Positions 1 through 28,336 of a stretch of DNA of 28,336 nt are shown piece after piece. Source of the DNA: a virus; the IMG/VR virus record IMGVR_UViG_3300017948_000008, positions 1 to 28,336 of that record; one strand, 5' to 3'. Positions within the stretch are counted from its first letter, which is position 1, and each line of letters opens with the position of its first letter. The notes beneath the pieces were generated by a model. The model was not told the DNA's origin. It did not search any database and saw nothing but the letters and a program-made list of their open reading frames with translations. Position numbers and translations under genes: made by a program.

Positions 1-103
1 CAGGCCGCGCCTCGATCGATCTGCGCCCCCAGGCCGCGCCTCGATCGATCTGCGCCCCCAGGCCGCGCCTCGATCGATCTGCGCCCCCAGGCCGCGCCTC
101 GAT
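1..103. repeat. 29-bp direct tandem repeat, 3 full copies plus a partial
   Basis: Identical 29-base units occupy 2-30, 31-59 and 60-88, and a 15-base partial copy (89-103) runs straight into the first regulatory element. Each unit is GC-rich and contains the self-complementary CGATCGATC core. There are no spacers between units. The window starts inside the array, so its true length is unknown. It could be an iteron-like or terminal repeat, or an assembly artefact at a contig edge; the sequence alone cannot decide. Confidence 0.9.
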
Positions 104-210
104 GTAACAATTCGTGATGATACTTTGTCGATTATCGCTTGATACTGGCGCCGAGATATGGGACAACGGATTGCCGGACAGGAAACCGGAACGAAACAGG
201 GAATCAGACC
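103..210 (+). promoter_or_regulatory. Repeated promoter-leader element, copy 1
   Basis: First of three related ~110-base leaders (others at 388-496 and 853-964). It shares the GTAACAATTCGTGAT opening, the CTTGATAC -35 region, an ATATGGGAcAAC block and a GAAACAGGGAATCAG tail before the ATG. The left arm of the palindrome that precedes the -35 in the other two copies is degenerate here, while the right arm, which carries the -35, is kept. The 5'-UTR hairpin is weakened to CCGG/CCGG around the same CAGGAA loop. Confidence 0.75.
139..167 (+). promoter_or_regulatory. Predicted sigma70-like promoter of copy 1
   Basis: TTGATA (139-144), a 17-base spacer and GACAAC (162-167). The -10 is weak, but the same -35/17/-10 geometry recurs exactly in the other two copies. 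Transcription would begin about 7 bases further on, placing the small hairpin at the 5' end of the mRNA. Confidence 0.5.
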
Positions 211-384
211 ATGAACGAGCTTACCGCACATTATGGCAATGCACCAAAGGGAAAAAAGATCCTTATCATTGCCAAGGGACCTTCCATCGCATTTGCGAAT
301 CGGCTTGCCGAAATTGAGGTGAAAGGCAAGGTAGAAGCCCGCAAGATTGCGGCGGAACATGGCGCCAAGCCTTGGAATTTTTGA
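211..384 (+). CDS. Small phage protein of unknown function (57 aa)
   Basis: The protein starts MNELTAHYGNAPKGKK and ends in PWNF. It is Lys-rich and has no membrane segment or recognised motif. I chose the ATG that follows the conserved leader tail (CAGGGAATC, with AGGGA as the Shine-Dalgarno) rather than the longer open frame from 139, because the two other leader copies also end immediately before their ATGs. It is the first of a row of tiny genes, probably early-expressed accessory proteins; no function can be assigned. Confidence 0.6.
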   Translation: MNELTAHYGNAPKGKKILIIAKGPSIAFANRLAEIEVKGKVEARKIAAEHGAKPWNF

Positions 385-404
385 TAATGTAACAATCCGT
401 GATC

Positions 405-434
405 GGAAGCATCAAGAAAAACCTTGATGCTTCC
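405..434. promoter_or_regulatory. 12-bp perfect palindrome overlapping the -35 (copy 2)
   Basis: GGAAGCATCAAG (405-416), a 6-base spacer and CTTGATGCTTCC (423-434). The TTGATG -35 lies in the right arm. As DNA it could be a dimeric operator; as RNA from upstream it would be a 12-bp hairpin, but no U-tract follows, so a terminator is less likely. Copy 3 has the same palindrome with a paired C-G to T-A change. Confidence 0.8.
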
Positions 435-452
435 ACGCGAATATGGGATAAC
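424..452 (+). promoter_or_regulatory. Predicted sigma70-like promoter of copy 2
   Basis: TTGATG (424-429), 17-base spacer, GATAAC (447-452). Spacing matches the other two copies exactly. Confidence 0.5.
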
Positions 453-456
453 AAAT

Positions 457-476
457 TGCCGGTCAGGAAACCGGCA
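457..476 (+). promoter_or_regulatory. 5'-UTR hairpin of copy 2
   Basis: TGCCGGT (457-463), loop CAGGAA, ACCGGCA (470-476): perfect 7-bp stem close to the predicted transcript start. Copy 3 has a different stem sequence, the same stem length and a CGGGAA loop, which supports a conserved RNA fold. Confidence 0.75.
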
Positions 477-496
477 CGAAACAGGGAATCAGGGCA

Positions 497-664
497 ATGA
501 GCGACACTAGCACAGCGACTAAGCCGCAAACTAAAACGGAACGCATGATAGCAGTCATGCGGGATTATGATATGACTCCTGCAGCGATTGAGGCGCTTCT
601 TGTGATCCTTGAAGCGCAAGGCCAGGTCGATATGGATGCGATTCGGGAAGCGACTAGCTTTTGA
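497..664 (+). CDS. Small phage protein of unknown function (55 aa)
   Basis: It begins MSDTSTATKPQTKTER and continues into a mainly helical, acidic C-terminal half (AIEALLVILEAQGQV). The N-terminal ~14 residues are Thr/Lys-rich and probably flexible. It starts right after leader copy 2, with AGGG about 6-9 bases upstream of the ATG. The ORF ends 21 bases before the next ATG. The helical part might be a small protein-binding or DNA-binding module, but no family was recognised. Confidence 0.6.
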   Translation: MSDTSTATKPQTKTERMIAVMRDYDMTPAAIEALLVILEAQGQVDMDAIREATSF

Positions 665-685
665 TCCGGTAGCAGGGGAATCACT

Positions 686-844
686 ATGCGAGAAGCAAGT
701 TATGAGATCGTGCCGAGCGCCATTAACGATGGATGGATGGTGCTCTATCGTGGCGAGTACGTACGGGGCTTCGCTCGGCGCCATGATGCACTCGCCTTTG
801 TGCAGCGGCGGCGGCGCCGAGTAAGGGCGCAATGGCGTAGATAA
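686..844 (+). CDS. Small basic phage protein of unknown function (52 aa)
   Basis: A clear AGGGGAA Shine-Dalgarno (673-679) precedes the ATG, and the same CAGGGGAATCA string occurs in the leader elements, here without the promoter or hairpins. The protein reads like a compact beta-beta-alpha unit (GWMVLYRGEYVRGFARRHDA) and finishes with an Arg-rich tail, suggesting nucleic-acid contact. It is probably co-transcribed with the 55-aa gene upstream. No family was recognised. Confidence 0.55.
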   Translation: MREASYEIVPSAINDGWMVLYRGEYVRGFARRHDALAFVQRRRRRVRAQWRR

Positions 845-869
845 TTCTACGCTGTTACAATTCGTGATC

Positions 870-899
870 GGAAGTATCAAGATTTCTCTTGATACTTCC
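870..899. promoter_or_regulatory. 12-bp perfect palindrome overlapping the -35 (copy 3)
   Basis: GGAAGTATCAAG (870-881), spacer ATTTCT, CTTGATACTTCC (888-899). It has identical architecture to the 405-434 palindrome and differs by one compensated base pair within the arms. Confidence 0.8.
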
Positions 900-917
900 G
901 CACGAATATGGGATAAC
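889..917 (+). promoter_or_regulatory. Predicted sigma70-like promoter of copy 3
   Basis: TTGATA (889-894), 17-base spacer, GATAAC (912-917). Confidence 0.5.
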
Positions 918-924
918 AGAATCA

Positions 925-944
925 CGGAACGCGGGAACGTTCCG
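925..944 (+). promoter_or_regulatory. 5'-UTR hairpin of copy 3
   Basis: CGGAACG (925-931), loop CGGGAA, CGTTCCG (938-944). Stem and loop lengths equal those of the 457-476 hairpin although the stem bases differ almost completely. Confidence 0.75.
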
Positions 945-964
945 GGAAACAGGGGAATAGGGCG

Positions 965-1195
965 ATGGACTACTTGGCTGATCTTCAAAAAACCTTCCTG
1001 ACCGAATCTTTTTCTGGCGCGGTAGATGCAATCCGGGATCTGCCAGCGAAGGAACTGATTCGCCTGGCGCGCGCCTTTACAGGGCGCCGCGTCACTAGCA
1101 AGGCTTGGGCGCTGCACGCGATACAGGATCGGCAAGATAGCGTACTCGCAGCGGGCGAGCGTGTGTTGGCCTATGGTGGCCGTACTGCGGCTTAG
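965..1195 (+). CDS. Small phage protein of unknown function (76 aa)
   Basis: The protein begins MDYLADLQKTFLTESF and is predicted helical throughout, ending in a small-residue tail (AYGGRTAA). The ATG follows leader copy 3, with AGGGGAATAGGG giving a strong Shine-Dalgarno. There is no signal peptide or membrane helix. Together with the two other leader-driven genes it forms a set of unrelated short proteins under the same kind of promoter, which is typical of phage early accessory genes. Function unknown. Confidence 0.65.
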   Translation: MDYLADLQKTFLTESFSGAVDAIRDLPAKELIRLARAFTGRRVTSKAWALHAIQDRQDSVLAAGERVLAYGGRTAA

Positions 1196-1208
1196 GGGAG
1201 ACAGGGCG

Positions 1209-1295
1209 ATGGAACTAGCGATAGTGTTGCAGCTGCTTGTGCCATGGGTTGGCGCGGCCTTGGTTGCGGCTATTGTGGCCACGGCTATAGCGTAG
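1209..1295 (+). CDS. Tiny single-helix membrane protein (28 aa)
   Basis: MELAIVLQLLVPWVGAALVA followed by eight more mostly hydrophobic residues: nearly the whole chain is one membrane helix. An ACAGGGCG Shine-Dalgarno (1201-1208), resembling the end of the leader elements, lies immediately before the ATG. It follows the 76-aa gene by 13 bases and is followed by a hairpin. Proteins this small are often missed in annotation. It could be a membrane-acting regulator or toxin-like peptide; nothing specific can be claimed. Confidence 0.45.
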   Translation: MELAIVLQLLVPWVGAALVAAIVATAIA

Positions 1296-1304
1296 GAGTC
1301 GGTC

Positions 1305-1326
1305 GATGTGGCCTAATGGCCACATC
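1305..1326 (+). terminator. Possible intrinsic terminator or hairpin after the tiny-gene block
   Basis: GATGTGGCC, loop TAAT, GGCCACATC: a perfect 9-bp stem just after the last tiny gene. It is followed by TTCGATTTATATAT rather than a clean U-run, so termination is plausible but not certain. Confidence 0.5.
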
Positions 1327-1574
1327 TTCGATTTATATATGGTGTTGCGGAAAAGGCACATGAAAAAGGTGGTCAGGCCGGCTCGGCCTTCGGCCACTTT
1401 CAAACATAAGATGTAAAATTTCAAAAAATATATATACAAAAAAATACATAGGTATTTTGTTAACGACATTTTCGCGGGTATCCGGCGATAGGAGTGTGGC
1501 TACCTTGGCACCCCACACCCGGTTGGCTCAACACCAACCCCCGCAGCCAAACCACCCAGAGGAAGACACAAACC
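1327..1574. other. AT-rich gene-poor stretch (no confident gene)
   Basis: This holds an AT-rich section (about 1410-1462) with A-tracts and a small inverted repeat AAAATAC/GTATTTT around 1441-1458, plus a short GGCC-rich inverted repeat near 1378-1400. It may contain the promoter of the gene run beginning at 1575, but no convincing -35/-10 pair was found. The GTG-started upstream extension of the next gene has no good ribosome site. Confidence 0.4.
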
Positions 1575-1772
1575 ATGGAACCAACGGCTGAAGAAATCTG
1601 CGCCGCTTGTGACGCTTACGACACACCCGGCATCCCAAACCACTTCGACGACATGCGGCGTGCCCTAAAAGCCGCCTATGCCATACGCGAGGCAATAATC
1701 CAAGATACAAAAGACGCCAACGCGAATCGTTTTATCCGAGGCTTGCGCGCATTACGAAACGCCTCGAAATAG
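1575..1772 (+). CDS. Small helical phage protein (65 aa)
   Basis: MEPTAEEICAACDAYDTPG is followed by a helical segment (DDMRRALKAAYAIREAI) and a basic C-terminus. The ATG has AGAGGAAGA about 10-17 bases upstream, better than the GTG at 1494, so the shorter form is preferred. The pattern of an EEI.AACDAY N-terminus and an M..AL.AA helix is common among small hypothetical phage proteins. First gene of a close-packed run to 3359; function unknown. Confidence 0.65.
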   Translation: MEPTAEEICAACDAYDTPGIPNHFDDMRRALKAAYAIREAIIQDTKDANANRFIRGLRALRNASK

Positions 1773-1785
1773 GATAGCACACAGC

Positions 1786-2109
1786 ATGATCGACCTAACT
1801 GCTCTAATCCAAGACCTAGAAGCCAACGGCGGCCCCTCCTGGCGCTTAGACAAATGCATTTGGTACATCATCGATCCAGCCATGGAAGACTATCCCTTTC
1901 GACGCGCCCCCAACTACACGGGAGACCTCTCCATCGCCCGTAGTCTATTCGGCCCCCGTCGTTACACAATGACCCCTCTACAGGGCAAATGGCAGGCCTG
2001 GATCGCAATGCAAGACAATAACTACGCAATCGGACATTCCGGATGCGCCAACACCGAACCCCTAGCGCTCTGCGCCGCCGCACTACGCCTGAAACAGCAG
2101 GAGGGATGA
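1786..2109 (+). CDS. Phage protein resembling the ABA-sandwich hypothetical family (107 aa)
   Basis: An N-terminal helix (LTALIQDLEANGG) is followed by a WRLDKCIW strand, a middle section ending in WQAWIA, and GHSGCANTEPLALCAAALRL at the C-terminus. This alternation and the PLALCAAALR ending are typical of small phage proteins annotated as 'phage ABA sandwich domain'; that assignment is from memory of the pattern, not a search. The stop codon abuts the next start, indicating translational coupling. Biochemical role unknown. Confidence 0.75.
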   Translation: MIDLTALIQDLEANGGPSWRLDKCIWYIIDPAMEDYPFRRAPNYTGDLSIARSLFGPRRYTMTPLQGKWQAWIAMQDNNYAIGHSGCANTEPLALCAAALRLKQQEG

Positions 2110-2571
2110 ATGCCTTGGATTCCACAGGATGAAATTGACAGTCTTCGCGCCCGCGTCGCGGAACTGGAAGCCACCTGCGATCGACTAAAAACAGAACAGC
2201 GTAATTTAGAGCACCTGTTCAAGACCGCACTCGCCCGCATAACCAAGGCAGATGCCGCCATCGCGGCGAAGGACGCGGCGCTAAAGCCATTGGCGGATGT
2301 TGAGATTGCAGATGACGACATTGATCGCATCGGCCACTACTTTCTAGGGATTGGTGTTCCCCTGACTACGCGCCACGTCAAAGCCGCCCGCGCCGCCCTA
2401 TCCCTCCCCCAAACGCCCCCATCTCCCGAGCCACAACCCCTCCCTCCCGGCTACGAACTCTTCAAAGGCCGCCCCACCAAAGTCCTAAACCCCGACCGCG
2501 ATGGCTGGTTCCGCTACCACAATCATTATGATAGCGTCGGCTATTGCGACAATCCAGCAAGAGGGTACTAG
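2110..2571 (+). CDS. Coiled-coil phage protein of unknown function (153 aa)
   Basis: Residues ~6-60 form a strong coiled coil (SLRARVAELEATCDRLKTEQ and onward), followed by a helical section, a proline-rich linker (~95-115) and a small C-terminal part containing GYELFKGRP and an aromatic WFRYHNHYDSVGY segment. Its ATG directly follows the previous gene's TGA. The three-part build suggests an oligomerising adaptor, but no family was recognised. Confidence 0.7.
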   Translation: MPWIPQDEIDSLRARVAELEATCDRLKTEQRNLEHLFKTALARITKADAAIAAKDAALKPLADVEIADDDIDRIGHYFLGIGVPLTTRHVKAARAALSLPQTPPSPEPQPLPPGYELFKGRPTKVLNPDRDGWFRYHNHYDSVGYCDNPARGY

Positions 2572-2573
2572 GA

Positions 2574-2795
2574 ATGGGGCAACACTCTCCAGAATTGTCC
2601 AGGTTACTTCGTGCCATAACAACGGTACTGGATAGGCACATAGAGGACGTACAACTGAGCCGTGACGGTACGCGGCTCCTGTACCTACCGATGCTGCCCC
2701 ACGACTTGAAAGAGTTACGCTCCGCTGTTGAACCTTTTCGCGCCTCTAGGGAGCATGCTTCGGAAAGCTATAATGAGGTGATAAAAGATGGATAA
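2574..2795 (+). CDS. Small phage protein of unknown function (73 aa)
   Basis: It starts MGQHSPELSRLLRAI and is a mixed charged, probably helical protein. I chose the ATG two bases after the preceding stop; an upstream in-frame start inside the previous gene (2544) is less likely. It overlaps the next gene by 8 bases. No motif recognised. Confidence 0.6.
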   Translation: MGQHSPELSRLLRAITTVLDRHIEDVQLSRDGTRLLYLPMLPHDLKELRSAVEPFRASREHASESYNEVIKDG

Positions 2796-3006
2796 TACGC
2801 GCTGGATAGTAGAGGTCAAGCCACACATAAGTGCCGGGAATAGCGACACAACACTCTTGGCTAGACAGATTGAAAACGATCCCGGCTACATACGGTGCGA
2901 AATGAAGAGTCAGCGCGCGGCAGAGCAGTTGTGGCGACATCTGATGATCAGTCTGGACAAGAAGCGCTATTATGTGGAAATTACGTCACCGGATGTCGCA
3001 GAATAG
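2788..3006 (+). CDS. Small phage protein of unknown function (72 aa)
   Basis: MDNTRWIVEVKPHISAGNSD begins an alpha/beta protein with alternating strands and helices (RWIVEVK, QIENDPGYIRCEMKS, KKRYYVEITSP). The start overlaps the upstream gene and has AGGTGATAAAAG before it. It is probably translated coupled to its neighbours. The fold could be a small ferredoxin-like unit; this is inferred only from the strand/helix pattern. Confidence 0.6.
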   Translation: MDNTRWIVEVKPHISAGNSDTTLLARQIENDPGYIRCEMKSQRAAEQLWRHLMISLDKKRYYVEITSPDVAE

Positions 3007-3018
3007 AAGGATACTCTT

Positions 3019-3213
3019 ATGCACCTCCCCAGCGCCCCCATCCCCATGTCTCCCGAGTTGACTCGTCTTCTGCGTCTCGCTCGCGATCACAAGATGTCCC
3101 CTGAAGAACGCGAGGCCCAACGTCAATCTTGGGTCATCGGGGAAATGATGCTAGAGCATCCTGAAATGACCAGGGAGCGCGCTCTGGAGATTTATAGGGA
3201 AGCACGTAAATGA
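3019..3213 (+). CDS. Small phage protein of unknown function (64 aa)
   Basis: MHLPSAPIPMSPELTRLLRL leads into a charged helix-turn-helix-like pair (KMSPEEREAQRQSW, MTRERALEIYREA). AGAAGGATA lies 6-14 bases before the ATG; a second in-frame ATG (3046) could also serve. The SPEEREAQR...W..GEMMLEHPEMTRE pattern recurs in small hypothetical phage proteins. It overlaps the next gene by four bases (ATGA). Confidence 0.65.
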   Translation: MHLPSAPIPMSPELTRLLRLARDHKMSPEEREAQRQSWVIGEMMLEHPEMTRERALEIYREARK

Positions 3214-3359
3214 AGCCAGAACACGTGAAGTTCTTGGACGATCTCCGCGAAAGCGGTAAGACGAATATGTTCGGGGCGGCACCTTTTCTCGCGAGGCGTT
3301 TCAAGCTACCAATCGAGGAAGCGCGCAAGATCCTTACGGAATGGATGAAATCAAAATGA
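3210..3359 (+). CDS. Conserved small phage protein, KPEHVKFLDDLRESGKTNMF type (49 aa)
   Basis: The short ORF begins MKPEHVKFLDDLRESGKTNM, contains APFLARRF and ends in EARKILTEWMKSK. This MKPEHV.FLD.LR.SG.TNMFGA pattern is common in small phage proteins, often beside lysis genes, and looks like a winged-helix-sized helical unit. It overlaps its upstream and downstream neighbours by 4 bases each (ATGA), so it sits in a coupled run ending in the endolysin. Biochemical role unknown. Confidence 0.75.
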   Translation: MKPEHVKFLDDLRESGKTNMFGAAPFLARRFKLPIEEARKILTEWMKSK

Positions 3360-3931
3360 CCAACATCCCCGAACTCATCAAAACAAACGCCACACGCTGG
3401 GCCGCATGCACCCCCACACAAGCCCTTCTTCCCACGCTGGACGCAACCGCGAAGCGTCTTTGTGCCCCCGACGCAAAGCAGAAATACCAAACCGTGTCCG
3501 CTAAAACGGGGGTGCCGTGGTACATTATTGCCGTGATTCATGAGCGGGAAGCTTCCCAGAGCTGGAAGGCAAACTTAGCCCAAGGTGATCCCTGGAATCG
3601 GGTCTCCATTCATGTGCCTCGCGGTGAAGGACCATTCTCCTCGTGGGAAGAAGCCGCAATCCACGCCCTTACGGCAGACCCACCCCACGCCTCTCACTGG
3701 CAAAATTGGGCGCCTGGGGGCGCCATGACGTTACTTGAAGAATACAACGGGCTCGGCTATGCCGCGCGCGGCAAACCTTCGCCCTATGTTTGGGCGAGCA
3801 CGAACCAATACGTAAAAGGTAAATACGTGTCGGACGGTCACTATGACCCCAACGCGATCGATCATCAGCTTGGTTGTGCCGCGATTTTGAAGCGCATGAT
3901 GCTCTTGGATTCCTCCATTAAGCTTGCGTAA
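3356..3931 (+). CDS. Endolysin, lysozyme-family protein (191 aa)
   Basis: Likely degrades peptidoglycan at the end of infection. Residues 52-110 read KTGVPWYIIAVIHEREASQS, then NLAQGDPWNRVSIHVPRGEG and SSWEEAAIHAL, the hallmark order of phage and bacterial 'lysozyme family' proteins (COG5526-like). Glu63 or Glu65 in the IHERE motif is the expected catalytic acid. Later parts include LLEEYNGLGYAARG and SPYVWASTNQYVKGKYV, matching the same family. There is no signal peptide, so holin-dependent export is implied. I chose the ATG at 3356 (ATGA overlap with the gene before); an in-frame ATG at 3341 is possible. Confidence 0.88.
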   Translation: MTNIPELIKTNATRWAACTPTQALLPTLDATAKRLCAPDAKQKYQTVSAKTGVPWYIIAVIHEREASQSWKANLAQGDPWNRVSIHVPRGEGPFSSWEEAAIHALTADPPHASHWQNWAPGGAMTLLEEYNGLGYAARGKPSPYVWASTNQYVKGKYVSDGHYDPNAIDHQLGCAAILKRMMLLDSSIKLA

Positions 3932-3943
3932 AAGGCCCCTTTC

Positions 3944-4159
3944 TTGTTCGTGCCCCACACCTGGACCCCCACAGGCGCCCCCTTCCGAATAGCGCCCCAC
4001 CACCCAAAACAGCCACCCCCAGAACGGCAGCGTGTCGTCTGTACCATTTGCGGCGCAAAAGGCTTCCAAAGGCCCCCTTTCCCGGTCACTTATACATGTG
4101 ACGTATCTGTTTCGTGTCTCGGGGGAGGACCCGCCGTTGGCCCAACCACTACCAATTAG
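3944..4159 (+). CDS. Doubtful small Cys-containing ORF (71 aa)
   Basis: A TTG-started frame after the endolysin, with AAAAGG about 8 bases upstream, containing a Pro-rich N-terminus and VVCTICGAKGFQ, then YTCDVSVSC. The C-x2-C and C-x5-C pairs could bind zinc. Codons are C-rich like the neighbourhood. It overlaps the start of the next gene. It may equally be a chance open frame; listed because the 205-base gap otherwise holds nothing. Confidence 0.3.
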   Translation: MFVPHTWTPTGAPFRIAPHHPKQPPPERQRVVCTICGAKGFQRPPFPVTYTCDVSVSCLGGGPAVGPTTTN

Positions 4160-4310
4160 CCTTGCTATTCGCGTCGTCTTTGCCCTGGTCCCTATCACAG
4201 CTATCATCATTGGTAACATACTATGGTTGTATCCTCATCTGTGTTTTACGATATTATCCACCTGGTGGGCCACTGGGGCACTGTTCCGGTGGCTTGAGAA
4301 GCAGCAGTAA
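4137..4310 (+). CDS. Small two-helix membrane protein, holin candidate (57 aa)
   Basis: A GGGGGAGGA Shine-Dalgarno (4119-4127) lies 9 bases before a TTG start, the best ribosome site in the area, which is why this start was preferred to the longer frame from 4032. The product has two hydrophobic segments (SLAIRVVFALVPITAIIIGN and a second around LYPHLCFTILSTWWATG) and a charged end (RWLEKQQ). Its size, topology and position directly after the endolysin suit a holin or lysis regulator, though no family signature is visible. Confidence 0.6.
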   Translation: MAQPLPISLAIRVVFALVPITAIIIGNILWLYPHLCFTILSTWWATGALFRWLEKQQ

Positions 4311-4332
4311 CCCCAAAGGCCCCCTCACCCCC

Positions 4333-5532
4333 ATGCTAAACCCCCAATCACCCCACCAAACCATCGAACGTGGCATCCCTGGGGGCTCCATAATCCCCCT
4401 CAGCGCCCTGGACCATAAGGAAAGACTAACCCCGCTTATAACTTCTCTTCTCGACTCATTTGCACGCACCCACACGCTTGTCATCGGGGATGTCATCCTG
4501 GATAGATTTATTTACGGCAGCGCCGATAGAATTTCCCCGGAAGCGCCTGTCCTTATTCTTCACGAGTCCCGCAGCGAAGAGGCTCTGGGCGGGGCAGGTA
4601 ACGTCGCCACCAACCTCGCGTCGCTCTCTAATATCCAGGGCCACGCCGCTCTGATCGCCATAACAGGAAAAGACCCGGAAGACGTTACGATCCGGAAACT
4701 GTTCGGCCAGCACGTAGGCGGTGGGAGTTATTTTACTACGGATATTTATTCTTCGCGTCCCACGACGGTCAAAACACGTTATGTGGCAAAACTTCATAAT
4801 ACGCATCTGTTGCGGGCCGACCGTGAATCTACGGACCCCATTGCCACGGACATGCAAGATGTTATTCTTGATATTGCGGAGATACTTCTAAACCTCAATA
4901 AAACTATAAAATATGACTCTTTGATACTATCGGATTATGCCAAAGGCATGCTGGCCAACGGCATTTGCCAGAAACTAATCCAAAAAGCACGCTCACGCGG
5001 CCGCATAGTCGTGGTCGATCCCAAGGGGACCGACTATGAAAAGTACGCAAACGCTACCGCCCTTACTCCCAATATCAAGGAACTCAAGGACCTGGTAGGC
5101 TATAACTTCGACGAAGATAACGAAGAGGAGATCGCCCAAGCGGCGACCAATCTTATGCTTTGGACCGAATCGGAAGCCGTGCTGGTCACCCGTTCCGAAA
5201 AGGGGGTCTTGATTGCATCTCAGGAGCGCAGCAGGTCTCACGGAGACCTTCCCGGATCCGAAGTGGTGTCCTTTCGAACCACCTACGCGGTAATACCTGC
5301 CTCTGCGCGCCAAGTTATGGACGTGTCCGGGGCAGGAGACACCGCCGTCGCGGCTTTCACCCTCGCCCTGGCCTACGGCATGTCCTACTACGACGCTGCT
5401 GTTGTTGCTGAAACAGCTGCAGGCTGCGCCGTCGCCGTGCGGGGCACTGCACGGGTCAGCGCGGTTACGCTGGCTGAAGCCCTGCACAGGACGTTCGCGA
5501 CGGCATTGGCGAACATAGAAGCGAGCGTCTGA
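4333..5532 (+). CDS. PfkB-family sugar kinase, HldE/RfaE1-like heptose-7-phosphate kinase (399 aa)
   Basis: Predicted to phosphorylate D-glycero-beta-D-manno-heptose 7-phosphate at C1, a step in ADP-heptose synthesis for LPS core. The order of HldE kinase-domain motifs is intact: VIGDVILDRFIYGSADRISP (~55-75), GGAGNVATNLASL (from 86), LLRADRE, LSDYAKG, VVVDPKGTDYEKY, LTPNIKEL, VLVTRSEKG, then DVSGAGDTAVAAF with the catalytic Asp336, and AAGCAVAVRGTARVS. The cytidylyl/adenylyltransferase half of bifunctional HldE is absent, and ~20 extra residues precede the GAGD motif. The N-terminal ~40 residues are an extension. The ATG follows the small membrane gene by 22 bases. It is unusual cargo for a phage; actual substrate not proven. 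Confidence 0.85.
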   Translation: MLNPQSPHQTIERGIPGGSIIPLSALDHKERLTPLITSLLDSFARTHTLVIGDVILDRFIYGSADRISPEAPVLILHESRSEEALGGAGNVATNLASLSNIQGHAALIAITGKDPEDVTIRKLFGQHVGGGSYFTTDIYSSRPTTVKTRYVAKLHNTHLLRADRESTDPIATDMQDVILDIAEILLNLNKTIKYDSLILSDYAKGMLANGICQKLIQKARSRGRIVVVDPKGTDYEKYANATALTPNIKELKDLVGYNFDEDNEEEIAQAATNLMLWTESEAVLVTRSEKGVLIASQERSRSHGDLPGSEVVSFRTTYAVIPASARQVMDVSGAGDTAVAAFTLALAYGMSYYDAAVVAETAAGCAVAVRGTARVSAVTLAEALHRTFATALANIEASV

Positions 5533-5544
5533 AGCGAGCGGCTA

Positions 5545-5784
5545 GTGTCCTCACCCGCCAACGAAGTCATCCGCGCCCAACTACTCCCGTGCCCCTTTTG
5601 CAGCGGGGAAGACACCTACGTTACTTCCCAGCACATGCCACCGACCATGAAAGGGCCGGGCTCGCTCCTTTCCGTCACCATCCGGCACAGTTGCACGCGC
5701 CAACCCGGTGTCGTCGCTGCGTATCGCGAGGTACGTGGACGGGATCACGAGAGTGCTTTGCTTGGTTGGAACGCACGACGCTAA
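5545..5784 (+). CDS. Lar-like zinc-ribbon protein (79 aa)
   Basis: It resembles the Lar restriction-alleviation family by its N-terminal LLPCPFCSGEDTYV and C-terminal HESALLGWNARR; in that family a two-pair zinc ribbon ends with an E-A-x-x-x-W-N-x-R helix. Here the second Cys pair is degenerate (HSCTRQPG), so zinc binding may use one CxxC plus a His/Cys. Classical Lar modulates type I restriction; most phage homologues are untested. GTG start, 13 bases after the kinase gene. Confidence 0.65.
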   Translation: MSSPANEVIRAQLLPCPFCSGEDTYVTSQHMPPTMKGPGSLLSVTIRHSCTRQPGVVAAYREVRGRDHESALLGWNARR

Positions 5785-5967
5785 AGGTATTTTTATTTTA
5801 ATTTCGTAGTGGTACTGTCACGCTTCTTGCGCTAGGCTGCTGGCGGACACGGGAGCAGTGGAGAAGAAACCTTGGCCCCATTCGATCAGGGCCTGTCATC
5901 TGGGGCATGGCGGCAAATGAGGACTCCCCCACGTTTCGGCCAACACTTCAACGAAGGAACAAGACCC
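5785..5967. other. Intergenic gap between the kinase block and the membrane-protein block
   Basis: A T-rich stretch (5788-5806) follows the Lar-like gene. No convincing promoter or terminator hairpin was found. A TTG at 5872 with GGAGAAG upstream could extend the next gene by 32 residues. Confidence 0.4.
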
Positions 5968-6333
5968 ATGGCTACAGGCGCAAATATCGGTGCAGCACTG
6001 TCCCAAGCTGCTGCAGCAGCGACTTCTGCCGGTGTCACCGGCACTGCCCAGACGACTTTCCTGCAATCCATCGGAAGCATCTTCAGCGGCCTGTTTGGCA
6101 GCGCCAATCCCAACAAGTCCACTGAGATTGCGCTGGTTGCGCAGATCATGACGGATGCCGGTAACGTACCTGCGGAAACCGGTTTGCTTGCGAGCCTCTC
6201 CGCGCAGTTGGGCCTTCCGCCCGCAGCCCAGCGTATCGTGGCGGACATGCAACAAAATCTCTCCACGCTCAAGCCCAGCGATATCGAACAGATGGGCAAT
6301 ATGATCGATGAGATCATCGCACGTGGGAGTTAA
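5968..6333 (+). CDS. Ala-rich phage protein of unknown function (121 aa)
   Basis: MATGANIGAALSQAAAAATS opens an Ala/Gly/Ser-rich first half containing SIFSGLFGSANP, followed by a helical second half (ALVAQIMTDAG, AQRIVADMQQNL) and an acidic end. GAAGGAACA lies 8-16 bases before the ATG. There is no clear membrane helix. First of four small genes leading to the membrane-protein cluster; it could be a virion or lysis accessory protein but no family was recognised. Confidence 0.65.
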   Translation: MATGANIGAALSQAAAAATSAGVTGTAQTTFLQSIGSIFSGLFGSANPNKSTEIALVAQIMTDAGNVPAETGLLASLSAQLGLPPAAQRIVADMQQNLSTLKPSDIEQMGNMIDEIIARGS

Positions 6334-6339
6334 CCGCTC

Positions 6340-6531
6340 ATGGCGACCGTAGACGAAATCAACGCCGCCGTGGACGCCTTCGAACCCGATATCATTGCAT
6401 TTGTCGAGGCAAATGCCGGTTTCTTTGCGTCGGAGATCGAGGCAAGTCTTAACTCCCCGGCCGGCAAAACCGCCCTTGTAAAGGGCATCAAGGACGCCCT
6501 TGCCGCCGTGGCTAAGGTCCACGCAAGTTAA
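6340..6531 (+). CDS. Small helical phage protein (63 aa)
   Basis: MATVDEINAAVDAFEPDIIA begins an acidic protein of two or three amphipathic helices ending in KDALAAVAKVHAS. It starts 6 bases after the preceding stop, with GGGAG a little upstream. No motif recognised; likely co-expressed with the genes on both sides. Confidence 0.6.
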   Translation: MATVDEINAAVDAFEPDIIAFVEANAGFFASEIEASLNSPAGKTALVKGIKDALAAVAKVHAS

Positions 6532-6576
6532 GTGCGTATAAACTCATCAACTACAAAAGAAGGTTGATACCCTAAG

Positions 6577-6915
6577 ATGACTGCCCCACTCATAGCGACA
6601 ACCACCCCATCCCCCACCGGATCCTCTTCCACCTCCACCACGGTCTCCGAGATCGCAACCACTACCCAAGCGGCGCTTCCCTACCTCGAAGGCCTCGCCG
6701 CACTGCTGCCCGGTTTCGGCAGCGACATCGCGATGGCCCTAAAGCTCGTGGGCTTGGTCGAGCCTTACGTTTTGCAGGCGATCCAGGCCCTGATGACTCG
6801 CAGCGGCAGCGACCTGCTTCAGGCCACTATCGACGTTATCGAGCATCTCAATCCGAATGCCCCCAACAATGCCGCATTGGGCGGCACCACTGCAAAGCCA
6901 GGAACATCGCCATGA
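6577..6915 (+). CDS. Phage protein with Thr/Ser-rich N-terminus (112 aa)
   Basis: Residues 1-30 are a low-complexity Thr/Ser/Pro stretch (TTTPSPTGSSSTSTTVS); residues ~34-85 form hydrophobic helices (LPYLEGLAALLPGFGSDIAM and LVEPYVLQAIQAL); the tail is flexible. AAAGAAGG sits upstream of the ATG. The gene ends in an ATGA overlap with the small membrane protein that follows, so the two are probably coupled. Function unknown; a membrane-associated role is possible. Confidence 0.65.
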   Translation: MTAPLIATTTPSPTGSSSTSTTVSEIATTTQAALPYLEGLAALLPGFGSDIAMALKLVGLVEPYVLQAIQALMTRSGSDLLQATIDVIEHLNPNAPNNAALGGTTAKPGTSP

Positions 6916-7145
6916 TCGGTACCCTCATCGGACTCATCTTTTTCTGCGTCATCGTAGGTGTGGTCTGGTGGGGGTGCCAGCAGCTTCTTGCCCTGATTCC
7001 GCTCGCGGAACCTTTTGCCACCGTCGTTCGGATTTTGATGGTAATCATCCTTGTGGTGGTGGTAATCTATGTGGCGACTGTGCTGCTCGGAATGGCAGGC
7101 ATTCCGGTGAACAACTTCGGGCTAAGTCATGGTGTCCTCCGGTGA
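6912..7145 (+). CDS. Two-helix small membrane protein, holin candidate (77 aa)
   Basis: Two strongly hydrophobic helices (~3-20 and ~37-61) are separated by LALIPLAEPFATVVRI; the C-terminus is short. The (L)IPL.EPF...VR/HI.. pattern is typical of a widespread small phage and proteobacterial membrane protein. Start and stop overlap both neighbours (ATGA before, 17-base overlap after). It precedes three one-helix coiled-coil proteins, so it could be the holin of a second lysis-like cluster; no experimental family tie can be claimed. Confidence 0.7.
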   Translation: MIGTLIGLIFFCVIVGVVWWGCQQLLALIPLAEPFATVVRILMVIILVVVVIYVATVLLGMAGIPVNNFGLSHGVLR

Positions 7146-7422
7146 CTACGGGCTGAACTTCTCCGCAGCAGTGACGATTGGTGTGTTCTTGGCCGGGCAA
7201 TTGCTCGGCCTTGGCATATGGGGAGTACACATCGACCGGATCGCCAACATCGAGATTGCCCGTAATGATGAGTTCGTGAAGCGCCTGGATGAGTTTGCTC
7301 GTCGCCTGGATGAACTAGATCGTGACGGCACGCGCAAGCTTGTCGTAGTGGAGGATCGCCAAAATAATATAATATTGCGGCTCAATTCAATTGAATCCCA
7401 CATAGGTGTCCCCACTCCATGA
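7129..7422 (+). CDS. One-helix membrane protein with coiled coil, 1st of three (97 aa)
   Basis: An N-terminal membrane helix (~13-35, SAAVTIGVFLAGQLLGLGIW) is followed by a charged coiled coil (~38-75, EFVKRLDEFARRLDEL). This resembles inner-membrane spanin-type (Rz-like) or holin-accessory topology. It overlaps the genes on both sides and is followed by two proteins with the same layout. No lipobox was seen, so an outer-membrane spanin partner is not identified. Confidence 0.7.
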   Translation: MVSSGDYGLNFSAAVTIGVFLAGQLLGLGIWGVHIDRIANIEIARNDEFVKRLDEFARRLDELDRDGTRKLVVVEDRQNNIILRLNSIESHIGVPTP

Positions 7423-7763
7423 TCAAAGATGACAAAGATATCATAGACAACAAGATACTTGTCGTTACCGCAAGAATTATTTTACCGACGCTGACCCTTA
7501 TTGCCCTAAGTATCGGCGGTTTTATGTTCAACCGTCTTTACTCCCAATGGGATGAGATGAACAAGCAAATTATATCCGTGAACATGATGCAGATTGAAAT
7601 GAAGGCTAATGTAAGTGGCACTATGGAAACATTCAGGCAATTTATAGAAATAATAACAAAACGTCGAGACGAAGAGATGAAACGACTGAACGAAGTAATT
7701 ATGGATCATGAACTGCGCTTGCGTCGTTGTGAACAAGGAGGTTGTTACATCAATGGTCGATAG
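7419..7763 (+). CDS. One-helix membrane protein with coiled coil, 2nd of three (114 aa)
   Basis: After a charged 13-residue start comes a membrane helix (~15-38, VTARIILPTLTLIALSIGGF) and a long amphipathic/coiled-coil region (MNKQIISVNMMQIEMKANV, then RRDEEMKRLNEVIMDHELRL). It ends with a Cys-containing tail (RRCEQGGCYINGR). ATGA overlap with the gene before; the end of this gene carries the AAGGAGG Shine-Dalgarno of the next. Likely spanin-like or lysis-accessory by topology only. Confidence 0.7.
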   Translation: MIKDDKDIIDNKILVVTARIILPTLTLIALSIGGFMFNRLYSQWDEMNKQIISVNMMQIEMKANVSGTMETFRQFIEIITKRRDEEMKRLNEVIMDHELRLRRCEQGGCYINGR

Positions 7764-8022
7764 GCTGGAAAACATGCTGGCACGCTGGCCGGTACTCATG
7801 GCGCTCCTTGCTGCGGCTTGCTCCGTGGGCGGGATGTTTGCTACAGTAGCTTTCCTTAGTACACGTATCGATTCTACTACGAACGCTTTGTCCAAAGCCA
7901 AGATCGAGGCTCACGACGCCCGTACGACACAGATTTTGATCATGCGGGAAATGGATAGTATAAATGCAAGAATAAATCGGCTGGAAGGCAATGCCACATT
8001 TGGACGGGATAGAAATCCATGA
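7753..8022 (+). CDS. One-helix membrane protein with coiled coil, 3rd of three (89 aa)
   Basis: MVDRLENMLARWPVLMALLA begins with a short cytoplasmic helix followed by a membrane helix (~12-36) and a coiled coil (~38-80, RIDSTTNALSKAKIEAHDAR). AAGGAGG (7736-7742) is an ideal Shine-Dalgarno for the ATG at 7753, overriding the longer frame from 7708. It overlaps both neighbours. Same layout as the two preceding proteins. Confidence 0.7.
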   Translation: MVDRLENMLARWPVLMALLAAACSVGGMFATVAFLSTRIDSTTNALSKAKIEAHDARTTQILIMREMDSINARINRLEGNATFGRDRNP

Positions 8023-8321
8023 GTTTTGTGGATTACGTGGATGATACGTTAGGGGCGGATACGTCTGGGGCCGATACGTTCGGGACACCTGGATCGATGC
8101 AAGGTGTCGCGCCGGGACGTACTGCGCCCAATAGTTTTGAGCCGATATACCCGCCCGGCGATTGGGGGGAGCCCCCAGCCGGAATGGCCCTGCCTTATGA
8201 TCCGCACAAGCCCGTGGATCCGAATACGCCTCAGCCCATTCCAGTAGAGCCTGTGCCGCTGCGTGGAAATTCTTTTTATCAAGACACTTCTCTTCCATTT
8301 GATCCACTTGGCGTGCCCTGA
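8019..8321 (+). CDS. Pro/Asp-rich disordered protein (100 aa)
   Basis: MSFVDYVDDTLGADTSGADT opens with a duplicated GADT motif, then the chain is dominated by Pro, Gly and Asp (PYDPHKPVDPNTPQPIPVEP). No secondary structure or membrane helix is expected. It overlaps the previous gene by ATGA and the next by one base. It may be a virion linker protein; function unknown. Confidence 0.6.
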   Translation: MSFVDYVDDTLGADTSGADTFGTPGSMQGVAPGRTAPNSFEPIYPPGDWGEPPAGMALPYDPHKPVDPNTPQPIPVEPVPLRGNSFYQDTSLPFDPLGVP

Positions 8322-8746
8322 TGCATCCCTATCTTATCCCCGCAGGAAAGCCCGATCCGTTCTGGGAGGATTCCATCCTCGTTGAAAATGCCACAGGCGC
8401 CGGTTACAACGATCCCAACACAGGTCTTCCTGACCAGGGCTCAGGTCCCGATACACCGATCATGGTGTTCCGCGACGGCCCACGAAGAAAGTTTATCGTT
8501 AATATCACGATCGTGGGTGGGGCAGGGTATTCCCTCAGTGGGAGCAATATCTTCAGCGGCGAATTGATGGGGTCCTGCGATCGGATTAATTGGTTCAACA
8601 TTGGAGCTATAGGGTTCCAGCCGGCAAACTTCTGGTCCGGGACTTTCACATCCGGAATACCTGCTACCATGATCAAGATAGGTGGCGTCTACAACTTCAT
8701 TCAAGGCAACGGCTATACCATACGGGTATTAGCTTCTGGAGGATAA
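8321..8746 (+). CDS. Beta-rich protein, possibly a virion decoration protein, member 1 of a pair (141 aa)
   Basis: After a short N-terminus (MHPYLIPAGKPDPFWEDS) the protein is mainly beta-strand: RRKFIVNITIVGGAGYSLSG, ELMGSCDRINWFNIG and a C-terminal YTIRVLASGG. The order FxDGPRR - strands - (E)GSxDxxNW - strands - Y.IRV..(A)G is shared with the next protein, suggesting an old tandem duplication of one jelly-roll-like domain. Position just before the terminase suits a virion component; no enzymatic motif is visible. Confidence 0.6.
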   Translation: MHPYLIPAGKPDPFWEDSILVENATGAGYNDPNTGLPDQGSGPDTPIMVFRDGPRRKFIVNITIVGGAGYSLSGSNIFSGELMGSCDRINWFNIGAIGFQPANFWSGTFTSGIPATMIKIGGVYNFIQGNGYTIRVLASGG

Positions 8747-8747
8747 A

Positions 8748-9113
8748 ATGGCAGAAACAACTAAAGACGTGCAAAAAGTTCAGACGCCGATGATTCATGC
8801 GTCTTGGCATAATGCTTATGACGCGGATCGTCCCATGGCGGACATCAGCCCGATGCGGTCATTTCCTGACGGCGCTCCTCGGTCCAGTTGGACGGCGAAC
8901 GTTATCGCTATCGGCGGAACAATCACTGCCATCGCGGGTGTATTGGAAGGATCCATGGACGGATCGAACTGGTACTCAGTTTTAACGATATCGACGGTAG
9001 GTTCCGTCAACAATCAGAATATCATCGCCAAACACTTTCGTGTCAGGATTACGTCCGTGACGTTTGGAACGGGCTATGCCTATCGTGTCGGCGTAACCGC
9101 CGCAGGTACCTAA
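8748..9113 (+). CDS. Beta-rich protein, possibly a virion decoration protein, member 2 of a pair (121 aa)
   Basis: It contains RSFPDGAPRSSWTANVIAIG, GVLEGSMDGSNWYSVLTIST and a C-terminal FRVRITSVTFGTGYAYRVGV stretch, following the same strand order as the preceding protein. DGSNWYS followed by an R-V-R strand is a recurring pattern of small phage virion beta-domains. The start lies one base after the upstream stop. Function inferred from fold pattern and position only. Confidence 0.6.
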   Translation: MAETTKDVQKVQTPMIHASWHNAYDADRPMADISPMRSFPDGAPRSSWTANVIAIGGTITAIAGVLEGSMDGSNWYSVLTISTVGSVNNQNIIAKHFRVRITSVTFGTGYAYRVGVTAAGT

Positions 9114-9138
9114 AGGTGTCTCGTTCCGAAGAGGTGGC

Positions 9139-9276
9139 ATGAGTAATAGCTTCAAGAACATGCAGTTATCAACAGCGGTTTTTGTTCTCTTGGCCGCTGT
9201 TGGTATTATCGGTACGCTGGTTATATTTTATGACCTGCTGAAGGCTGCGGCGGATTTTATGATATCTGTATCGTAA
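9139..9276 (+). CDS. Tiny single-helix membrane protein (45 aa)
   Basis: MSNSFKNMQLSTAVFVLLAA is followed by more hydrophobic residues (VGIIGTLVIFYDLL) and a short amphipathic end. GAAGAGGTGG lies just before the ATG. One membrane helix, N-terminus probably cytoplasmic. It sits alone between the beta-rich pair and the terminase. Possible lysis accessory; unknown. Confidence 0.5.
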   Translation: MSNSFKNMQLSTAVFVLLAAVGIIGTLVIFYDLLKAAADFMISVS

Positions 9277-9330
9277 GAGAGTGTCATAAGTTAGTGGCGT
9301 AGGCGGGCGAAGTAACTGAGCGGGTGGAAT

Positions 9331-11580
9331 ATGAACGAGACTTTAGATCCGGCCCTACTGGACCGCATCCTGCGGGGCCGGGAAAAGGAGCCCTGGCCCC
9401 CCGCCAATTACGTAGACGAGTTTGCGCGTCGGCAAAAGCGCCTTCTGCGGATACGCTCAGATCCGGCTCTGCTGGTGGGCGCCAAGGAATATTATCGAAC
9501 GAACCCCCTGGATTTCGTGTCTCACTGGGGAACTGTGTCGGAACCCCGTGCCGCAGGCGGCACAGACCAGGATTTAACTAAAATACCTTTTGTGCCGTTC
9601 CGCAGGCAAAAAGAGTTTATACAGTTTTTGTATCAACTCCTGCAGGACCAGGAATCCGGTCTTGTCGAAAAATCCCGTGACATGGGGGCAACATGGGTCT
9701 GCTGTTTATTCTCTGTTTGGGTTTTCTTGTTCTGGCCCGGCGCCGCCATTGGCTGGGGTAGCCGCGACGCAGACCTCGTTGACAAACGCGGCGATCCTAG
9801 CTCGATTTTGGAGAAGATAAGAATCATTCTCCGTAATATTCCTCGGGAGTTTCTTCCCAAGGGATTTTCCGCAAGGGAACATTTATCTTATATGAGGATA
9901 TCAAACCCGGAGTCTGAGGCGGTTATAACGGGGGACGCGGGTGAGAATATCGGGCGTGGAGGTAGATCGTTAGTATTTTTCAAAGATGAAGCGCAGCCCG
10001 GTACCGCTAAAATACTGACCCCGGCAGGTTACCAGACCATGGCGGACATGGTTGTGGGATCACGTGTTATTGGGGAAGACGGACTCGCACACAACGTTAC
10101 ACAAGTAAAAGATTGTGGGGTTTACGATATTTATCGAGTAACTTTTAACGACGGTACTTCTGTGGAATGTAGTCCAGGCCATCTATGGACTATGGCACAT
10201 TCCAGGCCCGGAGCGGCTTTTACATTATCTACACTAGATATTGCAAAGAATCTTCCCACACGTAAGTATATAGTACCAACGCATGCTCCTGTAGTATTTG
10301 ATGAGGATTTCCATCCAGATGAAGAATTATTCCTCCAATCTCGCGGAGGCTGTACAAGGGAAGTTGTTGGCGTGACTGCGGTTGGGCGCGGTCCAGTCCG
10401 TTGTATCTCTGTAGATGCTCCACATGGTTTGTACCTAACTGACCACTGTATCGTTACTCATAATTCGGCACATTATAAGTACGCCGAAATGGTGGAAGCC
10501 GCACTATCCGACAACGCACTCATCCAAGTAGATATTTCCTCAGTCGGTGCCCCAGGAAACGTTTTCCACCGCCGTCGTGAATCCGGCGTGGATTGGACCC
10601 CCGAGCGCAAAGACTATCCCAAAAGTCAGGTTCGCGTTTTCGTCATGGACTGGAGCGACCACCCTGCCAAAACCCAGGAATGGTACGATGGTCGTAAGAA
10701 GAAAGCCACGGAAGAAGGCCTTCTTCATGTGTTCGCCCAGGAAATCGATCGGGACTATTCCGCCTCTATCGAAGGCGTGATCATCAACAGCGAATGGGTG
10801 CGCAGCGCCGTAGACGCGCACCTAAAGTTGGGCTTTGACGACACAGGGGGTTGGGTAGCTGGTCTCGACGTTGCTGATGAGGGCGGCGATACGACAGCGC
10901 TTGCCATCCGCAAGGGTGTGATCCTTCGCGAGGTCCGGGAATGGGGTGATCGCGACACAGGCGTCACCACACGCACGGCTGTAGCGGCCTTACGTGACAA
11001 ATGCCCCGTGGACCTGCAGTACGATTCTGTCGGCATGGGCGCAGGCGTAAAGGCCGAGGGGAACCGCCTCGCGCAGGAAAAGAAGATCCCGCGAGGCCTG
11101 CGCTTTGTGCCCTGGAATGCAGGGGCACAGGTCCTGTTCAAGGATCGGCGGGTTGTCCCAGGAGACAAGAACTCCCCAAAGAACAGCGATTTCTACCTCA
11201 ACCTCAAGGCCCAGGCTTGGTGGAATCTGGCCCGGCGTTTCGAGCACACGTACCGTGCGCTGACGGATCCCAATTTCACGTTCGATGTGGATGATCTTAT
11301 CTCTTTACCTTCGAGTCTTCCGTTGATCCAGAAAATCATCAAGGAGCTTTCGCAGCCTACGGCCTCCTACAATAGCCGCATGAAACTGGTCATCGATAAA
11401 CGCCCAGATGGTATGCGCTCTCCGAACCTGGCGGACGCTATTGTGATGGCTTACTGGCCCATCACGGCAGGGAAGCCGATGAAAATCACACCCGAGATCT
11501 TGGCAAGGGCCGCTGTGCCGATGCGCAGGAATCCCTTTCCACCTGCGTTCTCAACCAATTATGGTGGCAGAAGACGTTGA
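9331..11580 (+). CDS. terL: Terminase large subunit (TerL) interrupted by a class 3 mini-intein (749 aa precursor)
   Basis: Packaging ATPase/nuclease that drives phage DNA into the capsid. Extein features: Walker A-like SRDMGATW (115-122); Walker B LVFFKDE ending in Asp219-Glu220; RNase H-fold nuclease acidic residues Asp513 (AGLDVADEGGDTTA), Asp565 (LQYDSVGMG) and Asp702 (SPNLADAIVMAYWP). The intein occupies residues 221-378. Removing it joins FFKDE to SAHYKYAEMVEAALSD, restoring the usual continuous TerL motif, and gives a mature protein of 591 residues. GGGTGGAAT precedes the ATG. No small terminase was recognised nearby. Confidence 0.95.
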   Translation: MNETLDPALLDRILRGREKEPWPPANYVDEFARRQKRLLRIRSDPALLVGAKEYYRTNPLDFVSHWGTVSEPRAAGGTDQDLTKIPFVPFRRQKEFIQFLYQLLQDQESGLVEKSRDMGATWVCCLFSVWVFLFWPGAAIGWGSRDADLVDKRGDPSSILEKIRIILRNIPREFLPKGFSAREHLSYMRISNPESEAVITGDAGENIGRGGRSLVFFKDEAQPGTAKILTPAGYQTMADMVVGSRVIGEDGLAHNVTQVKDCGVYDIYRVTFNDGTSVECSPGHLWTMAHSRPGAAFTLSTLDIAKNLPTRKYIVPTHAPVVFDEDFHPDEELFLQSRGGCTREVVGVTAVGRGPVRCISVDAPHGLYLTDHCIVTHNSAHYKYAEMVEAALSDNALIQVDISSVGAPGNVFHRRRESGVDWTPERKDYPKSQVRVFVMDWSDHPAKTQEWYDGRKKKATEEGLLHVFAQEIDRDYSASIEGVIINSEWVRSAVDAHLKLGFDDTGGWVAGLDVADEGGDTTALAIRKGVILREVREWGDRDTGVTTRTAVAALRDKCPVDLQYDSVGMGAGVKAEGNRLAQEKKIPRGLRFVPWNAGAQVLFKDRRVVPGDKNSPKNSDFYLNLKAQAWWNLARRFEHTYRALTDPNFTFDVDDLISLPSSLPLIQKIIKELSQPTASYNSRMKLVIDKRPDGMRSPNLADAIVMAYWPITAGKPMKITPEILARAAVPMRRNPFPPAFSTNYGGRRR
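9991..10464 (+). mobile_element. Class 3 mini-intein in TerL (158 aa, no endonuclease)
   Basis: In-frame insertion encoding AQPGTAKILTPAGYQTM... and ending IVTHN before Ser+1. Residue 1 is Ala rather than Cys/Ser. The three diagnostic class 3 residues are all present: Trp66 two residues after the block B His (SPGHLW), Cys138 at block F position 4 (PVRCISV) and Thr156 at block G position 5 (IVTHN). His157-Asn158 end the intein. Length and content leave no room for a homing endonuclease. The insertion lies between the Walker B Glu and the following Ser, a highly conserved site. Confidence 0.93.
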
Positions 11581-11608
11581 GGAAGTCGTGTAATGCTGGA
11601 GGTGGGAC

Positions 11609-11830
11609 ATGGGACGGAAGCACCCGCAGAAACGATTCGCTATGACGGCTTTCACGGATGAACTGGAGCCAGTACGTATATCGGTTCGTGTTGAAGATAG
11701 TGGTACTTTAGTATGGATTACGGGCGCAGAACAACCTGTGCTAATTGACAATGGCCAAGTCGCAGAAATTACGGTATATCGTGCCATCTCCACCCGCGTG
11801 GATCTATTTAAATCAGAGGCCAACGAATGA
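11609..11830 (+). CDS. Small phage protein between terminase and portal (73 aa)
   Basis: MGRKHPQKRFAMTAFTDELE is followed by a beta-rich segment (VRISVRVEDSGTLVWITGAE). GGAGGTGGGA (11599-11608) is a strong Shine-Dalgarno. It ends in ATGA overlap with the next gene. No family recognised; location suggests a minor packaging or head role. Confidence 0.65.
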   Translation: MGRKHPQKRFAMTAFTDELEPVRISVRVEDSGTLVWITGAEQPVLIDNGQVAEITVYRAISTRVDLFKSEANE

Positions 11831-12291
11831 GCTACATGTGCGAGTGTAACACCTGCCTTGCAGCCCGTTCGTTCGCACGGGATGCCAAGCCGAGTGGATT
11901 GGGCGCCAAAATGGCAAACGATCCGCTGCAGTCGGGCAAGTCCCAAAAGGTTGTGAGTCATAACATAAAGGTAGAAAAAAACGCGGGTAAGCCCCAGAAG
12001 CAAGCCGTCGCCATCGCTCTCAACAAATCCCGTGAATCCGAGGACGACGATCCCGGCATGGGCATGATGGACGTGGAGGACGAAAAAGAGTTCGGTGTCG
12101 AGCGCAAAAAGAAGCACTTGGGGGAAAATTCCGGTGCGGAATTTTCGGTGGAGTCGATCCGGCAAAAGGTACGCCGTAGCAAGCGGACAGGCCGCTTTGG
12201 GGCACGGCCTTCTGCGAAGGCAGGCGCCCGTGACGGCTTCGAAGAAGGTGGAGAAGTCGAAGAGCCCATGACGGCCAAATATCGTGCCTGA
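11827..12291 (+). CDS. Phage protein with QKVVSHNI/QAVAIAL motif (154 aa)
   Basis: An N-terminal CECNTC cysteine cluster is followed by GKSQKVVSHNIKVEKNAGKP and QKQAVAIALNKS, a motif seen in many small phage proteins near the head genes. The remainder is highly charged (DDDPGMGMMDVEDEKEF; KKVRRSKRTGRF-like basic section) and likely disordered. It overlaps the portal start by 8 bases. The protein may contact DNA or act in head assembly; unproven. Confidence 0.65.
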   Translation: MSYMCECNTCLAARSFARDAKPSGLGAKMANDPLQSGKSQKVVSHNIKVEKNAGKPQKQAVAIALNKSRESEDDDPGMGMMDVEDEKEFGVERKKKHLGENSGAEFSVESIRQKVRRSKRTGRFGARPSAKAGARDGFEEGGEVEEPMTAKYRA

Positions 12292-14791
12292 TCCCGCTGA
12301 GAAGGCCCCCTTGGACAAAGGCCCGCTAGACTGGCAGGCGGCGCTTGCGCGGGCGAAACAGGTCGCAAGCCAATCACATCTTCGTGTAGACCCTTTCGCG
12401 TCTACGCGCAGCGCACATCCTCCTGGCATTGAAAAGGTATCTGGAAACGCTGCTGATGAAAGCATCGCGAGCATAAAAGCCGTTTCCGGTTGGGCCAAGG
12501 ATGATTGGAATCAGCTTGCAGGCACAGGCCTCGCGATATCCAGCATATTTGCCGAAGGCCTGGAATTTCCTGGTTACCCATTTCTTTCTGCGTTAGCGCA
12601 GCGCCCCGAATATCGGGCTATGGTGGAAATAACCGCCACGCAGATGACTCGCAAGTGGATACAGTTGCGGTCAACCGACAGTGAGGACGAGGAGAAGGCT
12701 AAGAAGATTGCTGACTTGGAAAAAGAGTTAGATCGTCTTCAGGCGCGAGACTGCTTCCGACGTGCGGCCATGTTGGACGGTTATTTCGGGCGATCTCATC
12801 TATACATTGACACTGGAGACACTAATAGCCCGGAGGAACTAAAAACTTCGCTTGGCAATGGCCGTGACGCGATGTCGAAGCAGAAGTTCAAGAAAAACAA
12901 GAAACATATTAGAAAACTAAAGGTCGTCGAGCCGGTTTGGTGTTATCCAACCAGCTATAATGCTAGCGATCCTTTGTCGGACAATTGGTACACGCCTGAG
13001 ACATGGTTTGTCATGGGCAAGGAGATTCACGCATCTCGGCTGCTCAAATTTTCAATGCGGGAAGTTCCCGATCTTTTGAAGCCTGCTTATTCATTTGGAG
13101 GCATATCTCTTTCGCAACTGGCGAAGCCTTACGTAGATAACTGGATTCGGACACGTCAATCCGTGGCGGATATTGTCCACGCATTTAGCGTGTTCGTGCT
13201 GTCTTCGAATATTGCTGAGACGCTTCAGCCTGGGGGTGAGCAATTATTTCAACGTGCCGATTTGTTTAATCTGATGCGCGACAACCGTGGTTTGATGCTG
13301 ATTGACAAGGATTCGGAACTTTTCCAAAACGTATCGGCACCTCTTGGTAGTCTTGATGCTTTGCAAGCACAGACTCAAGAGCATATGTGCCTTCCCGCAG
13401 AAGCCTTGATCACAACGACGCGCGGCCTGATAGCGATCAAAGACGTGACTACAAATGATCGTGTACTAACGCGTGTTGGTTTTGCGCCTATAAAATGGGT
13501 AGGTGTAACAGATACACGAGAATCTTTGGTAGAGATCAAGGCTGGTGGGGCTGTTTTGCGGGTAACGGAGGAGCATCCTGTATGGGTGGAGTCGATAAGC
13601 GAGTTTGTCAGTGCGCGGAATGTAAATCGTTCCCACCACCTACTCGCTCTCAAAACAAAAAACCAGGGAAATATGGAGAATCTGTCGCATGGCGAGGGCG
13701 TTGGTGGACATGTGACCCCCGTTATTTCCATAATTCAAAAGCTGGGGGCAATCTTCATCATGTCATGTGGGAGGCGCACAAGGGGCCTATTCCGCAGGGC
13801 TATGACGTTCATCACAAAGACGGTGATGGACACAACAATAGCTGGGACAATCTTGAACTTCTATCGCGCAAAGTACACCACGCGCAACACGTTAGAGTCG
13901 GATTCGATGTGCCAGTCTCTAATGAAAAATGTAAAAAAGTATGTGAAGTCTGCGGTAATCAATACGAAATATCGTATCGTTCAGATCTTGCCATTCGCGC
14001 CCGATATTGTTCCGTTGCCTGTAAGTGGCGTGCCTGGAGGATTCGTAGTGGATGGACTCCGAGCACGCATTATAAACAATGCATTGAGTGCAGTGCAGAC
14101 TTTACCAGTAAACTTAGCCACACACGATTCTGTTCTAGCAGATGCGGTCAGCGTGCCAGTTACGCTCGTAAACGTGATCGAAGTTCCAAAACAACCGGTA
14201 TATAATATTGAAGTTGCAGAAGGATGGCCTCAAGAATTTTTTGCAGACGGATTACTTGTTCACAATAGTACCGTCTGCCGGGTGCCTTTGATCTTTCTCA
14301 CAGGCATCACCCCTTCGGGCTTGAATGCTTCCAGCGAAGGCGAAATTCGGGTCTTCTATGATTGGATCGAGGCGTGCCAAGAAGTTTTATTCAGACCTAA
14401 TCTAACAAGAATCATTCATTTTGCAATGCTAAATCTTTGGGGAGAGGTAGACGAGACCATTGTATTTAACTTTGCACCATTGTGGAGTCTGGACGAAACT
14501 GCCTTGGCTAACAAGCGTAAGCTCGATGCAGATGCCGATGTGCATTTGCTCGACGCAGGTGTTCTATCTTCGTTGGAAATCAGGAAGCGAATTGCTGGAG
14601 ATCGGGATTCGCCATATACGTCGCTCGACGTAGAGGATGTGCCTGAACTTCTTGTCGAAGAAGCAGAGGGTTTGGAGCCAGCCGGTGGACGGCCAAATCC
14701 TCTGGCCCTAAAAGCAGCGGGAATAAGTGATCCTAAAGAGGAGAATCATCCTGGCAATACCTCTGAGAAAGACAACGCGAAAGAAGTTTGA
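12284..14791 (+). CDS. Portal protein (DUF1073-type) interrupted by an intein (835 aa precursor)
   Basis: Forms the dodecameric ring through which DNA enters the head. The N-terminal extein has the DUF1073 pattern: LSALAQRPEYRAMVEITATQ, ARDCFRRAAMLDGYFGRSHL, VVEPVWCYPTSYNASDP, RLLKFSMREVPDLLKP and GSLDALQAQTQEHM. After the intein (369-661) it continues STVCRVPLIFLTGITPSGLN and EGEIRVFYDWIEACQE. Joining QEHM to STVCRVP recreates the conserved family motif. The mature product would be 542 residues. GTG start overlaps the previous gene; its ribosome site is weak. A second protein is encoded out of frame inside the intein. Confidence 0.93.
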   Translation: MPDPAEKAPLDKGPLDWQAALARAKQVASQSHLRVDPFASTRSAHPPGIEKVSGNAADESIASIKAVSGWAKDDWNQLAGTGLAISSIFAEGLEFPGYPFLSALAQRPEYRAMVEITATQMTRKWIQLRSTDSEDEEKAKKIADLEKELDRLQARDCFRRAAMLDGYFGRSHLYIDTGDTNSPEELKTSLGNGRDAMSKQKFKKNKKHIRKLKVVEPVWCYPTSYNASDPLSDNWYTPETWFVMGKEIHASRLLKFSMREVPDLLKPAYSFGGISLSQLAKPYVDNWIRTRQSVADIVHAFSVFVLSSNIAETLQPGGEQLFQRADLFNLMRDNRGLMLIDKDSELFQNVSAPLGSLDALQAQTQEHMCLPAEALITTTRGLIAIKDVTTNDRVLTRVGFAPIKWVGVTDTRESLVEIKAGGAVLRVTEEHPVWVESISEFVSARNVNRSHHLLALKTKNQGNMENLSHGEGVGGHVTPVISIIQKLGAIFIMSCGRRTRGLFRRAMTFITKTVMDTTIAGTILNFYRAKYTTRNTLESDSMCQSLMKNVKKYVKSAVINTKYRIVQILPFAPDIVPLPVSGVPGGFVVDGLRARIINNALSAVQTLPVNLATHDSVLADAVSVPVTLVNVIEVPKQPVYNIEVAEGWPQEFFADGLLVHNSTVCRVPLIFLTGITPSGLNASSEGEIRVFYDWIEACQEVLFRPNLTRIIHFAMLNLWGEVDETIVFNFAPLWSLDETALANKRKLDADADVHLLDAGVLSSLEIRKRIAGDRDSPYTSLDVEDVPELLVEEAEGLEPAGGRPNPLALKAAGISDPKEENHPGNTSEKDNAKEV
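13567..13573 (+). promoter_or_regulatory. Internal Shine-Dalgarno for the nested HNH gene
   Basis: GGAGGAG, 8 bases before the ATG at 13582 in the HNH frame. In the portal frame the same bases encode the Glu-Glu of the intein block B T-E-E-H motif. Confidence 0.6.
13582..14205 (+). CDS. HNH homing endonuclease nested out of frame in the portal intein (207 aa)
   Basis: A likely DNA endonuclease that would promote homing of the intein. In the -1 frame relative to portal: HHVMWEAHKGPIPQGYDVHH, KDGDGHNNSWDNLELL and SRKVHHAQHV form a full HNH motif (His pair at 13810-13815, Asn at 13849, His near 13876-13890). Two zinc-finger-like Cys sets follow (CEVCG...YCSVAC and CIECS...FCSSRC), as in free-standing phage HNH enzymes. 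The chosen start has GGAGGAG 8 bases upstream; residues 1-27 overlay block B and look non-conserved. Alternative expression by -1 frameshift at 13657-13663 is possible, and the frame is also open back to an ATG at 13495. It stops inside block F of the intein. Confidence 0.85.
   Translation: MGGVDKRVCQCAECKSFPPPTRSQNKKPGKYGESVAWRGRWWTCDPRYFHNSKAGGNLHHVMWEAHKGPIPQGYDVHHKDGDGHNNSWDNLELLSRKVHHAQHVRVGFDVPVSNEKCKKVCEVCGNQYEISYRSDLAIRARYCSVACKWRAWRIRSGWTPSTHYKQCIECSADFTSKLSHTRFCSSRCGQRASYARKRDRSSKTTGI
13657..13663 (+). promoter_or_regulatory. Candidate -1 ribosomal slippery heptamer
   Basis: A AAA AAC in exact phase with the portal frame (ACA AAA AAC). Slipping back one base continues as CCA GGG AAA TAT in the HNH frame. 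It lies just where recognisable HNH-protein sequence begins. GGAAATA soon after it and TATTTCC around 13723-13729 could pair downstream, but no strong pseudoknot was worked out. Confidence 0.45.
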
Positions 14792-15572
14792 GCATGTGCT
14801 TAGGCCCATTCATCCAAGCGTGGCCATAGAGATGGAATTACGAAAAAGGGTATTATCTTTGTTCGATGAAATGCAGCGCAGTGTTTTTTACTGGATTGAA
14901 ACATCTTATAGAACAGATCCTCCAGAGACCTGGTTCATAGAGGGTTTTGCGGGGGATCGTGCTCCGCGAGAAGCTCTGGAACGTTTATCCAAACGCTGGA
15001 CCAAGAAGTTTTATACACTTGCCGCAGACATTGCGCGCTGGTACTCTGGTTCCGTACGGACACGGGTAGATGGGGCGCTAACACGGATCTTGGGCGGTGC
15101 AGGAATTTATGCCAAGTTTCGGACGACATCTGTGGTCCGAGAATGTCTCTCGGCTACTGCATCGGCCGTAGAAACGCTGGTTCGAGCCATTCCCCAGACG
15201 TTTTTCGACAAGATGCAGGGAATCGTAGACCGGGCAGCACAGTTAGGTGGCAGGGCCACCCGTGTTCTTGAGGAAATGAAAGTTACAACCAAAACTATGC
15301 GCCGTCATGTAGCTCTTTGGGTACGTGATCAAAATTCCAGGGCGACATCTGCATTAGTGCAGATACGTCACGAAGAGATCGGGGTTCGTGAAGCTGTATG
15401 GGTGCATTCAGGCTTGGGGGAAAAACCACGGCCGACGCATGTTGCAAATTCCGGGAATAAGTACGATGTACTGAAAGGCTGGTTTGATCCTGCGGAGAAA
15501 CGGTACATTCACCCTGGGGAATTGATCAACTGTAGATGCGTGGGAAGACCAGTTATCACAAACGTTGTGTAA
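14727..15572 (+). CDS. Mu gpF-like minor head protein (281 aa)
   Basis: A minor capsid/head morphogenesis protein associated with the portal. The C-terminal region has the gpF pattern: RHEEIGVREAVWVHSGLGEK, PRPTHVANSGNKYDVLKGWF and KRYIHPGELINCRCVGRPVI, with the typical NCRC motif near the end. The N-terminal two thirds are helical. The GTG at 14727 overlaps the portal end by 65 bases and has AGCGGGA upstream; a later GTG at 14796, five bases after the portal stop, could be the true start and would drop 23 residues. Confidence 0.85.
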   Translation: MILKRRIILAIPLRKTTRKKFEHVLRPIHPSVAIEMELRKRVLSLFDEMQRSVFYWIETSYRTDPPETWFIEGFAGDRAPREALERLSKRWTKKFYTLAADIARWYSGSVRTRVDGALTRILGGAGIYAKFRTTSVVRECLSATASAVETLVRAIPQTFFDKMQGIVDRAAQLGGRATRVLEEMKVTTKTMRRHVALWVRDQNSRATSALVQIRHEEIGVREAVWVHSGLGEKPRPTHVANSGNKYDVLKGWFDPAEKRYIHPGELINCRCVGRPVITNVV

Positions 15573-15595
15573 CAAACCAAAGAAGCGGGAAGACA

Positions 15596-15988
15596 ATGGA
15601 AAAAGTATCCAAAGTAAACGGCCATGAAACAGAGGCGCCTGAAGCGGTTGCCCCACCGGTAAATGTGGTTGACGCCCAGGCTGCGGCCCTGAAGGCTGTG
15701 GACGAGTTTGTGGGAGGAGTAATCTCCGTCATGGTCAATGGCCTTGTTAACTCCTGTGGCGCAATCCCTGGGGAAATCATCCTCAAATCGGCGTGCCGAA
15801 ACTTTGGGGGCATGCTGGGGCAGATGTATCGGGGCGAAGAGGTGCAGGTTTTGCGTTTCAGGAAAGAATGTCGGGACGAGTTCAACCGTGCAATGAAAAG
15901 TGTACCGGTTGTAGATGTGCCGAAAGCCGCTACGATCGATGGCGCTTCTTTGGCGGCCATGTCGGTTGGCAGACAGAATCCCCAATAG
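15596..15988 (+). CDS. Small head-region protein of unknown function (130 aa)
   Basis: MEKVSKVNGHETEAPEAVAP is a flexible start, followed by helices (ALKAVDEFVGGVISVMVNGL, EIILKSACRNFGGMLGQMYR) and a charged segment. AGCGGGAAG lies 4-12 bases before the ATG, preferred to a longer frame from 15536 that overlaps the previous gene. No family recognised. Confidence 0.65.
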   Translation: MEKVSKVNGHETEAPEAVAPPVNVVDAQAAALKAVDEFVGGVISVMVNGLVNSCGAIPGEIILKSACRNFGGMLGQMYRGEEVQVLRFRKECRDEFNRAMKSVPVVDVPKAATIDGASLAAMSVGRQNPQ

Positions 15989-15997
15989 GGGAAAGGA

Positions 15998-16042
15998 ATG
16001 ACTGCGGATAGGAGTGTCCCCGCCCTCCTGTTCGCGGTCTAG
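15998..16042 (+). CDS. Possible 14-codon leader ORF
   Basis: MTADRSVPALLFAV, preceded by GAAAGGA (15991-15997). It ends exactly where a long inverted repeat begins and lies upstream of the next gene, as leader peptides do. The small size makes coincidence quite possible. Confidence 0.25.
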   Translation: MTADRSVPALLFAV

Positions 16043-16103
16043 CGCTCCACGCTGGCGGGTAGCTTTATCTCCTCCCCTCGGCGGCCTGATCGGCGTGGAG
16101 CGC
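16042..16103. repeat. 11-bp perfect inverted repeat with 40-base loop
   Basis: GCGCTCCACGC (16042-16052) and GCGTGGAGCGC (16093-16103), followed by GCCTTTAAATAT. It could be a transcript hairpin between the head gene upstream and the secreted protein downstream. A similar wide-loop repeat occurs at 21266-21324. Confidence 0.6.
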
Positions 16104-16127
16104 GCCTTTAAATATAGGAGCAACATC

Positions 16128-16670
16128 GTGGGCTTTTTATTTGAAGAACAACGCTGGTTACCGCTAGCACATAGGCTGTGGCGGAATAATCGTCGTGCAC
16201 GAAAGACGGCGTATATAAGAATCATAAGACTCGGTGGGTTTGTTCTCGATGCCTACAAGAATCAGCAAGCACGTCGTGAATGGCCCAAAAGACGGATCGG
16301 GGCAGCGCTTGTGTTTTTGGGTCTATTGGCTTTCGCGTCTTATGCACGGGCGACGATGACCCCGCAGCTTGCGGCAGAGTGGTCAGAAGTTTATCCCAAG
16401 GGTATCCCTGATAATGTCAGGAGTTGGTTCAAGAGTGTTCGTAGTCCTAATGGTGTGCCCTGCTGCGATGTTAGTGATGGGCATTATACTACCTACGATA
16501 TTCGCAACGATGGCTATTGGGTACCTATCGAAGGGGAGTGGCGAAAAGTACCACCGGAATCAATTGTACATAATGCTGGTAACCCAGTAGGAGAGGCTAT
16601 CGTTTGGTATGTTCGCCAAGGAGCGGATACGTATTATATCCGTTGTTTTGTGCCCGGTGGCGGAGTTTAA
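16128..16670 (+). CDS. Exported or membrane-anchored phage protein with Cys-Cys motif (180 aa)
   Basis: A basic N-terminal section (~1-63) is followed by one hydrophobic helix (RRIGAALVFLGLLAFASYAR), after which the chain has SVRSPNGVPCCDVSDGHYTT, NDGYWVPIEGEWRKVPPESI and YYIRCFVPGGGV. The CC(D/S)V.DGH ... YWV ... W..VP ... IRCFxPGxG order is a recurrent pattern in small phage and proteobacterial secreted proteins. GTG start with TAGGAG upstream; a start nearer the helix would make that helix a signal peptide. Probable periplasmic location. Function unknown. Confidence 0.65.
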   Translation: MGFLFEEQRWLPLAHRLWRNNRRARKTAYIRIIRLGGFVLDAYKNQQARREWPKRRIGAALVFLGLLAFASYARATMTPQLAAEWSEVYPKGIPDNVRSWFKSVRSPNGVPCCDVSDGHYTTYDIRNDGYWVPIEGEWRKVPPESIVHNAGNPVGEAIVWYVRQGADTYYIRCFVPGGGV

Positions 16671-16677
16671 CTAAAAA

Positions 16678-17787
16678 GTGAACGCCCCCCTCGCCCTAGC
16701 ACCATCGTCGGCCATTCCCATGGGTGGCCGGCGCTCATCTAAAAAAGCCGCTGACGCAAAGATCGTCGCGGCTGGGATACTTATCGTTGCCAGCAATCAG
16801 ACTGCGCTTTTCCTGAAGCGCAGTAAAGAGGGCGATCATTCTGGAGAATGGTGTATTCCTGGAGGAAAGTGCGAGGACAAAGAGCCTTTGGATGTTTGCG
16901 CCATTCGTGAAACCCGTGAAGAAACGGGCTGGGTTGCCGAAGGTGATTTGACCAAGATTTATTCAGGAGAGACCATTCCGGGTGTAACGTTCACGACATT
17001 TCGTACCGATATACAAAATCAATTCATCCCAACCTTGGATTCTGAGCATACTGGTTACGCATGGGCGCCTTTACACGATCCTCCCGAGCCGGTTCATCCG
17101 GGCCTTCGCGCGGTCTTGGACAATATGAATCTTCGCGCATCAGATAATATGCCCTTACGTATTGCCAAGGACAAGAAGTCGGTACGATCATTTGATCCGG
17201 ACGGACGGCTTCATGTTGCCGTGACCAACATAAGTAAGGCCTGTGTCAATCCATACTATGGCCATGAAATTCCTGGGTACGAGATACTCGGCCTGGAGCC
17301 TAATAAAATATACAAACTTCTTCGTGATCCGGAAGAATTGCAAAAAGCAGTAGATTCTTATAATGGTGTTCCGTTACTATTGCAACATCAGGCCGCCACG
17401 GCAGATGATCATCCCAGCGATCTTGTAATCGGCGCGACGGGAACGGACGCCGAATTTGTTTACCCGTACCTGCGAAATTCGCTGGTAATCTGGCCGGAAC
17501 ATGCTGTAGAGTTGATTGAGAGTGGGGAACAGAAAGAACTTTCTTGCGGCTACCGCTATACACCTGATATGACTCCCGGTACTTTCAAGGGTGAGCCGTA
17601 CGATGGTGTGATGCGGGACATTGTTGGCAACCACGTCGCTCTTGTTAAAGAAGGTCGTGCGGGATCTGATGTTGCAGTAGGGGATAGAGCGTTGATCGTG
17701 CCGGAAGACGTTGCTTGGGTCCTCCTGGAGCACGCGATAAAGAGCATGAGACACCGAAGCGATGGGAAAGTTCAGCGAAGCGCTTAA
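16678..17787 (+). CDS. Fusion of a Nudix hydrolase and a DUF2213 head protein (369 aa)
   Basis: Residues ~27-145 are a Nudix domain with an intact box at 63-85 (G-x5-E-x7-REUxEExGU; catalytic RETREETGW), predicting hydrolysis of a nucleoside-diphosphate-linked substrate. Residues ~170-350 match DUF2213: [40 protein letters not shown] and [20 protein letters not shown], a family thought to act in prohead assembly or as maturation protease. GTG start 7 bases after the previous stop. The end overlaps the scaffold-like gene by 26 bases. Confidence 0.85.
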
Positions 17788-19153
17788 GGCTAAGTACAGA
17801 ACCCCGCGTGCTGCGATTGAGGCATTGGGTTTGGATCCTGCGCTGTTGGAAAAAGACATCGTTGTCGGAGACTCCAAAGGTTCTCCCCGAGGTTTAAAGG
17901 AAAAAACTATGCAGCTACGGCAGCAAAAGACCCCTACGATGTCTAGGCAGGCCGCGCTTGGGATCGCTGTCCTGGCATCGCATCTACAGCGTCCCAAGGT
18001 CCTGGCGAAAGACGCCAAACTCGATTTGAACAAGATTTTTGTCGGCGTCACCGCCAAGAACTTCCCCCAAAAGAAGCGAACCATCCTTCGGCTCCTGAAG
18101 CCGAAGCTGGCTTCTGATGCCACCATTGGTGAGGTTGCAGAACTCCTTGACATGATTGATAGTCATGGCATGGAACAGGACACAGCTACCCATCAGCAAT
18201 GTAAGACTGTCTCCAAGATGGCCCCACCTCTTGGTGAAGAGTCGGAGACCTCCGACGAAGAAGAAGAGGGCGCGGAGAGCGAGGCTGGCGGCGAACAGGC
18301 TGAGCATCTGCGCGAAGAAGAGAATCACCAGGAAGGTGGGAACGAAGAGGAAGAAGAAGAGGAGCGGGAGGACGAGGAAGAGGAAGACGCCGAGGACAAA
18401 ACTCCTATCGGGCGACTCAAGAACTTCCTCAAGGGCAAGGTGTCCGACGAAGACATGGAGCATGTCCACCGGATTATGCATGGGGACGACGCTGGCGACG
18501 AAGCCGATGCCGACGCAGAAGACGAGGCAGAGGACGAAAGCGGTGAGGAAACTGCCCAGGAGCGTCGGGATAATGAAAAAACGCGCGAGGAGATGGAGAA
18601 GACCAACGATCGCGCCAAGGATAAGCGGGCAACAGACAAGCACGCTCGGGACAGGAGGGCTGCTGACAAGAAGGGCAAGCACGTGATGGATAAGCACAAG
18701 AAGCGTGCTACTGACACGGAGGCTGGCCCTCCTCCATTCAAGGGAATGCCCAAGCCTGGAGGCGGTATGGTGGATAAGAAGGCAATGGATGCTGCCCTAG
18801 ATCGTGCGGTCGCGGATGCGACGCGCCGTACGCTGGATTTGGGCCGGCAGATTCGTGTCGCAGAGCGTTTTGTCATGCCATGGGTTGGTGACGCCGCGCT
18901 CGATGAAGCAGAGTCTCCCGAGGAAGTATATAAGATCGCCTTGGACGCTCTCCAGATTGATGTCGAGGATGTTCATCCGTCCGCTTGGAAGAAGATCCTG
19001 GAGATGACTCCTCGGCCGGGCACGTCTGGCGCACGGTCTGGGCACAGTGCCGTCGCGGCAGCGGATTCTGCGAATAATATGGGTCCGAGCAAAAACGCGT
19101 TGAAGCTGGTGGATAGTCTGACCCCCGGCATCTCCCGAATTAAGCAGCTTTAA
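17762..19153 (+). CDS. Scaffold-like acidic protein (463 aa)
   Basis: The N-terminal ~150 residues are helical and basic-to-neutral. Residues ~160-215 are almost uninterrupted Glu/Asp, a second acidic tract lies at ~242-262, and a Lys/Arg-rich section ([20 protein letters not shown]) follows. The C-terminal ~150 residues are ordered and helical ([40 protein letters not shown]). Charge-segregated, non-globular proteins placed between the DUF2213 protein and capsid genes are typical internal scaffolds. It overlaps the upstream gene, suggesting coupling. The acidic block could also mimic DNA. Confidence 0.7.
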
Positions 19154-19167
19154 GGGAGTCTGGTCTC

Positions 19168-20160
19168 ATGGGTGACTTTCCTAATCAGATCAATGTTCAG
19201 CCTTCGCCGGGAGTTGAGGGCGATTTCTGCGATACGAATCCGCGTTACTCGGTTATCGCTGGGCCAGGTGGTTTTGTTGCGGCCTCGCCGGGTGTAACGA
19301 TTGGCCGGTTCGTTTGGTACGCCAATAACTACTTCGATGTGGATGATACATCGCAGCAGGTGACCAATTCCTTCAACGGCGTCCCGTCGTTTCTTACGAC
19401 AACTCCTGGAAACGCTGCTGTTTTGGGATTTGTGGGCCGCGCTCAGCAGGGCTTGATCCCCACGTATCTGCAAGCATCGGGAATGCTTATCCCGACTGGT
19501 TTTCCGGTTACTGTGTTCAGTAACGGAGACTTCTTCGTCAAGAATGCGGGTACTTCGCAGGCTGTGCAGGGCATGAAATGCTATGCGAACCTTGCGACAG
19601 GGCAGGCTACGTTTGCAAATCCTGGCTCTGCTTCGGTGAGCACCTGTAACGGGTCTATCTCGGCGGCGAGTGCCTCGTTTACCGGATCTATCGCCGGCAA
19701 TACGATGTCTGTAACGGCCGTTGTTTCCGGCACGCTTACAGTTGGCGGCCAGTTGTCCGGTGGAACGGGCATGGTGACGGGTACTGCCATTGTAACCCAG
19801 TTGACGGGTACGGCGGGTGGTACGGGTACCTATTTGCTCAATATCCCAGAACAAACGGTCGCTGCGGCGAGTTTGACGAGCACGTACGGCGTCTTAAACG
19901 TCACTAGTACGATCTCGACGACAAACCTTGCGCCAGGGCAGTTACTATCGGGCACGGGTGGCGGCGGACTTGCCACAAGTACATACATCACACAACTTGG
20001 TACGGGTACTGGAGGAACGGGGACCTACTACCTGAATAACACGCAGACCGTCACACAAACGACCATCGGCTATCAGACGAATGTCGAAACTAAATGGTAT
20101 GCGATGTCTGGCGGACAAACAGGTGAGCTAATTAAGATTAGCGCCCAGGCTCTGGGCTAA
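19168..20160 (+). CDS. Capsid cement/decoration-type protein with two inserted beta-repeats (330 aa)
   Basis: It sits directly before the major capsid gene, the usual place for head-decoration proteins. Residues ~1-150 (CDTNPRYSVIAGPGGFVAAS, VTIGRFVWYAN, LGFVGRAQQGLIPTYLQASG) and the last ~25 residues resemble 'structural cement protein Gp24'-like phage proteins. Between them lie two related ~65-residue Gly/Thr/Ser-rich units, one ending GTAGGTGTYLLN and one ending GTGGTGTYYLN, which look like surface-exposed beta-domains inserted into a loop. AAGGGAG precedes the ATG. Confidence 0.75.
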   Translation: MGDFPNQINVQPSPGVEGDFCDTNPRYSVIAGPGGFVAASPGVTIGRFVWYANNYFDVDDTSQQVTNSFNGVPSFLTTTPGNAAVLGFVGRAQQGLIPTYLQASGMLIPTGFPVTVFSNGDFFVKNAGTSQAVQGMKCYANLATGQATFANPGSASVSTCNGSISAASASFTGSIAGNTMSVTAVVSGTLTVGGQLSGGTGMVTGTAIVTQLTGTAGGTGTYLLNIPEQTVAAASLTSTYGVLNVTSTISTTNLAPGQLLSGTGGGGLATSTYITQLGTGTGGTGTYYLNNTQTVTQTTIGYQTNVETKWYAMSGGQTGELIKISAQALG

Positions 20161-20171
20161 GGAGAACCCGC

Positions 20172-21266
20172 ATGAACTTCCGTGAAGCCAAAGCGGCGTG
20201 GGACTCCGTCGCCCCGTTTTACCAGGAAATGGGCGTCACACTGCCCGATGTAGTCGCGTTTACACCGGAAGAGTTTAAGCGCGATTATCGTTTGGCAATG
20301 GATAGTGTGCAATTGCCTTTGGTGACGGCACCGAACTCGGCGGTTCCTGCGTTTCTGACGACGCTCATCGATCCCCAGGTTTTCAAGATCTTGTTCGCTC
20401 CGAACAAGATGGCGATCATCCTGGGTGAAGTTCGAAAGGGCACATGGCTCGACGATACGACGATGTTCCCCACCGTGGAACATACGGGTGAAGTGTCGTC
20501 TTACGGGGACTGGGCCGAAAACGGCCGTGCCGGCGTCAACACCAACTGGCCCCAGCGGCAGTCTTACTTGTTCCAGGTCATCAAGGAGTATGGTGACAGA
20601 GAATTGGCCCGTGCGGGCCTCGCACGCATCAATTGGGTGAGCGAGATCGACGCAGCAGCAGCGACGATCACCAACAAGTTCATGAATCTGACCTATGCCT
20701 TCGGGGTGCAGGGACTTCAGAACTATGGCTTGCTCAATGATCCGAACCTCACGGCATCACTGACGCCGGCAACGAAGGCAGCAGGTGGAACGAAGTGGAT
20801 TTCTTCGTCAGGCGTCGTTGTGGCGACGGCTAATGAGGTTTTCACGGACATCCAATCGCTGTTCTATCAGCTGGTCATCCAGACTCAGGGCCTCGTGGAA
20901 GTGGACTCGAAGCTGGTCCTCGCCATGTCCCCGGCCTCTGAAGTGGCGCTCACGGCAACGAACTCCTTCAATGTCAATGTGGCGGACCTCTTGAAGAAGA
21001 ACTTCCCCAGCATTCGGTTCGAGACGGCCGTGCAGTATGGCGTGACCAATGCGTCTAACCCGCAGGGTAATGCTGCAGGAAACGTGGTTCAGCTTTTGGT
21101 CGAAGAGATCGAGGGGCAAGCGACCGGGTTCTGTGCCTTCAACGAGAAAATGCATGCGCAGCCGATCGTAAGGCAACTGTCTTCGTTCCGGCAGAAACTG
21201 GTAGCTGGGACATGGGGTACAGTGCTACGGCAACCCTTCGCAATCGCCACGATGATTGGCGTATAA
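20172..21266 (+). CDS. Major capsid protein, DUF2184-type (364 aa)
   Basis: Main shell protein. Family-typical order: AFLTTLIDPQVFKILFAPNK, GEVSSYGDWAENGRAGVNTN, WPQRQSYLFQVIKEYGDREL, ARAGLARINWVSEIDAAAAT, FGVQGLQNYGLLNDPNL, and the C-terminal TWGTVLRQPFAIATMIGV. Length is normal for the family. AAGGAG lies 7 bases before the ATG. It is followed by a wide-loop inverted repeat and a strong terminator, as expected for the most highly expressed virion gene. Confidence 0.93.
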   Translation: MNFREAKAAWDSVAPFYQEMGVTLPDVVAFTPEEFKRDYRLAMDSVQLPLVTAPNSAVPAFLTTLIDPQVFKILFAPNKMAIILGEVRKGTWLDDTTMFPTVEHTGEVSSYGDWAENGRAGVNTNWPQRQSYLFQVIKEYGDRELARAGLARINWVSEIDAAAATITNKFMNLTYAFGVQGLQNYGLLNDPNLTASLTPATKAAGGTKWISSSGVVVATANEVFTDIQSLFYQLVIQTQGLVEVDSKLVLAMSPASEVALTATNSFNVNVADLLKKNFPSIRFETAVQYGVTNASNPQGNAAGNVVQLLVEEIEGQATGFCAFNEKMHAQPIVRQLSSFRQKLVAGTWGTVLRQPFAIATMIGV

Positions 21267-21324
21267 ATGCTCGGAGTTTAAAGCGCCAAGTTCTTCCCTG
21301 CTTTGTGTGCTTCTCCCGAGCATT
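21266..21324. repeat. 9-bp perfect inverted repeat with 41-base loop
   Basis: AATGCTCGG (21266-21274) and CCGAGCATT (21316-21324), immediately after the capsid stop codon and touching the terminator that follows. It may stabilise the 3' end of capsid mRNA or form the base of a larger fold. Confidence 0.55.
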
Positions 21325-21325
21325 T

Positions 21326-21372
21326 GGCCCCAGGTAGGAGCGTGCCGCCTTTACCTGGGGCCTCTCCTTTTC
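21326..21372 (+). terminator. Intrinsic terminator after the major capsid gene
   Basis: GGCCCCAGGTA (21326-21336), a 15-base loop and TACCTGGGGCC (21352-21362) form a perfect 11-bp GC-rich stem followed by TCTCCTTTTCT. It is the clearest terminator in the window. Confidence 0.85.
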
Positions 21373-21388
21373 TAGCGGGTGTGTCATC

Positions 21389-21670
21389 ATGGTTGCAGTT
21401 GCCTGTAAGATCCCAAATGGTGTGCGATTCAACCAAGACATCTGTGTCACAGGGCCGATGCAGGTCGAAGATCCTTCCCAGCGTCCGGGAGGCTTTGCCA
21501 TTACTGTGATTCCGGACGATGTGTGGGAAGAGTGGCTTGAACGAAACAAGGACGCCACATTCGTTCAAAAGAAGATGATTTTCGCACGAGCCACGGAAGA
21601 AGAGGCTAGAACAGAAGCCCGTCGTCAGGGCAAGGTTCGCACAGGCCTGGAACAGAATAGAGTCGCTTAG
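21389..21670 (+). CDS. Head-region protein, short paralogue (93 aa)
   Basis: It shares two blocks with the next protein: VAVACKIPNGVRF at the N-terminus and WEEWLERNKDATFVQKKMIF at ~55-75, each aligned in the same order. A charged C-terminus (EEEARTEARRQGK) follows. Starts shortly after the capsid terminator; no strong Shine-Dalgarno (AGCGGGTGTG upstream). Probably a minor virion or head-completion protein. Similar proteins are common behind DUF2184-type capsids. Confidence 0.7.
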   Translation: MVAVACKIPNGVRFNQDICVTGPMQVEDPSQRPGGFAITVIPDDVWEEWLERNKDATFVQKKMIFARATEEEARTEARRQGKVRTGLEQNRVA

Positions 21671-21679
21671 GAAATATAG

Positions 21680-22249
21680 ATGTCCAATACCGACAACCCT
21701 CAAGATCGCCGCGTTAAGCTTGATGCTCTGACTGCAAAGTCCCAGGTGATTCCTTCGGAAGAGGAAGCAGCGGCTGCGGTAAAGAGCGCCATGCCGTCCC
21801 CTGCACGGTCCAGTTCGTCTGATTCAGTCACAGTTGCATGCAAGATTCCCAACGGACTCATTCTTCGTGTCTTCAAGATGGTGGAGCGTCCGGAATCCGG
21901 GCCTTTGCACAGCCGCACCGTCAAGGTTTCCGAACAGGTAGGCGATTCTATCACTATTCATGGGCCTGCTTACGCGACCGGCAGTCTTCCAACCTATACG
22001 ATTATCGGGGGTTATGCGTTAACATCGAATGTGCCTCGTGAGTTTTACGAAACGTGGCAGGAACAGAACAAAGATTCCACGTTTGTCCAGAACAAACTTG
22101 TATTTGCCTATGAGTCTCACGACCATGCGGTCGGTCAGGCTAAAGAGCTTGAAAAAAAGAAATCGGGGTTGGAGCCCATTGATCCAGAGGAGTTGCCCAG
22201 AGCATTTCGTGGTATTAAGAGATTCAACGCCAAAGAGGAAGCTGCCTAA
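21680..22249 (+). CDS. Head-region protein, long paralogue (189 aa)
   Basis: Residues ~1-48 are a disordered, charged extension. After it come VTVACKIPNGLILRVF, an insertion with beta-strands (SITIHGPAYATGSLPTYTII), then EFYETWQEQNKDSTFVQNKL, corresponding to the same blocks in the preceding protein. It ends with a Lys/Glu-rich helix and a short tail. AAATATAG precedes the ATG; stop and next start are contiguous (TAAATG). Likely arose by duplication of the neighbour followed by an insertion. Confidence 0.75.
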   Translation: MSNTDNPQDRRVKLDALTAKSQVIPSEEEAAAAVKSAMPSPARSSSSDSVTVACKIPNGLILRVFKMVERPESGPLHSRTVKVSEQVGDSITIHGPAYATGSLPTYTIIGGYALTSNVPREFYETWQEQNKDSTFVQNKLVFAYESHDHAVGQAKELEKKKSGLEPIDPEELPRAFRGIKRFNAKEEAA

Positions 22250-22690
22250 ATGGGAGTTTCAGTCGCATTCGATTACGGGCTTTGGATAGCGCGATATCCA
22301 GAGTTTTCGAATGTTGACCCTTTACTTGTGGACCAATACTTTATTGAAGCCACGATGCTCCATCGTAACGATGGATCGGGGCCTGTCAATAATCCTAGCC
22401 AGCAGCTTTTGCTTCTCGGCATGGTTACGGCGCATATTTGCCAACTTAATGCGCCATTGAATGGCCAGCCCTCGTCTACCCTGGTAGGGCGCATCAACGT
22501 CGCGTCGGAAGGTACGGTGACCGTATCGGCCGATTATGACGCGCCTGCATCAACACAAGGGCAGTATTTCGCACAGACTAAGTATGGTGCAGCCTACTGG
22601 GCGGCATCGGCACCGTTTCGGACGATGCGCTATGTTCCGGGACCGCGCAGAGTGACAAATCCATGGTACCGTGGCGGGATATACTGGTAA
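22250..22690 (+). CDS. DUF4054-type head-tail connector/head completion protein (146 aa)
   Basis: Typical DUF4054 pattern: FDYGLWIARYPEFSNVDPLL, then LLLLGMVTAHICQLNAPLNG, LVGRINVASEGTVTVSADYD, then QYFAQTKYGAAYWAA and TMRYVPGPRRVTNPW. Members act at the head-to-tail interface after packaging. The start follows the upstream stop with no gap, suggesting coupled translation. Confidence 0.88.
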   Translation: MGVSVAFDYGLWIARYPEFSNVDPLLVDQYFIEATMLHRNDGSGPVNNPSQQLLLLGMVTAHICQLNAPLNGQPSSTLVGRINVASEGTVTVSADYDAPASTQGQYFAQTKYGAAYWAASAPFRTMRYVPGPRRVTNPWYRGGIYW

Positions 22691-22703
22691 GCGGGAGGAG
22701 CAA

Positions 22704-22985
22704 ATGCGAATCAATGACGGAAAGCTTCGTAGTATATTCAATGGATCTGGTTATTATTTAAATGACAATCGAGCAAGTGGGGGACGCCTGGAAGAAGATG
22801 ATCTTGTCGGCTGTTCTCATTGTCAAGCGTCTGTTCGCAAGGTAGAGTGGCGAGCACACGGTGGCTTTTGCAAGGCGTGCGATTCGCCGCTTTGCGTGGT
22901 CTGTGCAGAAGAAGCCATCCAATTTGGATGTCGCAACTTTAAAAAGCTTGTCGAGACACGCTGGGAAGAGATGCAGCGGGTGTGA
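22704..22985 (+). CDS. Phage zinc-ribbon protein (93 aa)
   Basis: Three Cys pairs (GCSHCQ, FCKACDSPLCVVCAEEA) plus a later GC suggest one or two zinc-binding sites across residues ~36-80. GCGGGAGGAGCAA before the ATG is a strong Shine-Dalgarno, excluding the longer frame from 22671. Small zinc proteins of this kind occur in many phages among the virion genes; role unknown. Confidence 0.75.
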   Translation: MRINDGKLRSIFNGSGYYLNDNRASGGRLEEDDLVGCSHCQASVRKVEWRAHGGFCKACDSPLCVVCAEEAIQFGCRNFKKLVETRWEEMQRV

Positions 22986-23033
22986 GTGAGAGGATCTGGG
23001 GCATAGTAACCCCTGCACGAAAGGATAACTGAT

Positions 23034-23498
23034 ATGCCCACAATGACAGCAGGTAACGGCCAGTTCACACCCAATGTTACCCTTAGTAATTGGAACTGGG
23101 ATTCTAGCACGGGAACGGGTGCCTTTGGCAAGGCTGTTGCAATCGCCTGGGGTGGTTCGGCAACGACTTCAACCGGTTACCGGACTCGTTGGTATCGTCC
23201 CACGACTATTGAGGCGGGCACATTTACTGCGCTTACGTCTGCCTATCACCAGCCTGCCTATACATCGTTCACAACACGCGTGGGCACATGGACGGGTGGC
23301 GGTGTAGCACCGACAGACCCCGCAGGTAATCTGTTCGCAACAGATTGGAATAGCCAAGGCGGTGTTGGTATGATCGTTATGCCTCTGGCAAATCCGTGGT
23401 GGATTGTCACCGGTGTCTTAACCGGACAGGTTTCGTGTCGGAACACCAAAGGTACGGACGCATCGCTGACCTCTTATGAAGTCACTGTGGAAGAGTAA
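23034..23498 (+). CDS. Beta-rich virion-like protein (154 aa)
   Basis: It is rich in Thr, Gly, Ser and Trp with alternating strands (WNWDSSTGTGAFGKAVAIAW, TTSTGYRTRWYRPTTIEAGT, NPWWIVTGVLTGQVS). There is no hydrophobic helix or catalytic motif. GAAAGGATAACTGAT precedes the ATG. Position among connector and adhesin genes suggests a tail or head-surface component; no family recognised. Confidence 0.65.
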   Translation: MPTMTAGNGQFTPNVTLSNWNWDSSTGTGAFGKAVAIAWGGSATTSTGYRTRWYRPTTIEAGTFTALTSAYHQPAYTSFTTRVGTWTGGGVAPTDPAGNLFATDWNSQGGVGMIVMPLANPWWIVTGVLTGQVSCRNTKGTDASLTSYEVTVEE

Positions 23499-23530
23499 TC
23501 TTCCACATAAAACTAGCGGGGAATATCCAA

Positions 23531-23836
23531 ATGAACAACGCTGCAAATATTATTACACAAAAACTTCAAACGTCGCACCCGAATCCTGATCTAATTCGAA
23601 TATTGACAACGCTTTTGGCCAAAGTACGGGCTGGTGAAATCACGGACGCTGTGATCATTGGCTGTTCGTCCGATTATAGGGAATGGCTGCATCACTATTC
23701 TGTGGCCGAACATGAAAATATGACAACCATGCTAGGGGAGCTTGATCTTTTTAAAGATGTCATGAAGGCCCAGGTGCATAAAACACGTTCCCAGGCGGCG
23801 GCTATTAAAAATACCGGATCAGTTATGGGTGGCTAA
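23531..23836 (+). CDS. Small phage protein of unknown function (101 aa)
   Basis: MNNAANIITQKLQTSHPNPD begins a mainly helical protein with a central AVIIGCSSDYREWLHHY segment. Helix-strand alternation is reminiscent of small DNA-processing accessory proteins, but no family was recognised. GGGGAATATCC precedes the ATG. Confidence 0.6.
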   Translation: MNNAANIITQKLQTSHPNPDLIRILTTLLAKVRAGEITDAVIIGCSSDYREWLHHYSVAEHENMTTMLGELDLFKDVMKAQVHKTRSQAAAIKNTGSVMGG

Positions 23837-23843
23837 GTAACAC

Positions 23844-24080
23844 GTGTCAGCAAATATGGAAGTATTTGTATTACAAGATAACGGGCGCAAGAAAAAGATT
23901 ACTAGACATCTTGTTGTCCGGTGTCTTGCCTGTAGAAAGAAGCTGGATTGCCCATCAAGTGGTGATTTTTGGGGATGGTTGAAGTCGGTAGAGGTGGATG
24001 AGTTCCGTGCCGTACACCTGTTACACGCTGATCCAAACCGTGTTGGCGCTGAGATGGAGATAATTGAGAGCGACGACTGA
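23844..24080 (+). CDS. Small phage protein with CxxC (78 aa)
   Basis: The chain contains RHLVVRCLACRKKLDCPSSG, giving CLAC plus a third Cys, and a C-terminal acidic helix. The GTG start lies 7 bases after the upstream stop; an in-frame ATG (23856) is an alternative. Possibly a small zinc-binding protein; function unknown. Confidence 0.55.
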   Translation: MSANMEVFVLQDNGRKKKITRHLVVRCLACRKKLDCPSSGDFWGWLKSVEVDEFRAVHLLHADPNRVGAEMEIIESDD

Positions 24081-24104
24081 TAACCAAGGGATGTTGGTAA
24101 TATC

Positions 24105-25358
24105 ATGTTAATAACCATCCCTGGCTACGGATATCCCACACTTTCTGGCACAGCCTGGTATCCCGGTGCAAGTCCTGCGGGTATGTATGAGGCTACGAGC
24201 CCTCCTCGCACAATCATATTAAACCCGGCATCTGGCCCCAATGTGCCGATGACGATTGCGTCGGGCTCTTATCAAAGTAGTACAGGTATTGTAGTTATTA
24301 CTATAACTGCTGGAGTAGGCCTAACAGTTGGTGGACAGGTTACTTTATCAGGTTTGACCGGTACGGGAGCCAATCTTAATTCTCTCAATGGTTCTTTTAT
24401 TACAATACCAACAACATCTGGCACAACCATTACTTTTAATGCTGGCGCCGGTCTGGGTTCTATCACGATTACTGGAGGCACTATTGCGGGCGGTCCAATA
24501 AGTGACTATACGAGTGCCCTTGCTAACTGGACCGCCGTTCCTAATTCAAGCGTATATATCTATGTTACAGCAGTCCTAAGTGGCTTCCGGACCGCAGCGG
24601 CTATTGAAGCTGACATCGCTGCTTATTTTATTGATTATCCTGCCACTACGATCAGCGGTGTTTATATAGACAACGTTTCTGATACAACACAGATATCAAC
24701 ACTATATCAACCGGTTGTTTCTTACATTGTCGCTAACTATCCTACTGTCAAGACGATTGTGCTTGGAACAGGTGCAATTCCTGCGACAAATGTCTGGCTG
24801 ACGTTGACCACAGGTCCTGGCGTCACGTTGGCCATGTCCTACGAGAACAGTTATAGTGCTCTATCTAGTTTTACCCCACCATCCTGGGTGTATAATTATC
24901 AAAGTTCTCAGTTTTATTATTTTATACACGATACGACATTAGCAAATATGCCGGCCGCTGCTGCTATGGTTAGTGCAGCAAATGGCGGACAGTTACTTGT
25001 AACCGACGGTACGAGCGGCAGCGGGAATCCCTATGAATATTTACCAACTTACTGGGACACATTTGTTAACATTGTTAATGGGGCGCCGTGTGGGTTCACA
25101 GCGATTGTGCCCCAAGAACTGCCTTGGCACGCTCTTCCGACAACGAGAGTTGGGGTACAGGGGCCGAATGTAGGTAGTGCGGAACGGCGGATGATTCTTA
25201 TACCGCCACAAGAGATCCCAATCCAACATCCCCGACCGACCGCTTTTGGTGGCGTCGCGCCGTACACTCTGGTAAAGTCTGCGACGACCTTCGTTACATC
25301 TGCGAGTGCACAGACGATGCTTAACTATGCACGAAACAAGTTGATCCTAGAAAGGTGA
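24105..25358 (+). CDS. Spherulin-4-like (GH135-related fold) virion protein with inserted beta-module and C-terminal repeat (417 aa)
   Basis: Order matches the spherulation-specific family 4 TIM barrel: MLITIPGYGYP, TIILNPASGPN, YTSALANWTAVPNSSVYIYV, AIEADIAAYFIDYP, GVYIDN (Asp189 in the conserved strand-end acidic position), TIVLGTGAIPA, LAMSYENSYSAL, YYFIHDTT. A ~75-residue beta-module is inserted after NPASGPN. After the barrel, RVGVQGPNVGSAERRMIL and QEIPIQHPRP form one copy of the repeat that dominates the last gene. The family includes the fungal exopolysaccharide hydrolase Sph3, so depolymerase activity is possible but not shown. Confidence 0.75.
   Translation: MLITIPGYGYPTLSGTAWYPGASPAGMYEATSPPRTIILNPASGPNVPMTIASGSYQSSTGIVVITITAGVGLTVGGQVTLSGLTGTGANLNSLNGSFITIPTTSGTTITFNAGAGLGSITITGGTIAGGPISDYTSALANWTAVPNSSVYIYVTAVLSGFRTAAAIEADIAAYFIDYPATTISGVYIDNVSDTTQISTLYQPVVSYIVANYPTVKTIVLGTGAIPATNVWLTLTTGPGVTLAMSYENSYSALSSFTPPSWVYNYQSSQFYYFIHDTTLANMPAAAAMVSAANGGQLLVTDGTSGSGNPYEYLPTYWDTFVNIVNGAPCGFTAIVPQELPWHALPTTRVGVQGPNVGSAERRMILIPPQEIPIQHPRPTAFGGVAPYTLVKSATTFVTSASAQTMLNYARNKLILER
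24258..24486 (+). repeat. Inserted beta-module, copy A
   Basis: Encodes SGSYQSSTGIVVITITAGVG to ITITGGT. It is homologous to the module at about 25693-25920 (shared pattern SGxYxxxTGxVxxTxxxxxG, VxGLTGTGA, TSGTTxTxNAGAGLG, TITGG). The two share an identical 17-base run, GCTGGCGCCGGTCTGGG (24441-24457 and 25879-25895). Confidence 0.75.
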
Positions 25359-25362
25359 CGGG

Positions 25363-26049
25363 ATGTCTTATTATACCGCACTGATCAATGCATGGAATAC
25401 CGGGACGGTGCCAAGCGGCTACGTCGGGACGGCGTTGACGGGTCTCACCACGGCCAATAAGCTGATTGCCATCAACGGCTGGACGATTACGGGCGTGGTG
25501 CCGACCTCGATCCAATTCACCGGCAACCAGCTCGCGAACTGCATCGACAAGACCGAGTTCAACGCATTATCGTGGAACAATCAGCAGAATATCCTAGGGC
25601 TGTGCCAAATCACGGGCAACCTTGCCGGCGGTTCGGCGAATACCGAATTGCTCCCGGTTGGGATGATCCTGACGTATTTCACGGCATCGGCCACGATTAC
25701 GAGCGGCACCTATAACAATGCGACGGGCGTTGTCACCTTGACAATGAGCGGGTCGATTGGGTTCGGCGTCGGCGGCAATGTCACGGTCGCTGGGCTGACC
25801 GGCACGGGTGCATTTGCCTCGTTGGATGGAATCTTCGCGGCCATTTCGCCAACGAGCGGAACGACGGTCACATACAACGCTGGCGCCGGTCTGGGGGCAT
25901 CTACGATTACGGGCGGCTATCTTGTGCCGCCGACCATCACGAACCTGACGGCGCTCGCACAGGGCACCGTGACGCCGTGGTGGCAAAATAATGGGTATTC
26001 GTCGCCGTTTACGATGAATGACCTCGCCGCCGCTGGGGGGCTCACCTAA
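25363..26049 (+). CDS. Virion-surface-like protein with the shared beta-module (228 aa)
   Basis: Residues ~1-105 are an N-terminal domain (MSYYTALINAWNTGTVPSGY, LTTANKLIAINGWTITG, WNNQQNILGLCQITGNLAGG). Residues ~110-186 are the same beta-module that interrupts the spherulin-like protein upstream. The end reads VTPWWQNNGYSSPFTMNDLA. AAAGGTGACGGG precedes the ATG. Codons are markedly richer in GCG/ACG/GGC than those of the previous gene, hinting at a different recent source. Function unknown; probably an adhesin or structural component. Confidence 0.65.
   Translation: MSYYTALINAWNTGTVPSGYVGTALTGLTTANKLIAINGWTITGVVPTSIQFTGNQLANCIDKTEFNALSWNNQQNILGLCQITGNLAGGSANTELLPVGMILTYFTASATITSGTYNNATGVVTLTMSGSIGFGVGGNVTVAGLTGTGAFASLDGIFAAISPTSGTTVTYNAGAGLGASTITGGYLVPPTITNLTALAQGTVTPWWQNNGYSSPFTMNDLAAAGGLT
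25693..25920 (+). repeat. Inserted beta-module, copy B
   Basis: Encodes TSGTYNNATGVVTLTMSGSI to STITGGY; counterpart of copy A at 24258-24486, clearly related in protein but diverged in most DNA outside the 17-base identical run. Confidence 0.75.
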
Positions 26050-26549
26050 TGCCAACAGATTTCCTCTGGGCCGCAGGATCGGGCAATAACGGGCTTATCG
26101 GCTCGCTCGTCTCGCTAATGACGACGGAGCTTGAGAGCCTGACGAACGGCAGCGTCATTGTGTCGTCCGTCAACGGTTCGTCCGGCGTGTTCACTAACTC
26201 GAATACCTCGCAATCGATCCTGGGGGAAATCTACTACTTCGCCGGCAACGCGGGTTGCACGCCGACGACGGCCGGCGGTGGGCTTGCTGGCTGGTTCCTC
26301 ACCACGCCGGATAGCACGGCGTATGAAATCGCAACATCGGCCCCGGCGCGCGGGCCTGACTTCCTCATCCCGCTCCCTCTGATTGCCATTGGCGGTGCGG
26401 TGACCACGGTGCAAAAGTCGTGGGGACTCGTTCGTATCCCCGCCCTGCCGTTTAAGGTACTCATCCAAAACAATTCCGGCGTGACACTTGGAGCGGGCGG
26501 CACGACTGCACCGTATCTCAAGTTCGCTCCGACTGCTGTGCAATACTGA
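26049..26549 (+). CDS. Small virion-like protein (166 aa)
   Basis: MPTDFLWAAGSGNNGLIGSL, then a Ser/Thr/Asn-rich beta region, AGWFLTTPDSTAYEIATS, PARGPDFLIPLPLIAIGG and a final strand region (LPFKVLIQNNSGVTLGAGG). The order 'short helix, long beta-rich body, P..PDF.I.L' is similar to small hypothetical phage tail/virion proteins. Overlaps the gene before by one base (TAATG) and the gene after by one base (TGATG). It shares the GC-rich codon use of its upstream neighbour. Confidence 0.65.
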   Translation: MPTDFLWAAGSGNNGLIGSLVSLMTTELESLTNGSVIVSSVNGSSGVFTNSNTSQSILGEIYYFAGNAGCTPTTAGGGLAGWFLTTPDSTAYEIATSAPARGPDFLIPLPLIAIGGAVTTVQKSWGLVRIPALPFKVLIQNNSGVTLGAGGTTAPYLKFAPTAVQY

Positions 26550-28336
26550 TGCTGTCGATTGCGCGTGCTCAGCTTGGGCCGCCGCTGTGGCTGCCTCCAC
26601 GGTTTGATCCGACGCACATCGCGTCGCTCAATTGCCAATTTTCCGGCGTATCGTGTGGAACCGGATTCGTAAACCTCCTCAAAGGGGGCGGATCGTCGTC
26701 GCTGTCTGGTTCTCCCACTAATTCAATTAGCGGAGTTATAGGGTGTACAACATATTATTCTGGTTCATCAGACGCTAGCAATTTTACAAATTTTAACTCC
26801 AATAATGTCGCGTCAATGACCGGCGCGGCCATTTTTTTAAGAACATCAAACCCATCTAATAACGCTTATTTTATTGGCGCAAGCGGATTGCAGGGATTTC
26901 TTTCTGGCGGGACCAATACCCTTGGAGTAGAGTTGAATAATTCAGGGCCTTATTTTAGTACATTTACCACATCACTAAATGTGCCATATTTTGTCGTTGC
27001 TAGCGCCACAACGGGATCGGTTATAAATTTCTTGGCGTTGAACCTGCTTTCTGGGCAAATTCAAACGCAATCGATAACGGCGGAAACTGTTGCTGTAGAA
27101 TCGTCTGGGTTAGGATATGTCGGCAACAAAACCGGCGGGGCGAGGCCGGCAACAGCTTATGTTGCTGCAACTATGATGGGCGGTGTTTATCTATCGCCAA
27201 CCGATCTGCTTGCGTGGGCGCAAGACCCGTGGTCGTTTTGGTATCCGTCGATTGACGTGGATGATTTTATCGTAGGTACTTCGTCACCATTATTTAATTA
27301 TGCAAATCCCATAATAATTACAACTAGAGAACAACCGATTAATCCTATTCCTGTTATTACTGCCGGTGTATTTACACAGCCAACTGTTTTATTTAATCCA
27401 ACGCGACAAAGTATAATAACTACACAAGAACAAACAGTCTTGCACCCATTTGCAATGGTGGCGACGAGATCCGTTCAGGGACCCAATGTTGGGACTCCTG
27501 AGCGACGTGGTTTGGTAACTTTACAAGAGGTGCCTTTTCATCCGCTGCCTGCAACTTCTATTGGTATCCAGGGTCCCAATGTGGGCGGACCGGAACGGCG
27601 TTCTTTTGTTACTACACAAGAAATACCTGTCCATCCTGGCCCAAGCCTTAGAACAGGTCTGCCTACTGTTGTTACTGCAGAGCGTCGGACAGCTATTGTT
27701 ACACAGGAGGTTCCCCTTCTTCATCCTGGTGCTTTTCTTCGGAGCGGAGCGCCCCCTGTATCGGTGTTTGGACCACCGACCACACAAGTATTGATTCGTG
27801 GGCAGGAGCAACCAGGACATCCGTTACCTGCGACATTGCGCAGTATCCAGGGGCCGAATGTCGGCGGCCCTGAGCGCCGTGCGGTTGTTGTTCCACAGGA
27901 GGTGCCTCTACTTCATCCGTTACCCTCAATCAGCCGATGGAATGGGGTTCAAGGACCAAACGTTGGTGGCCCCGAGAAGCGTACGGCGATCGTTGCGCAA
28001 GAAGTACCCTTTCATCCATTGCCTGTGACAGGGCGTAGCGTTCAAGGGTCGAATGTTAGTGGCCCTGAGCGAAGAACGCTTCTAACACTCCAAGAAGCTC
28101 CGGATCATCCGAGACCAGCGACTTTCGCGGGTGTAACGCCAGTTAGTGTGTTCCCACTAACTCGGCCGATGATGGTTCGGGAGCAAGAGCGCCCATTCCA
28201 TCCGCTGCCGAGCACAGTGGTGGGCCTGTTTTCAACGACAATTACGGCAGAGCGGCGAGCTATTGTTGTTGCGCAGGAAAGTGTAACCCAGCCGGGATCT
28301 GTGGCGCGAGCGGGCGTGTACCTTAATCCATTGGTA
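26549..28336 (+). CDS. Lectin-like plus repeat virion protein, partial (at least 596 aa, runs off the window)
   Basis: The frame is open from this ATG to the last base with no stop. Residues ~50-240 form a beta-rich domain resembling a concanavalin/LamG-like lectin (SGVIGCTTYYSGS, ASMTGAAIFLRTS, NVPYFVVASATTGS) and end with YLSPTDLLAWAQDPWSFWYP, a common closing motif of such phage domains. From ~250 onward about eleven ~30-residue repeats follow the theme QGPNVGGPERR...QEVPFHPLP. ATG overlaps the previous stop. Likely a receptor-binding or fibre-like surface protein. Confidence 0.75.
   Translation, partial: MLSIARAQLGPPLWLPPRFDPTHIASLNCQFSGVSCGTGFVNLLKGGGSSSLSGSPTNSISGVIGCTTYYSGSSDASNFTNFNSNNVASMTGAAIFLRTSNPSNNAYFIGASGLQGFLSGGTNTLGVELNNSGPYFSTFTTSLNVPYFVVASATTGSVINFLALNLLSGQIQTQSITAETVAVESSGLGYVGNKTGGARPATAYVAATMMGGVYLSPTDLLAWAQDPWSFWYPSIDVDDFIVGTSSPLFNYANPIIITTREQPINPIPVITAGVFTQPTVLFNPTRQSIITTQEQTVLHPFAMVATRSVQGPNVGTPERRGLVTLQEVPFHPLPATSIGIQGPNVGGPERRSFVTTQEIPVHPGPSLRTGLPTVVTAERRTAIVTQEVPLLHPGAFLRSGAPPVSVFGPPTTQVLIRGQEQPGHPLPATLRSIQGPNVGGPERRAVVVPQEVPLLHPLPSISRWNGVQGPNVGGPEKRTAIVAQEVPFHPLPVTGRSVQGSNVSGPERRTLLTLQEAPDHPRPATFAGVTPVSVFPLTRPMMVREQERPFHPLPSTVVGLFSTTITAERRAIVVAQESVTQPGSVARAGVYLNPLV
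27296..28336 (+). repeat. Protein-coding repeat array, ~90-base units (QGPNVGGPERR...QEVPFHPLP)
   Basis: Best-matched units begin near 27472, 27565, 27844, 27949 and 28042; others are degenerate (for example TVVTAERRTAIVTQEVPLLH and VSVFPLTRPMMVREQERPFH). Spacing is about 31-34 codons. Third codon positions vary strongly between units, so the conservation is at the protein level. One further copy lies at the C-terminus of the spherulin-like protein (about 25146-25240). Confidence 0.85.

Follow-up and report, generated by a model that had tools for sequence, protein, structure and literature searches.

Homing endonucleases are generally described in frame inside inteins, where the enzyme must fold without spoiling splicing. 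The portal gene analyzed here carries an intein and an HNH endonuclease that are read from the same bases in different frames, and this raises the question of whether one stretch of DNA can serve both a splicing domain and a separate nuclease gene. The locus lies in a metagenome-derived IMG/VR virus record, IMGVR_UViG_3300017948_000008, whose 28,336 bases were analyzed as a whole and are referred to below as the window. We consider a cis intein with a separately made, overprinted HNH endonuclease to be the best reading of this locus, with a probability of roughly 88%. Both ORFs, the insertion and the empty site in a sibling phage, the conserved splicing residues, the constraint in the two frames, the recurrence of the layout and the anatomy of the start and stop of the HNH gene were obtained by computation and are given in turn.

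An intein and an HNH gene on shared bases

The portal frame can be read without a stop codon from 12284 to 14791. The whole ORF matches the portal family PHROG 146 (E=7.7e-92) and Pfam Phage_portal_3 (E=2.9e-68), and portal-type matches flank the insert at 13388-14266 on both sides (Table 1). The C-extein was also assigned by comparison with the sibling contig, L002, whose empty site joins it directly to the N-extein. Regarding the insert itself, every mark of a class 1 intein is present: a cysteine at the first position (C1), TEEH as the TxxH motif of block B, HN at the end and a serine at +1. C1, His63 of block B and the last residue, Asn293, are invariant among 44 homologous overprinted inteins. 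The Pfam and NCBIfam intein models score below their cut-offs on the window intein. Judging from its motifs, the element is a class-1-type intein in the portal gene, and it is predicted to splice. Further along the window, at 16678-17787, a Nudix-hydrolase-like domain at the N-terminus is joined to a protein resembling head maturation proteases (PHROG 1198 and 2229).

The -1 frame is stop-free over 13459-14202. The HNH gene, which begins at the ATG at 13582 and ends at the TAA at 14203-14205, encodes a product of 207 aa that matches Pfam HNH_3 (E=1.4e-15) and the HNH endonuclease family PHROG 15471 (E=3.1e-19); its catalytic His/Asn and Cys columns are invariant in the alignment. It sits between intein blocks B and F, with its Shine-Dalgarno (SD) sequence in block B and its stop codon in block F. 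A preliminary description of this DNA had reported the portal frame and the -1 HNH frame, blocks A, B, F and G and the Cys sets, all of which we located; it had put the stretch shared by both genes at about 540 bases, and the overlap is actually about 620 nt.

AlphaFold, using the window intein and 40 homologues, gave pLDDT values of 92-98 for residues 1-90 and 89-98 for residues 251-294, and of around 45 for residues 93-247, a stretch of about 155 residues that matches the overlap. The model is thus confident in a Hint fold interrupted by a predicted disordered linker. With this model, Foldseek recovered mini-inteins (Ssp DnaB variant, E=1.6e-5; target TM 0.72-0.81). The model of the HNH protein had a mean pLDDT of 83.7, and its single Foldseek match was a weak one to I-HmuI (E=0.085).

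One could propose that the insert is removed as RNA, like an intron, or that it is kept unspliced like the ShiLan element, given that unspliced inserts with out-of-frame HNH genes are known (PMC11855218). No Rfam intron match was found in 13000-14700 at E values up to 1, all the intein blocks are there with a predicted Hint fold, and the ShiLan element is without splicing motifs (PMC11855218). We find this explanation hardly credible.

If the element is instead a cis-splicing intein with an independent homing endonuclease gene nested at -1 in its B-F linker, ribosomes in the portal frame would produce a precursor from which the Hint domain, carrying an unstructured linker, would excise itself and join the portal halves. 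Other ribosomes, led by the SD of block B, would begin at the internal ATG and release a free HNH/zinc-ribbon endonuclease, with termination inside block F. This enzyme would cut intein-less alleles, and repair would copy intein and HNH together. The main constraint on the linker in the intein frame would then be the absence of stop codons. What we infer from sequence is that the intein splices and that the HNH is translated, cleaves its target and homes.

Table 1. Features of the portal locus (positions in the window) and the antisense endonuclease genes of two other loci
Feature	Position	Strand	Basis or remark
Portal protein, N-extein	12284..13387	+	PHROG 146, Pfam Phage_portal_3 (whole ORF)
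Intein, portal frame	13388..14266	+	C1 start, HN end, Hint fold predicted
Intein block A	13388-13426	+	Located in sequence; starts at C1
Intein block B TEEHPVW	13565-13585	+	Located in sequence
Shine-Dalgarno GGAGGAG of HNH gene	13567..13573	+	Built from block B codons
HNH/zinc-ribbon endonuclease gene, -1 frame relative to portal	13582..14205	+	Pfam HNH_3, PHROG 15471
Intein linker, portal frame (intein residues 93-247)	13664..14128	+	Predicted disordered; probable by-product of HNH frame
HNH core	13753-13890	+	
Cys sets of HNH protein	13942-14022 and 14080-14145	+	Located in sequence
Intein block F VYNIEVAEGWPQEFFADG	14198-14251	+	Located in sequence
HNH stop TAA	14203..14205	+	Formed by Tyr-Asn codons of block F
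Intein block G LLVHN, then S	14252-14266; S+1 codon 14267-14269	+	
Portal protein, C-extein from Ser+1	14267..14791	+	PHROG 30637 and 4660 match residues 663-793
Antisense Vsr/DUF559-type zinc-finger endonuclease in intein	L253:1361-2191	-	Codon register
Antisense Vsr/DUF559-type zinc-finger endonuclease in intein	L236:1993-2829	-	Codon register

Openness and selection in the two frames

It had been estimated in the preliminary description that a frame of this length stays open only once in several thousand cases. This is too strong: given the HNH protein, the portal frame of the window is open by chance with a probability of 0.068 when its own codons are shuffled and of 0.0625 under phage codon usage, so at this locus alone its openness could be due to chance (P about 0.06). 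Significance comes from the family. Across 49 loci, 154 stops were expected from the codon usage of the host genes and 0 were observed; these loci had been sorted by openness, and the fair control is given by the free-standing and split homologues, whose same frame holds means of 6.0 stops (free-standing, open in 2/20) and 7.2 stops (split, open in 0/11). Besides, in the two +1 cases tested, 17-19 stops were expected and none is present. Chance openness is excluded across the family, though not for the window alone.

L122, from an Armatimonadota MAG, holds the nearest relative found of both the intein and the HNH; its host gene is terminase-like. Inside the overlap, the window and L122 share an identity of 0.50 in the HNH and 0.29 in the intein frame, with 57/46/88 substitutions at HNH codon positions 1/2/3, while the intein N region shows 33/30/50 at positions 1/2/3 of the intein codons. 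The closest pair found, L085 and L098, gave 4/12/36 inside the overlap and 7/5/24 outside, and differs by 0.08 in the HNH and by 0.26 in the intein frame. The direction of codon-position constraint was the same in 9/9 pairs compared, and in the linker (13664-14128) the intein frame evolves faster than the HNH frame. This pattern implies that the Hint parts are selected through the intein frame and the middle through the HNH frame. Constraint across homologues, whose computation in both frames the preliminary description had proposed, switches frame at the overlap and indicates that both products are under selection. The middle of the intein would be a by-product of the HNH gene, chiefly needing to remain open.

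Alternatively, the intein could be dead: the HNH gene would have broken the portal, the intein motifs would be leftovers and the openness of the portal frame an accident. The chance openness of 6-7% at the window locus would allow this, and the linker residues are unconstrained as amino acids. Yet the splicing residues are invariant, the N part of the intein is under constraint in its own frame and the expected stops are missing throughout the family; moreover, portal and terminase are essential for virions. Taken together, we judge a dead intein to be very improbable indeed.

Recurrence, expression and mobility of the layout

The search for relatives with the same dual-frame pattern, which had also been suggested, was productive. 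No exact peptides of the window HNH were found in IMG/VR, and its homologues there were recovered with a profile built from five relatives; tblastn searches of phages with the N part of the intein gave weak matches only. Non-redundant loci from all sets comprised 122 with the HNH at -1, 5 at +1, 15 split inteins and 32 without an intein; the loci were seeded from intein-linked HNHs and from an intein motif, and these frequencies are not those of all inteins. By profile search, the IMG/VR and phage-record loci gave 52 cases in which IntN, an HNH at -1 and IntC follow one another within one open frame, with 3 at +1, and prokaryote genome contigs yielded 16 loci at -1 and 1 at +1, with carriers that include Asaia astilbis, a Thermoplasmatales archaeon and a Nitrosotalea MAG. 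The layout is also found in two isolated phages, Tetrasphaera phage TJE1 and Acinetobacter phage Highwayman, in both of which a CDS annotated only as terminase runs straight across the HNH insert. Host genes are mostly those of the terminase large subunit, with N-exteins matching PHROG 2 in 70/114 and portals in 2/114.

We also scanned for inteins independently of the HNH, with a degenerate DNA motif that was taken from these inteins and does not draw an unbiased sample. Among the 75 inteins with both ends, 63 carry the HNH at -1, and the remainder consists of 1 weak in-frame HNH match, 6 mini-inteins and 5 other inserts (one in-frame LAGLIDADG and four antisense Vsr-type, three of these near-identical). 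One further motif match, with a 2.4-kb gap, was dropped as spurious. According to these results, the overprinted layout is common in phages and not a one-off. Some loci hold more than one such element: L060 (109-942 and 1846-2712) and L131 (1730-2746 and 3176-4132) each have two overprinted HNH inteins, and in L260 an overprinted HNH intein and a canonical in-frame LAGLIDADG intein lie near each other (8369-9083 and 9338-10300).

Hence, the idea that the window holds an ordinary in-frame HNH intein disrupted by two sequencing or assembly indels, near 13657-13663 and upstream of block F respectively, appears extremely unlikely. The stretch at 13650-13663 is rich in homopolymers and the window derives from a metagenome. 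However, the same -1 layout occurs in more than 100 independent loci, including the sequenced isolates TJE1, Highwayman and Asaia astilbis, and the conservation of the HNH frame with L122 starts upstream of the homopolymer (DKRVCxCxEC). An in-frame HNH is, in addition, rare in the HNH family of these inteins. Two indels, or homologues with the HNH all in frame, had been named in the preliminary description as outcomes that would overturn its claim; we looked for both and found neither, the homologues being overwhelmingly out of frame. Its proposal that a mini-intein was invaded or re-framed holds as far as the separate endonuclease is concerned, with its own start and SD and with constraint in both frames; the part about a local re-framing does not fit so widespread a layout.

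Regarding expression of the HNH, a candidate start was present in 126 non-redundant loci, where the start codon is ATG in 121 and its median distance beyond the IntN match is 18 nt. An SD of at least 4 bases precedes 50% of these starts compared with 13% of control ATGs, and half of the overprinted loci are without a clear SD. The stop is reached inside the IntC match, at a median depth of 28 nt. One could argue that the HNH is instead made by -1 programmed ribosomal frameshifting, as a portal-IntN-HNH fusion, because it is nearly always at -1 and the window has a slippery heptamer, A AAA AAC, in the portal frame inside the overlap (13657-13663). Right-frame heptamers are nevertheless rarer than chance (16 loci versus 32 hits expected), ATGs with an SD are enriched at the HNH start, and neither the +1 nor the antisense cases can arise by a -1 shift. 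The heptamer of the window was judged coincidental, as the conserved N-terminus of its HNH begins upstream of it. The enrichment of SD and ATG and the scarcity of heptamers favor internal initiation, and frameshifting seems very unlikely.

The sibling contig L002 has a portal 88% identical to that of the window. At the insertion site, it reads ...QEHL/STVCRVPL and is empty, compared with ...QEHM/intein/STVCRVPL in the window; L002 and other portals with an empty site provide intein-free alleles. In the terminase gene the situation is reversed: L002 has a full intein with a LAGLIDADG endonuclease apparently in frame, as judged by eye, and the corresponding place in the window is occupied by a mini-intein. 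From this comparison, the two siblings are told apart at one site by the intein as such and at the other by the endonuclease. Such presence and absence of the intein between siblings would agree with homing. The terminase large subunit mini-intein of the window (9991-10464) starts with Ala and ends with IVTHN/S; block B has a Trp and block F a Cys, and it resembles a class 3 (WCT) intein.

Evolution, related systems and meaning

In a tree of the HNHs, the cis(-1) label needs 26 changes, at least 8 of which are forced by well-supported branches; support is poor at most deep forks, and the window is on a long branch. The overprinted HNHs appear to have no clean single origin in this tree. Similarities of inteins and HNHs correlate weakly overall (rho 0.13, inside the permutation range), and in the 100 most similar HNH pairs the inteins are equally similar (0.55 and 0.55). 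We read this as probable co-movement in the short term and reshuffling in the long term; since the nearest relative, L122, is in a terminase gene, intein and HNH seem to have travelled together at least recently. Among split loci, the HNH is at -1 in 8/11, a bias that would be compatible with splitting after overprinting. In Vibrio phages 1.238 and 1.245 (L028 and L041), the terminase intein is split and its halves flank an HNH gene that is not annotated, a fractured-gene layout within the same HNH family as the window. Shrunken (L229) and lost (mini-intein) forms point to the usual decay cycle.

Endonucleases of another type were found on the opposite strand. Those of L253 and of the L236 group (Table 1) match Pfam DUF559 with E=3e-10 and 1e-9, and the intein frame is open across them, with 6.1 (L253) and 18.0 (L236) stops expected under the codon usage of the host genes and none seen. 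Further antisense Vsr-type inteins are L207, L213 and, as a third and more distant case, L308. In L311 (2742-3860), a sense Vsr-type endonuclease lies at +1 relative to the intein frame, which is a single open ORF. Relatives of the Vsr-type enzyme were also found in frame.

Canonical full-length inteins, with LAGLIDADG or less often HNH enzymes, have the same Hint domain, an endonuclease between blocks B and F and a presumed homing cycle; their endonuclease is in frame, whereas that of the window, at -1, is a separate ORF with its own start and stop. In fractured genes, reportedly described by Dassa et al. in 2009, the intein is split and a free-standing endonuclease gene lies between its two parts. 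They resemble the window in that a phage endonuclease, in some cases of Vsr type, has a gene of its own flanked by the parts of an intein. Their host gene is broken, whereas here the portal frame continues from 12284 to 14791, the intein frame crosses the endonuclease gene and splicing is predicted to occur in cis.

Our literature searches for inteins with an out-of-frame endonuclease found the ShiLan work alone. The ShiLan domain, an out-of-frame HNH insert in phage DNA methylases, lacks an RBS and is no intein (PMC11855218), and the same kind of methylase insert is mentioned in a genome report (PMC12613952). As in the window, an HNH with zinc fingers is out of frame and the host frame gains no stop; the ShiLan domain has no intein motifs, Hint fold or detectable RBS, in contrast to the full set of splicing blocks and the SD seen here. 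For overlapping reading frames in actinobacteriophages, PMC11855218 cites Gosselin et al. 2025 (doi 10.1101/2025.01.02.630785), on actinobacteriophage inteins of non-canonical architecture, a preprint that may itself have reported actinophage inteins with an endonuclease out of frame. The passages that a term search reached in a survey of mycobacteriophage inteins (PMC5050341) place terminase inteins in the ATPase domain and do not mention out-of-frame endonucleases.

We are evenly divided on the broader proposal that the nested, overprinted endonuclease (at -1, sometimes at +1, sometimes antisense and Vsr-type) is a distinct and common architecture of phage inteins, undescribed as such, that separates the supply of endonuclease from splicing and bridges to split inteins. 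Separate genes on shared bases would make independent dosage and timing possible and leave the linker almost free, save for stop codons. They would also offer a route from cis to split inteins: a break in the shared frame, together with a new start for the C-part, would yield a fractured locus, and such loci occur within the same endonuclease family. As seen in TJE1 and Highwayman, annotation can hide phage endonucleases of this kind, and the loci collected here amount to a sizeable natural sample of overprinted gene pairs in which the evolution of overlaps can be studied.

What the first reader, a model, noticed from the sequence alone, without database searches (positions are those of the whole stretch)
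13561..13600. Intein block B codons double as the Shine-Dalgarno of the nested endonuclease
GGAGGAG (13567-13573) is 8 bases before an ATG (13582) in the HNH frame. In the portal frame those bases are part of ACG GAG GAG CAT, the T-E-E-H of block B, whose Thr and His assist splicing. One stretch may therefore serve a protein active-site motif and a ribosome binding site, giving independent translation of a 207-aa HNH protein from the portal mRNA.
Basis: partly seen in the sequence, partly recalled or inferred. Interest (0 to 1): 0.75.

Follow-up and report, generated by a model that had tools for sequence, protein, structure and literature searches.

The report
Nuclease gene hidden in intein's -1 frame

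Summary
Observation confirmed to the base: GGAGGAG 13567-13573, ATG 13582, in the block B codons ACG GAG GAG CAT of a portal intein (13388-14266). Relatives show what matters. In 17 distinct inteins of this subfamily the HNH gene lies in the -1 frame, has a start codon at one of three positions around block B, and continues into a CxCxxC motif written in the -1 frame through codons that are also structural in the intein. The silent third bases making those cysteines are invariant (17/17) although the intein residue changes, and intein-frame silent variation falls from 0.63 to 0.41 just past the ATG. So the -1 frame is translated from about block B: internal initiation, not frameshifting at A_AAA_AAC 13657, which lies downstream. 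The specific Shine-Dalgarno claim is weaker. Relatives with the same ATG and intact HNH spell block B as GAA GAG, AAA GAG or GAA AGC and lack the signal; given the amino acids, SD strength is not above chance here (p 0.14; subfamily p 0.13). It is enriched in a wider, TerL-type set (p<=0.001). The layout recurs in 68 loci, always -1, which stop-codon composition explains. Precedent: out-of-frame HNH 'ShiLan' insertions, which lack a splicing domain.

The parts
12284..14791 (+). portal protein gene (Phage_portal_3 / phrog_146) interrupted by the intein
   Evidence: PF06381 230.6 bits; phrog_146 E 7.7e-92 in two stretches
13388..14266 (+). intein, 293 aa, Cys1 to His-Asn, +1 Ser
   Evidence: intein-free portal L001 (88% identical) reads QEHL|STVCRVP at the insertion point; Hint fold by AlphaFold2 plus Foldseek to gp41-1 and other inteins
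13565..13576 (+). block B T-E-E-H codons ACG GAG GAG CAT
   Evidence: TxxH invariant in 11 aligned inteins
13567..13573 (+). GGAGGAG, Shine-Dalgarno-like, duplex energy about -9.5 kcal/mol
   Evidence: not conserved
13582..13584 (+). ATG start codon of the nested HNH gene (spans GTA TGG of the intein frame)
   Evidence: start codon at this or one of two nearby positions in 17/17 relatives; only start before the Cys motif in 9/17 or so
13582..14205 (+). HNH endonuclease gene, 207 aa, -1 frame relative to portal
   Evidence: HNH_3, phrog_15471; AlphaFold2 mean pLDDT 87.6; substitutions fall at HNH-frame third positions
13582..13666 (+). dual-coded segment 1: intein residues 66-93 (Hint strands) and HNH residues 1-28
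   Evidence: reduced silent variation in the intein frame, permutation p 5e-4; both frames ordered in models
13606..13623 (+). C9-x-C11-x2-C14 of the HNH protein (TGT 13606, TGC 13612, TGT 13621), made by third bases of F-V-S-A-R-N-V in the intein frame
   Evidence: 17/17 relatives; sum log10 P -33.8 under synonymous null, treating loci as independent
13657..13663 (+). A_AAA_AAC slippery-type heptamer in the portal frame; considered and rejected as the expression route
   Evidence: 4 of 12 relatives have it; no stem-loop after it, z +0.77; lies downstream of the selected -1-frame cysteines
13667..14131 (+). intein-frame linker residues 94-248, an overprinted reading of the HNH gene
   Evidence: pLDDT below 50 throughout; intein-frame identity 33% against 54% in the HNH frame
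14135..14205 (+). dual-coded segment 2: start of the Hint C-terminal part and the C-terminal helix of HNH
   Evidence: both ordered in models; not tested further

Best explanation
This is a phage portal intein (class 1, Hint fold) that carries its HNH homing endonuclease as a nested gene in the -1 frame on the same strand. Reading the portal frame gives the portal precursor; the two Hint pieces (residues 1-93 and 250-293) fold together around a disordered linker that is the wrong-frame translation of the nuclease gene, and the intein splices out (inferred). A second ribosome starts inside the same mRNA at the ATG made by the GTA TGG codons just after block B and makes a 207-aa HNH protein whose first 28 residues, including a CxCxxC knuckle, are written in codons that also encode intein strands (coding constraint shown; translation inferred). 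In this phage GGAGGAG in the block B Glu codons is the likely Shine-Dalgarno for that start (plausible, not shown). The nuclease presumably cuts intein-free portal alleles, such as the one in L001, so that the whole element homes (inferred).
For: Start codon in 17/17 relatives at -13, -4 or +8 from the block B His, against 7.2 expected from synonymous recoding, ATG 15 against 2.0. Cys trio 17/17 with invariant T at three silent sites while the middle residue varies among S, N, D, P, R, A; the scan that found most of them allowed TTC and AAC. Silent variation in the intein frame is 0.625 before the ATG and 0.408 after it, permutation p 5e-4. Codon-position pattern switches from the intein frame to the HNH frame. 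Intein model confident except over the HNH-only stretch. TerL-type set: ATG correctly placed in 48 of 56 against 12.4 expected; SD stronger than null, p<=0.001.
Against: No expression data. SD strength at the block B start is not above a codon-choice null in the window (p 0.11-0.14) or in its subfamily (p 0.13), and several relatives have no recognisable SD. Relatives share ancestry, so the product of per-locus probabilities overstates independence; the changing middle residue partly answers this. The host's anti-SD was assumed standard.
Confidence: 0.82

Rival explanations
1. Block B codons are selected as a true dual-use element: GAG GAG is kept because it is both the T-E-E-H motif and the Shine-Dalgarno.
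For: GGAGGAG with good spacing in the window; AAAGGAG in L187; SD enriched in the wider TerL-type set.
Against: L167/L190, L200 and L163/L182 keep ATG and HNH without it; p 0.11-0.14 in the window, p 0.13 in the subfamily.
Confidence: 0.25
2. HNH is made by programmed -1 frameshifting at A_AAA_AAC (13657-13663) as a portal-intein-HNH fusion.
For: The heptamer is in the right frame and the HNH homology to other families begins just after it; 4 of 12 relatives have A_AAA_AAC/G there.
Against: 8 of 12 relatives lack it; the selected -1-frame cysteines lie upstream of it; no stem-loop after it (z +0.77); start codons are conserved instead; no canonical heptamer was found between the start and the cysteines.
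Confidence: 0.06
3. The HNH frame is a dead remnant of a formerly in-frame endonuclease, or a sequencing frameshift, and only the intein frame is translated.
For: None beyond the lack of expression data.
Against: Same frame in 68 loci; HNH-frame third-position substitution pattern and 54-68% identity against 33-46% in the intein frame; start codons and SD in the wider set above null.
Confidence: 0.04

Closest known systems
ShiLan-type hidden HNH insertions in actinobacteriophage DNA methylases (PMC11855218)
   Same: HNH with zinc fingers in an alternate frame, host frame open through the insertion, translation route unsolved, inferred homing
   Different: The authors find no self-splicing domain and no RBS; here the insertion is a complete Hint intein, the HNH start lies in splicing-motif codons, and an SD is present in this phage and enriched in the TerL-type set
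Canonical inteins with an in-frame endonuclease domain
   Same: Nuclease inserted between the two Hint halves at the usual place
   Different: Nuclease is a separate reading frame and, by inference, a separate protein
Fractured genes with split inteins and free-standing endonucleases (Dassa 2009; known to me, paper not held)
   Same: Nuclease gene lies between intein halves; Vibrio phage 1.238 TerL (L034) looks like such a case with HNH in the -1 frame of the N half
   Different: Here the intein frame stays open, so no trans-splicing is needed
Free-standing phage HNH_3 endonucleases beside TerL (for example FBPa53, Poludnitsa, Acinetobacter phage BP10)
   Same: Same HNH family with C-terminal zinc fingers
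   Different: Not inside an intein

Membership tests
class 1 intein | Cys/Ser/Thr at position 1, block B TxxH, C-terminal HN, +1 Cys/Ser/Thr | tested here: met
   C1, T60-E-E-H63, H292-N293, Ser+1
class 1 intein | Hint fold | tested here: met
   AlphaFold2 pLDDT about 95 outside the linker; gp41-1 TM 0.86, BIL 0.83 by target length
class 1 intein | precise empty allele | tested here: met
   L001 portal lacks the intein at the same point
class 1 intein | protein splicing | not testable with these tools
   needs expression
HNH_3 homing endonuclease | HNH_3 profile above curated cut-off and His-Asn-His core | tested here: met
   57.1 bits against 24.8; H77 H78 D80 N90 H99 conserved
HNH_3 homing endonuclease | cleavage of the empty site and homing | not testable with these tools
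   needs assay
ShiLan-type hidden HNH insertion | out-of-frame HNH with host frame open | tested here: met
ShiLan-type hidden HNH insertion | no splicing domain in the insertion | tested here: not met
   complete Hint domain
programmed -1 frameshift gene | conserved in-frame slippery heptamer plus stimulatory structure | tested here: not met
   4 of 12 relatives; z +0.77
Shine-Dalgarno conserved in block B codons | SD kept in relatives with intact nested HNH | tested here: not met
   L167/L190, L200, L163/L182

The most novel reading that the evidence does not exclude
Phage inteins, mostly in TerL and portal genes, form a widespread class in which the homing endonuclease is an overprinted -1-frame gene with its own internal start; in the portal subfamily that start sits in the block B active-site codons and the first stretch is functional in both frames (Hint strands in one, a cysteine knuckle in the other). 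This may be a bridge between free-standing nuclease genes, canonical inteins and split inteins.
Probability: 0.7. Interest if true: 0.75.

Novelty: new variant of a known kind. Interest (0 to 1): 0.6.

Why it matters
How hidden out-of-frame HNH genes are translated is stated as an open question in the ShiLan paper (PMC11855218). Here codon-level selection gives a concrete answer for one family, namely internal initiation at a fixed place, and shows the layout is common and missed by annotation: in Tetrasphaera phage TJE1, Acinetobacter phage Highwayman and Rhodobacteraceae phage MD07 the region is annotated only as TerL. It also suggests a route to split inteins, since losing the open intein frame would leave two intein halves around a working nuclease gene, as seems to have happened in Vibrio phage 1.238.

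Tried and rejected
Programmed -1 frameshifting: tempting because A_AAA_AAC is in the right frame just before the HNH homology; rejected because selected -1-frame cysteines are upstream and the site is not conserved. The uniform -1 frame as proof of a frame-dependent mechanism: rejected, because free-standing HNH genes of this family average 5.75 stops in the frame that would hold the intein and 17.0 in the other, so -1 is simply the easier frame to keep open. Internal promoter for a separate mRNA: consensus matches are at the shuffle rate (3 found, 2.5 expected) and the only + strand one lies past the start. Local RNA structure at the start: nothing unusual, z 0.03. Direct searches with the window HNH or with its Hint-N half found no relative in viral contigs; profile and DNA-pattern searches did. 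Foldseek of the HNH model had no significant PDB match; the best nuclease match was I-HmuI, E 0.08, and the profile matched I-HmuI weakly, E 0.0028. One script tested the wrong Cys positions and was redone; its start-codon counts are unaffected.

Full report
GGAGGAG lies at 13567-13573, eight bases before ATG 13582, and in the portal frame those bases are the T-E-E of block B. The portal ORF 12284-14791 carries an intein at 13388-14266; a relative without it (L001, 88% identical) reads QEHL|STVCRVP across the point. The ORF from ATG 13582 to 14205 is an HNH_3 nuclease with C-terminal zinc-finger-like Cys pairs. It lies in the -1 frame; the portal frame is open throughout and the third frame has 23 stops.

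The arrangement is common. A profile of the HNH family was scanned against viral and genome contigs (the viral list was cut at 80 loci). In 68 loci, including the window, the HNH lies out of frame inside a long open frame, nearly all with intein motifs on both sides (one, L132, does not show them), every time in -1. Most are at a TerL site, some in portal genes; these gene labels are by inspection. Named phages with the layout are Tetrasphaera phage TJE1, Acinetobacter phage Highwayman and Rhodobacteraceae phage LS06-2018-MD07. The uniform frame needs no mechanism: in free-standing members the frame that would become the intein averages 5.75 stops and the other 17.0.

How is the HNH translated? 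Two routes were compared. A_AAA_AAC at 13657-13663 is in the portal frame and would shift ribosomes into the HNH frame just before the part shared with other HNH families. But in the window's own subfamily the homology extends upstream of it, to the block B start codon. An unbiased DNA pattern that allowed either codon for Phe and Asn, together with the protein scan, gave 17 distinct inteins. All have a start codon in the HNH frame at one of three positions around the block B His, and all make C-x-C-x2-C from the third bases of F-V-x-A-x-[NS]-V. Phe is always TTT, x always ends in T although it is S, N, D, P, R or A, and the last codon is AAT or AGT. Under synonymous recoding with each gene's own codon usage the chance per locus is 0.001 to 0.13. 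Intein-frame silent variation drops from 0.625 to 0.408 immediately past the ATG, permutation p 5e-4. In about half of the 17 the block B start is the only start codon between the last stop and the cysteines. Since these cysteines precede the slippery site, translation in the -1 frame must begin upstream of it. The slippery site is present in only 4 of 12 relatives, and no stem-loop follows it.

The Shine-Dalgarno claim was tested separately. The window has a strong SD (-9.5 kcal/mol), but Glu-Glu often produces one: p 0.11-0.14 with amino acids fixed. L187 (AAAGGAG) is similar. L167/L190 (GAA GAG), L200 (AAA GAG) and L163/L182 (GAA AGC) keep the same ATG and an intact HNH with almost no SD. 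With start codons fixed, the subfamily mean is not below the null (p 0.13; an earlier 12-locus version gave p 0.047). In the wider TerL-type set, where the start lies after the conserved intein blocks, SDs are stronger than the null (p<=0.001) and the ATG is where it should be in 48 of 56 loci against 12.4 expected. So SD-led internal initiation is supported for the family at large, while its location in block B here looks like an opportunistic, lineage-specific use.

Structure agrees. AlphaFold2 gives the intein as a confident Hint domain in two pieces (residues 1-93 and 250-293) and a disordered stretch 94-248, which matches the HNH-only DNA; Foldseek finds gp41-1 and other inteins. The HNH model is confident (mean pLDDT 87.6), including residues 11-20 of the cysteine knuckle, though residues 21-30 are weaker (65). 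Substitutions switch from intein-frame third positions in Hint-N (51-58%) to HNH-frame third positions in the nuclease (47-52%), where identity is 54-68% in the HNH frame against 33-46% in the intein frame.

Known work: hidden out-of-frame HNH insertions without a splicing domain are described in actinobacteriophage methylases, with translation unexplained (PMC11855218). I found no held paper on a -1-frame HNH inside a complete intein, but a preprint from the same group on non-canonical intein architecture is not held and may report some.

Shown: sequence layout, start codon and cysteine conservation, coding constraint in both frames, Hint fold prediction. Inferred: internal initiation as the physical event, use of the SD in this phage, splicing, zinc binding and homing.

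Noticed in passing
9997-10464: The terminase large subunit gene in the same window carries a second, short intein without nuclease, beginning with Pro after DEAQ and showing a possible class 3 signature (Trp in block B, Cys in block F, Thr before HN, by motif memory).
   Followed up: partly
L034 (Vibrio phage 1.238.B TerL): HNH lies in the -1 frame but the intein frame is broken by stops and the C half is annotated as a separate hint protein: looks like a split intein derived from a nested one.
   Followed up: partly
L166 / L199 (same contig): One portal gene carries two inteins at two nearby sites (after QEHMA and after GLNA), each with its own nested -1-frame HNH.
   Followed up: partly
L212 and L035: Acinetobacter phage BP10 has the HNH as a free-standing gene next to the terminase small subunit, while Acinetobacter phage Highwayman has a relative nested in its TerL intein.
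   Followed up: no
16678-17787: A NUDIX domain is fused to a DUF2213 domain in one ORF.
   Followed up: no
14135-14205: The 3' end of the HNH gene also overlaps ordered intein sequence: the C-terminal helix in one frame, the first strand of the Hint C part in the other.
   Followed up: no
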